A DNA stretch of 40,108 nucleotides from positions 1 through 40,108 of the forward strand of contig JASLLL010000026.1 in the NCBI GenBank assembly GCA_030747075.1. The letters run 5' to 3'. This DNA comes from Gemmatimonadota bacterium (lineage in GTDB: Bacteria; ARS69). Below are positions 1 to 40,108 of this stretch, in pieces. Position 1 is the first letter of the stretch. Each line of letters starts with the position of its first letter. The position numbers and the translations under genes are program-made. Under the pieces are notes generated by a model. That model was not told the origin of the DNA, made no database searches, and worked only from the letters and a program-made list of their open reading frames with translations.

Positions 1-18
1 GGCAGGGGAGGCTCTCTG

Positions 19-483
19 ATGAAGTGCGGCAAGTGCGGAGAGCGCCCGGGAGAGATCCTCTACAAAGAGTTCGAGGGGGGAAGCGTCCGGGAGATCCCTG
101 TCTGCAAGGAATGCGCGGCGGGGCTCGGGTTTGCCTCCGAGGAACAGAAGAAAGCGGAACCCGCTTCTCCGGCAGTGTCTCTCGGAGAAGACACCGCTTG
201 CCCGGAGTGCGGCATCAGCATGGGTGCGGTGACTGCGGAATCCCGACTGGGGTGCGAGCGTTGCTACGAGGCTTTTCATGAAGCGCTGGAGCCCCTTCTG
301 GAGGAGATGCAGGGGGCGGGCCGCCATGTGGGGCGACTCCCGGGAGGGCGCCACGCAGCGGACATTGCGGGACTCCAGCGGGAACTGGAGGAGGCGGTCG
401 AGAGCCAGGACTTTGATCGTGCCGCGGAACTGAGAGATCGTATTCGCACAGAGACACCCGATTCCGGACGAGATGGATCATGA
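19..483 (+). CDS. mcsA: McsA-type zinc-finger activator of protein arginine kinase
   Basis: 154 residues. Four CxxC pairs are visible at C3/C6, C29/C32, C61/C64 and C79/C82, the pattern of the two zinc fingers of McsA. A C-terminal UVR (UvrB/UvrC) motif follows at about residues 117-145, where helical charged residues surround DFDRAAELRD. In Firmicutes McsA binds and activates the arginine kinase McsB and helps deliver substrates to ClpC; the same role is inferred here from the next two genes. The ATG is preceded by a strong ribosome site (AGGGGAGG, bases 4-11). The stop overlaps the mcsB start in an ATGA, so the two are probably translationally coupled. Whether a CtsR gene lies upstream cannot be seen because the window begins here. 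Confidence 0.9.
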   Translation: MKCGKCGERPGEILYKEFEGGSVREIPVCKECAAGLGFASEEQKKAEPASPAVSLGEDTACPECGISMGAVTAESRLGCERCYEAFHEALEPLLEEMQGAGRHVGRLPGGRHAADIAGLQRELEEAVESQDFDRAAELRDRIRTETPDSGRDGS

Positions 484-1541
484 CTCCGACGCACCTTGCC
501 CAAAGCGTTTCCTCATGGCTGGACGCTTCCGGCCCCGAGTCGGACCTGGTGTTGAGCAGTCGCGTGCGCTTGGCACGAAACCTCGCAGGGCGTCATTTCC
601 CGGGGCGCGCCGATGAACTCGAGCGGGGCCGCGTGTTGGCCACCGTGACGGAAGCGTGCGCGGGGGCTCCGGGGATCGGCGATGCGGACATCTGGGACTT
701 GTCGGAACTGGAGGAACAGCATTGTCGGCTCCTTGTGGAGCGACGGCTCGCCAGCCCGCAGTTGGCGCAGGGACACGGGCGTCGCGGAGTCGTCGTGTCC
801 GGCGACGAGTGCCTGAGTATGATGATCAACGAAGAGGACCACATCAGAATCCAGTCGGTGAGGTCGGGGTTGAATCTGTCTGACGCGCTCACCGGCGCTC
901 AGGAGCTGGACCTGTTTCTGGAAGAGCGCCTGCAGTTTGCGGTTTCGGACCGTTGGGGCTATTTGACGGCCTGCCCCACAAATGTGGGAACGGGTCTTCG
1001 CGCTTCGGTGCTCATTCATCTTCCGGGGCTGGTTCTGACTGCGGAGATCGACAAGGTTCACCGGGCGGTCGCAGAGATGGGCATGGCCGTTCGTGGATGG
1101 TTCGGGGAAGGCTCGGGTGCCCTGGGCGACTTCTTCCAGCTTTCCCATCAGCGGACGCTGGGCGTGGATGAGGCCCACTGTCTGGACGGACTGGGTCGCA
1201 TTGCCGGGCGCGTGTTGCAACTGGAGCGGGATGCACGCGAGCGGATCTCCGCGGAGAAGGGACACAGGAGAAAGATCGAAGATCGTGTTCACCGGGCGTA
1301 CGGGGTCCTTCGAACGGCCCGATTGCTGAGCGCGGAGCAGGTGATGGCCTGCGCTTCCGATGTGAGACTGGCCCGGTCTCTGGGAGTGCTGGAGGAGGTG
1401 TCCCACGCATTTCTGAACCGATTGCTGCTGTTTACGCAATCCGCGCATCTTCGCGCGGGGGTGGGCGACTCCTTCCGCGCCGAGGATGAGAAGTGGGAGA
1501 GGGCTCGGTGGGTCCGGGAGGAGTTTGACGAGTTCCTCTGA
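480..1541 (+). CDS. mcsB: Protein arginine kinase McsB
   Basis: 353 residues, close to the usual McsB length. It belongs to the ATP:guanido phosphotransferase fold. Visible signatures are SSRVRLARN (26-34), NEEDHIRIQ (117-125) and CPTNVGTGLRAS (165-176), which carries the conserved active-site cysteine at 165. McsB phosphorylates arginine residues on damaged proteins, marking them for ClpC-ClpP. McsB of Bacillus carries an RDxxRA phosphoarginine-docking motif near the C terminus; the aligned stretch here appears to read EKWERA (about 337-342), so the allosteric site may be altered. The start is the ATG of the ATGA shared with mcsA. 180 bases separate it from clpC. Confidence 0.93.
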   Translation: MTPTHLAQSVSSWLDASGPESDLVLSSRVRLARNLAGRHFPGRADELERGRVLATVTEACAGAPGIGDADIWDLSELEEQHCRLLVERRLASPQLAQGHGRRGVVVSGDECLSMMINEEDHIRIQSVRSGLNLSDALTGAQELDLFLEERLQFAVSDRWGYLTACPTNVGTGLRASVLIHLPGLVLTAEIDKVHRAVAEMGMAVRGWFGEGSGALGDFFQLSHQRTLGVDEAHCLDGLGRIAGRVLQLERDARERISAEKGHRRKIEDRVHRAYGVLRTARLLSAEQVMACASDVRLARSLGVLEEVSHAFLNRLLLFTQSAHLRAGVGDSFRAEDEKWERARWVREEFDEFL

Positions 1542-1721
1542 TTTCCGCACACTTGTCCCTGTGGGCAGGATTCACGCATCAAGGCAACGCGGGAATCGGT
1601 CGATGGCCAAGGAGAAGGAAGCGCGGCACCTTCCGGGCATTCCGGGCAGGAGGCCGGAGTCTTGGAGCGTCTGCCGGATCAGCCGATGGCCCCCGCAACG
1701 GGGTGAAGGGAGAGCGAGGGC
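1542..1721 (+). other. mcsB-clpC intergenic gap
   Basis: 180 bases. A tandem 9-base repeat lies at 1631-1648 and a short CCCCG-CAA-CGGGG hairpin at about 1690-1702. A ribosome site (AGGGAG) precedes the clpC ATG. I see no CIRCE element, no CtsR heptad repeat and no convincing sigma32 promoter. A 48-codon open frame starting at 1603 has no family resemblance and is not called. Confidence 0.5.
1631..1648 (+). repeat. Tandem 9-base direct repeat
   Basis: TTCCGGGCA occurs twice with no spacer, about 75 bases upstream of the clpC start. It could be a regulator half-site pair or chance in G+C-rich DNA. Confidence 0.35.
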
Positions 1722-4217
1722 ATGCAGGACCGATTCACTGAGCGTGTAAGAAAGGTCATGTACCTGGCCCGGGAAGAGGCGGGACGGCTTCGGCACGACT
1801 ACATCGGAACGGAGCATCTTCTTCTCGGGATCATTCGCGAAGGCGAAGGCATCGCCGCGACGGTGCTGGACAATCTCGGCCTGGATCTGGAGAGCATTCG
1901 CCAGAAGATCGAGGACATGGTCCCGACCTCCGGCGGCACACTGACCATCGGGGAGATTCCCTTCACTCCCCGGGCCAAGCGCGTGCTGGAGCTCTCCGTG
2001 GAAGAAGCACGCCTTTTCGGGCACAGCTATGTCGGGACGGAGCACCTGCTCCTGGGGTTGATTCGTGAAGGCGAAGGCGTCGCGGCTCGCGTGCTCATGG
2101 AGCTTGGAGCAGACCGCAAGCGCGTTCGCGAAGAGACGCTCAAGTTGCTGGGCGGCAGTGCCCCCGGGCCGGGAACTCCCGCGCAGGAGAAGAAGAAGAC
2201 AGAAACGCCCGCGCTGGACCAGTTCGGACGGGACCTTACCGTGCTTGCGGTGGACGGCGTGCTGGACCCTGTCATCGGGCGGGAGAAGGAAATCGAACGC
2301 ATCGTGCAGGTTCTTTGCCGCCGGAAGAAGAACAACCCGGTCCTGATCGGAGAGCCAGGCGTCGGAAAGACCGCCATCGTCGAAGGGCTTGCGCAGAGGA
2401 TCGTGGAGAACAAGACTCCGGAGCCGCTTCAAGGGAAGCGTCTGATGACGCTGGATCTGGCATCTGTCGTGGCGGGAACAAAGTATCGCGGTCAGTTCGA
2501 GGAACGCCTGAAGTCTGTGATGAATGAAATCCGCGAGTGCGACAACATCATTCTGTTCATTGATGAGCTGCATACCATCGTGGGGGCGGGGGGTGCGGAG
2601 GGTGCCATCGACGCGTCCAACATGCTCAAACCGGCTCTCTCGCGCGGGGAACTCCAGTGCATCGGCGCCACCACGCTGGATGAGTACCGGAAGTACATCG
2701 AGAAGGATGGAGCGCTGGAGCGGCGCTTCCAGGCCGTGATGGTGGATCCGCCCTCCCTGGAGGAGACGATCGAGATCATCCGGGGACTTCGCGACAAGTA
2801 CGAAGCCCACCACGGCGTGGAAATCACCGATGAGGCCATTCGGCAGGCCGCCTACCTTTCGGATCGCTTCATCTCCGACCGGTATCTGCCGGACAAGGCC
2901 ATTGATGTGATCGACGAAGCGGGCTCACGAGCCCGTCTGTCAGTATCGGCCATCCCGGACGAACTCCGCGAGGTGGAGCGAGAGCTGGAACAGATCACCA
3001 AGGAGAAGGAATCCGCCATCCATTCGCAAGCCTACGAGAAGGCGGCGAAGTTCCGCGATACGGAGAAGTCCCTTCGGGTCCGCATGCGCGGTATGCACAA
3101 GGACTGGTCGGATGCGAAGGGTGAGGTGAGAGCGGTCGTGGATGGCGAGGCCATCGCGGAAGTGATCTCCATGATGGTGGGCATCCCGGCGGTTCGGATT
3201 GAGGAGGAGGAGTCGCAGAAGCTCCTGCGGATGGAAGACGAGCTTCGGCGTCGCGTTGTCGGACAGGAACATGCCCTGACGGCAGTGTCCAAGGCGATCC
3301 GTCGTAGCCGAGCCGGGCTGAAGGATCCCAAGCGCCCGATTGGCTCGTTCATCTTCCTCGGGCCGACAGGAGTCGGTAAGACTGAACTGGCGCGAACGCT
3401 GGCCGAGTTCCTGTTCGAGGACGAGAGCGCACTCATCCGTGTGGACATGTCCGAATACATGGAGAAGTTCGCCGTGTCCCGCCTGGTGGGGGCGCCTCCT
3501 GGATATGTCGGTTACGAAGAGGGTGGCCAGCTGACCGAGAAGGTTCGCCGGAAGCCATACAGCGTGGTTCTTCTGGATGAGATCGAGAAGGCCCATCCGG
3601 ATGTCTTCAACATCCTGCTTCAGGTGCTGGACGACGGGCAATTGACGGACAGCTACGGTCGGAAGGTGGATTTCAAGAACACCGTGATCATCATGACCTC
3701 CAATGTGGGTGCGCGGAAAATCAAGTCGGGAGCGGTGCTCGGGTTTGGTTCCCAGGATGACACGGGTGCCGGGCAGGAACGCGTTGAGCAGAAGCTCATG
3801 AGCGAGGTTCGCAAGACCTTCAATCCGGAGTTCCTCGGTCGCGTGGATGGCATTCTCACATTCAACCAGCTCGGGCGGGATGAGCTGGCGAGCATTGTGG
3901 AGATTCTCCTGAAGCAGACCATGGGCCGCCTGGCGGAGAGGAAGGTGGCCATCAAGCTCACGCGCAGCGCGACGAGCCTTCTGATCGAGGAAGGCTACGA
4001 TCCTTCAGCTGGCGCCCGGCCTCTTCGCCGCACCATTCAGCGCATGATCGAAGACCCCCTCTCCGACGCGCTCCTCAGCGGCGACTTCGCCGAGGGGGAT
4101 ACGCTGAAGATCGATCGCAAGAAGGGCAGCAAGACGCTCTCCATCAGCAAGGCGCCGGCCTCCAGGCGAGGGAGCTCGGGCTCGTCGGCGGAGAAGGAGA
4201 TCGAAACGGGGAACTGA
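1722..4217 (+). CDS. clpC: ClpC-type AAA+ unfoldase
   Basis: 831 residues, full length for ClpC. Two Clp_N repeats occupy about 1-145, each containing the GTEHLLLG signature (29-36 and 105-112). The first AAA+ module has Walker A GEPGVGKT (210-217) and Walker B ILFIDE (277-282). A middle domain with a UVR-like coiled segment (about 415-455, [11 protein letters not shown]) marks ClpC rather than ClpA or ClpB. The second module has GPTGVGKT (547-554) and VVLLDE (615-620). A ClpP-docking loop LGF is at 673-675, so it should work with ClpP, which is not in the window. It probably degrades McsB-marked proteins. A strong terminator follows the stop. Confidence 0.96.
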
Positions 4218-4244
4218 CATCTCGGGGGTTTCTCCCCGGTTCCG

Positions 4245-4277
4245 CGCCCCGGCTGCCATGCGGCCGGGGCGTTTTTT
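4245..4277 (+). terminator. Rho-independent terminator after clpC
   Basis: A perfect 9-base-pair stem (CGCCCCGGC at 4245-4253 with GCCGGGGCG at 4263-4271), a 9-base loop and six T residues (4272-4277). It separates the mcsAB-clpC unit from the bamA unit. It is the only convincing intrinsic terminator I find in the window. Confidence 0.92.
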
Positions 4278-4352
4278 CGTCGCGGGTCTCTCTCTCCGAT
4301 GCTAGCCTCCCCAATCGCATTTTCCGGACTGCGCCGGATGCTCCTCTTCTAG

Positions 4353-4376
4353 ACGGTCCCCCTGTCGTGGGGCCGT
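4353..4376 (+). promoter_or_regulatory. Hairpin in the bamA leader
   Basis: ACGG-T-CCCC pairs with GGGG-CCGT around a loop of about seven bases, eight pairs with one bulged T. No T-tract follows, so it is not a terminator. It lies about 43 bases before the bamA start. A promoter must lie between the terminator and bamA, but I cannot pick out a -35/-10 pair with confidence. Confidence 0.35.
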
Positions 4377-4418
4377 GCGGGGAGTGGCCTGCGGAGTCCA
4401 CTTACGGGGTTGTGTTCC

Positions 4419-6680
4419 ATGATTCGTGGTCTCTTGCGTAGTTCCTGTGTGTGCGGATTGGCGGCGTCCTTCCTGCTGACCCTGGTCTCGATGTCTCCGG
4501 CGCTGGCGGAGACCATCGGGTCGGTGGGGATTCGCGGGAATGTGCGCGCTGAAGACGCGCTCATCTTCTCGACGATGGGACTGGAGGCCGGGTCCGAGTA
4601 CTCCCCGGAAACGGTTCGGGCCGGGATTCGCAACCTGTATCGGCAGGGTCTCTTTCGAGATGTCCGTGTTCTTGCCGAACCGGGCGAAGGCGGTCTGGCT
4701 CTGACCATCGAAGTCGCCGAGAACCCGACGATCCTCCGCATCCGCTATGGCGGCGCGGACAAACTGGATGAAGATGACTTCGCGGAAGTCGTCGAGCTGG
4801 TGGCGGGGCAGACGCTCACCGCCCGAAGGCTGAACGGCGCCATCAGGGACATCCTCGCGCTGTATGAGGAGAAGGGTTACCTCCTCGCGCAGGTGAAGCC
4901 TGAGGTACGAGGGACGGAACGAGTGGATGTGATCTTCCGGGTTCAGGAAGGTCAGAAGGTGCAGGTGGAGGAGATCCTCTTCATCGGGAATGACCATGTG
5001 GCCAGTGGAGATCTTCGCGGTGCCATGGAGACTCAAGAGGATCGCTGGTGGCGAGGCGGGGACTTTCGGAAGGAGATCTTCCGGCAGGACAAGGAGCGCA
5101 TCGTGGAGCGCATGGGCGCGTCGGGCTATGCGGATGCGCGCATTGTCGATGTGCGCAAGGCGTACGATGAGACACGAGAGCGCCTCACGCTGGAGATCGA
5201 AGTGGAGGAGGGGCCGCTTTATCGGGTGGGCGAGGTGTCGCTCGACCACGGGGGCGTGTTCCCGGAAGATCGCGTGCGCCTCGGGGTTCTTCTGAAGGAG
5301 GGAGAACCCTTCAACACGCTCCTCTACGATCAGACCGTGGGCAACCTCTACAGCCTCTGCCACGAAGAGGGACACATCTATGCGAAGGTGGAGGATCGGA
5401 AGACCCGGCGCGAAGGACACAGGATGGATGTGGATCTCCGCGTGGAGGAAGGGGAACCGGCCCGGATCCATCGTGTGCTTGTGTCGGGGAATACGCGAAC
5501 CCGGGAACGCGTGATTCGAAGAGAGATGGTGGTGGCTCCGGGGGATGTCTTCCGTCGGTCGCAGGTACTCCGCAGTCAGCGTGAGATCTTCCAGCTGGGC
5601 TTCTTTGACGATCTTCAGCTGGACAGCCAGGTTGCAGACCCGGCAACCGGTGACATCGACCTGATCCTCGAGGTGCAGGAACGACAGACGGGACAGGCGA
5701 CCATGGGCATGGGCGTCAACTCACAGACGGGCCTGACAGGCTTCCTGCAACTGGCGCAGAACAACTGGATGGGGAAGGGTCAGCTGATGTCGATCCGGGC
5801 CGAGTTCGGCAGGTTCCGGGAGTTTGAGTTCTCCTTCACCGAGCCATGGCTTCTGGATACTCCCACCAGTGCGGGCATCGATGTCTTCGACACGAAGAGG
5901 CGCTTTGAGACGTTCACAGAGACACGCACCGGCGGGGATCTTCGCCTCGGGCGGCGATTCCCGTGGCTGGACTACACGCGCTCGTTCTGGCGTTATTCGC
6001 TTGCCGAGTACCAGGTGGAAGCGCGAGGCGGAAATGAAGACGAAATCGGCGAGACGAGCCCGTCGACGATTTCCTCCATGACGCTGACGCTGGTTCGGAA
6101 CTCAGTGGACAGCCCGTTCTTCCCCACGCGCGGATCCTCGACCCGCCTGGTCAACGAGTTCGCCGGGGGAGTCCTCGGTGGAGATGAGAGCTACCACCAG
6201 TTGCAGTTCGGGACGAAGTCGTACTTTCGGACAGTGGGCAAGTTCGTGTTGTCGCTCTCGGGAGATGTCGGCTTCCTGAATGGACTGAAGGCTCCCGATC
6301 AGGTGCCGTTCTGGCGACGCTACCGACTCGGTGGGATTGCGAGGTATGGCTTGCGTGGCTACCCGGACTACGATGTCGTCCCGGACCCCGGGTTGCCCTC
6401 CACGGGCGGCCGGTGCATGCTGACCTCCACGGCGGAGCTTCGGTACCCGATCGTGCAGTCGATTCAGGGGCTCGTGTTTCTCGATGCGGGCAACACCTGG
6501 AACAGGCCTGGAGAGATGGACCTGACGGATCTCCGGCGGGGAGTCGGTGCGGGAGTGCGTATTGATGTGCCAATGGTCGGTCAGTTGGGGTTTGATTACG
6601 CTTACGGATTCGATCGAGACGAAACCATGGGAGGTCCAGGATGGGAGTTTCATTTCCAGATCGGCGGCCAGGCCTTCTAG
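4419..6680 (+). CDS. bamA: Outer-membrane protein assembly factor BamA
   Basis: 753 residues from the ATG at 4419. An in-frame TTG at 4410 would add three residues, but the ATG gives a cleaner signal peptide (1-30, ending in PALA before ETIGSV). Five POTRA repeats fill about 31-375; the last includes the GNTRTRE segment. The C-terminal 16-strand barrel carries the conserved RGY of loop 6 (646-648) and ends in phenylalanine, the usual beta-signal. BamA folds and inserts outer-membrane beta-barrels, including LptD. It is the first gene of the envelope unit and its 3' end overlaps the skp-like gene by 40 bases. Confidence 0.95.
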   Translation: MIRGLLRSSCVCGLAASFLLTLVSMSPALAETIGSVGIRGNVRAEDALIFSTMGLEAGSEYSPETVRAGIRNLYRQGLFRDVRVLAEPGEGGLALTIEVAENPTILRIRYGGADKLDEDDFAEVVELVAGQTLTARRLNGAIRDILALYEEKGYLLAQVKPEVRGTERVDVIFRVQEGQKVQVEEILFIGNDHVASGDLRGAMETQEDRWWRGGDFRKEIFRQDKERIVERMGASGYADARIVDVRKAYDETRERLTLEIEVEEGPLYRVGEVSLDHGGVFPEDRVRLGVLLKEGEPFNTLLYDQTVGNLYSLCHEEGHIYAKVEDRKTRREGHRMDVDLRVEEGEPARIHRVLVSGNTRTRERVIRREMVVAPGDVFRRSQVLRSQREIFQLGFFDDLQLDSQVADPATGDIDLILEVQERQTGQATMGMGVNSQTGLTGFLQLAQNNWMGKGQLMSIRAEFGRFREFEFSFTEPWLLDTPTSAGIDVFDTKRRFETFTETRTGGDLRLGRRFPWLDYTRSFWRYSLAEYQVEARGGNEDEIGETSPSTISSMTLTLVRNSVDSPFFPTRGSSTRLVNEFAGGVLGGDESYHQLQFGTKSYFRTVGKFVLSLSGDVGFLNGLKAPDQVPFWRRYRLGGIARYGLRGYPDYDVVPDPGLPSTGGRCMLTSTAELRYPIVQSIQGLVFLDAGNTWNRPGEMDLTDLRRGVGAGVRIDVPMVGQLGFDYAYGFDRDETMGGPGWEFHFQIGGQAF

Positions 6681-7231
6681 CCGGCCTGATCTTGCTCACG
6701 AGTGTGATGATCTCTCCGGCTTTGGCCGGGGAAGTGGGAGTCATCGACTTCCAGACGATTTTCGACAAGTACGAAGGAACGGCCGATGCCCAGAAGGCTC
6801 TGGATCTGCAGCTCCGCGAATGGGACGACGAAGCTCGTGCCATGCGAGATGAGATTGAGTCGCTGAGTACCGAACTGGAAGGCCAGCAACTGATGCTCTC
6901 CGAGGAGAAGCTCGCGGAAAAGCGCGCGTCCCTGGAAGAGAAGAAGAATGAGTACCAGCAGTTCGCGGAGTCCGTCTGGGGGATCGAAGGCCTGGCGGCG
7001 GAACGGAATGCGGAACTCACGCGCCCGATTGCCGAGCAGATCCTGGAGATTGTCGCGAAGATGGGCGAAGAGATGCGATACAGCGTGGTCCTGGACGCGG
7101 GCACCGGGCAGGTGGTCTGGGCGACCGAAAGTGCGGACATGACGGGTCTGGTGCTGGATGAGCTGGAGTCGGGACTGGAGGCGGCCGGAGATCAGGCGGT
7201 GGAGCCGGGAGCTCCGGAGAGCGCGGAGTGA
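6641..7231 (+). CDS. Skp/OmpH-family periplasmic chaperone
   Basis: 196 residues. An N-terminal signal peptide (about 1-29, ending in PALA) precedes [17 protein letters not shown], the typical first strand of OmpH proteins. A long charged helical hairpin covers about 50-130, as expected for the tentacles of Skp. Skp holds unfolded outer-membrane proteins and delivers them to BamA. The order bamA-skp-lpxD is conserved in many Gram-negative bacteria. The ATG has a GGGAGG site six bases upstream and lies inside bamA. The C-terminal tail (about 165-196), rich in E, G, A and P, is longer than in E. coli Skp. The stop overlaps lpxD as GTGA. Confidence 0.88.
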
Positions 7232-8286
7232 GTTCGTCCCGGGGGCCGATCACCCTGGCTGAGATCGCCTCCCGAGTAGGAGCCGAAGTCGAGGGCTCCG
7301 GGGAGACGCTCATCCACGGGATGGCGCCCGTTGAAGACGCAAAGGCTGGAGAGCTGACTTTTGTGGCTTCGGAGAAGTATCGGCATTTCCTGTCCGATAC
7401 GAAAGCGTCGGCTGTCATACTCCCCCCGGGGATGCCTGCTCCGGAGGGCCTTGCCGTCGTGCGGGCCACCGATCCTGAGGCGACGGTTCTGGGCGTTCTG
7501 AAGCTGCTGGACCCTGGACCTCCTCTGCCGCCCGAGGGACAACACGCCAATGCGGTGGTGGCATCCAGCGCGGAGGTTGCGTCCGGTGTCCGCATGGGGC
7601 CCGGGATCGTGATTGAGGACGGAGTGCGTGTCGGCAAGGGCAGCATTCTGATCGCCGGCGTTCACCTGTCCGAGTCGTGCATCATCGGAGAAGAGTGTGT
7701 GCTGTATCCCGGGGTCTTCATCGGTCGCGAGTGTGTGCTGGGGAATCGGGTGACCGTGCAGCCCGGTGCCGTGGTCGGAAGCGATGGTTTCGGATACGCC
7801 CCGGTCGGGAAGAACCGATACGAGAAGATCCCGCAGCTGGGCATCGTGGAGATCGGCGACGATGTGGAGATCGGCGCCAATGCCTGCATCGATCGAGCGA
7901 CAATGGGAGCCACACGGATCGGCGCAGGCACCAAAATTGACAACATGGTGCACATCGCTCACAATGTCTCGGTCGGTGAAGGAGGGGCCATCGCCGCCCT
8001 TACCGGCGTGGCGGGGAGCACCCGCATTGGAGATGGCATTCGAACGGGCGGACAGGCCGGCTTTGCCGGCCATCTTCGCATTGGAGACCATGTGACCCTC
8101 GCCGGACGAGCGGGTGTCACAGCGAATGTCGCCGATGGAATGACGGTCTCCGGCTTTCCGGCGCGGGGACATCGAGAGACTCTTCGGGCTGAAGCGGCAC
8201 TTCGGCGGCTTCCGGAGACTTTGAAGGAACTCCGGGCGGCGTCCGAAAAGCATGCGCCGGAGCCATCCGACGGGAGTGAATCGTGA
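7228..8286 (+). CDS. lpxD: UDP-3-O-acylglucosamine N-acyltransferase LpxD
   Basis: 352 residues, normal length. The N-terminal uridine-binding domain (about 1-100) contains [17 protein letters not shown] left-handed beta-helix of hexapeptide repeats (about 105-325) includes GSDGFGYA and the catalytic histidine near residue 245 in HIAHNV. LpxD adds the second 3-hydroxyacyl chain to the glucosamine nitrogen, the third step of lipid A synthesis in the cytoplasm. It starts with GTG inside a GTGA overlap with skp and ends in a GTGA overlap with lpxC/fabZ. Confidence 0.96.
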
Positions 8287-9611
8287 TTCAGGGAAACCAG
8301 AGGACCATTGCCGAGCCGGTTGAGATCGAAGGACGCGGCCTTCACTCCGGTGTGGCTACGAAGCTTCGCTTTCTTCCCGCTGCCGCCGGGAGCGGGATTC
8401 GCTTCATTCGTGTGGATCTCCCGGGGCGGCCCGCTCTTCCCGCCCGCGTGGATCTCGCCCTGGGCGGCGAGCCGGACCCGCGCCGTACCACGCTGTCCAT
8501 GGGTCCTGCGGTGATTGGCACGGTGGAGCATGTCCTCGCGGCGGCCGCCGGCCTGGGCATTGACAACCTGGACATCGAGATTGATTCAGAGGAACCGTGT
8601 GAACCCGACGGAAGCGCGCGTCCCTTCGTGGATCTCTTCCTCCGCGCAGGCGTCAAGGAACTCCCGGATCTGCGCCACTACTTCGAGGTGCGGCAACCCA
8701 TCAGTTTTGAAGAGGGTGGGGCGCAGCGTGTGATTCTTCCCCATGACGGCATGAAGGTCAGCTTTACGATCGACTACCGAAGCCCCCTGATCGGAACCCA
8801 GTATGCGTCGTTCGAACTGGACAGCGATTTCTTCGTAAACGACCTCGCCTCCGCGCGCACTTTTGCCATGCTGGAAGATGTGGAAGGACTTCGCGAGAGT
8901 GGGCTCATCAAGGGAGGCAGCCTGGCCAATGCGGTGGTGGTGACTCCGGACGAGATCCGCAGCGACGAACCGCTTCGCTTCGGCAACGAGTTTGTGCGAC
9001 ACAAGATCCTGGACCTGATCGGCGATCTCTCTCTTCTGGGGATGCCGCTGAAGGGCCATGTCATTGCCGTGCGCGGCGGGCATGCCGCCAATGTTCAGCT
9101 GGTGAAGAGAATCCGCGACGAAGCCGTGAAGAGCTATCGCTGGCGTTCACCGGGGCAGGAATCCATCTCCCTGGACATCAATGCGATTCTGGAGATCATG
9201 CCGCATCGCTACCCGATGCTCCTGGTGGACCGCATTGTGGAGCTGGTGGATGGGAAGCGCGTGGTCGGAATCAAGAATGTGACCATCAACGAACCCTTCT
9301 TCCAGGGGCATTTTCCGGGGCATCCCATCATGCCGGCGGTGCTGGTTGTGGAAGCCATGGCGCAAGCCGGAGGCGTTCTCCTTCTGAATACGGTGGAGCG
9401 TCCGGAGACGAAGCTCATGTACTTCCTTGGAATCGACAATGCGAAGTTCCGCAAGCCGGTTCTCCCCGGGGACACGCTGCGCTTCGAGCTGGAACTCGTG
9501 AACCTGAAGCGGAAGTTCTGCAAGATGCGCGGGAAGGCGTTCATCGGCGATGATCTGGCCGCAGAGGCGGACCTTCTCTCGACGATTGTGGACAAGCCGG
9601 GAGCGGAGTGA
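8283..9611 (+). CDS. lpxC/fabZ: Bifunctional LpxC deacetylase / FabZ dehydratase
   Basis: 442 residues, a fusion of two enzymes. Residues 1 to about 285 are LpxC, the zinc UDP-3-O-acyl-GlcNAc deacetylase. The zinc ligands appear as H83 (VEHVLAA), H240 and D244 (HKILD), and the catalytic histidine as H267 (RGGHAAN). Residues about 297-442 are FabZ, the 3-hydroxyacyl-ACP dehydratase, with the catalytic H343 (GHFPGH) and E357 (VEAMAQ). The fusion is known from Bacteroidota and relatives. It ties the committed lipid A step to the enzyme that competes for 3-hydroxyacyl-ACP. No frameshift or stop separates the halves. The GTG start and the stop both sit in GTGA overlaps. Confidence 0.96.
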
Positions 9612-10411
9612 CCGTGGACCTCTCGCACGCCGCCGCGGAACCGCTGATTCATCCGACGGCGGTTGTTCATCCGAATGCGGTTCTGGGTGAGAATGTGCGG
9701 GTCGGTCCGTATTGTGTGGTGGGTGCGGGGGTCGTTCTGGGCGACGACTGTCTGCTGGATTCCCATGTCCGCCTGGACGGACATCTCCTTGCTGGAAAGC
9801 GAAACCACTTCTTCCACTGTGCGGCCATTGCCGGGGAGCCTCAGGATCTGAAGTTTGACGGCGTGGAGAGCACGGTTCGCATTGGGGATGACAATATCTT
9901 CCGCGAGTTCGTGACGGTCAATCGGGCCACCGGCGAAGACGGGGAGACCCGGATCGGGAACGGGAATCTCCTGATGGCTTATGTCCATGTCGCCCACGAC
10001 TGCATCCTGCATGACGGAGTCATCCTGGCGAACGCGGTCAATCTGGCCGGCCATGTTGAGGTATTCGATCGAGCGGTCATCGGGGGGATGACTCCGGTGC
10101 ATCAGTTTGTGCGGATCGGGAAGTTCGCCATCGTGGGAGGCGCGTCCCGCCTGCCGAAGGATATGCCTCCGTATATGAAGGCGGCGGGAAACCCCATTCA
10201 GATGGTGGGGTTGAACACGATCGGGCTGCGCCGGAACGGCATCGACGCAGACACACGATCCGAACTGAAACGCGCTTACCGGACCATCTATCGGGACGGC
10301 CTGAATGTTACCCAGGCAGTCCGCGCCCTGCGGGAGCGGAAGTCTGATTGTCCGGAGATCGCTGAGCTGATTTCATTCATCACCAGTTCCGTGCGCGGGA
10401 TCGTACGCTAG
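9608..10411 (+). CDS. lpxA: UDP-GlcNAc acyltransferase LpxA
   Basis: 267 residues. Hexapeptide repeats form the beta-helix (about 14-185), followed by the C-terminal helical domain. The catalytic histidine is H130 in HVAHD, and GGMTPVHQF (159-167) matches the acyl-binding edge. A glycine pair (177-178) sits where E. coli has G173, the residue linked with longer hydroxyacyl chains; the chain-length reading is inference. LpxA performs the first step of lipid A synthesis. The start is GTG in a GTGA overlap with lpxC/fabZ. A 27-base gap then leads to an oxidoreductase gene. Confidence 0.95.
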
Positions 10412-10438
10412 TCCGGGCGCGATGCGGAGGGGACTCGC

Positions 10439-11416
10439 GTGGAACGCATTCGGATGGGCGTCATCGGGCTGGGGCGTATGGGTGGCCACCATGTCCGCTG
10501 CATCAAGGCGGGCCAGGGAATGGTCCTCTCGGCAGTGACCGACGCGGATCCCTCGCGTGCGGAAGCGCTCGCGCCGGGCACCCCTTTCCATGAGAGCGTC
10601 GACGATCTCCTGCGCCACTGCGACGCGGTGGTTCTGGCTGTCCCGAGCCCCTTGCACGCGGAGATGGGCATTCGGATCCTGGACGCGGGCAAGCACCTTC
10701 TGATGGAGAAGCCTCTTGCTGCAGACCTGCGCGGATGCGATCGCCTCGCGGCCGCGGCGGAGGCGGCGGGGGTGGTGCTGGATGTGGGTCATGTCGAGCG
10801 CCTGAACTGGGCTTATCGGCAGACTCGCGAGTCTGTGTCGAACCCCCGGTTCGTGGAGGCTCACCGTCTGGGCGGTTATGATCCCCGCGGCACGGAGGTG
10901 GATGTCGTGCTGGATCTCATGATTCACGATCTGGACCTCGTGCTGGATCTCTTCGGGGGCGAGCCGGATCGGGTGGAGGCAGTGGGAGTGGCGGTTCTTA
11001 CTTCCCGCGTGGACATCGCCAATGCTCGACTGGAGTTTCCCGGCGGCGCCCTTGTGAATCTGACAGCGAGCCGCGTGAGTCGGGATCCGGTCCGAAAGAT
11101 GCGCATCTTTGAAGCGAACGGGTATCACTCACTCGATCTCGGTGCACGCTGCGTGGAAGTGGTGCGTCGGATGGGACCGGCGCCGATGGAAATGGACCGA
11201 CGCGTATTGACCGCGCCCGAGGACCACAATCCGCTGGTGGATGAGCTGGAAGAGTTCCGCCGCCGCATACTGGGTGAGGAGACTCGATTGCCGGGGGTGA
11301 AGGGGGGACGGCGGGCCGTTGCCCTTGCGGAGCGAGTGATCGCAGACATTGAGCGGAGATCCGACGCAGGGGAGAGGGTCCCCGGGGAGGGAACGCAGTG
11401 GGCCGCACCGTCCTGA
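10439..11416 (+). CDS. Gfo/Idh/MocA-family NAD(P)-dependent oxidoreductase (GnnA-like candidate)
   Basis: 325 residues starting at GTG. A Rossmann fold is shown by GVIGLGRMG (7-15) and the family signature EKP at 90-92. The C-terminal domain has the MIHDLDL helix that carries the catalytic histidine in this family. Its place between lpxA and lpxB suggests a nucleotide-sugar substrate. In Acidithiobacillus and Leptospira, GnnA of this family oxidises UDP-GlcNAc at C3 before GnnB aminates it, giving lipid A with amide-linked chains. No GnnB-type aminotransferase is in the window, so the role is open. The 3' end overlaps lpxB by 19 bases. Confidence 0.82.
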   Translation: MERIRMGVIGLGRMGGHHVRCIKAGQGMVLSAVTDADPSRAEALAPGTPFHESVDDLLRHCDAVVLAVPSPLHAEMGIRILDAGKHLLMEKPLAADLRGCDRLAAAAEAAGVVLDVGHVERLNWAYRQTRESVSNPRFVEAHRLGGYDPRGTEVDVVLDLMIHDLDLVLDLFGGEPDRVEAVGVAVLTSRVDIANARLEFPGGALVNLTASRVSRDPVRKMRIFEANGYHSLDLGARCVEVVRRMGPAPMEMDRRVLTAPEDHNPLVDELEEFRRRILGEETRLPGVKGGRRAVALAERVIADIERRSDAGERVPGEGTQWAAPS

Positions 11417-12534
11417 TCCTGACCGGGGAAGCGTCGGGAGATCTTCAGGCCGGTCTGGTTGCGAGGGAACTTCGGGCAATGGCGCCCGATGTTCGCATTC
11501 GTGCCGTGGGGGGCGAAGCTCTCCGCGAGGCGGGTGCAGAGCTGCTCTATGACATCGACCGTTTGTCCGCGATGGGTTTTGCGGAAGTGGTCCGCCAGAT
11601 TCCGCGCCATCGTACGCTCGCTCGCCGGTTGGACACTCTCTTGCGGGAGGATCCACCGGATGTCGTTCTTCCGGTGGACTACCCGGGCTTCAATCTTCGC
11701 ATCGCTGCCAAGGCGCGCGGCCTCGGCATTCCAGTGCTCTATTACATCGGGCCGCAGGTGTGGGCATGGGGGGAGAACCGCCTTCCGAAAATCCGGAAAG
11801 CGGTGGACCGGATGCTGGTTGTCTTCCCGTTTGAGGAGGCAATCTACCGAGAGGCCGGGATCCCCGTGGAGTTCGTGGGGCATCCACTGCTCGACGCGCT
11901 GGCCGATCGGCCCGGGAGGGAGGCAGCTCGACAGGTCTTGGGGTTGTCGCCGGAGAGGCTGGTCGTGGGGCTTCTACCGGGGAGCCGGTTGCAGGAGGTG
12001 CGAAGGCTGTTCCCGGTCATGGCCGAGACCGTCGCGAGAGTTCGGGACGAAGTGCGGAATGTGCAGGCCGTATGCAGCGTGGCGCCGGGGATTCCGGAGG
12101 AAACCTGCCGGGTGGAGACCGAGGCCGAGGGAGACTCTCCCATCCAGCGAGTTTCAGGCGGCGCCGAGCTCATTCAGGCGGCCGCGGATGTCCTTCTGGT
12201 GACCTCCGGCACCGCGACGCTCCAGAGCGCCCTTGCCGGGACTCCGCTGGCGGTGTTGTACCGGACATCGCGCATCACCTGGTTTGCGGGGAAGCGGCTC
12301 GTGAAGATTCCGCACATCTCGCTCGTGAACATTGTTCACGGCGGGGAGCTGGTGCCGGAGTTTCTGCAGGACAGGGCCAGGCCCGAAGCGATTGCCCCAT
12401 TCGTACTGAATCTCCTCCGCGACCCTGCGTCGCGTGAAGCGATGAGCCGGAGCTTGAGAGGGCTTCAGAAACGCCTCGGGACACCGGGGGCGTCGCGTCG
12501 TGTTGCGGAACGCATACTGGAGGCTGCGGGATGA
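11398..12534 (+). CDS. lpxB: Lipid-A-disaccharide synthase LpxB
   Basis: 378 residues, normal for this GT19 enzyme. Signatures are LTGEASGD near the N terminus (6-13), VDYPGFN and the IGPQVWAWG stretch in the first half, and LLPGSRLQEV in the second. LpxB joins UDP-2,3-diacylglucosamine to lipid X to form the tetraacyl disaccharide. The pyrophosphatase that makes lipid X (LpxH or LpxI) is not encoded in the window. The start is GTG inside the preceding gene; the stop overlaps the acyltransferase gene as ATGA. Confidence 0.95.
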   Translation: MGRTVLILTGEASGDLQAGLVARELRAMAPDVRIRAVGGEALREAGAELLYDIDRLSAMGFAEVVRQIPRHRTLARRLDTLLREDPPDVVLPVDYPGFNLRIAAKARGLGIPVLYYIGPQVWAWGENRLPKIRKAVDRMLVVFPFEEAIYREAGIPVEFVGHPLLDALADRPGREAARQVLGLSPERLVVGLLPGSRLQEVRRLFPVMAETVARVRDEVRNVQAVCSVAPGIPEETCRVETEAEGDSPIQRVSGGAELIQAAADVLLVTSGTATLQSALAGTPLAVLYRTSRITWFAGKRLVKIPHISLVNIVHGGELVPEFLQDRARPEAIAPFVLNLLRDPASREAMSRSLRGLQKRLGTPGASRRVAERILEAAG

Positions 12535-13244
12535 GCCGGGGGCGTGCTTCGGGGAAGCAGATCGCGCGGGCGGTGGATCTCGTGGTGCGAACGCTGGGGC
12601 ACAGCGTGGTGCTGAGCCTGGGGACCACCTGGCGCGTGCGACATGTGGGCCGGGAGAACGCGGTCCGCGCCCGCAGCATGGGCGGACCGGTGATCTACGC
12701 TTTCACGCACGGAGTCCTTCTTCCGCTGGTCTATACGCACCGGCGACGGGGCATCCACATCCTCGCGAGTCAAAGTCGCGACGGCGACCGGATTGCGGCC
12801 GTCGCCGGCCATCTCGGCTATGAGTCTGTTCGCGGGTCCAGCAGCCGGGGCGGGCGGGAGGCGCTGGCGAGGCTGGTGGAGTGCGCGAAAGCAGGCCATG
12901 ACCTGGGGATCACTCCGGATGGCCCCCGTGGCCCTCGCGGGTCCGTCAGTCCGGGGGTCGTGGTCATGGCAAGTCGCGCGGGGGTCCCGATTCTCCCGCT
13001 GGGAGTGGCGGCGACGCGTGCGTTTCACGCGTCGTCATGGGACCGTTTTCTCCTTCCACTTCCTGCCGCACGCGTGTTCGTGGCGTATGGCAGGCCGCTG
13101 TGCGTAGAGAGCGATGCAGCGCCGGCGGATATCGAGCGCCACTGCGAAAGCCTGAAGAGCGCCCTGGTCGCTGTCGAGACCAAGGCGTGCTCGTACGCTT
13201 CGGGCGCGGTCATGCCGCCGGGCACGGATCGGGTGGCGGGATGA
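12531..13244 (+). CDS. DUF374/LPLAT-family acyltransferase, candidate late lipid A acyltransferase
   Basis: 237 residues. It matches the DUF374 branch of the lysophospholipid acyltransferase superfamily: a histidine segment FTHGVLLPL (about 57-65), then SSSRGG (about 101-106) and TPDGPRGPRG (about 125-134). No typical LpxL/LpxM gene is present in the window. Its position between lpxB and waaA suggests it adds a secondary acyl chain to lipid A, comparable to the LpxJ type described in Helicobacter and Campylobacter. That function is inferred from context; a phospholipid substrate remains possible. It overlaps both neighbours by ATGA. Confidence 0.83.
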   Translation: MSRGRASGKQIARAVDLVVRTLGHSVVLSLGTTWRVRHVGRENAVRARSMGGPVIYAFTHGVLLPLVYTHRRRGIHILASQSRDGDRIAAVAGHLGYESVRGSSSRGGREALARLVECAKAGHDLGITPDGPRGPRGSVSPGVVVMASRAGVPILPLGVAATRAFHASSWDRFLLPLPAARVFVAYGRPLCVESDAAPADIERHCESLKSALVAVETKACSYASGAVMPPGTDRVAG

Positions 13245-14488
13245 GCGCGGGAGTTCGCATGTACCGTGTCGCATGGCGGGTTGCGCTGAAGCTGGGCATT
13301 CCCCGGCTCGTTCTGCGGAACAGGACGGAAGAACTCGCGGAGCGGATGGGGCAGGCTCCGGTCGGAGGGGAGTCTTCGCCCGTGTGGATTCACGCGGCCT
13401 CCGTCGGAGAGCTGGGGGCTGCGGAGGTCCTCATTCGTGCGATGCGTGCCCGGTCCGAGTCCATTCCGATTGCCGTGTCGACGATGACGCGCACCGGTCG
13501 CGAGCGAGCCGAAGCGCTGAACCCGGACTTCGGGCCGTTCCACCTGCCGTTTGACGCACCCGGACCTGTGGCGTGCGCGCTGGATCGCCTTTGCCCCCGG
13601 GCGCTCCTTCTGGTGGAGACGGAGCTGTGGCCGGAACTGCTCGGACAGGTGACAGCTCGCGGGATTCCCTGGGGGATCGTGAGCGGGAGAATCTCGCCGG
13701 GCGGCTTCCGCCGGGCGCGGTGGGCGGGTCCGATCTATCGGGAGATGCTGGGCAGCGCGGGAGCGGTCGCGGCTCGCACGGAAGAGGACGCGGCGCGCTT
13801 CCGTGCACTGGGGGGGCGCCCGGATGGACTGCGCGTGACGGGTGATCTCAAGGACGACCGCGTTCCGGAGGCCTACACCGCTCCCGATCCCGATTCCGTC
13901 CGCTGGGCGGCCGCCTGCACGCGCCCCGGCGAAGAGGAGATTGTGCTGGAGGCACTCGCGCTCGTTGCGGAGAGGATGGCGGCCCCGGGGGAACTCCTTC
14001 TCGCGCCCCGGCATCCGAACCGTTTCGAAGACGCCGCTCGCCTTGCGGAGGAGGCGGGATGGCGGGTAAGGAGGTGGGAGGACCGAACGCCGGTTGTCCA
14101 GGCGGAAGAATCCGGGTGGAGCGTGACTCTTGTGGATCGCATGGGGGTTTTGCCGGAGGTGTACCGGCGGGCGTGCGTCGCATTCATCGGAGGGAGCCTT
14201 GTGCCTCTGGGCGGCCACACCCCGACCGAAGCGGCGGCTGGGGGTCGGCCGGTGCTTGTGGGGCCGCACACGGAGACCTGCGAAGACGCCGTGGCCCGCC
14301 TGGAGAGGGTCGGGGCGGCGCGTCGTGTGGACGGAGCGCAGACGCTGGCGGACGAAGTCTGCCGCGCCTTGCTGCATCCGGACGAGAGTGCCGCGGAAGG
14401 CCGTCGCGCCTGGGAGGTGGCGGCGGAAGGGACCGGAGCCGCGGCCGACACGGTGGCCTTCCTGCGCGAGAGGGGAGTCCTTCGTTGA
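13241..14488 (+). CDS. waaA: 3-deoxy-D-manno-octulosonic acid transferase WaaA (KdtA)
   Basis: 415 residues from the ATG at 13241, which overlaps the previous stop as ATGA. A longer in-frame reading from 13037 exists but lies inside the acyltransferase gene and has no family resemblance. Signatures of this GT30 family are RTEELAERMG (28-37), HAASVGE (51-57, with the likely catalytic glutamate), LLVETELWPEL and, near the C terminus, GGHTPTEAAA. WaaA transfers Kdo from CMP-Kdo to lipid IVA at the inner membrane. The N-terminal anchor helix is short here. Confidence 0.94.
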   Translation: MSAGVRMYRVAWRVALKLGIPRLVLRNRTEELAERMGQAPVGGESSPVWIHAASVGELGAAEVLIRAMRARSESIPIAVSTMTRTGRERAEALNPDFGPFHLPFDAPGPVACALDRLCPRALLLVETELWPELLGQVTARGIPWGIVSGRISPGGFRRARWAGPIYREMLGSAGAVAARTEEDAARFRALGGRPDGLRVTGDLKDDRVPEAYTAPDPDSVRWAAACTRPGEEEIVLEALALVAERMAAPGELLLAPRHPNRFEDAARLAEEAGWRVRRWEDRTPVVQAEESGWSVTLVDRMGVLPEVYRRACVAFIGGSLVPLGGHTPTEAAAGGRPVLVGPHTETCEDAVARLERVGAARRVDGAQTLADEVCRALLHPDESAAEGRRAWEVAAEGTGAAADTVAFLRERGVLR

Positions 14489-15522
14489 AGCATCCCGTCA
14501 TGGACCACCGGGGGCTGCGAAGGGTGGGCGGGCACTGGCCGCCCGGACTGGCACGCGGAGTCTCCTTCGTGTACGGCATGGCCTCCGGCGCATTCCACAA
14601 GCTTCATGACCACCGCCTTCTGCCTTGCCGAGAGGTCCCGATCCCCGTCGTGTCAGTGGGCGCGCTGAGCGTGGGCGGAAGCGGGAAGACGCCGGTTGTT
14701 CGCTGGCTTGCGGGGGAACTGCTCGCGAGGGGAGAGCTTCCGGGGGTCGTGCTGCGGGGGTACCGTTCAGAAGGGGGAAAGCAGGCCCGGCGAGTGGACC
14801 CCGGTCACCCGGATGTGCAGCGGGATGGCGACGAAGCCGTGCTCCTTGCGATCGGTCTCCCGGGCGTTCCGGTCATTGTGTCCCCCCTTCGAAGGGAAGG
14901 GGTGGCCCGGCTGGCCAGCGCGGGGACGCGCGTGGCTCTCCTGGACGACGGATTCCAGCACCGTTGCCTCAGGCGGGATGTGGACATGGTGTTGTGGGAT
15001 CTTCGAGCGGAGAGGTCACCGAGGCGCCTCATCCCGGCGGGGTCCCTTCGGGAGCGGCCCAAGGCCCTCACGCGGGCTTCCGCGCTGGTTCTGGTGAATC
15101 GTGGAGACGGGTTCCCGGATGTACCCCCGGAGTGGCCCGGGGCAGGGCCGGTGTTTCGAGTCGCGCTGGAGTCCCGCGTGGTCGGTATGCTTCCCGCATC
15201 CGCGCCTCTTCATGCGGTGTCGGGAGTGGCCGTCCCGGAGTCGTTCGAGGAGTCCCTCATTCGGTCAGGAGTGGCGCTGACCGGAGCCTCTCGCTGGGCG
15301 GACCATCACGCCTTCACGCATTCCGATGTACAAGCGGTGAGCAGGCAGGTTCGCGTTGAGGGGGCGGAAGGGATTGCCATGACTGCCAAGGATGCGGTTC
15401 GATGGCCTGGTGGGGGAGGCCTCCCCGCCCCCGTCGTATTCGATCTCAGCGTTCACGCTGAAGGCGGAGACGCGCTCGTGGAATGGGTGGTGGCCCGGAT
15501 TCGGGAGGCTGGCAATGACTGA
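14485..15522 (+). CDS. lpxK: Tetraacyldisaccharide 4'-kinase LpxK
   Basis: 345 residues if translation starts at TTG 14485, which forms a TTGA overlap with waaA and has GGGGAG eight bases upstream. An ATG at 14500 is in frame but lacks a ribosome site. The open frame extends further back to 14059, but that part overlaps waaA and is not LpxK-like. An N-terminal membrane-associated helix (about 20-40) is followed by the P-loop GALSVGGSGKTP (59-70). LpxK phosphorylates the 4' position of the lipid A disaccharide at the inner membrane. The last eight bases overlap nadB. Confidence 0.92.
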   Translation: MKHPVMDHRGLRRVGGHWPPGLARGVSFVYGMASGAFHKLHDHRLLPCREVPIPVVSVGALSVGGSGKTPVVRWLAGELLARGELPGVVLRGYRSEGGKQARRVDPGHPDVQRDGDEAVLLAIGLPGVPVIVSPLRREGVARLASAGTRVALLDDGFQHRCLRRDVDMVLWDLRAERSPRRLIPAGSLRERPKALTRASALVLVNRGDGFPDVPPEWPGAGPVFRVALESRVVGMLPASAPLHAVSGVAVPESFEESLIRSGVALTGASRWADHHAFTHSDVQAVSRQVRVEGAEGIAMTAKDAVRWPGGGGLPAPVVFDLSVHAEGGDALVEWVVARIREAGND

Positions 15523-17140
15523 CCGGAAGACCTGCGATGTTCTCGTGCTCGGGAGTGGCATCGCGGGGCTCTCCTACGCGCTGAAGGCGTCGCGGTACGG
15601 ACGAGTGCTCCTCTTGACGAAGAAGACCTCCACGGAATCCAACACGAACCATGCACAGGGAGGCGTGGCATCCGTGACGGATCCGGCGGACAGTTTCGAG
15701 TTGCACATTCGAGACACCATGGTTGCCGGTGCCGGCCTTTGCCGACGGGATGCCGTCGACCGCGTTGTGCGGGAGGGGCCGGAGCTGGTTCGGGAACTCG
15801 TGAAACTGGGAGCGGACTTTACAAGGACGGAAACGGGTGGCTTCTCACTGGGGCGCGAGGGCGGGCATACACGGAGGCGGATCGTCCATGCAAAGGACCT
15901 GACGGGCCGCGAGATCGAACGCGCCCTTCTGGCCGCGATCGCTTCCCGGGAGAACATCGAGATTCTGGAAAACCACTTCGCGCTGGACCTCTGGACGGGG
16001 CCGGACGCATCCGGGCAGTCGCGCTGCCACGGGGCGCTCTACCTGGATTGCCAGTCAGGGCGGGTAGGTCTTGCGCATGCGCGCCAGACCATGCTTGCCA
16101 CCGGTGGCGGCGGGAAGGTCTACACATTCACGACCAATCCGGACATCGCGACGGCGGACGGCGTGGCCATGGGGGCCCGGGCCGGATGCGAAGTGGTGAA
16201 CATGGAGTTCGTGCAGTTCCATCCGACCTGCCTGTTTCACCCGGACGAGAAGACCTTTCTGATCAGCGAAGCAGTTCGTGGCGAAGGTGCGGTCCTGAGA
16301 GATCAGGCAGGCATGGAACTGATGGCCGGGCGACACGAGCTGGGATCGCTGGCACCGCGAGATGTCGTGGCTCGAGAAATGGACCGCGCGATGAAGCGCC
16401 GTGGCGACAAGTTCGTGCTGCTCGATGTCTCTTCGATCGGAAACGAGCTCTTCGTGGAGCGTTTCCCCGGGATTTCGGAGAGACTTTCGCTGCATGGGAT
16501 CGTCCCGGGTGTGGACCCGATCCCGGTGGTGCCTGCGGCCCACTATATGTGCGGCGGACTTCCGGTGGACGAGTTCGGGAGGACGAGCGTGGCGGGCCTG
16601 TTTGCGGCAGGTGAGGTGGCGTGTAGCGGCGTTCACGGTGCGAATCGGCTCGCATCGAACTCGCTCCTGGAGGCTCTGGTCTACGCGAACCGGGCCGCGC
16701 AAGTGCCTCCGGAAGCGGAAGTGGGACCCCCGCCTCCCCCCCCGGCCGGGCCGGGTACGGCGGCTCCACGACCAGATCAGGGAGTGGTGTTGGACCATGA
16801 GTGGGATTCGGTGCGCCGCCTCATGTGGGATTTTGTGGGCCTAGCGAGAACGCGGGCCAGCCTGGATGTGGCGTGTGCTCGACTCTCGATCCGCTTGAAG
16901 GAGGCTGAGGCTCGCTACCGAAAGTGGGAGCCGAATACCGATCTGGCGGAGTTGAGGAATATCACGCTGGTCGGCAGGCTCCTGGCCGAGGCTGCGCGAG
17001 GCCGGCGGGAGAGCCGAGGTCTGCACTGGGTGCTGGACCATCCGGAAACGGACGACACGGCTTGCGAGAGTTGGGTGCGTCCGGAGGCGGAAGGCGTGAA
17101 AGTGGAGTTTCGCGCGGTGGAAGGTGCGGGATCTTCTTGA
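15515..17140 (+). CDS. nadB: L-aspartate oxidase NadB
   Basis: 541 residues from the ATG at 15515. An FAD-binding fold begins LVLGSGIAGLS, followed by NHAQGGVA, FVQFHPTCL, the HYMCGGL segment and GVHGANRLASNS, the ordered motifs of NadB and succinate dehydrogenase flavoproteins. The missing SDH-specific partners and the normal NadB length favour NadB, which makes iminoaspartate for NAD synthesis. A proline-rich linker (about 402-415, encoded across an 8-C run) separates the FAD domain from the C-terminal helices. It overlaps lpxK by eight bases, so it appears to be co-expressed with lipid A genes; NadA and NadC are not in the window. Confidence 0.93.
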   Translation: MTDRKTCDVLVLGSGIAGLSYALKASRYGRVLLLTKKTSTESNTNHAQGGVASVTDPADSFELHIRDTMVAGAGLCRRDAVDRVVREGPELVRELVKLGADFTRTETGGFSLGREGGHTRRRIVHAKDLTGREIERALLAAIASRENIEILENHFALDLWTGPDASGQSRCHGALYLDCQSGRVGLAHARQTMLATGGGGKVYTFTTNPDIATADGVAMGARAGCEVVNMEFVQFHPTCLFHPDEKTFLISEAVRGEGAVLRDQAGMELMAGRHELGSLAPRDVVAREMDRAMKRRGDKFVLLDVSSIGNELFVERFPGISERLSLHGIVPGVDPIPVVPAAHYMCGGLPVDEFGRTSVAGLFAAGEVACSGVHGANRLASNSLLEALVYANRAAQVPPEAEVGPPPPPPAGPGTAAPRPDQGVVLDHEWDSVRRLMWDFVGLARTRASLDVACARLSIRLKEAEARYRKWEPNTDLAELRNITLVGRLLAEAARGRRESRGLHWVLDHPETDDTACESWVRPEAEGVKVEFRAVEGAGSS

Positions 17141-17189
17141 TCGCGGCGGTTTTTCGACGGAGTATGTTTTCGGAAGCATCTTTCCCCTG

Positions 17190-17205
17190 CGGTGCGGTCG
17201 CACCG
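17190..17205. promoter_or_regulatory. Inverted repeat, 7-base arms
   Basis: CGGTGCG and CGCACCG are perfect reverse complements around a 2-base centre. It may be a regulator site or a small hairpin in the transcript; no known operator is recognised. Confidence 0.4.
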
Positions 17206-17218
17206 TCGCGGGATGGCG

Positions 17219-17231
17219 AGAACTGAGTTCT
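17219..17231. promoter_or_regulatory. Palindrome AGAACT-G-AGTTCT
   Basis: A 13-base palindrome with a single central base, 25 bases before the GTG of the next gene and just downstream of the other inverted repeat. Possible operator; the protein is unknown. Confidence 0.4.
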
Positions 17232-17255
17232 TCCAGTCAGGTGAAGGGGCGCTCC

Positions 17256-17651
17256 GTGTACACCGAATCGGAAGCGAGCCGGGCCATGCGGGAGCTGCTT
17301 GCGCGGGACAAACGCTACCACGCGCGTGCCTATGTCTTCGTTCGGGAGGCGGTCGCCTATGCCAGCCAGGTGGTCTACGCGACCGGCACCCATGTCTCCG
17401 GGCGGGAACTGCTGGAGGCCATTCGCCTGTATGCTCTGGACCGATTCGGACTCCTGGCCGAGGCCGTCTTCGAAGAGTGGGGAGTGCGGTCGACGGAGGA
17501 CTTCGGGGAGATTGTGTTCAACTTGATTGACGCGGAGATTCTCAGCAAAACGGACGAGGACTCCCGGGAGGACTTTTGCGGAGTGTACGAGTTCCCGGAG
17601 GTCTTCAACGCGGGACGCTACTGGGCCGAGGTACTTGAGACATGCGGGTAG
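17256..17651 (+). CDS. Minf_1886-family small conserved protein
   Basis: 131 residues from GTG 17256, chosen because AAGGGG lies six bases upstream and the family similarity begins here; the frame is open back to 17124 but that part looks non-coding. The sequence has RYHARAYVFVREAVAY, HVSGRELLEAIR, DFGEIVFNLID and TDEDSREDF, which I recognise as the Minf_1886 family found in Verrucomicrobia, Planctomycetes and relatives. No function is known to me. No signal peptide or membrane segment, so probably cytoplasmic. The 3' end overlaps the GT9 gene by ten bases. Confidence 0.8.
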   Translation: MYTESEASRAMRELLARDKRYHARAYVFVREAVAYASQVVYATGTHVSGRELLEAIRLYALDRFGLLAEAVFEEWGVRSTEDFGEIVFNLIDAEILSKTDEDSREDFCGVYEFPEVFNAGRYWAEVLETCG

Positions 17652-18838
17652 ACTCGGGAAGGCGCGTTCGCGGCGGTGGCATTGCCAGAGCTTTGGAGCC
17701 ACTGGTGTTCCGAGCATTGGAGCTGTTGCTCGCCCGGCGTGCCCGAGGGGCTTCGCTGAGTTTCGGGGACTCGCTGGATTCAACCCGTGACATTCTGCTC
17801 TGCGCCGTAGGGGGAACCGCGGACCTCTTGTCCGTACTGCCCGCCGCGCGCGCGCTGGCGGAACGGTTCCGGCTGGCTCGGATCCATGTACTGGCCAGTC
17901 CCGAAACCGTCGGTGTGCTGGAGGCGCGCTCGGAGATCTTCGAAGTCATTCCCTGGTCCGCTGCACCGGGGTCCGCTCTCTCCCGCGGATTCTGGGAGAC
18001 GGTTCGAGATCTGCGGCGCCGGTCATTTGACATGGCGGTGGCCTTCGACGAAGGGGACGCCCGGCTGGAGAGAATCCTGATGGGTCTTTGCGGTGCACGC
18101 CTGAGAGTGGGAGTGCACCCGCAGGGCTTCGACGCGGGGCTGAACCTCGTCATCACTACGGCGGTGGCTCCGGGGTACCGGCCGGTTCGGGAACCGGGCT
18201 TTCTCTCGTTTCTGGGCATTCCTTCCGAGTCGCTGCTTCCCGGGTTGGACCTGCCGGTAAAGGATCTGCAGTACGCCCGGCGTCTGCTGGACCTTCGGAG
18301 AACGGGTCGCGCGAAGCTGCTGGTTGGCGTGGATCCGGGAGCGGGTCGCTGCGGATTCCATCCGTCGCCTGAGAAACTTGCGTGGCTGGTAGAGACGCTC
18401 GCGGAGAAGCGCGAAGCGGAGCCGATTGTTCTGACGGATGGCAGTGGCGCGTCATGGACCGAGGCCTTTCAGGACGCGCTCAGCACGCCCACGCTGGATA
18501 TTGCGCCACGCGGGACACGGGATGTCCTGGCGTGCCTTGCCGGTTGTGATCTTTTCCTGGCCGGGAATACGGACCTGTTCCATGTTGCCGTCGCATTGGG
18601 GATTCCCTCCATCGGTCTGTTTGGCGCGGAGGATGGAGCGCGATGGACTCCTCCTGAATCGGGTCGATGCCGGATTATTCGCTATCGTCCCGGGGATCGA
18701 GTGGTCTCGGCCGACTTCCTGGAGCTGGCGGATTCCGTCCGCGAAGGCAGGATGCCCCCGGAACCGCAGGAGAGGGACACTTCCCGGGCGGCTGAAGACT
18801 CTCCGGCTGGGGAGACCATCCGACTGGACCCCGCCTGA
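17642..18838 (+). CDS. Glycosyltransferase family 9 (heptosyltransferase-like) protein
   Basis: 398 residues. Residues about 50-70 resemble the N-terminal GT9 strand and helix, with TADLLSVLP where the family usually has GD followed by LP. The C-terminal donor half has LAGNTDLFHVAVALGIPSIG (about 304-323) in place of the common NDTGxxH block; the histidine is kept. GT9 enzymes move ADP-heptose or related sugars to the LPS core. The N-terminal extension (about 1-45) is basic and helical and may attach to the membrane. Which sugar it uses cannot be told. It lies just before msbA, in a run of five GT9 genes over about 12 kb. Confidence 0.8.
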   Translation: MRVDSGRRVRGGGIARALEPLVFRALELLLARRARGASLSFGDSLDSTRDILLCAVGGTADLLSVLPAARALAERFRLARIHVLASPETVGVLEARSEIFEVIPWSAAPGSALSRGFWETVRDLRRRSFDMAVAFDEGDARLERILMGLCGARLRVGVHPQGFDAGLNLVITTAVAPGYRPVREPGFLSFLGIPSESLLPGLDLPVKDLQYARRLLDLRRTGRAKLLVGVDPGAGRCGFHPSPEKLAWLVETLAEKREAEPIVLTDGSGASWTEAFQDALSTPTLDIAPRGTRDVLACLAGCDLFLAGNTDLFHVAVALGIPSIGLFGAEDGARWTPPESGRCRIIRYRPGDRVVSADFLELADSVREGRMPPEPQERDTSRAAEDSPAGETIRLDPA

Positions 18839-18861
18839 GATCCCCACTACCCTCTCTCCCC

Positions 18862-20718
18862 ATGATTCCCGGTACGAAGCTTCGTCTATTCCGGATGGTA
18901 CTCCGGCACGGTCCTCTGCTGGCCGCCACTCTGGCGGCGACGGCGGTGTATGCCCTCGTCAGCGGCGTCTCTCTGGGCATGATCCTCCCGTTTCTGGACC
19001 TCCTCTTTGCGGGAGGCGATCCTTCAGTGGGGCCCCTTCCCGAAGGGGCTGGCGTCCTGGAGACATTCCGCCACTCCGTTCAGGCTTGGGCGCTCGACCG
19101 TTTCTTCTCCGATTCGCCGCGTGAGGCTCTGCTGCGGGTCTGCGCGTTTCTGATCGCCGCGTTCTTCCTGAAAGGCCTGTTTGGCTATCTTCAGGCGATC
19201 GCCGCCGTCACCCTCGAAGAACGGGTGCTGAAAGACCTCCGGGACGCGCTCTTCACCCACCTGCAGACGCTCTCCATGGGATGGTTCGCCGGTCGTCGCG
19301 CCGGGGATCTCCTCTCGAGAGCCACCAATGATGTGGCGGTCGTGCGCAAGGGAGTCTCCTCGATGTTCCGGAGTCTCCCTCGCGACATTCTTCTGGTGCT
19401 GGTGTACGGAGTGATCGTGTTTGTCGCGAGCTGGCGGCTGGCTCTTCTGTGCGTGGTGGTCTTCCCGCTCCTCTCGATCATCATCCGGGCGATCGGTCGG
19501 CGCATTCGGCGCAGATCGCGCCTGGCTCAAGAGGAGATGGGCGATGTGTCCACGCTCTTTCACGAGGCGGTCACGGGGATTCGCGTGGTGAAGGCCTTCG
19601 GCGCGGAGGGCTTCGCGCTGGCGCGGTTCCTCGAAAAGACCCGCTCTTACCTGCGAAGCGTGGTTCGCCTTCGTCGCGTGGCGTCTCTGGCCGGGCCCAT
19701 TGCCGAGTGGATGGGTGCGCTCGGCGCGGTTCTCGTTCTGTGGTACGGCGGCACACGGGTAATGGACGGTACCGGGCTCTCGCCGGAGTGGTTCGTGATC
19801 TTCCTCGCGGCCATGGTTTCGCTTCAGCATCCGGTGCGTGGGCTCACCCAGATCCACACACATCTGGAAGAAGGCGACGCGGCCGCCGCCCGGATTTTCG
19901 ACATACTGGATACCGAACCGAAGGTGCGGGAGCAGTCGCATGCGAAGGCGGTGACCGGATTCCGGGATCGGCTTGTGTTTGATGCCGTGTCCTTTCAGTA
20001 TGCACCGGATCTTCCCGTGATTCGTGATGTCTCCTTGACGGTGGCTCGCGGTGAGGTAGTGGCGGTCGTCGGGCCCAGCGGTTCCGGGAAATCGACGCTG
20101 GTGGATATGATCCCGCGCTTCCACGATCCGGAGTCGGGCCGGGTTCTTCTGGACGGTGTGGATCTGAAGGAACTGCGACTGGATGATCTCCGCGGCCTTC
20201 TGGGAATCGTCACGCAGGAGACCATCCTCTTCCACGACACCATCCGTGCGAACATTGCGTTTGCAGACCCGTCTCCCGACGAGGGGAAGTTGGTTGCGGC
20301 GGCGCGTGCCGCGAACGCGGAGGCCTTCATCCGCAATCTCCCCTCGGGGTATGACACGATCATCGGGGATCGGGGAACGCGGCTCTCCGGCGGAGAGCGG
20401 CAGAGAGTGTCCATCGCGCGGGCGATCTATCGGAATCCGGAGATCCTCATCTTCGACGAGGCCACCTCGGCGCTGGACTCGGAGAGTGAAGCGCAGGTGC
20501 AGGAGGCGATTGACCATCTGATGAAGAGTCGGACAGCGGTCGTGATTGCGCATCGGCTTTCGACGGTTCGGAACGCGCATCGGATCGTGGTGCTGGACAA
20601 GGGGCGCGTCGTGGAAACGGGTGACCACGCAACCCTCCAGGCGAAGGGGGGACTGTACTCCCGTCTCTGCGAAGGCCAGTTCGCGCTGGACCGGCCCGAT
20701 GCCCGGGGCGCGGAATGA
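18862..20718 (+). CDS. msbA: MsbA-type lipid A-core flippase (ABC exporter half-transporter)
   Basis: 618 residues. Six predicted membrane helices fill about 15-330, fused to one ATPase domain. Walker A GPSGSGKST is at 404-412, the signature LSGGERQR at 508-515, Walker B ILIFDE ends at D532/E533, and the H-loop IAHRLST follows. As a homodimer it would flip core-lipid A across the inner membrane. Its place among core glycosyltransferases supports that over a general drug exporter. The ATG has little ribosome-site complementarity upstream; the leader is C-rich. The stop overlaps the next gene as ATGA. Confidence 0.9.
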   Translation: MIPGTKLRLFRMVLRHGPLLAATLAATAVYALVSGVSLGMILPFLDLLFAGGDPSVGPLPEGAGVLETFRHSVQAWALDRFFSDSPREALLRVCAFLIAAFFLKGLFGYLQAIAAVTLEERVLKDLRDALFTHLQTLSMGWFAGRRAGDLLSRATNDVAVVRKGVSSMFRSLPRDILLVLVYGVIVFVASWRLALLCVVVFPLLSIIIRAIGRRIRRRSRLAQEEMGDVSTLFHEAVTGIRVVKAFGAEGFALARFLEKTRSYLRSVVRLRRVASLAGPIAEWMGALGAVLVLWYGGTRVMDGTGLSPEWFVIFLAAMVSLQHPVRGLTQIHTHLEEGDAAAARIFDILDTEPKVREQSHAKAVTGFRDRLVFDAVSFQYAPDLPVIRDVSLTVARGEVVAVVGPSGSGKSTLVDMIPRFHDPESGRVLLDGVDLKELRLDDLRGLLGIVTQETILFHDTIRANIAFADPSPDEGKLVAAARAANAEAFIRNLPSGYDTIIGDRGTRLSGGERQRVSIARAIYRNPEILIFDEATSALDSESEAQVQEAIDHLMKSRTAVVIAHRLSTVRNAHRIVVLDKGRVVETGDHATLQAKGGLYSRLCEGQFALDRPDARGAE

Positions 20719-21698
20719 GTGCCCCGCAGTCGATCCTGATCTGCCGCCTTTCGGCATTGGGAGACATCGTCCTGTCGCAGCCGGTCGCCGCGGGTCTTCG
20801 CGCGGCGTATCCCGATGCGCACATTGCCTATCTGGCCAGGCGCCCGCTGGGGCGGATCCTCTCCGCCTGTGCGGAGATTGACGCACTGCATGAGTGGGAA
20901 GGAGGACATGCGGGCCTTCCCCCGGGGGTGGCGGAACGGGAGTGGGAACTGGTGGTGGATCTGTCGGCCACGGGGCGAAGCCGTCGCCTCCTGCGGGGAG
21001 TGCGGCGGCAGCGGGTACTACGCGCATCGAAGCAGTCCGTGCGACGGCGCGCGCTCGTGATGTGCCGGGCACTGGGGACCTGGAGATTCCATGTGGACCC
21101 GGCAGTGGACCGAACCCTCAGCGTGCTGAAGAAGGCGAACATCCCGGTCTTGAGCCGGCGCCCGAGGCTTGCGGTGAATGGGACGCCCAACCCTTCGCGT
21201 GTCCTCCTCGCACCCGGAGGGGGCCGCGCGCTGAAGCGATGGGCACCGAGTCGGTTCTCCGGCATCGGGCGCCGTGTGACGGAAGCGGGCGGGAGCGTCG
21301 TGATCGCAGGAGCCGCGGATGAGCGCGCGCTGCTCGAAGAGGTGGCAGGCGGTATTCCGCAAGGCTCCGTGGAGATTCGAGCGGGTGAGGATCCTGAGCG
21401 TCTGCCCGAAGTCGTCGCGGAGTGCGGAGTGGCTCTGACCAATGATTCCGGACTGCTGCATGTCGCCGAAGCGGTGGGCGTTCCCGTGGTGGCGGTCTTC
21501 GGGGCCACCCACCCCGACCTGGGATTCGGGCCGTTGGACTCCGCCTCCACCGTGATTCACACGGGGATTTCGTGCAGCCCGTGCGATATCCATGGACCGA
21601 ACCGCTGTCGGTACGCGCATGGGCGCTGCCTGACGGACATTTCCGAGGAGCAGGTATGGCTCGCGGTGGAATCGCGCATGAGGAGTGAGGCTTCGTGA
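20715..21698 (+). CDS. Glycosyltransferase family 9 protein, likely ADP-heptose:LPS heptosyltransferase
   Basis: 327 residues. The N-terminal motif ICRLSALGDIVLSQP (9-23) is the GT9 acceptor-side signature. The donor side has LTNDSGLLHVAEAVGVP (about 236-252), followed by VFGATHP and a cysteine-containing tail (CSPCD and RCLTDI). It resembles WaaC/WaaF-type enzymes that add L-glycero-D-manno-heptose to Kdo or the first heptose, but I cannot separate these. It is coupled to msbA and to the next GT9 by 4-base overlaps. Confidence 0.87.
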   Translation: MSAPQSILICRLSALGDIVLSQPVAAGLRAAYPDAHIAYLARRPLGRILSACAEIDALHEWEGGHAGLPPGVAEREWELVVDLSATGRSRRLLRGVRRQRVLRASKQSVRRRALVMCRALGTWRFHVDPAVDRTLSVLKKANIPVLSRRPRLAVNGTPNPSRVLLAPGGGRALKRWAPSRFSGIGRRVTEAGGSVVIAGAADERALLEEVAGGIPQGSVEIRAGEDPERLPEVVAECGVALTNDSGLLHVAEAVGVPVVAVFGATHPDLGFGPLDSASTVIHTGISCSPCDIHGPNRCRYAHGRCLTDISEEQVWLAVESRMRSEAS

Positions 21699-22867
21699 TG
21701 GTGCGAAAACACATGGAGAGACGGGGGAAGCGGCTTCTGTCCCATGCGCTTGGCCGGGTTCTTGGGGAAGGAACCGCTACTGCCGGGGAGAGTTCGCCGG
21801 ATCTTCGGTGTGCGGCCTCCGTCCTCCTCATCCGCCAGCACAACCAACTGGGCGACATGCTCCTCTCGACGCCGGTGTTTCGTGCGGTGCGTGCGTGTGC
21901 TCCGAATGCGCGGATTGACCTTGTGGCCGGGCCGGAGAACCTCGAAGCGGTGCGGGGAAACGCGCATCTGGATGAGGTTCTGCTCTTTGACAAGGCGGCG
22001 TTGCGGAGTTCTCCGAGGAGAGCGCTCGCGTTCCTGAGGCGATTGCGGTCCCCGGCGTATGAGGTGGCCATCGTGATGAACACGGTGGCGTTTTCCGTGA
22101 CGGCCGCGTGGATCGCGGTGCTTTCAGGAGCGAGGCAGCGTGTGGGGAGAGCCGGTCCGGGGGGTCTGGGAGCGGACATGGCATCGGGGTTGTTCCATCA
22201 TGTCCTTCCGGCTCCAACGCCGGGCCGACACCAGTCGGATGTCAACCTGGATCTTGTGACGCCGTTGGGCGCGGACGGTGGGGACCGCCGCTGCGAGATC
22301 TTCCTCACGGAACAGGAGGCGGGCAAGGGGCGGCTGTCGCTGGATGCGGCCATCGGTCCCGGCAGGGCGGGGAGTGCTCGCGTGGTGCTGCATCCGGGGG
22401 CCGGGAAGATTCCGAACCGATGGAGTGCGGCGCGGTTCGGCGAGGTTGCGTCGGCGCTGGTGCGCGACGGGCATCGCGTGGTGCTGGCGGCGGGACCCGG
22501 CGAGGAGCACCTTCTGCATGAGGCGGAGGCAGCCGCTGAGGGCGCTCTTCCGCGCCTTCCTTCGATGGGAATCCGGGAACTGGCCGGCAGCATGGCGGAA
22601 GCGGATCTGATCGTGGCCAACGACACCGGCGTGTTGCACTTTGCAGCCGCCACACGGACGAGCACGCTGGCGCTCTTCGGACCGACGGACGCTGCGGAAT
22701 GGTGTCCCGCCGATGTGGGGGTCGAAGTGCTGGCCGCGCCGGGTGCGGATCTGGACTCGCTGCCGGTGGAAGCGGTGCGCGCGGCGGCCAGACGAATGGC
22801 CACTGCCGCAGCCTCCTCCCGCCCCGGACCGGCGGCGGAAGGAATCGTCAGGGAGGAACCCGCATGA
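21695..22867 (+). CDS. Glycosyltransferase family 9 protein
   Basis: 390 residues from GTG 21695 in a GTGA overlap; ATG 21698 is an equally good start. A basic leader of about 45 residues precedes LLIRQHNQLGDMLLSTPVF (about 46-64), the GT9 signature. The donor side has HPGAGKIPNRWS and IVANDTGVLHFAAATRTS. The sequence is distinct from its GT9 neighbours, so this is not a recent tandem copy. It probably adds a heptose or hexose to the core. The stop overlaps waaF as ATGA. Confidence 0.86.
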   Translation: MMVRKHMERRGKRLLSHALGRVLGEGTATAGESSPDLRCAASVLLIRQHNQLGDMLLSTPVFRAVRACAPNARIDLVAGPENLEAVRGNAHLDEVLLFDKAALRSSPRRALAFLRRLRSPAYEVAIVMNTVAFSVTAAWIAVLSGARQRVGRAGPGGLGADMASGLFHHVLPAPTPGRHQSDVNLDLVTPLGADGGDRRCEIFLTEQEAGKGRLSLDAAIGPGRAGSARVVLHPGAGKIPNRWSAARFGEVASALVRDGHRVVLAAGPGEEHLLHEAEAAAEGALPRLPSMGIRELAGSMAEADLIVANDTGVLHFAAATRTSTLALFGPTDAAEWCPADVGVEVLAAPGADLDSLPVEAVRAAARRMATAAASSRPGPAAEGIVREEPA

Positions 22868-23853
22868 GCGAGGGTCGCGTGGCATTTCGCGCTCCGGGCT
22901 GGCTGGGGGACGCGGTGATGGCGACAGTAATCCCCATGGCCCTCCGGCGGGTCTATGCGGAGAAGGATGTGACGGTCCTGTGCACTCAGGGACTGGGTGA
23001 TCTATTCCGAGGGCTTCCGGTTCCCTGCGCTGTGCGCGAGTTTGAACGCGGGACCGAGGTGGATGCGTATCGAGAGGGAGCGTTTGATCGCGTGCTTCTC
23101 GGGCCGGATTCCTTCGGGAGTGCATGGAGGGCGTTTCGCGGTGGAGTCGCAAGACGCGGAGGTTTTGCGACGGCGCGGAGGGGACTCCTCCTGACGGACC
23201 GGTTGGCGTCCGCTCGTTGGCGCAGGGATCGGCATCAGGTGGAGAACTACCGGGAACTGGGAGACCTCTGGGGAGAGACCCATCCGACGGACGAACCCCG
23301 CATCGTGCCGCGTGGGGAATGGGTGGAAGCCGCGGCGGGTCTCTGGCCGAAGACGGGACCTCCTCGCGTGGCATTGCAGCCCGGGGCCAGCTATGGCCCC
23401 GCGAAGCGCTGGCCGGTCGAACGCTATGCCGCCCTGGTGAATGCCCTGCTCGATCGAGGGCTGGATGTTGCCCTCGTGGGCGGCCCCGCCGATCATGCGA
23501 TTTCGGAGGAGGTGCTGTCGGGCGTGTCGGGAACGGTGACGAATCTGACAGGGAAGACGACAGTCGGAACATTGGCCGCAATCCTCCATAGTGCGGACAC
23601 ACTTGTGACCAACGACACCGGACCCATGCATCTGTGCGCTGCGGTGGGCACTCCGGTGGTGGCCATCTTCGGTTCCACAAGTCCGCTGTGGACCGGGCCT
23701 CGCGGGGAGGGGCACCGGATTGTTCAGGAGAGACTCTCCTGCGCACCGTGCTTTCGCAGAGCGTGCAGGATAGGCTACGGTTGTCTCCTCGGGATTGCCG
23801 TGGAGCGAGTGTTGGCGGATGTGGAGACGATTCTGAATCGGGGGAGCGCATGA
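22864..23853 (+). CDS. waaF: ADP-heptose:LPS heptosyltransferase II (WaaF-like)
   Basis: 329 residues from the ATG at 22864; the frame is open further upstream only inside the preceding gene. It opens with APGWLGDAVMATV and later shows QPGASYGPAKRWP, TGKTTVGTLAAIL, TNDTGPMHLCAAVGTP, FGSTSPLWTGP and the cysteine-rich tail CAPCFRRACRIGYGC. This order is typical of the WaaF subfamily, which adds the second heptose. The two heptose-donor genes hldE1 and hldE2 follow directly, which supports the assignment. Confidence 0.9.
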   Translation: MSEGRVAFRAPGWLGDAVMATVIPMALRRVYAEKDVTVLCTQGLGDLFRGLPVPCAVREFERGTEVDAYREGAFDRVLLGPDSFGSAWRAFRGGVARRGGFATARRGLLLTDRLASARWRRDRHQVENYRELGDLWGETHPTDEPRIVPRGEWVEAAAGLWPKTGPPRVALQPGASYGPAKRWPVERYAALVNALLDRGLDVALVGGPADHAISEEVLSGVSGTVTNLTGKTTVGTLAAILHSADTLVTNDTGPMHLCAAVGTPVVAIFGSTSPLWTGPRGEGHRIVQERLSCAPCFRRACRIGYGCLLGIAVERVLADVETILNRGSA

Positions 23854-24848
23854 CGCTGGACGGACACCGTGCAAGGCTCGCCGAACTTCTTCGACGCATG
23901 AAGGGGATTCGTGTGCTGGTACTGGGCGATCTCGTCGCGGACGAATATGTGTACGGGGAAACGCGCCGCGTCTCCAGGGAAGCACCCGTCTTGATCCTGC
24001 AGCGTGTGGGCGGGAAAGTGATTCCGGGAGGCGCTGGCAATGCCGTACTGAATGTTGCGGCTCTGGGCGGCGTGCCCGTGCCGGTTGGGATTGTCGGTCC
24101 GGGAGCGACCGCGGACCGTCTGGTCGCGGAGTTCGAGCGCCGGGGTATTGAGACCGCTTCGATCGTGCGGGACTCGGTACGCCCCACCGTGCGGAAGACA
24201 CGGGTCATGGCCGGTGGGGCACATGGCCAGAAGCAGCAGGTTCTTCGCATCGACGAAGCGGATGAAGCCCCCGTCTCGTCGGAGGCCGAAGAGGCCCTCC
24301 TTGCGCGGGGCGTGGAGTGGGCCCGGCAGGCGGATGCCGTGATTCTGTCGGATTACGGGTACGGCACGCTGACGGATCGCGTGATTGAGGAAGTGCTGGC
24401 CGTAGCGAATGCGCGCGGTCTTCCGGTCTGCGCGGACTCCCGATACCGGCTGAGAGCATTTCGAGGCGTCACCTTCGCGACGCCCAACGAAGAAGAAGCG
24501 GCGCAGGCGGTGGGGGGAGACCCGGGACAAGACCACGGCCAGGTGGCGGATCGTCTGCGAGAGAGGCTGAATGCCTCTTTTGCACTGGTGACCCGGGGAC
24601 GCGACGGGATGATCGTCTCAGAAGGAAGCAGCGCGCCGGTGGAGATTCCCGCGTGGGGCGAAGCCGAAGCCGCCGATGTCACGGGCGCCGGGGATACCGT
24701 TGCAGCGACGACCACGCTGGCGATCGCTGCCGGCGCCTCCCCGGCGGATGCGGCGCGTCTGGCCAGCATCACGGCGGGAATCGTGGTCACCAAGCATGGG
24801 GCCGCGACGACGACCCCCGGAGAGGTGGCGAGACTTGCGGGACTGTAA
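23850..24848 (+). CDS. hldA: D-glycero-beta-D-manno-heptose-7-phosphate kinase (HldE1/RfaE1)
   Basis: 332 residues, PfkB/ribokinase family. The start ATG is in an ATGA overlap with waaF. Motifs are VLVLGDLVADEYVYG (22-36), IPGGAGNAVLNVAALGG (54-70) and the catalytic TGAGDT with D282. It phosphorylates heptose 7-phosphate at C1 for ADP-heptose synthesis. In E. coli this is the N-terminal half of HldE; here it is a separate protein, as in Neisseria HldA. The partner nucleotidyltransferase follows. GmhA, GmhB and HldD are not in the window. Confidence 0.92.
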   Translation: MTLDGHRARLAELLRRMKGIRVLVLGDLVADEYVYGETRRVSREAPVLILQRVGGKVIPGGAGNAVLNVAALGGVPVPVGIVGPGATADRLVAEFERRGIETASIVRDSVRPTVRKTRVMAGGAHGQKQQVLRIDEADEAPVSSEAEEALLARGVEWARQADAVILSDYGYGTLTDRVIEEVLAVANARGLPVCADSRYRLRAFRGVTFATPNEEEAAQAVGGDPGQDHGQVADRLRERLNASFALVTRGRDGMIVSEGSSAPVEIPAWGEAEAADVTGAGDTVAATTTLAIAAGASPADAARLASITAGIVVTKHGAATTTPGEVARLAGL

Positions 24849-25338
24849 TGAGCGTGTCCTGAAACTGGATGAACTGGCGGCCGAAGTCCGGCAGCTGCGA
24901 GCGGACGCGTCCGGCCTTCGTGTGGTTCTGGCGAACGGGATCTTCGATCTCCTGCATGTGGGGCATGTCCGCTATCTGCTGGGGGCTCGAAGCGTGGGGG
25001 ACTTCCTGATCGTGGCGGTGAACGATGATGCTTCCGCAGCCCGGCACAAGGGCCCGGGTCGTCCCTTTGTCTGCGCACGCGAGCGCGCGGAGATGGTGGC
25101 GTCGCTGCGTGGAGTCGATCGGGTGGTGCTCTTCGGCGAAGATACGGTGGAGGCTGTTCTCCGGGCGATTCGACCGGACATCCACGCGAAGGGAACCGAC
25201 TACACCGAGGAATCGGTCCCCGAGCGGGAGATGACGGCCTCTCTGGGAGGGCGAACGGTGATTGTCGGTGATCCCAAGGACCACTCTTCGACGAATCTCC
25301 TTGAAGTGATTCTGGAGAGAACCGGACGAACCGAGTGA
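24835..25338 (+). CDS. hldC: D-glycero-beta-D-manno-heptose-1-phosphate adenylyltransferase (HldE2/RfaE2)
   Basis: 167 residues if it starts at TTG 24835, which has GGAGAGG nine bases upstream and overlaps the kinase gene by 14 bases. The cytidylyltransferase-like fold shows FDLLHVGHVRYL with HVGH at 41-44, VNDDAS, GPGRPF, and the C-terminal DHSSTNLLE in place of the common GHSTT block. It adenylates heptose 1-phosphate. An ATG at 24848, overlapping the kinase stop, would be the expected start, but its frame stops after four codons; a single extra base there would give an ordinary N terminus (MSRVLKLDEL). See findings. Confidence 0.88.
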   Translation: MRDCNERVLKLDELAAEVRQLRADASGLRVVLANGIFDLLHVGHVRYLLGARSVGDFLIVAVNDDASAARHKGPGRPFVCARERAEMVASLRGVDRVVLFGEDTVEAVLRAIRPDIHAKGTDYTEESVPEREMTASLGGRTVIVGDPKDHSSTNLLEVILERTGRTE

Positions 25339-26411
25339 ATATATTGCAGATGACCCACCAGGGGGATCTGGGCGGCGCCACGCGATCCATCACTTGGCTC
25401 TGTCGGGGCCTTGCTGAAAGAGGGCATCGTGTGTTTGTGGCATGTCGGGGAGAGAGTCGCCTTGCGGCGGCGCTGGCCGCGGATCCCGTGACGCTGGTGG
25501 AGACGGATCTCTCTCGCGGGCCGGGTCTCGTGGCGGATGCCTTCCGCTGGCGACGCTGGGTGCGGGAGCATGAGATCGATGTGGTCAATGCCCACGCGTC
25601 GCTGGACCGGCACTTGGCTTCCTATCTACGAGTCCTGGGGTTTCGCGGCGCGGTCGTACATACGCGAAGGAATGTCCCGCTCACCACAGGAGGGCGCGTC
25701 CGCGCTGCCTTCGACGCGGCCACCACGGATGCGATCGTCTGCGTGTCGGAGCGTGTGGCTTGTCAGGTCGTGGCGGCGGGGGTTCCCGAGGAGCGGGTTC
25801 ACACCATCCTGAACGGCCTGCCCATGGACCGGGTGGCGCCGTCTTCCGGGGAGTCGTCTGAACTTCGTCAAAGGCTGAACCTCGACCCGGGAACGCCGGT
25901 TGTGGGGGTCGTGGCCCGGCGCAAGTCGCAGGAAGACCTCCTTCGTGCGGTCATTCGCCTGGAGAGGCCCGTGGAGATTCTCTTTGCCGGAGTGGAGGAA
26001 GATCCGGAACTCCTGAGTCTTGCCCGCGAGCTGCCGGAGGGCAGCCGGCTCCACTGCCTTGGGTATATCGGCGAGGTCGCGGCGGTACTGGGACTCCTGG
26101 ATGTCTTCGTGCTGCCCTCCTCCATTGAGGGGTTTTCGTTGGCGTTGCTGGAGGCGATGGCGCGGGGCCTTCCGTGTATCGCCACGGATGCGGGAGGGAA
26201 TCGCGAAGCCCTCGCCGACGGTGCGGGGATCCTTGTACCGCCCGGGGATGTCCGCGCACTGGCGAATGCGCTTGCCGGGCTGCTGGATGACGCGGATGCT
26301 CGGCGGGAAATGGGGGAGAGTGCGCGAGACAGGGCGCGGGATCGCTTTCATGTGAACCGCACGGTGGAGCGGACTGCCGCTCTCTACCAGAGCATTCTTG
26401 CGGGAGGATGA
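25335..26411 (+). CDS. Glycosyltransferase family 4 protein
   Basis: 358 residues, GTG start in a GTGA overlap. The N-terminal GT4 acceptor domain begins MNILQMTHQGDLGGATRS, with a glycine-rich loop. The C-terminal donor domain has the E-x7-E motif EGFSLALLE (E265 and E273) and GLPCIATDAGGNREAL. It transfers a sugar from an activated donor with retention; sugar and acceptor cannot be read from the sequence. Placed between the heptose genes and a ligase-like gene, it probably extends the outer core or O-glycan. No membrane segments. Confidence 0.88.
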   Translation: MNILQMTHQGDLGGATRSITWLCRGLAERGHRVFVACRGESRLAAALAADPVTLVETDLSRGPGLVADAFRWRRWVREHEIDVVNAHASLDRHLASYLRVLGFRGAVVHTRRNVPLTTGGRVRAAFDAATTDAIVCVSERVACQVVAAGVPEERVHTILNGLPMDRVAPSSGESSELRQRLNLDPGTPVVGVVARRKSQEDLLRAVIRLERPVEILFAGVEEDPELLSLARELPEGSRLHCLGYIGEVAAVLGLLDVFVLPSSIEGFSLALLEAMARGLPCIATDAGGNREALADGAGILVPPGDVRALANALAGLLDDADARREMGESARDRARDRFHVNRTVERTAALYQSILAGG

Positions 26412-26412
26412 T

Positions 26413-27570
26413 GTGAGGAAGCTCCCGGAGTACCTCCTCGTCGTGTATGCGCTGGCTGCGAGCATCTCCATCTTCCTGAGCCAGACAGCCATGGTCGTGG
26501 CCGGGATCATCAGCTTCCTGCCTGAACCCCGAGAAGCCCTCCAGCGAGCGTGGCGCCGAACGGGTCTGGAACTGGCCGTGTCGGGGTGGATGGTGGCCGC
26601 TCTTCTGGCAACGCTGTTCGCGGTGGATCCGGGCGCGAGTTTCGTGAAGTTGAAGAAGTTGCCGCTTTTCCTGATGCTCTTCTGGCCGACCCTTGTACTT
26701 CGCCGCCGATGGAGCTTCGGGCGTCTCTTCATGGCACTGCTTTTCGGGGCGGGAGCCACCTCTCTTTATGGCATCGTGGCCTTCATCCTCGCGGAGGGAA
26801 TGGAACCGGGTGCCGCGCACATCGGCGGCTTCCACGGATTCTACCTGACCAACTCCGGGCTTCTTCTGCTCTGCACCTTCCCGGCCTGTACGCTCGCCGC
26901 CTGCCGGAGCGTCGGGGTGTCCTATCGATGGGGCGCCGGGCTGGCCGCCGGAGCCATGCTGGCCGTGCAGGTGCTGGGTTGTCTTCCGGGTGCCTGGCTC
27001 GGGACATCCGGGGGAGCGGTCGTGCTGGGTGTGCGGCGCGGGAAGCCGGCCGTGGTCCTTCTGGCCGTGGGGGCCCTGGTTCTGGCGTGGTTCGCACCAG
27101 GCCCGGTCGGTGAAACGGCGCACGATCTTTTCGATCCGCAGAGTTCCGGTGTGAAGGAAAGGGCCACCATCTGGACGAATGGAGTGCGTCTCTTCGCCGA
27201 GGATCCCTGGACCGGATGGGGACTGCATGACCTCCGGGACGAATACGTACGCGTTGCGGATCCGGGAGCCGCCCCGGAAGGACACATGTATTCGGTGCCG
27301 TTGCAGATTGCGGCATCCATGGGGATCCCGGGGCTTCTGGCATTCCTCGCACTGGTGGCCGCCATGCTGCGCGCTTTGCAGAGGGCCCATATGCAAGTGC
27401 GCAGCGATACCTACCTGCGCGCCATTGTGGAAGGGACCGAGGCGAGCGTGTTTGGCTTCCTGATTGCGGGACTGGTGCACTGGAACTTCGGCGATTCAGA
27501 GATTCTCGCTCTCCTCTGTTTTCTGGTAGGCACTTCGATCGCTGCCGGGCGCGTGGCGGCCGACGCATGA
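26413..27570 (+). CDS. O-antigen ligase-like (WaaL/Wzy family) membrane protein
   Basis: 385 residues from GTG 26413, which has GGAGG five bases upstream; a TTG at 26398 is also in frame. About ten hydrophobic segments span the protein. The large periplasmic loop has KERATIW (R250) and a histidine in GHMYS (H291), matching two functional positions of the Wzy_C/WaaL family. The conserved arginine of the SRGAW block seems absent: the matching stretch reads LPGAWLGTSGGA (191-202). WaaL attaches undecaprenyl-linked glycan to the core; Wzy polymerase cannot be excluded. Its neighbours favour a ligase. Confidence 0.8.
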   Translation: MRKLPEYLLVVYALAASISIFLSQTAMVVAGIISFLPEPREALQRAWRRTGLELAVSGWMVAALLATLFAVDPGASFVKLKKLPLFLMLFWPTLVLRRRWSFGRLFMALLFGAGATSLYGIVAFILAEGMEPGAAHIGGFHGFYLTNSGLLLLCTFPACTLAACRSVGVSYRWGAGLAAGAMLAVQVLGCLPGAWLGTSGGAVVLGVRRGKPAVVLLAVGALVLAWFAPGPVGETAHDLFDPQSSGVKERATIWTNGVRLFAEDPWTGWGLHDLRDEYVRVADPGAAPEGHMYSVPLQIAASMGIPGLLAFLALVAAMLRALQRAHMQVRSDTYLRAIVEGTEASVFGFLIAGLVHWNFGDSEILALLCFLVGTSIAAGRVAADA

Positions 27571-28319
27571 GGCGGCTCTCTGTGTTGATTCCGGTCTTGA
27601 ACGAAGAGGGCCACCTTCCGGACTGCCTGGCGAGTTGCGCGTTCGCGGACGAGGTGGTCGTGCTGGATTCCGGCAGTCGGGACCGCACTACCGACGTCGC
27701 GCGAGAGCGCGGGGCCCGCGTGATCCATAGAGAGTTCGATGGATACGCCACCCAGAAGAACTGGGGACTCGCCAAAGTGACGCACGACTGGGTACTGATT
27801 CTCGATGCGGACGAGCGCGTTCCCGAGAAACTGCGGTGTGAGATTGAGGAGGTTCTTCGGTCTGATTCGCCCCGTGCAGGGTACTGGCTTCGCCGGCGGA
27901 GCGAGTTCCTGGGACGCGACATTCGTGGGTGCGGCTGGCAGAGCGATCGCGTGCTTCGGCTGTTCGACCGTCGTCTGGGGAGCTATGAAGAGCGCCGCAT
28001 CCATGAGGAGGTGTCCCTTCGCGGTTCGGCAGGCACATTGCAGACTGCGCTGGAACACCACCCCTGCCGCGATCTCGGTGCGTGGCTGATGAAGATCGAA
28101 GGATACTCGGCGAAGGGTGCGGAGGAGTTGGCGGCGCGTGGAGTACGCGGGCGGATCCACGACATCGTGTTGAGGCCGCCCGCGCGATTCATGAAGCAGT
28201 ACTTCTTCCGCATGGGTTTTCGGGACGGCACGCAGGGACTCATTCTGTGTGCGCTGTCCGCATACGGCGTCTTTCAGAAGTACGCCCGCCTGTGGGAAGC
28301 AACGAGGTCCCGACAATGA
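27567..28319 (+). CDS. Glycosyltransferase family 2 protein (WaaE/LpsA-like)
   Basis: 250 residues. GT-A fold: LSVLIPVLNEEGHLPDCL at the N terminus, VVLDSGSRDRT, and the metal-binding DAD within ILDADERVP (about 73-81). The middle has FLGRDIRGCGWQSD and RIHEEV, typical of the WaaE/KdtX branch that adds beta-glucose to heptose of the core. The C-terminal segment (RFMKQYFFRMGFRDGTQG) is the usual amphipathic membrane-contacting end of that branch. ATGA overlaps on both sides. Confidence 0.88.
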   Translation: MRRLSVLIPVLNEEGHLPDCLASCAFADEVVVLDSGSRDRTTDVARERGARVIHREFDGYATQKNWGLAKVTHDWVLILDADERVPEKLRCEIEEVLRSDSPRAGYWLRRRSEFLGRDIRGCGWQSDRVLRLFDRRLGSYEERRIHEEVSLRGSAGTLQTALEHHPCRDLGAWLMKIEGYSAKGAEELAARGVRGRIHDIVLRPPARFMKQYFFRMGFRDGTQGLILCALSAYGVFQKYARLWEATRSRQ

Positions 28320-29386
28320 TCCCGCAGACATTTCGACCGCTTCGGGTACTGATCCTGAGGCCAAGAGGTCTGGGCGATGTCGTGCTGGCTTCCGCAGTCC
28401 TCGACGCGTTGAAGCGCGCATGGCCGGAGGCTTCGCTTGCGTTTCTGTCCTCGACGCCGTCCGGACCTCTCTTGATTCCGGACCCGCGCCTCGACCGCGT
28501 CTTTCTTCTGGGAGGCGTCAGCTCCGGCGGGGAGGATCGCGCGGCGCGGCTGCAGGGGGGCGACATGAAGGCGGCAATCCGATGGGTGCGCGCCGGGGAG
28601 TATGATCTGCTGTTGGACTTGTTCTCCAATCCGCGAACGGCCGTCTTGAGTATGCTCTCCGGAGCGAGGTACCGAGTCGGGCTGGATCGCGGGGTGAGGA
28701 GATTCGCTTACAACATTCGCATCCCGCGCTTTCGGGGAAGTCCGAGTGAAGATGACCGGTACGCGGGAGAGACGCTGCTGGACTTCCTTCGGCAGGCCGG
28801 AATCGAATGGAGTGGCGAAGCCCGGGCCGGGGTGGCGCTCGAACGGAAGGATCGCGAGGAGGCGCGGGAGGTTCTTCGCACCGCGGGCTTCGCGTCGGGC
28901 GAACTGCCGACCATGATTCTCCCGGCGGGAAGTTGGGCAGCGAAGCGATGGACCGTCGCCGGTTTTGCCGGAGTGGCGGCGGGGCTGGCAAGGGTGACGG
29001 GGCAGCCGTCCCTGGTCCTGTGGGGACCGCCGGAAGAGAGGGACGCCCGCGCGATTGTCGCCGCAGCACCGAAGGGTACGGCGGTTCTGTCCCCCGGGAC
29101 CTCCTTGCGTGTCATGGCGGCTCTCTTGGGGATGGCGAAGGTGGTTGTGGCTCCGGACTGTCTGGGGCGGCACATGGCGATTGTGCAGGGAACGCCGACG
29201 GTGGGCGTTTTTGGAGACACCGCGCCGCAGGGATGGACGCCTCGGAACGGCCCTCACAAGACGGTGGATGCCCGGCCGGAAGCGGGAGGGACGGGCTTGA
29301 AGGACCTGCCGCCTGAGCCCGTGATTCGCGCAGCGATTGAGCTTCTCACGAAGGCCGGGGTGGACTCCCCGCAGGGGGACTGTTAG
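28316..29386 (+). CDS. Glycosyltransferase family 9 protein
   Basis: 356 residues from the ATG in an ATGA overlap; the frame extends to 28082 only inside the GT2 gene. LILRPRGLGDVVLASAVL (12-29) is the GT9 signature, and the donor half has GSWAAKRWTVAGF. The usual NDTGxxH block is replaced by APDCLGRHMAIVQGTP; the histidine is kept. It is the fifth GT9 gene and the last of the tightly coupled run. 140 bases without a gene follow. Confidence 0.84.
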   Translation: MIPQTFRPLRVLILRPRGLGDVVLASAVLDALKRAWPEASLAFLSSTPSGPLLIPDPRLDRVFLLGGVSSGGEDRAARLQGGDMKAAIRWVRAGEYDLLLDLFSNPRTAVLSMLSGARYRVGLDRGVRRFAYNIRIPRFRGSPSEDDRYAGETLLDFLRQAGIEWSGEARAGVALERKDREEAREVLRTAGFASGELPTMILPAGSWAAKRWTVAGFAGVAAGLARVTGQPSLVLWGPPEERDARAIVAAAPKGTAVLSPGTSLRVMAALLGMAKVVVAPDCLGRHMAIVQGTPTVGVFGDTAPQGWTPRNGPHKTVDARPEAGGTGLKDLPPEPVIRAAIELLTKAGVDSPQGDC

Positions 29387-29526
29387 CCTCCCCCGGCTCG
29401 GTATCCCATCGTGCGCGTGGTGACGGCAACCCGGTCGCCACTGGATGAACGCCACTAGGCGTGCGGGGTGCTGTGCGGGTCGGGCTCACCCGAACGAAAC
29501 TGATCAGCGTGACGAGGAGAAGCAGC
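29387..29526 (+). other. Gap between the core cluster and the GT4 pair
   Basis: 140 bases. A small hairpin ACGCC-ACTA-GGCGT lies near 29449-29462 and a CGGGT/ACCCG pair near 29476-29492. There is no T-tract, so neither is a terminator. A ribosome site AGGAGA precedes the next ATG. No clear promoter is seen, although the size of the gap makes an internal one possible. Confidence 0.45.
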
Positions 29527-30759
29527 ATGGCCGTCCCGGAACCCTCACTTCGCATTCTGCTTGCCACCGATGACTTTTCCGCAAGCGATGAACCGGACGG
29601 CGGATCGCTTCGGCGGATTGCAGCGCATCTGCCGGCGGATCGTCTGACCGTGAGTGCGCCGTGGATTCCCGGGGTGGGCAGAATGGATCGAAAGGCCTCC
29701 TACGAGATTCGCAGAGTGCCCGTCCCGTCGGTGCTTCCGGCTGCCTGGCGAAAATCCGTTTGGCGAAAGCAACTCATGGGATTTGCCGCGGAGAGTAGTC
29801 CCGGGATGGTCGTCGCCGATGGAGTATCCCCGGCCGGAGTCCTTGCCCTCTGGCTGAAGCGACGTGCAGGGATTGAGTATCTCCTGCACCTGGGAACCTC
29901 GCGCATGAATGCACTGGTGAAGCGGACCGCCTCGGGAGATGGCGCAAAAGGCGCATGGGCTGAGGTGCTCCGCGAAGCGGAAGGGGTTCTCGTGCCCACC
30001 GAAGAGTGTCGGTTCCAGGCCTACAAACTGGGCGTGGCCCCACATGCGATCCATGTGGTTGCAGACGGTGTGGATACCGAGCGCTTTCGGCCGGAGTTGC
30101 CCTCCAGTGAGTTGCGCCAGACTCTGGGTATGGGCGAAGGCGGGATTGTGCTCTCGGCTGCGTGGGATCCTTGGACACAGGATGAAGAGAGCGTGCTGCG
30201 TGCGTTTGCGGAAGTCAAGTCGCGCCGACCTGACACCAAGCTGGTCGTCCTTGCGAATGGTGAGCAGGGAATCTGGAAGAAGCTGGCGAAGCGCCTTCGC
30301 CTTGGGCGTAGCGTTTGCGTGGTTCCACCGGTGGCGGCTGCGAAGCGACCGGCATACTACTCGGTTGCCAGCGTCTTCCTTCAAGTACTGCGTGACAGCG
30401 GTGAGGTTGGGCGGCATTCCACTCCGGATGAGGCGTGCCTGGAGGCCATGTCGTGTGGCCTTCCTGTCGTGGGGGGGTGCGCTGCGGGTACGCTGGACGC
30501 CGTGGGAGAGACCATGCCGGACCAGCTCTTCCGTTCGGAGAGTCACGCGGAGATGGGTGATGCCATCGTAGGCCTTCTGGATTCTGAAGAGGCTCGTCGC
30601 GCTTGCGGACAGGCCGGACGCGACCGCGTTCAGAACTGCCTCTCGGCGGAGCACACGGGACGAGAGGTTCTCCGCATTCTGGAAGTGACGCACTTCCGGC
30701 GTCTCGGAAAGGCCCCTGTGCCCCGAGGTTTGGGAGCCGCAGCGGAGGCAACTGCCTGA
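29527..30759 (+). CDS. Glycosyltransferase family 4-like protein
   Basis: 410 residues from the ATG at 29527, with AGGAGA six bases upstream. Recognisable GT4 features are mainly in the donor half: VADGVDTERFRPE (about 179-191), LSAAWDPWTQDEESVLRAF, and STPDEACLEAMSCGLPVVGG, the E-rich nucleotide-binding segment. The acceptor half is less typical and lacks an obvious glycine-rich loop. Substrate unknown. One base separates it from the following GT4, so the pair is probably co-translated. Confidence 0.8.
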   Translation: MAVPEPSLRILLATDDFSASDEPDGGSLRRIAAHLPADRLTVSAPWIPGVGRMDRKASYEIRRVPVPSVLPAAWRKSVWRKQLMGFAAESSPGMVVADGVSPAGVLALWLKRRAGIEYLLHLGTSRMNALVKRTASGDGAKGAWAEVLREAEGVLVPTEECRFQAYKLGVAPHAIHVVADGVDTERFRPELPSSELRQTLGMGEGGIVLSAAWDPWTQDEESVLRAFAEVKSRRPDTKLVVLANGEQGIWKKLAKRLRLGRSVCVVPPVAAAKRPAYYSVASVFLQVLRDSGEVGRHSTPDEACLEAMSCGLPVVGGCAAGTLDAVGETMPDQLFRSESHAEMGDAIVGLLDSEEARRACGQAGRDRVQNCLSAEHTGREVLRILEVTHFRRLGKAPVPRGLGAAAEATA

Positions 30760-30760
30760 C

Positions 30761-31849
30761 ATGAGGAGCCTCCATGTCGACCCGGCGCGTTCGTGGCGGG
30801 GAGGCGAGCGTCAAGTGCTCCTCCAGGTGAGTGAACTGGTCGCACGAGGTCATGACTGTCTGGTCGCAGGCGATCCGCGTGGAGAGCTGGTCCGCAGATG
30901 CCGTGCCGCGGGCCTTCGCACGCTGCCCGCCCGAATCCATGGTGATGGAGACCCCGCGGGGGTGCTGACGCTCGCTGGCGGAATCCGTCGCTTTCGACCG
31001 CATCTGCTTCATCTTCACACGGCCCGCGCTCATGCTGCGGGCGGGATCGCGGGCCGCCTGACCCGCTGTCGTCCGATTCTCGTCACGCGACGGCTGGAAC
31101 TCCCTCCGCGAGGCGGAGTCCTTGGCCGCTGGAAGTACGCCCGTCTTGCGGACCACTACATCGCCATCAGTACCGCGGTGAAAGAGTCCCTCTTGAGCGG
31201 GGGCGTCCCGGCGGAGCGCATTACGCAGATCGCCAGCGGTATCCCGGTGGGCGAGGTTTCCACCCGGGAGAGTGAGCGCACCCGGGGAGCCGAGGTCGTC
31301 GTGGGAACCGTGGCTGCCTTTACGCCGCAGAAGGCCCCGTCAGTCTGGGTGGACACGGTGAGGCGTGTGGCAGAGGCATGCCCCGGCGCTCGTTTCATCT
31401 GGGCGGGAGAGGGGCCACTCCTTGAGGAGTGCCGCACCCGGATTCGTGAGTACGGGCTTGCCGGGCGAGTGGACTTCCCCGGCTTTGTGGAGGCGGTGGA
31501 TTCCGTCTGGGAGAAGATCGACATCTTCTTTCTCCCGAGTGCGTTTGAAGCACTGGGCACGGTGTTCCTGGACGCGATGGCGCGAGGCATTCCCGTGGTG
31601 GCCACCCGGGTCGGTGGGATCGGAGAGGTGGTCCGCACCGATCGCGAGGGGATCCTGACGGAAGCAGGAGACGATGCGGCCCTGGCGGCGGGCATCGAGA
31701 GGCTGGTGGCTGACCGCGTGTTGCGAAAAGACATGGGAGAACAGGGAAAGATCCGTGCGCGGGAGTTCGATATAGGGAAGATCGTGGATCGTCTGGAAGC
31801 GCTGTACCAAGAGCTGACCACGGGGTCAGCCCGAGAGGTCGCGTCGTGA
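30761..31849 (+). CDS. Glycosyltransferase family 4 protein
   Basis: 362 residues. The acceptor domain starts MRSLHVDPARSWRGGERQVL, with the GGxxR loop. The donor domain has VGTVAAFTPQK, IWAGEGPLLEECR and PSAFEALGTVFLDAMARGIPVVATRVGG, where the second acidic residue of the E-x7-E motif is aspartate. It resembles enzymes that add N-acetylhexosamine or hexose to lipid-linked glycans or LPS. The stop overlaps the DUF3108 gene as GTGA. Confidence 0.87.
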   Translation: MRSLHVDPARSWRGGERQVLLQVSELVARGHDCLVAGDPRGELVRRCRAAGLRTLPARIHGDGDPAGVLTLAGGIRRFRPHLLHLHTARAHAAGGIAGRLTRCRPILVTRRLELPPRGGVLGRWKYARLADHYIAISTAVKESLLSGGVPAERITQIASGIPVGEVSTRESERTRGAEVVVGTVAAFTPQKAPSVWVDTVRRVAEACPGARFIWAGEGPLLEECRTRIREYGLAGRVDFPGFVEAVDSVWEKIDIFFLPSAFEALGTVFLDAMARGIPVVATRVGGIGEVVRTDREGILTEAGDDAALAAGIERLVADRVLRKDMGEQGKIRAREFDIGKIVDRLEALYQELTTGSAREVAS

Positions 31850-32766
31850 GAATCTCCACCTGTGTGCTGCTGTCCGTGGTCGTTCTTCCGTCGATGGCGA
31901 CTGCCGCGGGGGGCGGGATCACCAGTGACTGGCCTGCTGTTCGGGTGCTTCCGGTCGCTCCGGGTCATCCTGCGCTTTCCCATGGTGCCGGACCGCCCGA
32001 CAGTCTCGCCATTCCGCCTTTGCCGCGTCCCGAGCTTCCCGACACACTTCCGTTTCATGCGGGAGAGCGCCTGGAGTTCTCCATCGACTATGGCTTCATC
32101 AACGCAGGCCATGCCACCATGGGGGTGGAACCGCTGCGCACCATTGCCGGCGTTCGTTGTCTGGAGCTCTGGACGGACGCCCGATCGAACGCGTTCTTCT
32201 CCACGATCTACAAAGTGTGGGATCGGTCCCAGAGCTTCCTGGAGCCGGAGGAGTTTGTGTCGTGGCGATACGAGAAGCACCAGAGAGAGGGAAGCTACCG
32301 GAAGGACCAGCTCATCAAGTTCGACCGGAGAGAGAACTTCGCGCGTTATGACGATGGCGTGGAAGTGTCATTGCCCCGGTTCGTGCAGGATGAACTGGCT
32401 GCCTTCTACTACTTCCGGACTCTCCAGATGGAAGTGGGGCAGAAGGTCCTGATTGACAGCCATGCCAACCGGAAGAACTATGCTCTGGAAGTGCGTGTCC
32501 TCCGTGTGGAGACCGTCGAGGTTCCTGCGGGAGAATATGAGTGCATCGTGATCGAGCCAATGATTCGAGAAGGGGGCATCTTTTCAGCGAAAGGGCGTCT
32601 GACGATCTGGTTGACGAATGACTCACGGAGAATGCCTGTCAGGATGAGCACAAAAATCGCGGTCGGTTCGGTCACGGCATCGCTGACCGACTACCGTCTC
32701 TCCACCCATGGGGAATGGCACCGGGGGGGCGAAGAGGCACACGGCAGCAGGGAGGAAGCGTGGTGA
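31846..32766 (+). CDS. DUF3108 domain protein, exported
   Basis: 306 residues. A signal peptide (about 1-21, ending in ATAA) is followed by a proline-rich stretch and the DUF3108 domain (about 65-285): FHAGERLEFSIDYGFINAGHA, then RSQSFLEPEEFVSW and YRKDQLIKFDRREN. The family has a lipocalin-like beta fold and no established function; it is often found near LPS or peptidoglycan genes in Gram-negative bacteria. Probably periplasmic. It is coupled by GTGA overlaps to a glycosyltransferase upstream and a conserved cytoplasmic protein downstream. Confidence 0.82.
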   Translation: MRISTCVLLSVVVLPSMATAAGGGITSDWPAVRVLPVAPGHPALSHGAGPPDSLAIPPLPRPELPDTLPFHAGERLEFSIDYGFINAGHATMGVEPLRTIAGVRCLELWTDARSNAFFSTIYKVWDRSQSFLEPEEFVSWRYEKHQREGSYRKDQLIKFDRRENFARYDDGVEVSLPRFVQDELAAFYYFRTLQMEVGQKVLIDSHANRKNYALEVRVLRVETVEVPAGEYECIVIEPMIREGGIFSAKGRLTIWLTNDSRRMPVRMSTKIAVGSVTASLTDYRLSTHGEWHRGGEEAHGSREEAW

Positions 32767-33728
32767 CCGGCAGATACAACGAAATCGACCTCTCCGCAGT
32801 GCAAGCTCTTCCTTTTGAGTCGCGCGGACGAAAGGTCAGCGTCTCCGATTTTGCGAAGCCCCTGGGAGAGTCCCCTTCCGTGGAGGATCTGGTCGCGTCT
32901 CTTCCGGATGTCCTTGCAGCCCGAGACTTCCGCCGACTCCTCATGACTCTGGAGGGGACCGTTCGAGAGGGGGGAGAGTGGATCGTCATGGTGGGCGGCC
33001 ATGTCGTGAAGACCGGACTGGCTCCCGTGTGGGTCCCGCTTCTGGAACGCCGGTGGATTACCTGTCTGGCGATGAACGGGGCTGCGGCCGTTCATGATGT
33101 AGAGATCGCTCTGTTCGGAAAGACCTCGGAAACCGTCGAGGAGAACCTTGCCGACGGCTCGTTCGGAATGTCCGCAGAGACGGCGGACTTTCTGAATGGA
33201 GCTGCCGATCGTGCCGCAGCGTCCGGAGAAGGGCTGGGAGAACGACTGGGACGCGAACTTGCGGAGGAGAGCGCAGCCCCTCACGCGGAGTCCAGTTTTC
33301 TGGCGACCGCGTGGCGGGCGGGCGTTCCGGCGACAGTGCATGTCGCGTTGGGCACGGATATTGTGCATCAGCACCCCTCTGCGAACGGGGCGTCCATCGG
33401 GGCCGCAAGCCTCAGGGACTTTCGAATCCTCGCGCGTCGTATCGCGGAACTGGAGGGCGGCGTGGTGCAGAATGTCGGTTCGGCGGTGCTGCTCCCGGAG
33501 GTATTCCTGAAGGCGCTGACCGTGGCGCGGAACCTGGGGCACACGGTGGAGAGTTTTGCGGCCGTCAACTTTGACATGATCCGGCACTATCGCCCACGCG
33601 CCAATGTGGTGGACCGTCCGACGCGCGACGGAGGATGGGGCGCGGACTTTATCGGGCACCATGAACTCCTGATCCCGTTGCTCATCGCCGCGCTGCGGAA
33701 CAGAGTAGAGGATGCTCCCGCTTCTTGA
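32763..33728 (+). CDS. Conserved protein, possibly related to deoxyhypusine synthase
   Basis: 321 residues from GTG 32763 in a GTGA overlap. I do not firmly recognise the family. Visible features are GGHVVKTGLAPVW, MNGAAAVHDVEIALFGKTSE, VHVALGTDIVHQHP, QNVGSAVLLPEVFLKAL and IGHHELLIPLL. The mix of glycine-rich loops, an alternating alpha/beta pattern and a conserved lysine near KTGLAP suggests a Rossmann-like fold, and I have a weak impression of bacterial deoxyhypusine-synthase-like proteins. No signal peptide or membrane helix. It closes the glycosyltransferase run; a promoter for the next unit overlaps its stop. Confidence 0.6.
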   Translation: MTGRYNEIDLSAVQALPFESRGRKVSVSDFAKPLGESPSVEDLVASLPDVLAARDFRRLLMTLEGTVREGGEWIVMVGGHVVKTGLAPVWVPLLERRWITCLAMNGAAAVHDVEIALFGKTSETVEENLADGSFGMSAETADFLNGAADRAAASGEGLGERLGRELAEESAAPHAESSFLATAWRAGVPATVHVALGTDIVHQHPSANGASIGAASLRDFRILARRIAELEGGVVQNVGSAVLLPEVFLKALTVARNLGHTVESFAAVNFDMIRHYRPRANVVDRPTRDGGWGADFIGHHELLIPLLIAALRNRVEDAPAS

Positions 33729-33754
33729 CGCTGCCGTTCCGTGGGTGGTATTCT
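33725..33754 (+). promoter_or_regulatory. Sigma70-like promoter candidate for the export unit
   Basis: TTGACG (33725-33730) and TATTCT (33749-33754) with an 18-base spacer. The -35 box overlaps the stop codon of the preceding gene. It lies at the start of the largest gap, where a new transcription unit is expected. Confidence 0.5.
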
Positions 33755-34146
33755 TCCTGTCACATTGTAGATTTTGGCGTTTCCCCCCCGTTCCTGCAGC
33801 ACCCAAGGGAAGCCTATAGACAGCTTGCTAATGCTTCGTGCCGGGTTTCTTCGAGGTCGCAACGCAAGGAGATGAGCGGGTTCCCGTGTCAGATTGAGGC
33901 CCTTCCCCCGGGTCGCGCGTGAGCAGAATCTGCTCATGTCTGGCACCCTCCTGTCCAGCTTCAAGTCGTAGCTGCTGAGATCATGCACGAAGCCTCACGG
34001 GATGCGAAATGGCATCACGCGAGGAAAAGGTGCCCGAAGATCTTCAGGTTTCCGGCGGATCATGCCGAGAATCCGGAAGACGGAACCCTGGAATGGCCAG
34101 GGAGATGGAAGCGACAGCCGGAATCTGCGAAAGGGCGGGTCGTCAG
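33729..34146 (+). other. 418-base leader before the polysaccharide export genes
   Basis: The largest gap in the window. It contains the promoter candidate, a run of seven C (33783-33789), a 17-base palindrome at 33920-33936 and a TGGCAC (33941-33946) resembling half of a sigma54 site. No riboswitch was recognised; I looked for the conserved pieces of c-di-GMP aptamers and did not find them. The frame of the next gene is open from 34009, but that part is not protein-like. Confidence 0.6.
33920..33936. promoter_or_regulatory. 17-base perfect palindrome, candidate operator
   Basis: TGAGCAGA-A-TCTGCTCA, eight-base arms with one central base. It lies about 166 bases downstream of the promoter candidate and 211 bases upstream of the Wza-like start. 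No known operator class is recognised; LexA, Fur and NtrC consensus sequences do not match. Confidence 0.55.
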
Positions 34147-35034
34147 GTGCGGAAACTCCAGACAGTGCTTCTCTTGATCGCCCTCTTTGCAGGTCTTGGG
34201 CTTTGCTCGCAAGGTTGCGGGTCGGCCTACTACCGGGAGGGGGAGGACGAGTTCGGGGATCTGCCGGACTCGCTTCGAATCCTGGTTGAGACCAGGGAAA
34301 GCGTGGAGCGTCGCGCTTCCAGAGAGGCCGAAGGCGTGACCGTCCGAGAGGTCGGAGCGGTGGCGGCCAAGGGGCTTCCCCTGGAGTTTGCAAGCGAGGG
34401 AGCGTATCTGCTGAGGCGAGGGGATCAGATTCAGGTCGAGGTTCTCTTCTATCCGGAGATGCGAACGCTCTCGTGGGTCCGACCGGACGGGATGGTCACC
34501 GCACCCGGCATTGGAGATGTGGAAGCTCTCGGCAGGCGTCCTGAGGAAGTGGCTGCAGACATTGAGGCCTACTACAGCACTCTTCTTCGAGACCCGACCA
34601 CGACGGTCAATGTGGTCGATTTCGGGGAACGGAAAGCCTATGTCTTTGGCGAAGTCCTGAAGCCCGGGGCGGTTCCACTGGAACAGCGTATGACGCTTAC
34701 CCAGGCGTTGGCTTCCGTGGGGAGTGTGTCTCACGATGCCAAGCTTTCGTCGGTGGTACTGCTCCGACGGAAGACCAGCCATTCCGCGCAGGCTTATCGT
34801 CTGGACCTTCATGGAGTTCTGGACGGTCAGTCTCTGGCTGCGGATCTGATCCTTCAGCCGGACGATGTGGTCTATGTGCCGCGGAAGTTTGTCGCGAAGA
34901 TGGAACAGTTCGTGGAGCAGGTCTTCGGGGGACTCTTCCCGATTCCGGACACATTCATCAAGGGCTACGACGCCATTCATGTGGACGAGCGGTCCGCTCT
35001 CCGCAGAAACATCACCGTCGACGGGGGCCAGTAG
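34147..35034 (+). CDS. Wza-like polysaccharide export lipoprotein
   Basis: 295 residues from GTG 34147. This start puts a hydrophobic leader (VRKLQTVLLLIALFAG) right at the N terminus and has AAGGGCGGG upstream; the longer frame from 34009 would bury it. A cysteine at 24 (SQGC) is a plausible but atypical lipobox. A Poly_export domain (about 85-165, LRRGDQIQVEVL) precedes one SLBB domain (about 168-250, KAYVFGEVLKPGAVPL). Wza-type proteins form the outer-membrane channel for capsule or exopolysaccharide. The chain-length gene starts three bases after the stop. Confidence 0.88.
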   Translation: MRKLQTVLLLIALFAGLGLCSQGCGSAYYREGEDEFGDLPDSLRILVETRESVERRASREAEGVTVREVGAVAAKGLPLEFASEGAYLLRRGDQIQVEVLFYPEMRTLSWVRPDGMVTAPGIGDVEALGRRPEEVAADIEAYYSTLLRDPTTTVNVVDFGERKAYVFGEVLKPGAVPLEQRMTLTQALASVGSVSHDAKLSSVVLLRRKTSHSAQAYRLDLHGVLDGQSLAADLILQPDDVVYVPRKFVAKMEQFVEQVFGGLFPIPDTFIKGYDAIHVDERSALRRNITVDGGQ

Positions 35035-35037
35035 ACC

Positions 35038-36477
35038 ATGGCCGAGATGGAATCCGCGTACTCACAGGGTGCCGAGGTATCCCGGCAGTTCAGCTCCCGG
35101 GACATTCTGGCCATTCTCTTTCGTCGCAAGTGGGTGATCCTGTCGATCTTCCTCGCCACCCTGGCAATGGGCATCTCGGCCAGCCTCAAGACCACCTCGG
35201 AGTATCAGGCCACCGCCAAGGTCCTGATCCGTCGCGAAGAGGGCTCGTCCTTCCAGAAGATGCGTTCCCCGTATCTGGGTCTGGAAGAGGAGATGAACAC
35301 CGAGATCGAGATCCTCAAGTCCACGCCGGTGTTGCAGCGTGCGCTGGACGAGGTCGCGGAGCGTCTCCGGGACTTGCCCGTGGAGGAGCGAGCGGTCCTC
35401 TTCCCTCCGGAGGATCCGGAGCTGGTTTATGAAGTTCCGGGACCGCGCTGGATTCGAAAGAACATCCAGGCGGAACCGATCGAGAAGTCCAATGTGATCA
35501 TGATTCGGCTCCGTCATACGAACCCGGCAACGGCCAAGATGATCGTGGACGCGGTGACGGCGTCCTATGTTGTCGAGCGGATCAGTGTTCGCCGGAATCC
35601 CATGCTGGAGTCGTTCTTTGAGGACCGGACGGCAGGACTGCGCGACCGTCTTCTGGACTTGCGCCTTGAACTCGGGCAGATGCAGGTGGAATCGGGGATT
35701 TACGATCAGGAGTGGCAGCAGCGACTCAATCTCGGCACGCTGGATGAACTTCGCACGAATCTGCTGACGGTTCGCATTCGACGCGAGACGGAAGAAGCCA
35801 AGCTCCGCGCGGCCCGCCACGCCGTGATGAACCGTCCGGATCTCCTGGTTCCGACACGGGAGTTCGAAGACAGTCCCGCCTTCCAGGACTTGCGCACGAA
35901 GCTGATCGACAAGAAGGCGACCCTGGCCGATCTGTCCGCACGGTACCTTCCGGGCAATCCCAAGGTGCAGCACGCGTTGAGTCTTGTGCACCAGTTGGAG
36001 ACGGATCTCCGTGAGGAGATTGATCTTCAACTGGCCATGCACGAAAGCGATATCGAAAGTCTGAGGGCACACGAGCGAGCGTTGGCGGGAGCCGTGAAGG
36101 ATGTGGTTCAAGAGATGAACCGCATTCCTCAGTTCTCACCGGTCATTCGCCAGTTGGAGCGTGAGATCAACAACACCGCCGAACTGTACGAGCTTGTGGG
36201 GACAAAGATGGTCGATACGCAGATCTCCGAAACGGAAGATCATCGAATGGTGAACGCCAAGATCCTCAATCCCGCGACGGTGGGGCTCTCCTTTGTCCAG
36301 GAGCGGAAGAGTCTCTTCGCGCTCTTTGCTGCGCTGTTGGGGCTGTCGCTTGGATTGGCGCTGGCGTTCCTGATCGAGGGAATGGATCAGACATTCCGGA
36401 CCCCCCATGATGTCGAAACCAGTTTGAATGTGCCGCTTCTCGGCTCCATCCCGGAGCTGGGCAGCGCACAACCGTAG
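35038..36477 (+). CDS. Wzz/GNVR chain-length determinant, inner-membrane PCP protein without kinase domain
   Basis: 479 residues. An N-terminal Wzz domain has the first membrane helix at about 31-50. A long periplasmic coiled-coil section (about 170-400) follows, then the GNVR region with VIRQLEREINNTAELYELV. The second membrane helix is at about 424-448, and the protein ends with LNVPLLGSIPEL, the linker that in Wzc leads into the tyrosine kinase. So this is the membrane half of a Wzc-like protein with the kinase as a separate gene. It controls polymer length and bridges to the Wza-like channel. Confidence 0.88.
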   Translation: MAEMESAYSQGAEVSRQFSSRDILAILFRRKWVILSIFLATLAMGISASLKTTSEYQATAKVLIRREEGSSFQKMRSPYLGLEEEMNTEIEILKSTPVLQRALDEVAERLRDLPVEERAVLFPPEDPELVYEVPGPRWIRKNIQAEPIEKSNVIMIRLRHTNPATAKMIVDAVTASYVVERISVRRNPMLESFFEDRTAGLRDRLLDLRLELGQMQVESGIYDQEWQQRLNLGTLDELRTNLLTVRIRRETEEAKLRAARHAVMNRPDLLVPTREFEDSPAFQDLRTKLIDKKATLADLSARYLPGNPKVQHALSLVHQLETDLREEIDLQLAMHESDIESLRAHERALAGAVKDVVQEMNRIPQFSPVIRQLEREINNTAELYELVGTKMVDTQISETEDHRMVNAKILNPATVGLSFVQERKSLFALFAALLGLSLGLALAFLIEGMDQTFRTPHDVETSLNVPLLGSIPELGSAQP

Positions 36478-36487
36478 GAGAGTCGCT

Positions 36488-38080
36488 TTGTACGAGAAGT
36501 TCTTCGGATTCGACCGGGCCCCGTTCGAGCTGGTTCCGGACCCGGACTTCCTCTTTCTCGGGGAGTCCCACGAGTCCGCCCTTGCGAATCTCACGATCGG
36601 AGTAGAGGGAGGGAAGGGCTTCATCGTCATCACCGGAGCGGTGGGCACGGGGAAGACGACAATGATCCGCGCACTCCTGCGTCGACTGGGGCGTGAGAAG
36701 GATGTCTGCCTGATCCAGCAGCCGGACTTCGACGAGACGGAACTTCTGCAGAGCATTCTCGACGGTTTCGGCGTGGATGGCGCCGGAGTGGGGCGCATGG
36801 AACTTCGCCGGCGAATGAGCGGGTTCCTGAAGGGAAGAAGCGAACCGGCCATCCTCATCATCGATGAAGCTCATCTGATGTCGGAGGACTCGCTGGAACA
36901 GATCCGCCTCTTGTCGAACTTCGAGGAGGAGAATCGCAAGCTCCTGCAGATCATTCTGTCGGGCCAACCCGAACTGAAGGACCTGATGGCGCGGCCGCGG
37001 TTGCAGCCGCTTGCGCAACGCATTGAGATGTACTACGAGATTGTCGCTCTTCCGCCTGAAGAAACCGCTGCTTATGTGAAGAAGCGTGTTCAGGTCGCGG
37101 GCAATCCGGAGACCCTTTCGTTCGATCCGGCAGCAGTGGACATGATTCACGGGCTGTCGGGGGGCATTCCCCGGCTCATCAACATTCTTTCGGACCGAAC
37201 GCTGATCACGGCGTATGTGGCGGGTTCTCGACGAGTGACGCCCGATCTGGTCCGGGAGGCCTACGAAGACCTGGGAGATGTCACGCGCTCCATCATGCCG
37301 GGCGGCGGATCGGTCATTTCGATGGAGGCTGCCAGAGAAGCCTCACGAGCTCGCGAAGAGCGGGAAGAGATGCCTGCGGCCGTGGAACCCACGGTGGTTT
37401 CGGAGTTCGAGGAAGCCCCTGCTCACGCTGAGGGGCAGGAGTTTTGCGAAGAGCCTGCTCACAGGGAGACTCCTGAGTTCGTCGAGGCGCCGCCGGATCC
37501 GTCGGAGTCCCCGGAAGCACGCAGAGAAGGGGGAGCGGGGCGTGTCGCGGGTGCGCTCGTCCTCTTGACGCTTCTGGGTATGTCGATCGTTTCCTGGCGC
37601 TCGCCGGACATTCTGGCCGGTGTCCTGAGTTTTGGAAGAGGCGAGGAAGTCCCGCCCACGGCGGGGATGTCGTCCGCTGGAGCGCCGTCGGTGGCTGCGG
37701 TTGCGTCGGTCCCGCCGATGGTGGAGGAGCCTGCGCCCAAGGCTGATGCTGTCCCGCAAGTGGCGAGGACGGGAGACGCCGGTTCGCCCGGCACAACACG
37801 CCCGGCCTATACGATTCATGTGGGTTCATTCCGCGAGGTCGATTCCGCCAGCCGGTTTGCTGCCGATATGGAGAGGGCCACCGATTTGTCTTCGCAAGTT
37901 CACCCGACAGAGCTGGAAACGGGCCTTTGGTACCGGGTTCTCCTGGGGGGCTTTGAAGATCGTGATACTGCCCGGGAGCAGATGCTTGCAGTAAAGAAGT
38001 CGCATGGACTGTCCTTTCCCCGCGTGATCAGTGTGCTTCCTCCCGAAGAGGATGGAAGCCCATACTCCGCGGGCCAGTAA
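36488..38080 (+). CDS. ExeA-type AAA ATPase with membrane helix and SPOR domain (XrtA-associated-ATPase-like)
   Basis: 530 residues from TTG 36488, with AGGAGA six bases upstream; the frame is open to 36428 but only inside the previous gene. The opening MYEKFFGFDRAPFELVPDPD is typical of ExeA-like ATPases of exosortase-linked exopolysaccharide clusters. Walker A GAVGTGKT is at 50-57 and Walker B AILIIDEAH at 121-129. A linker contains three 12-residue repeats (306-341), then one membrane helix (about 353-370), a proline/alanine-rich section and a C-terminal SPOR domain (about 440-517, YTIHVGSFRE). SPOR domains bind denuded peptidoglycan, so the protein may couple export to the cell wall. Confidence 0.87.
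   Translation: MYEKFFGFDRAPFELVPDPDFLFLGESHESALANLTIGVEGGKGFIVITGAVGTGKTTMIRALLRRLGREKDVCLIQQPDFDETELLQSILDGFGVDGAGVGRMELRRRMSGFLKGRSEPAILIIDEAHLMSEDSLEQIRLLSNFEEENRKLLQIILSGQPELKDLMARPRLQPLAQRIEMYYEIVALPPEETAAYVKKRVQVAGNPETLSFDPAAVDMIHGLSGGIPRLINILSDRTLITAYVAGSRRVTPDLVREAYEDLGDVTRSIMPGGGSVISMEAAREASRAREEREEMPAAVEPTVVSEFEEAPAHAEGQEFCEEPAHRETPEFVEAPPDPSESPEARREGGAGRVAGALVLLTLLGMSIVSWRSPDILAGVLSFGRGEEVPPTAGMSSAGAPSVAAVASVPPMVEEPAPKADAVPQVARTGDAGSPGTTRPAYTIHVGSFREVDSASRFAADMERATDLSSQVHPTELETGLWYRVLLGGFEDRDTAREQMLAVKKSHGLSFPRVISVLPPEEDGSPYSAGQ
37403..37510 (+). repeat. Three 12-residue repeats in the ATPase linker
   Basis: The codons for residues 306-341 encode EFEEAPAHAEGQ, EFCEEPAHRETP and EFVEAPPDPSES, a 36-base period repeated three times with divergence. 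The units are acidic and proline-containing, just before the membrane helix on the cytoplasmic side. Confidence 0.7.
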
Positions 38081-38095
38081 GCGAGGGGAAGAACC

Positions 38096-38899
38096 GTGAG
38101 CAAGATCCGTGATGCCATGAACAGAGCGCGCACCGGCGCCAATGGACCCGAGACAGAAGCCTCGGCGGTGGTCGGCGGGCCGGAGGCGGTGCCTGCTCCG
38201 GAACCGGATCCCGCGTCGCAGGTGGCTCCTCCCGCACAGGAGAGGGGGCCTGGCGGGCTGGTCCCGGCGATGTCCGCGGACACTCTTCAGTATCTGGAGA
38301 GCATCGGGAAGCAGGTGGAGGTGGCCCTGGGGCCCACAGAACGCCGAGCACTGGTGTTCACAGCGCCCGTCCCGGAGGAGGGCGTCTCCAGCGTGGTGTC
38401 ACAGTTCGCCCAGATGCTGTCTCTGCGTGGTGAGAAGGTGCTCCTCATCGACGGGAACCCGCGGCACCCATCGGTTCAAGCCACCTTCGATGTTCCGGGG
38501 AGTCCCGGTCTGGCTGAACACATGACCGGCAAGGCCGATCAAGTAGACATCATCCGGAAGACGGAGTTCGCGAATCTGAGCGTTGTGGCCATGGGCTCCT
38601 GTGCGGATCGCATGCAAGCGGAAGCCGTGACCGAGGGACTCGGCCAGTTTGTGGAATCGGTGGCGGCCGAGTACGACTATGTTCTTGTGGATGTGGATCA
38701 TGTCGGATCGCCCTTCTTCTCGACCGCTCTGGTGGGCTCTGCGGACGGGTTGGTTCTTGTGATTCGGTCGGGACAGACGAATCGGGCTGTTGCCAATCGT
38801 GCATGTGAGACGGTGCGCCAGGTGGGCGGCCGTATCCTGGGGGTCGTCCTGAATCGTCGGGAGTTCCCCATTCCGGACTTCATTTACCGCAGACTGTAG
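38096..38899 (+). CDS. BY-kinase-like (CpsD/CapB family) protein with degenerate nucleotide site
   Basis: 267 residues, GTG start with GAGGGGAAG upstream. The fold matches the cytoplasmic tyrosine autokinase that partners Wzz/Wzc proteins: RRALVFTAPVPEEG, then EKVLLIDGNPRHPSV and a Walker B strand YVLVDVD. The Walker A lysine is missing: the motif reads EEGVSS, with valine at 97. Walker A' reads DGN instead of DxD (N121). The C terminus has one tyrosine (YRRL) rather than a tyrosine cluster. It is probably not an active kinase but may still bind the chain-length protein as a regulator. The N-terminal 60 residues are a disordered-looking proline/alanine linker. Confidence 0.8.
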   Translation: MSKIRDAMNRARTGANGPETEASAVVGGPEAVPAPEPDPASQVAPPAQERGPGGLVPAMSADTLQYLESIGKQVEVALGPTERRALVFTAPVPEEGVSSVVSQFAQMLSLRGEKVLLIDGNPRHPSVQATFDVPGSPGLAEHMTGKADQVDIIRKTEFANLSVVAMGSCADRMQAEAVTEGLGQFVESVAAEYDYVLVDVDHVGSPFFSTALVGSADGLVLVIRSGQTNRAVANRACETVRQVGGRILGVVLNRREFPIPDFIYRRL

Positions 38900-38905
38900 A
38901 GACTC

Positions 38906-40108
38906 ATGGTCTCTCGCGCAGAGTCCTCGTCCCAGTGTTCAGACCTCCGGTGGATCTGGGCGTGCGTCGTCCTGGGTGCGGCGCTGCGTCTGTTCCGGAT
39001 TGGCGGGCAGAGCCTGTGGATCGACGAACTCATCAGCATCCAGATGGCGTCATGGGCCCACGGAACGGAGTTCTGGCAGGGCCTCTTGCGAGACATCCAC
39101 GGTCCCTTCACCTCGGCTCTTCTTCACGGGTGGCTGCAACTGGGGAAGAGTGAGGCGTGGATGCGCCTTCTCTACGCGATTCCGGCCGTCGCGACCATCC
39201 CTGTGATGGCCGTTCTGGGGCGCACGCTTGTGGACCGGTCCACCGGCCGTGCCGCTGCGGTTGTGCTGGCCGTGTCCCCCTTCCATGTCTGGTATTCGCA
39301 GGAGATTCGCAACTACAGTTGGGCCATGCTCTGGGTCACGGCGGCTACGCTGCTCTTTGTGAGGCTCCGCGACCGTGAGGGTGGATGGGGTCAGTGGGTG
39401 ACGCTTGCACTTCTTCTCTCAGCGGGTGTGTTGACGAACTTCAGCGTCGTCTTTCTGGTCGCAGCGCTCACAGTGGCCCTATGCAGTGAGCGGCCCTTTC
39501 GAGTGCCGCTTGCGCTCCGCTGGTTGGGCGTCCTTGCGGTGGTCGGACTGGCGTTTCTACCGTGGTTCATCGATTGGTTTGGGCGGGTTGGAGGGGAGCG
39601 GGTCTTCGTGGACCGACCTCCGCCCATGGGGGTGCCGCTCCGAGAGGCGGCGGGCCTTCACCCGGCGGCGCTTCTGTTTGCAATCTGGTCTTTGGTGTTT
39701 GGGTACTCACTGGGCCCCACGCTCACGCAGTTGCACCTCGATCGATCTTTGTCCACGACTCTGCCCCATGCTCCTGCGCTCCTTGCGGGGGCGGTTGCCG
39801 TGGGAATCGGTGCCGTTTACGGATTCCGTACACTCCTTCGGCGCGACCGATGCACACTGTGTGCGGTACTGTTGCTGGTGCCGGCGCTTCTGGCAGTCAT
39901 GTTGGCGGTGCGCGGAGTGAAGACATTCCACCCGCGATACCTGGTGGCCGCCTTCCCGATGCTCGTCGTCCTGCTGTCGGCCGGTTGGTCGGCTCCTGGC
40001 CGCGTCCCGAAGGCAGCCTCCGGACTGGCGCTTCTGTTGGCGATCGTCTCGCTGGGGAACCACTACTTCGATGAGGATTACGCCAAGGAAGACAGTCGAG
40101 CGGCGGCG
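38906..40108 (+). CDS. GT39-type membrane glycosyltransferase, cut by the window end
   Basis: Partial: 401 codons are open from ATG 38906 to the last base, with no stop. The N-terminal membrane helix (about 15-30) is followed by SLWIDELIS with D40/E41, the acidic pair of the first periplasmic loop in GT-C enzymes such as PMT and ArnT. YSQEIRNYSWAM and HPRYLVAAFPMLVV are further family-typical segments. At least eight hydrophobic helices are visible. Such enzymes use polyprenyl-phosphate sugars on the periplasmic side. Six bases separate it from the kinase-like gene, so it belongs to the export unit. Confidence 0.85.
   Translation, partial: MVSRAESSSQCSDLRWIWACVVLGAALRLFRIGGQSLWIDELISIQMASWAHGTEFWQGLLRDIHGPFTSALLHGWLQLGKSEAWMRLLYAIPAVATIPVMAVLGRTLVDRSTGRAAAVVLAVSPFHVWYSQEIRNYSWAMLWVTAATLLFVRLRDREGGWGQWVTLALLLSAGVLTNFSVVFLVAALTVALCSERPFRVPLALRWLGVLAVVGLAFLPWFIDWFGRVGGERVFVDRPPPMGVPLREAAGLHPAALLFAIWSLVFGYSLGPTLTQLHLDRSLSTTLPHAPALLAGAVAVGIGAVYGFRTLLRRDRCTLCAVLLLVPALLAVMLAVRGVKTFHPRYLVAAFPMLVVLLSAGWSAPGRVPKAASGLALLLAIVSLGNHYFDEDYAKEDSRAAA

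Follow-up and report, generated by a model that had tools for sequence, protein, structure and literature searches.

In models of BY-kinase-based capsule and exopolysaccharide production, PCP-2 octamers are built and dissolved by cycles of tyrosine phosphorylation. The kinases themselves, for instance CapB2 of Staphylococcus aureus and Wzc of E. coli, are active autokinases carrying a Walker A lysine, the DxD of Walker A', the EX2RX2R motif and a C-terminal tyrosine cluster. CapB is a stand-alone partner of its PCP-2; the C-terminal extension of CapA binds CapB and activates the kinase, and the octamer interface of this pair is made half by EX2RX2R and half by the tyrosine cluster (PMC3795738). 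Kinase-dead BY domains can also support PCP-2 proteins, as described for EcpK/EpsV of Myxococcus xanthus and for HfsB/HfsA (PMC12004946). EcpK is devoid of all Walker motifs and lacks a number of strands and helices, beta4-beta5 among them; its C-terminus is a helix rich in Lys/Arg and free of tyrosines, while the C-terminal helix of HfsB, the holdfast pseudokinase of Caulobacter crescentus, is predicted to contact the first transmembrane helix of HfsA (PMC12004946). BY pseudokinases have, therefore, already been published, and the lysine-less clade considered here is a separate variant, set apart from them by these descriptions.

The window, that is the whole analysed stretch of 40,108 nucleotides from a Gemmatimonadota bacterium, carries at its end, after lipid A and heptosyltransferase genes, a polysaccharide export locus composed of a GSU2086-family protein, OPX, PCP-2, an XrtA-type AAA ATPase with SPOR domain, the BY-kinase-like protein of 267 residues and a PMT_2-type protein (Table 1). 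The earlier note had placed the BY-kinase-like gene beside a Wzz-type partner. Such a partner is indeed encoded in the locus, has no kinase domain and keeps its cytoplasmic C-terminal extension (IEGMDQTFRTPHDVETSLNVPLLGSIPELGSAQP), but it is not the immediate neighbour, being separated by the ATPase gene. The SPOR domain joined to the C-terminus of this ATPase would put a peptidoglycan-binding part in the periplasm. At the other end of the window, a gene at 480-1541 encodes a protein arginine kinase of the McsB type (346 bits, under the cut-off of 385); the genome also has lipid A genes.

Table 1. Features of the export locus and of its BY-kinase-like gene, in window coordinates.
Feature	Position	Strand	Evidence
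OPX polysaccharide export protein	34009..35034	+	Poly_export 60 bits, SLBB_2 49 bits
PCP-2 (Wzz-type), no kinase domain	35038..36477	+	Pfam Wzz 43.5 bits, TIGR03017 EpsF 130 bits
XrtA-type AAA ATPase, intact P-loop, then SPOR domain	36488..38080	+	TIGR03015 250 bits, AAA_22 96 bits, SPOR 39.5 bits
Putative pseudokinase (BY-kinase-like), 267 aa, Walker A lysine absent	38096..38899	+	ORF, translation; TIGR01007; AlphaFold2, Foldseek
Codon GTC = V97, position of the Walker A lysine	38384..38386	+	Lys in 0/33 relatives covering the site; Thr in 25/33
D119-G120-N121, altered Walker A' (DxN)	38450..38458	+	D in 33/33, N in 31/33 of the family
D199, Walker B aspartate, kept	38690..38692	+	34/34 family rows
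C-terminal tail FPIPDFIYRRL, invariant P260 and Y264	38864..38896	+	Y264 top of 208 columns; IPxxxY 36/36; low pLDDT (monomer model)
PMT_2-type membrane protein of the mannosyltransferase family, truncated at the contig end	38906..40108	+	PMT_2 40.8 bits; adjoins the lysine-less gene in several relatives

The reading frame is intact, as had been claimed, and runs from a GTG start to a TAG stop. Its product falls slightly short of NCBIfam TIGR01007 (polysaccharide biosynthesis tyrosine autokinase; 98 bits at a cut-off of 108) and matches BceF, CapB, Etk, VpsO and Wzc among the PDB sequences (phmmer). The AlphaFold2 model, built on a 34-sequence alignment, has a pLDDT of 82 with a core above 90, and its top Foldseek matches are exclusively BY-kinases: Etk comes first (E 4e-16), CapAB and Wzc are also among the best (E <1e-12), and TM-scores are about 0.67-0.70. 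Against this fold two catalytic features of active BY-kinases are missing. Aligned with solved structures, V97 takes the column of K55 in CapB2 and N121 that of the second aspartate of DxD, precisely the substitutions reported in the earlier note. The Walker B aspartate is retained, while the PP normally following it is lost. From this loss of motifs the protein can be regarded as a catalytically dead BY-kinase domain.

It may be objected that the term pseudokinase is wrong, and that we deal with an unusual but still active ATPase or kinase using a residue outside the P-loop. Conservation of S/T98, D119, D199 and N253, with which Mg-nucleotide could bind, as well as the prevalence of threonine at the lysine position, speak in favour of it. 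A usable lysine elsewhere in the P-loop, which the earlier note had named as an observation that would overturn its proposal, was looked for, yet residues 85-122 contain no conserved Lys or Arg in the family alignment. The only conserved R/K nearby is at position 84, where it is usual and shared with canonical kinases. Since DxD is lost as well and the absent tyrosine cluster leaves nothing to phosphorylate, we regard an active enzyme of this kind as very improbable.

The pocket as such is strongly preserved. G96, S/T98, D119, D199 and N253 are highly conserved, as is the new N121, and four of these positions rank among the top ten of 208 alignment columns; N253 is second only to Y264 of the tail, and N121, D199 and D119 fall within the top eight. 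The residue following the lysine position is always Ser or Thr in the 33 rows covering this site. DxN is found in 31 of 33 family rows and DxD in the other two. L160 and L114 have lost the lysine alone and retain DxD; one loss can thus occur without the other. Absence of the lysine need not mean loss of nucleotide binding, because engineered K55M CapB2 still binds ADP-Mg (PMC3795738) and several structures of Wzc K540M carry MgADP in their titles. Judging by its pocket, the protein may, therefore, still bind nucleotide, though the same conservation could alternatively reflect fold stability alone.

Substitutions of this kind are by no means confined to one strain. A profile search across genomes, counted by phylum-level group, revealed lysine-less members in four of five genomes from the window's own phylum, in every one of the 20 from a second phylum, in all 7 from a third and in a single genome of each of two further groups. 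Altogether there are 36 distinct full-length members, plus partial ones, distributed over at least five phylum-level groups; one belongs to a Krumholzibacteriota MAG (L072), another (L032) comes from a 'Gemmatimonadetes' MAG, and three more were found in a broad sample. Within the same family, two other genomes have orthologues that are 57-60% identical to the protein and also lack the lysine, and in a third the copy is partial and does not include the P-loop region. Homologues this close with GKS/T intact, which the earlier note had said would point to a strain-specific mutation, were thus not found: those covering the P-loop are all lysine-less.

A tree built with the motif columns left out placed the lysine-less rows on one side of a branch (support 79/67, 78% of bootstrap trees), which gives moderate support to a single origin of the clade. 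Ratios of dN/dS in seven close pairs are about 0.02-0.2. A strain-specific mutation or an assembly error is ruled out by the relatives in other assemblies and phyla. A decaying duplicate of an intact BY-kinase, or a sequencing error, would account for the loss of several catalytic motifs, but the recurrence of the same substitutions in independent assemblies, dN/dS values well below 1 and the invariant tail refute this explanation, and its probability is next to nil. Shared substitutions in several phyla, low dN/dS and preserved synteny together give good support, at the sequence level, to a maintained pseudokinase rather than a decaying gene, in line with the earlier proposal. Nor was kinase function simply lost from these bacteria, because 31 of the 33 genomes with a lysine-less gene, sampled from the five groups, also hold a lysine-bearing BY-kinase. 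The two others are a genome only 67% complete and G059 (90% complete), where no lysine-bearing BY-kinase was detectable. G059 has two lysine-less copies (L162 and L163), and a separate OPX and PCP accompany each of them.

The C-terminus requires another interpretation than the one first given. Y264, present in 34 of 34 rows, is the sole tyrosine among the last 14 residues, and the earlier note was right in counting one; the idea that it is what remains of a reduced tyrosine cluster has to be rejected. Lysine-less proteins have 1-3 tyrosines after the LN motif versus mostly 4-15 in lysine-bearing relatives, and Y264 is part of a separate IPxxxY motif. Since lysine-bearing kinases carry this tail too, it is no remnant of the cluster: L202 has the lysine, DxD and IPDFIY followed by an intact tyrosine cluster. 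The lysine, DxD and tail are present in L195 without the cluster, while L188 and L189 combine the lysine and tail with DxN. Such proteins look like a graded series, yet the tail-bearing, lysine-bearing ones do not form one tree group with the lysine-less clade; mapped on the tree, the tail requires three changes and lysine loss only one. The ring-interface motif EX2RX2R was found in just 1 of 36 lysine-less rows versus 15 of 17 lysine-bearing ones (those with enough upstream sequence), and with 35 of 36 members devoid of it the known ring should not be assumed.

An invariant tyrosine naturally raises the question of whether Y264 is phosphorylated in trans by an intact BY-kinase, in which case the dead paralogue would be a regulatory substrate reporting on the active enzyme or controlled by it. 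The necessary partners are at hand: frequent co-occurrence of both genes apart, the genome from which the window comes encodes one other BY-kinase (C3:69613), which has GEGKTT and DGD as well as a tyrosine cluster, and two proteins of the LMW tyrosine phosphatase type. This active kinase, however, resides in an OPX-PCP locus of its own, G059 maintains its two lysine-less copies without any detectable kinase, and the position of the tail motif ahead of a separate cluster in L202 argues for a docking role. We consider this scenario unlikely, although somewhat less so than retained catalysis. On the contig of the intact kinase, about 21 kb away, there is an exosortase gene (L214, G000:C3:91170-91901, TIGR02602 178 bits). 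Given this location on another contig, near the intact kinase, a link between exosortase and the lysine-less gene was rejected.

Among the described systems the closest are EcpK and HfsB. Like EcpK, the protein is stand-alone, has neither the catalytic lysine nor a tyrosine cluster on its BY-kinase fold, and is encoded together with a kinase-free PCP-2 (EpsV in M. xanthus) in an exopolysaccharide context; the same pairing is found in its relatives. Unlike EcpK, as far as the published description goes, it keeps the pocket except for the lysine and the second aspartate, small strands are modelled at 153-155 and 161-164, and its tail contains the invariant tyrosine in place of a tyrosine-free Lys/Arg helix, so that it lacks the features that mark EcpK in particular. 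HfsB is likewise a stand-alone pseudokinase with a kinase-free PCP-2 partner (HfsA), but no IPxxxY tail is mentioned in its description (PMC12004946). XrtA-associated autokinases (TIGR03018, cut-off 230.65) are more distant from our protein (53.4 bits) than from L195 (173 bits) and L202 (141 bits). These two resemble it in the IPDFIY tail, the MxKI N-terminus and the adjoining XrtA-type ATPase, L202 even filling the same PCP-ATPase-kinase slot, and differ from it in having the lysine and DxD and, for L202, the tyrosine cluster. CapB2 and Wzc share the fold and, for CapB, the stand-alone arrangement.

The gene order OPX-PCP-(ATPase)-lysine-less gene was observed in every readable locus of all lineages examined, with the ATPase in only part of them. 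Partner PCPs at these loci have no kinase domain, and beyond their second membrane helix nearly all of them keep a cytoplasmic extension. Several of the relatives' genes lie close to ones for glycosyltransferases, a flippase-type protein or initiating sugar transferases (Bac_transf). These neighbourhoods fit a Wzx/Wzy-type pathway, as seen in the relatives' loci, the window's contig ending early. An apparent fusion of ATPase and pseudokinase in G072 (a 693-aa open frame) was discarded, since the ATPase is encoded by an ORF of its own and the upstream part of the frame results from reading out of frame. In L196, a lysine-bearing BY-kinase-like protein of G089, the N-terminus carries a c-di-GMP-binding motif of the MshEN type (NF053729, 70.9 bits at a cut-off of 38); L192 of G258 is its close relative.

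Based on these data we consider it likely that, in this export locus, the dead BY-kinase domain partners the kinase-free PCP-2 from the cytoplasmic side. It would dock on the C-terminal extension of the PCP, as CapB does on CapA, and support PCP-2 assembly without a cycle of tyrosine phosphorylation; its pocket probably keeps nucleotide, which would act as a ligand of structural or switching function, and the docking element standing in for the tyrosine-cluster contact is probably the IPxxxY tail. The proposed docking follows from gene position and the precedents of CapA/CapB and EcpK/EpsV, nucleotide binding from conservation of the pocket, and the role of the tail from its invariance. Thus the scaffold part has precedent in EcpK and HfsB, while we infer the nucleotide and tail parts. 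Gating of chain length without phosphorylation, suggested in the earlier note, is plausible by analogy with EcpK/EpsV (PMC12004946). As lysine loss and the invariant tail are kept in at least five phylum-level groups, the gene is probably a surface-polysaccharide scaffold rather than a broken one.

Only tentatively can this proposal be taken a step further, to a nucleotide-binding, phosphorylation-independent clamp, where the tail replaces the tyrosine cluster as a contact between subunits or with the PCP. The Walker A lysine of Wzc stabilises an open state by holding the Walker B aspartate, and this state cannot engage Mg-ATP (PMC8517177). If the clamp interpretation is true, lysine loss with the Mg ligands kept would favour the closed state with catalysis abolished.

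The lysine-less clade would join EcpK and HfsB as systems managing without cycles of tyrosine phosphorylation, and represents a widespread, vertically conserved case where catalytic residues are gone but the nucleotide pocket is kept. Together with the existence of tail-bearing relatives that possess the lysine, this makes the need of the export machine for nucleotide binding, as opposed to phosphotransfer, directly testable.
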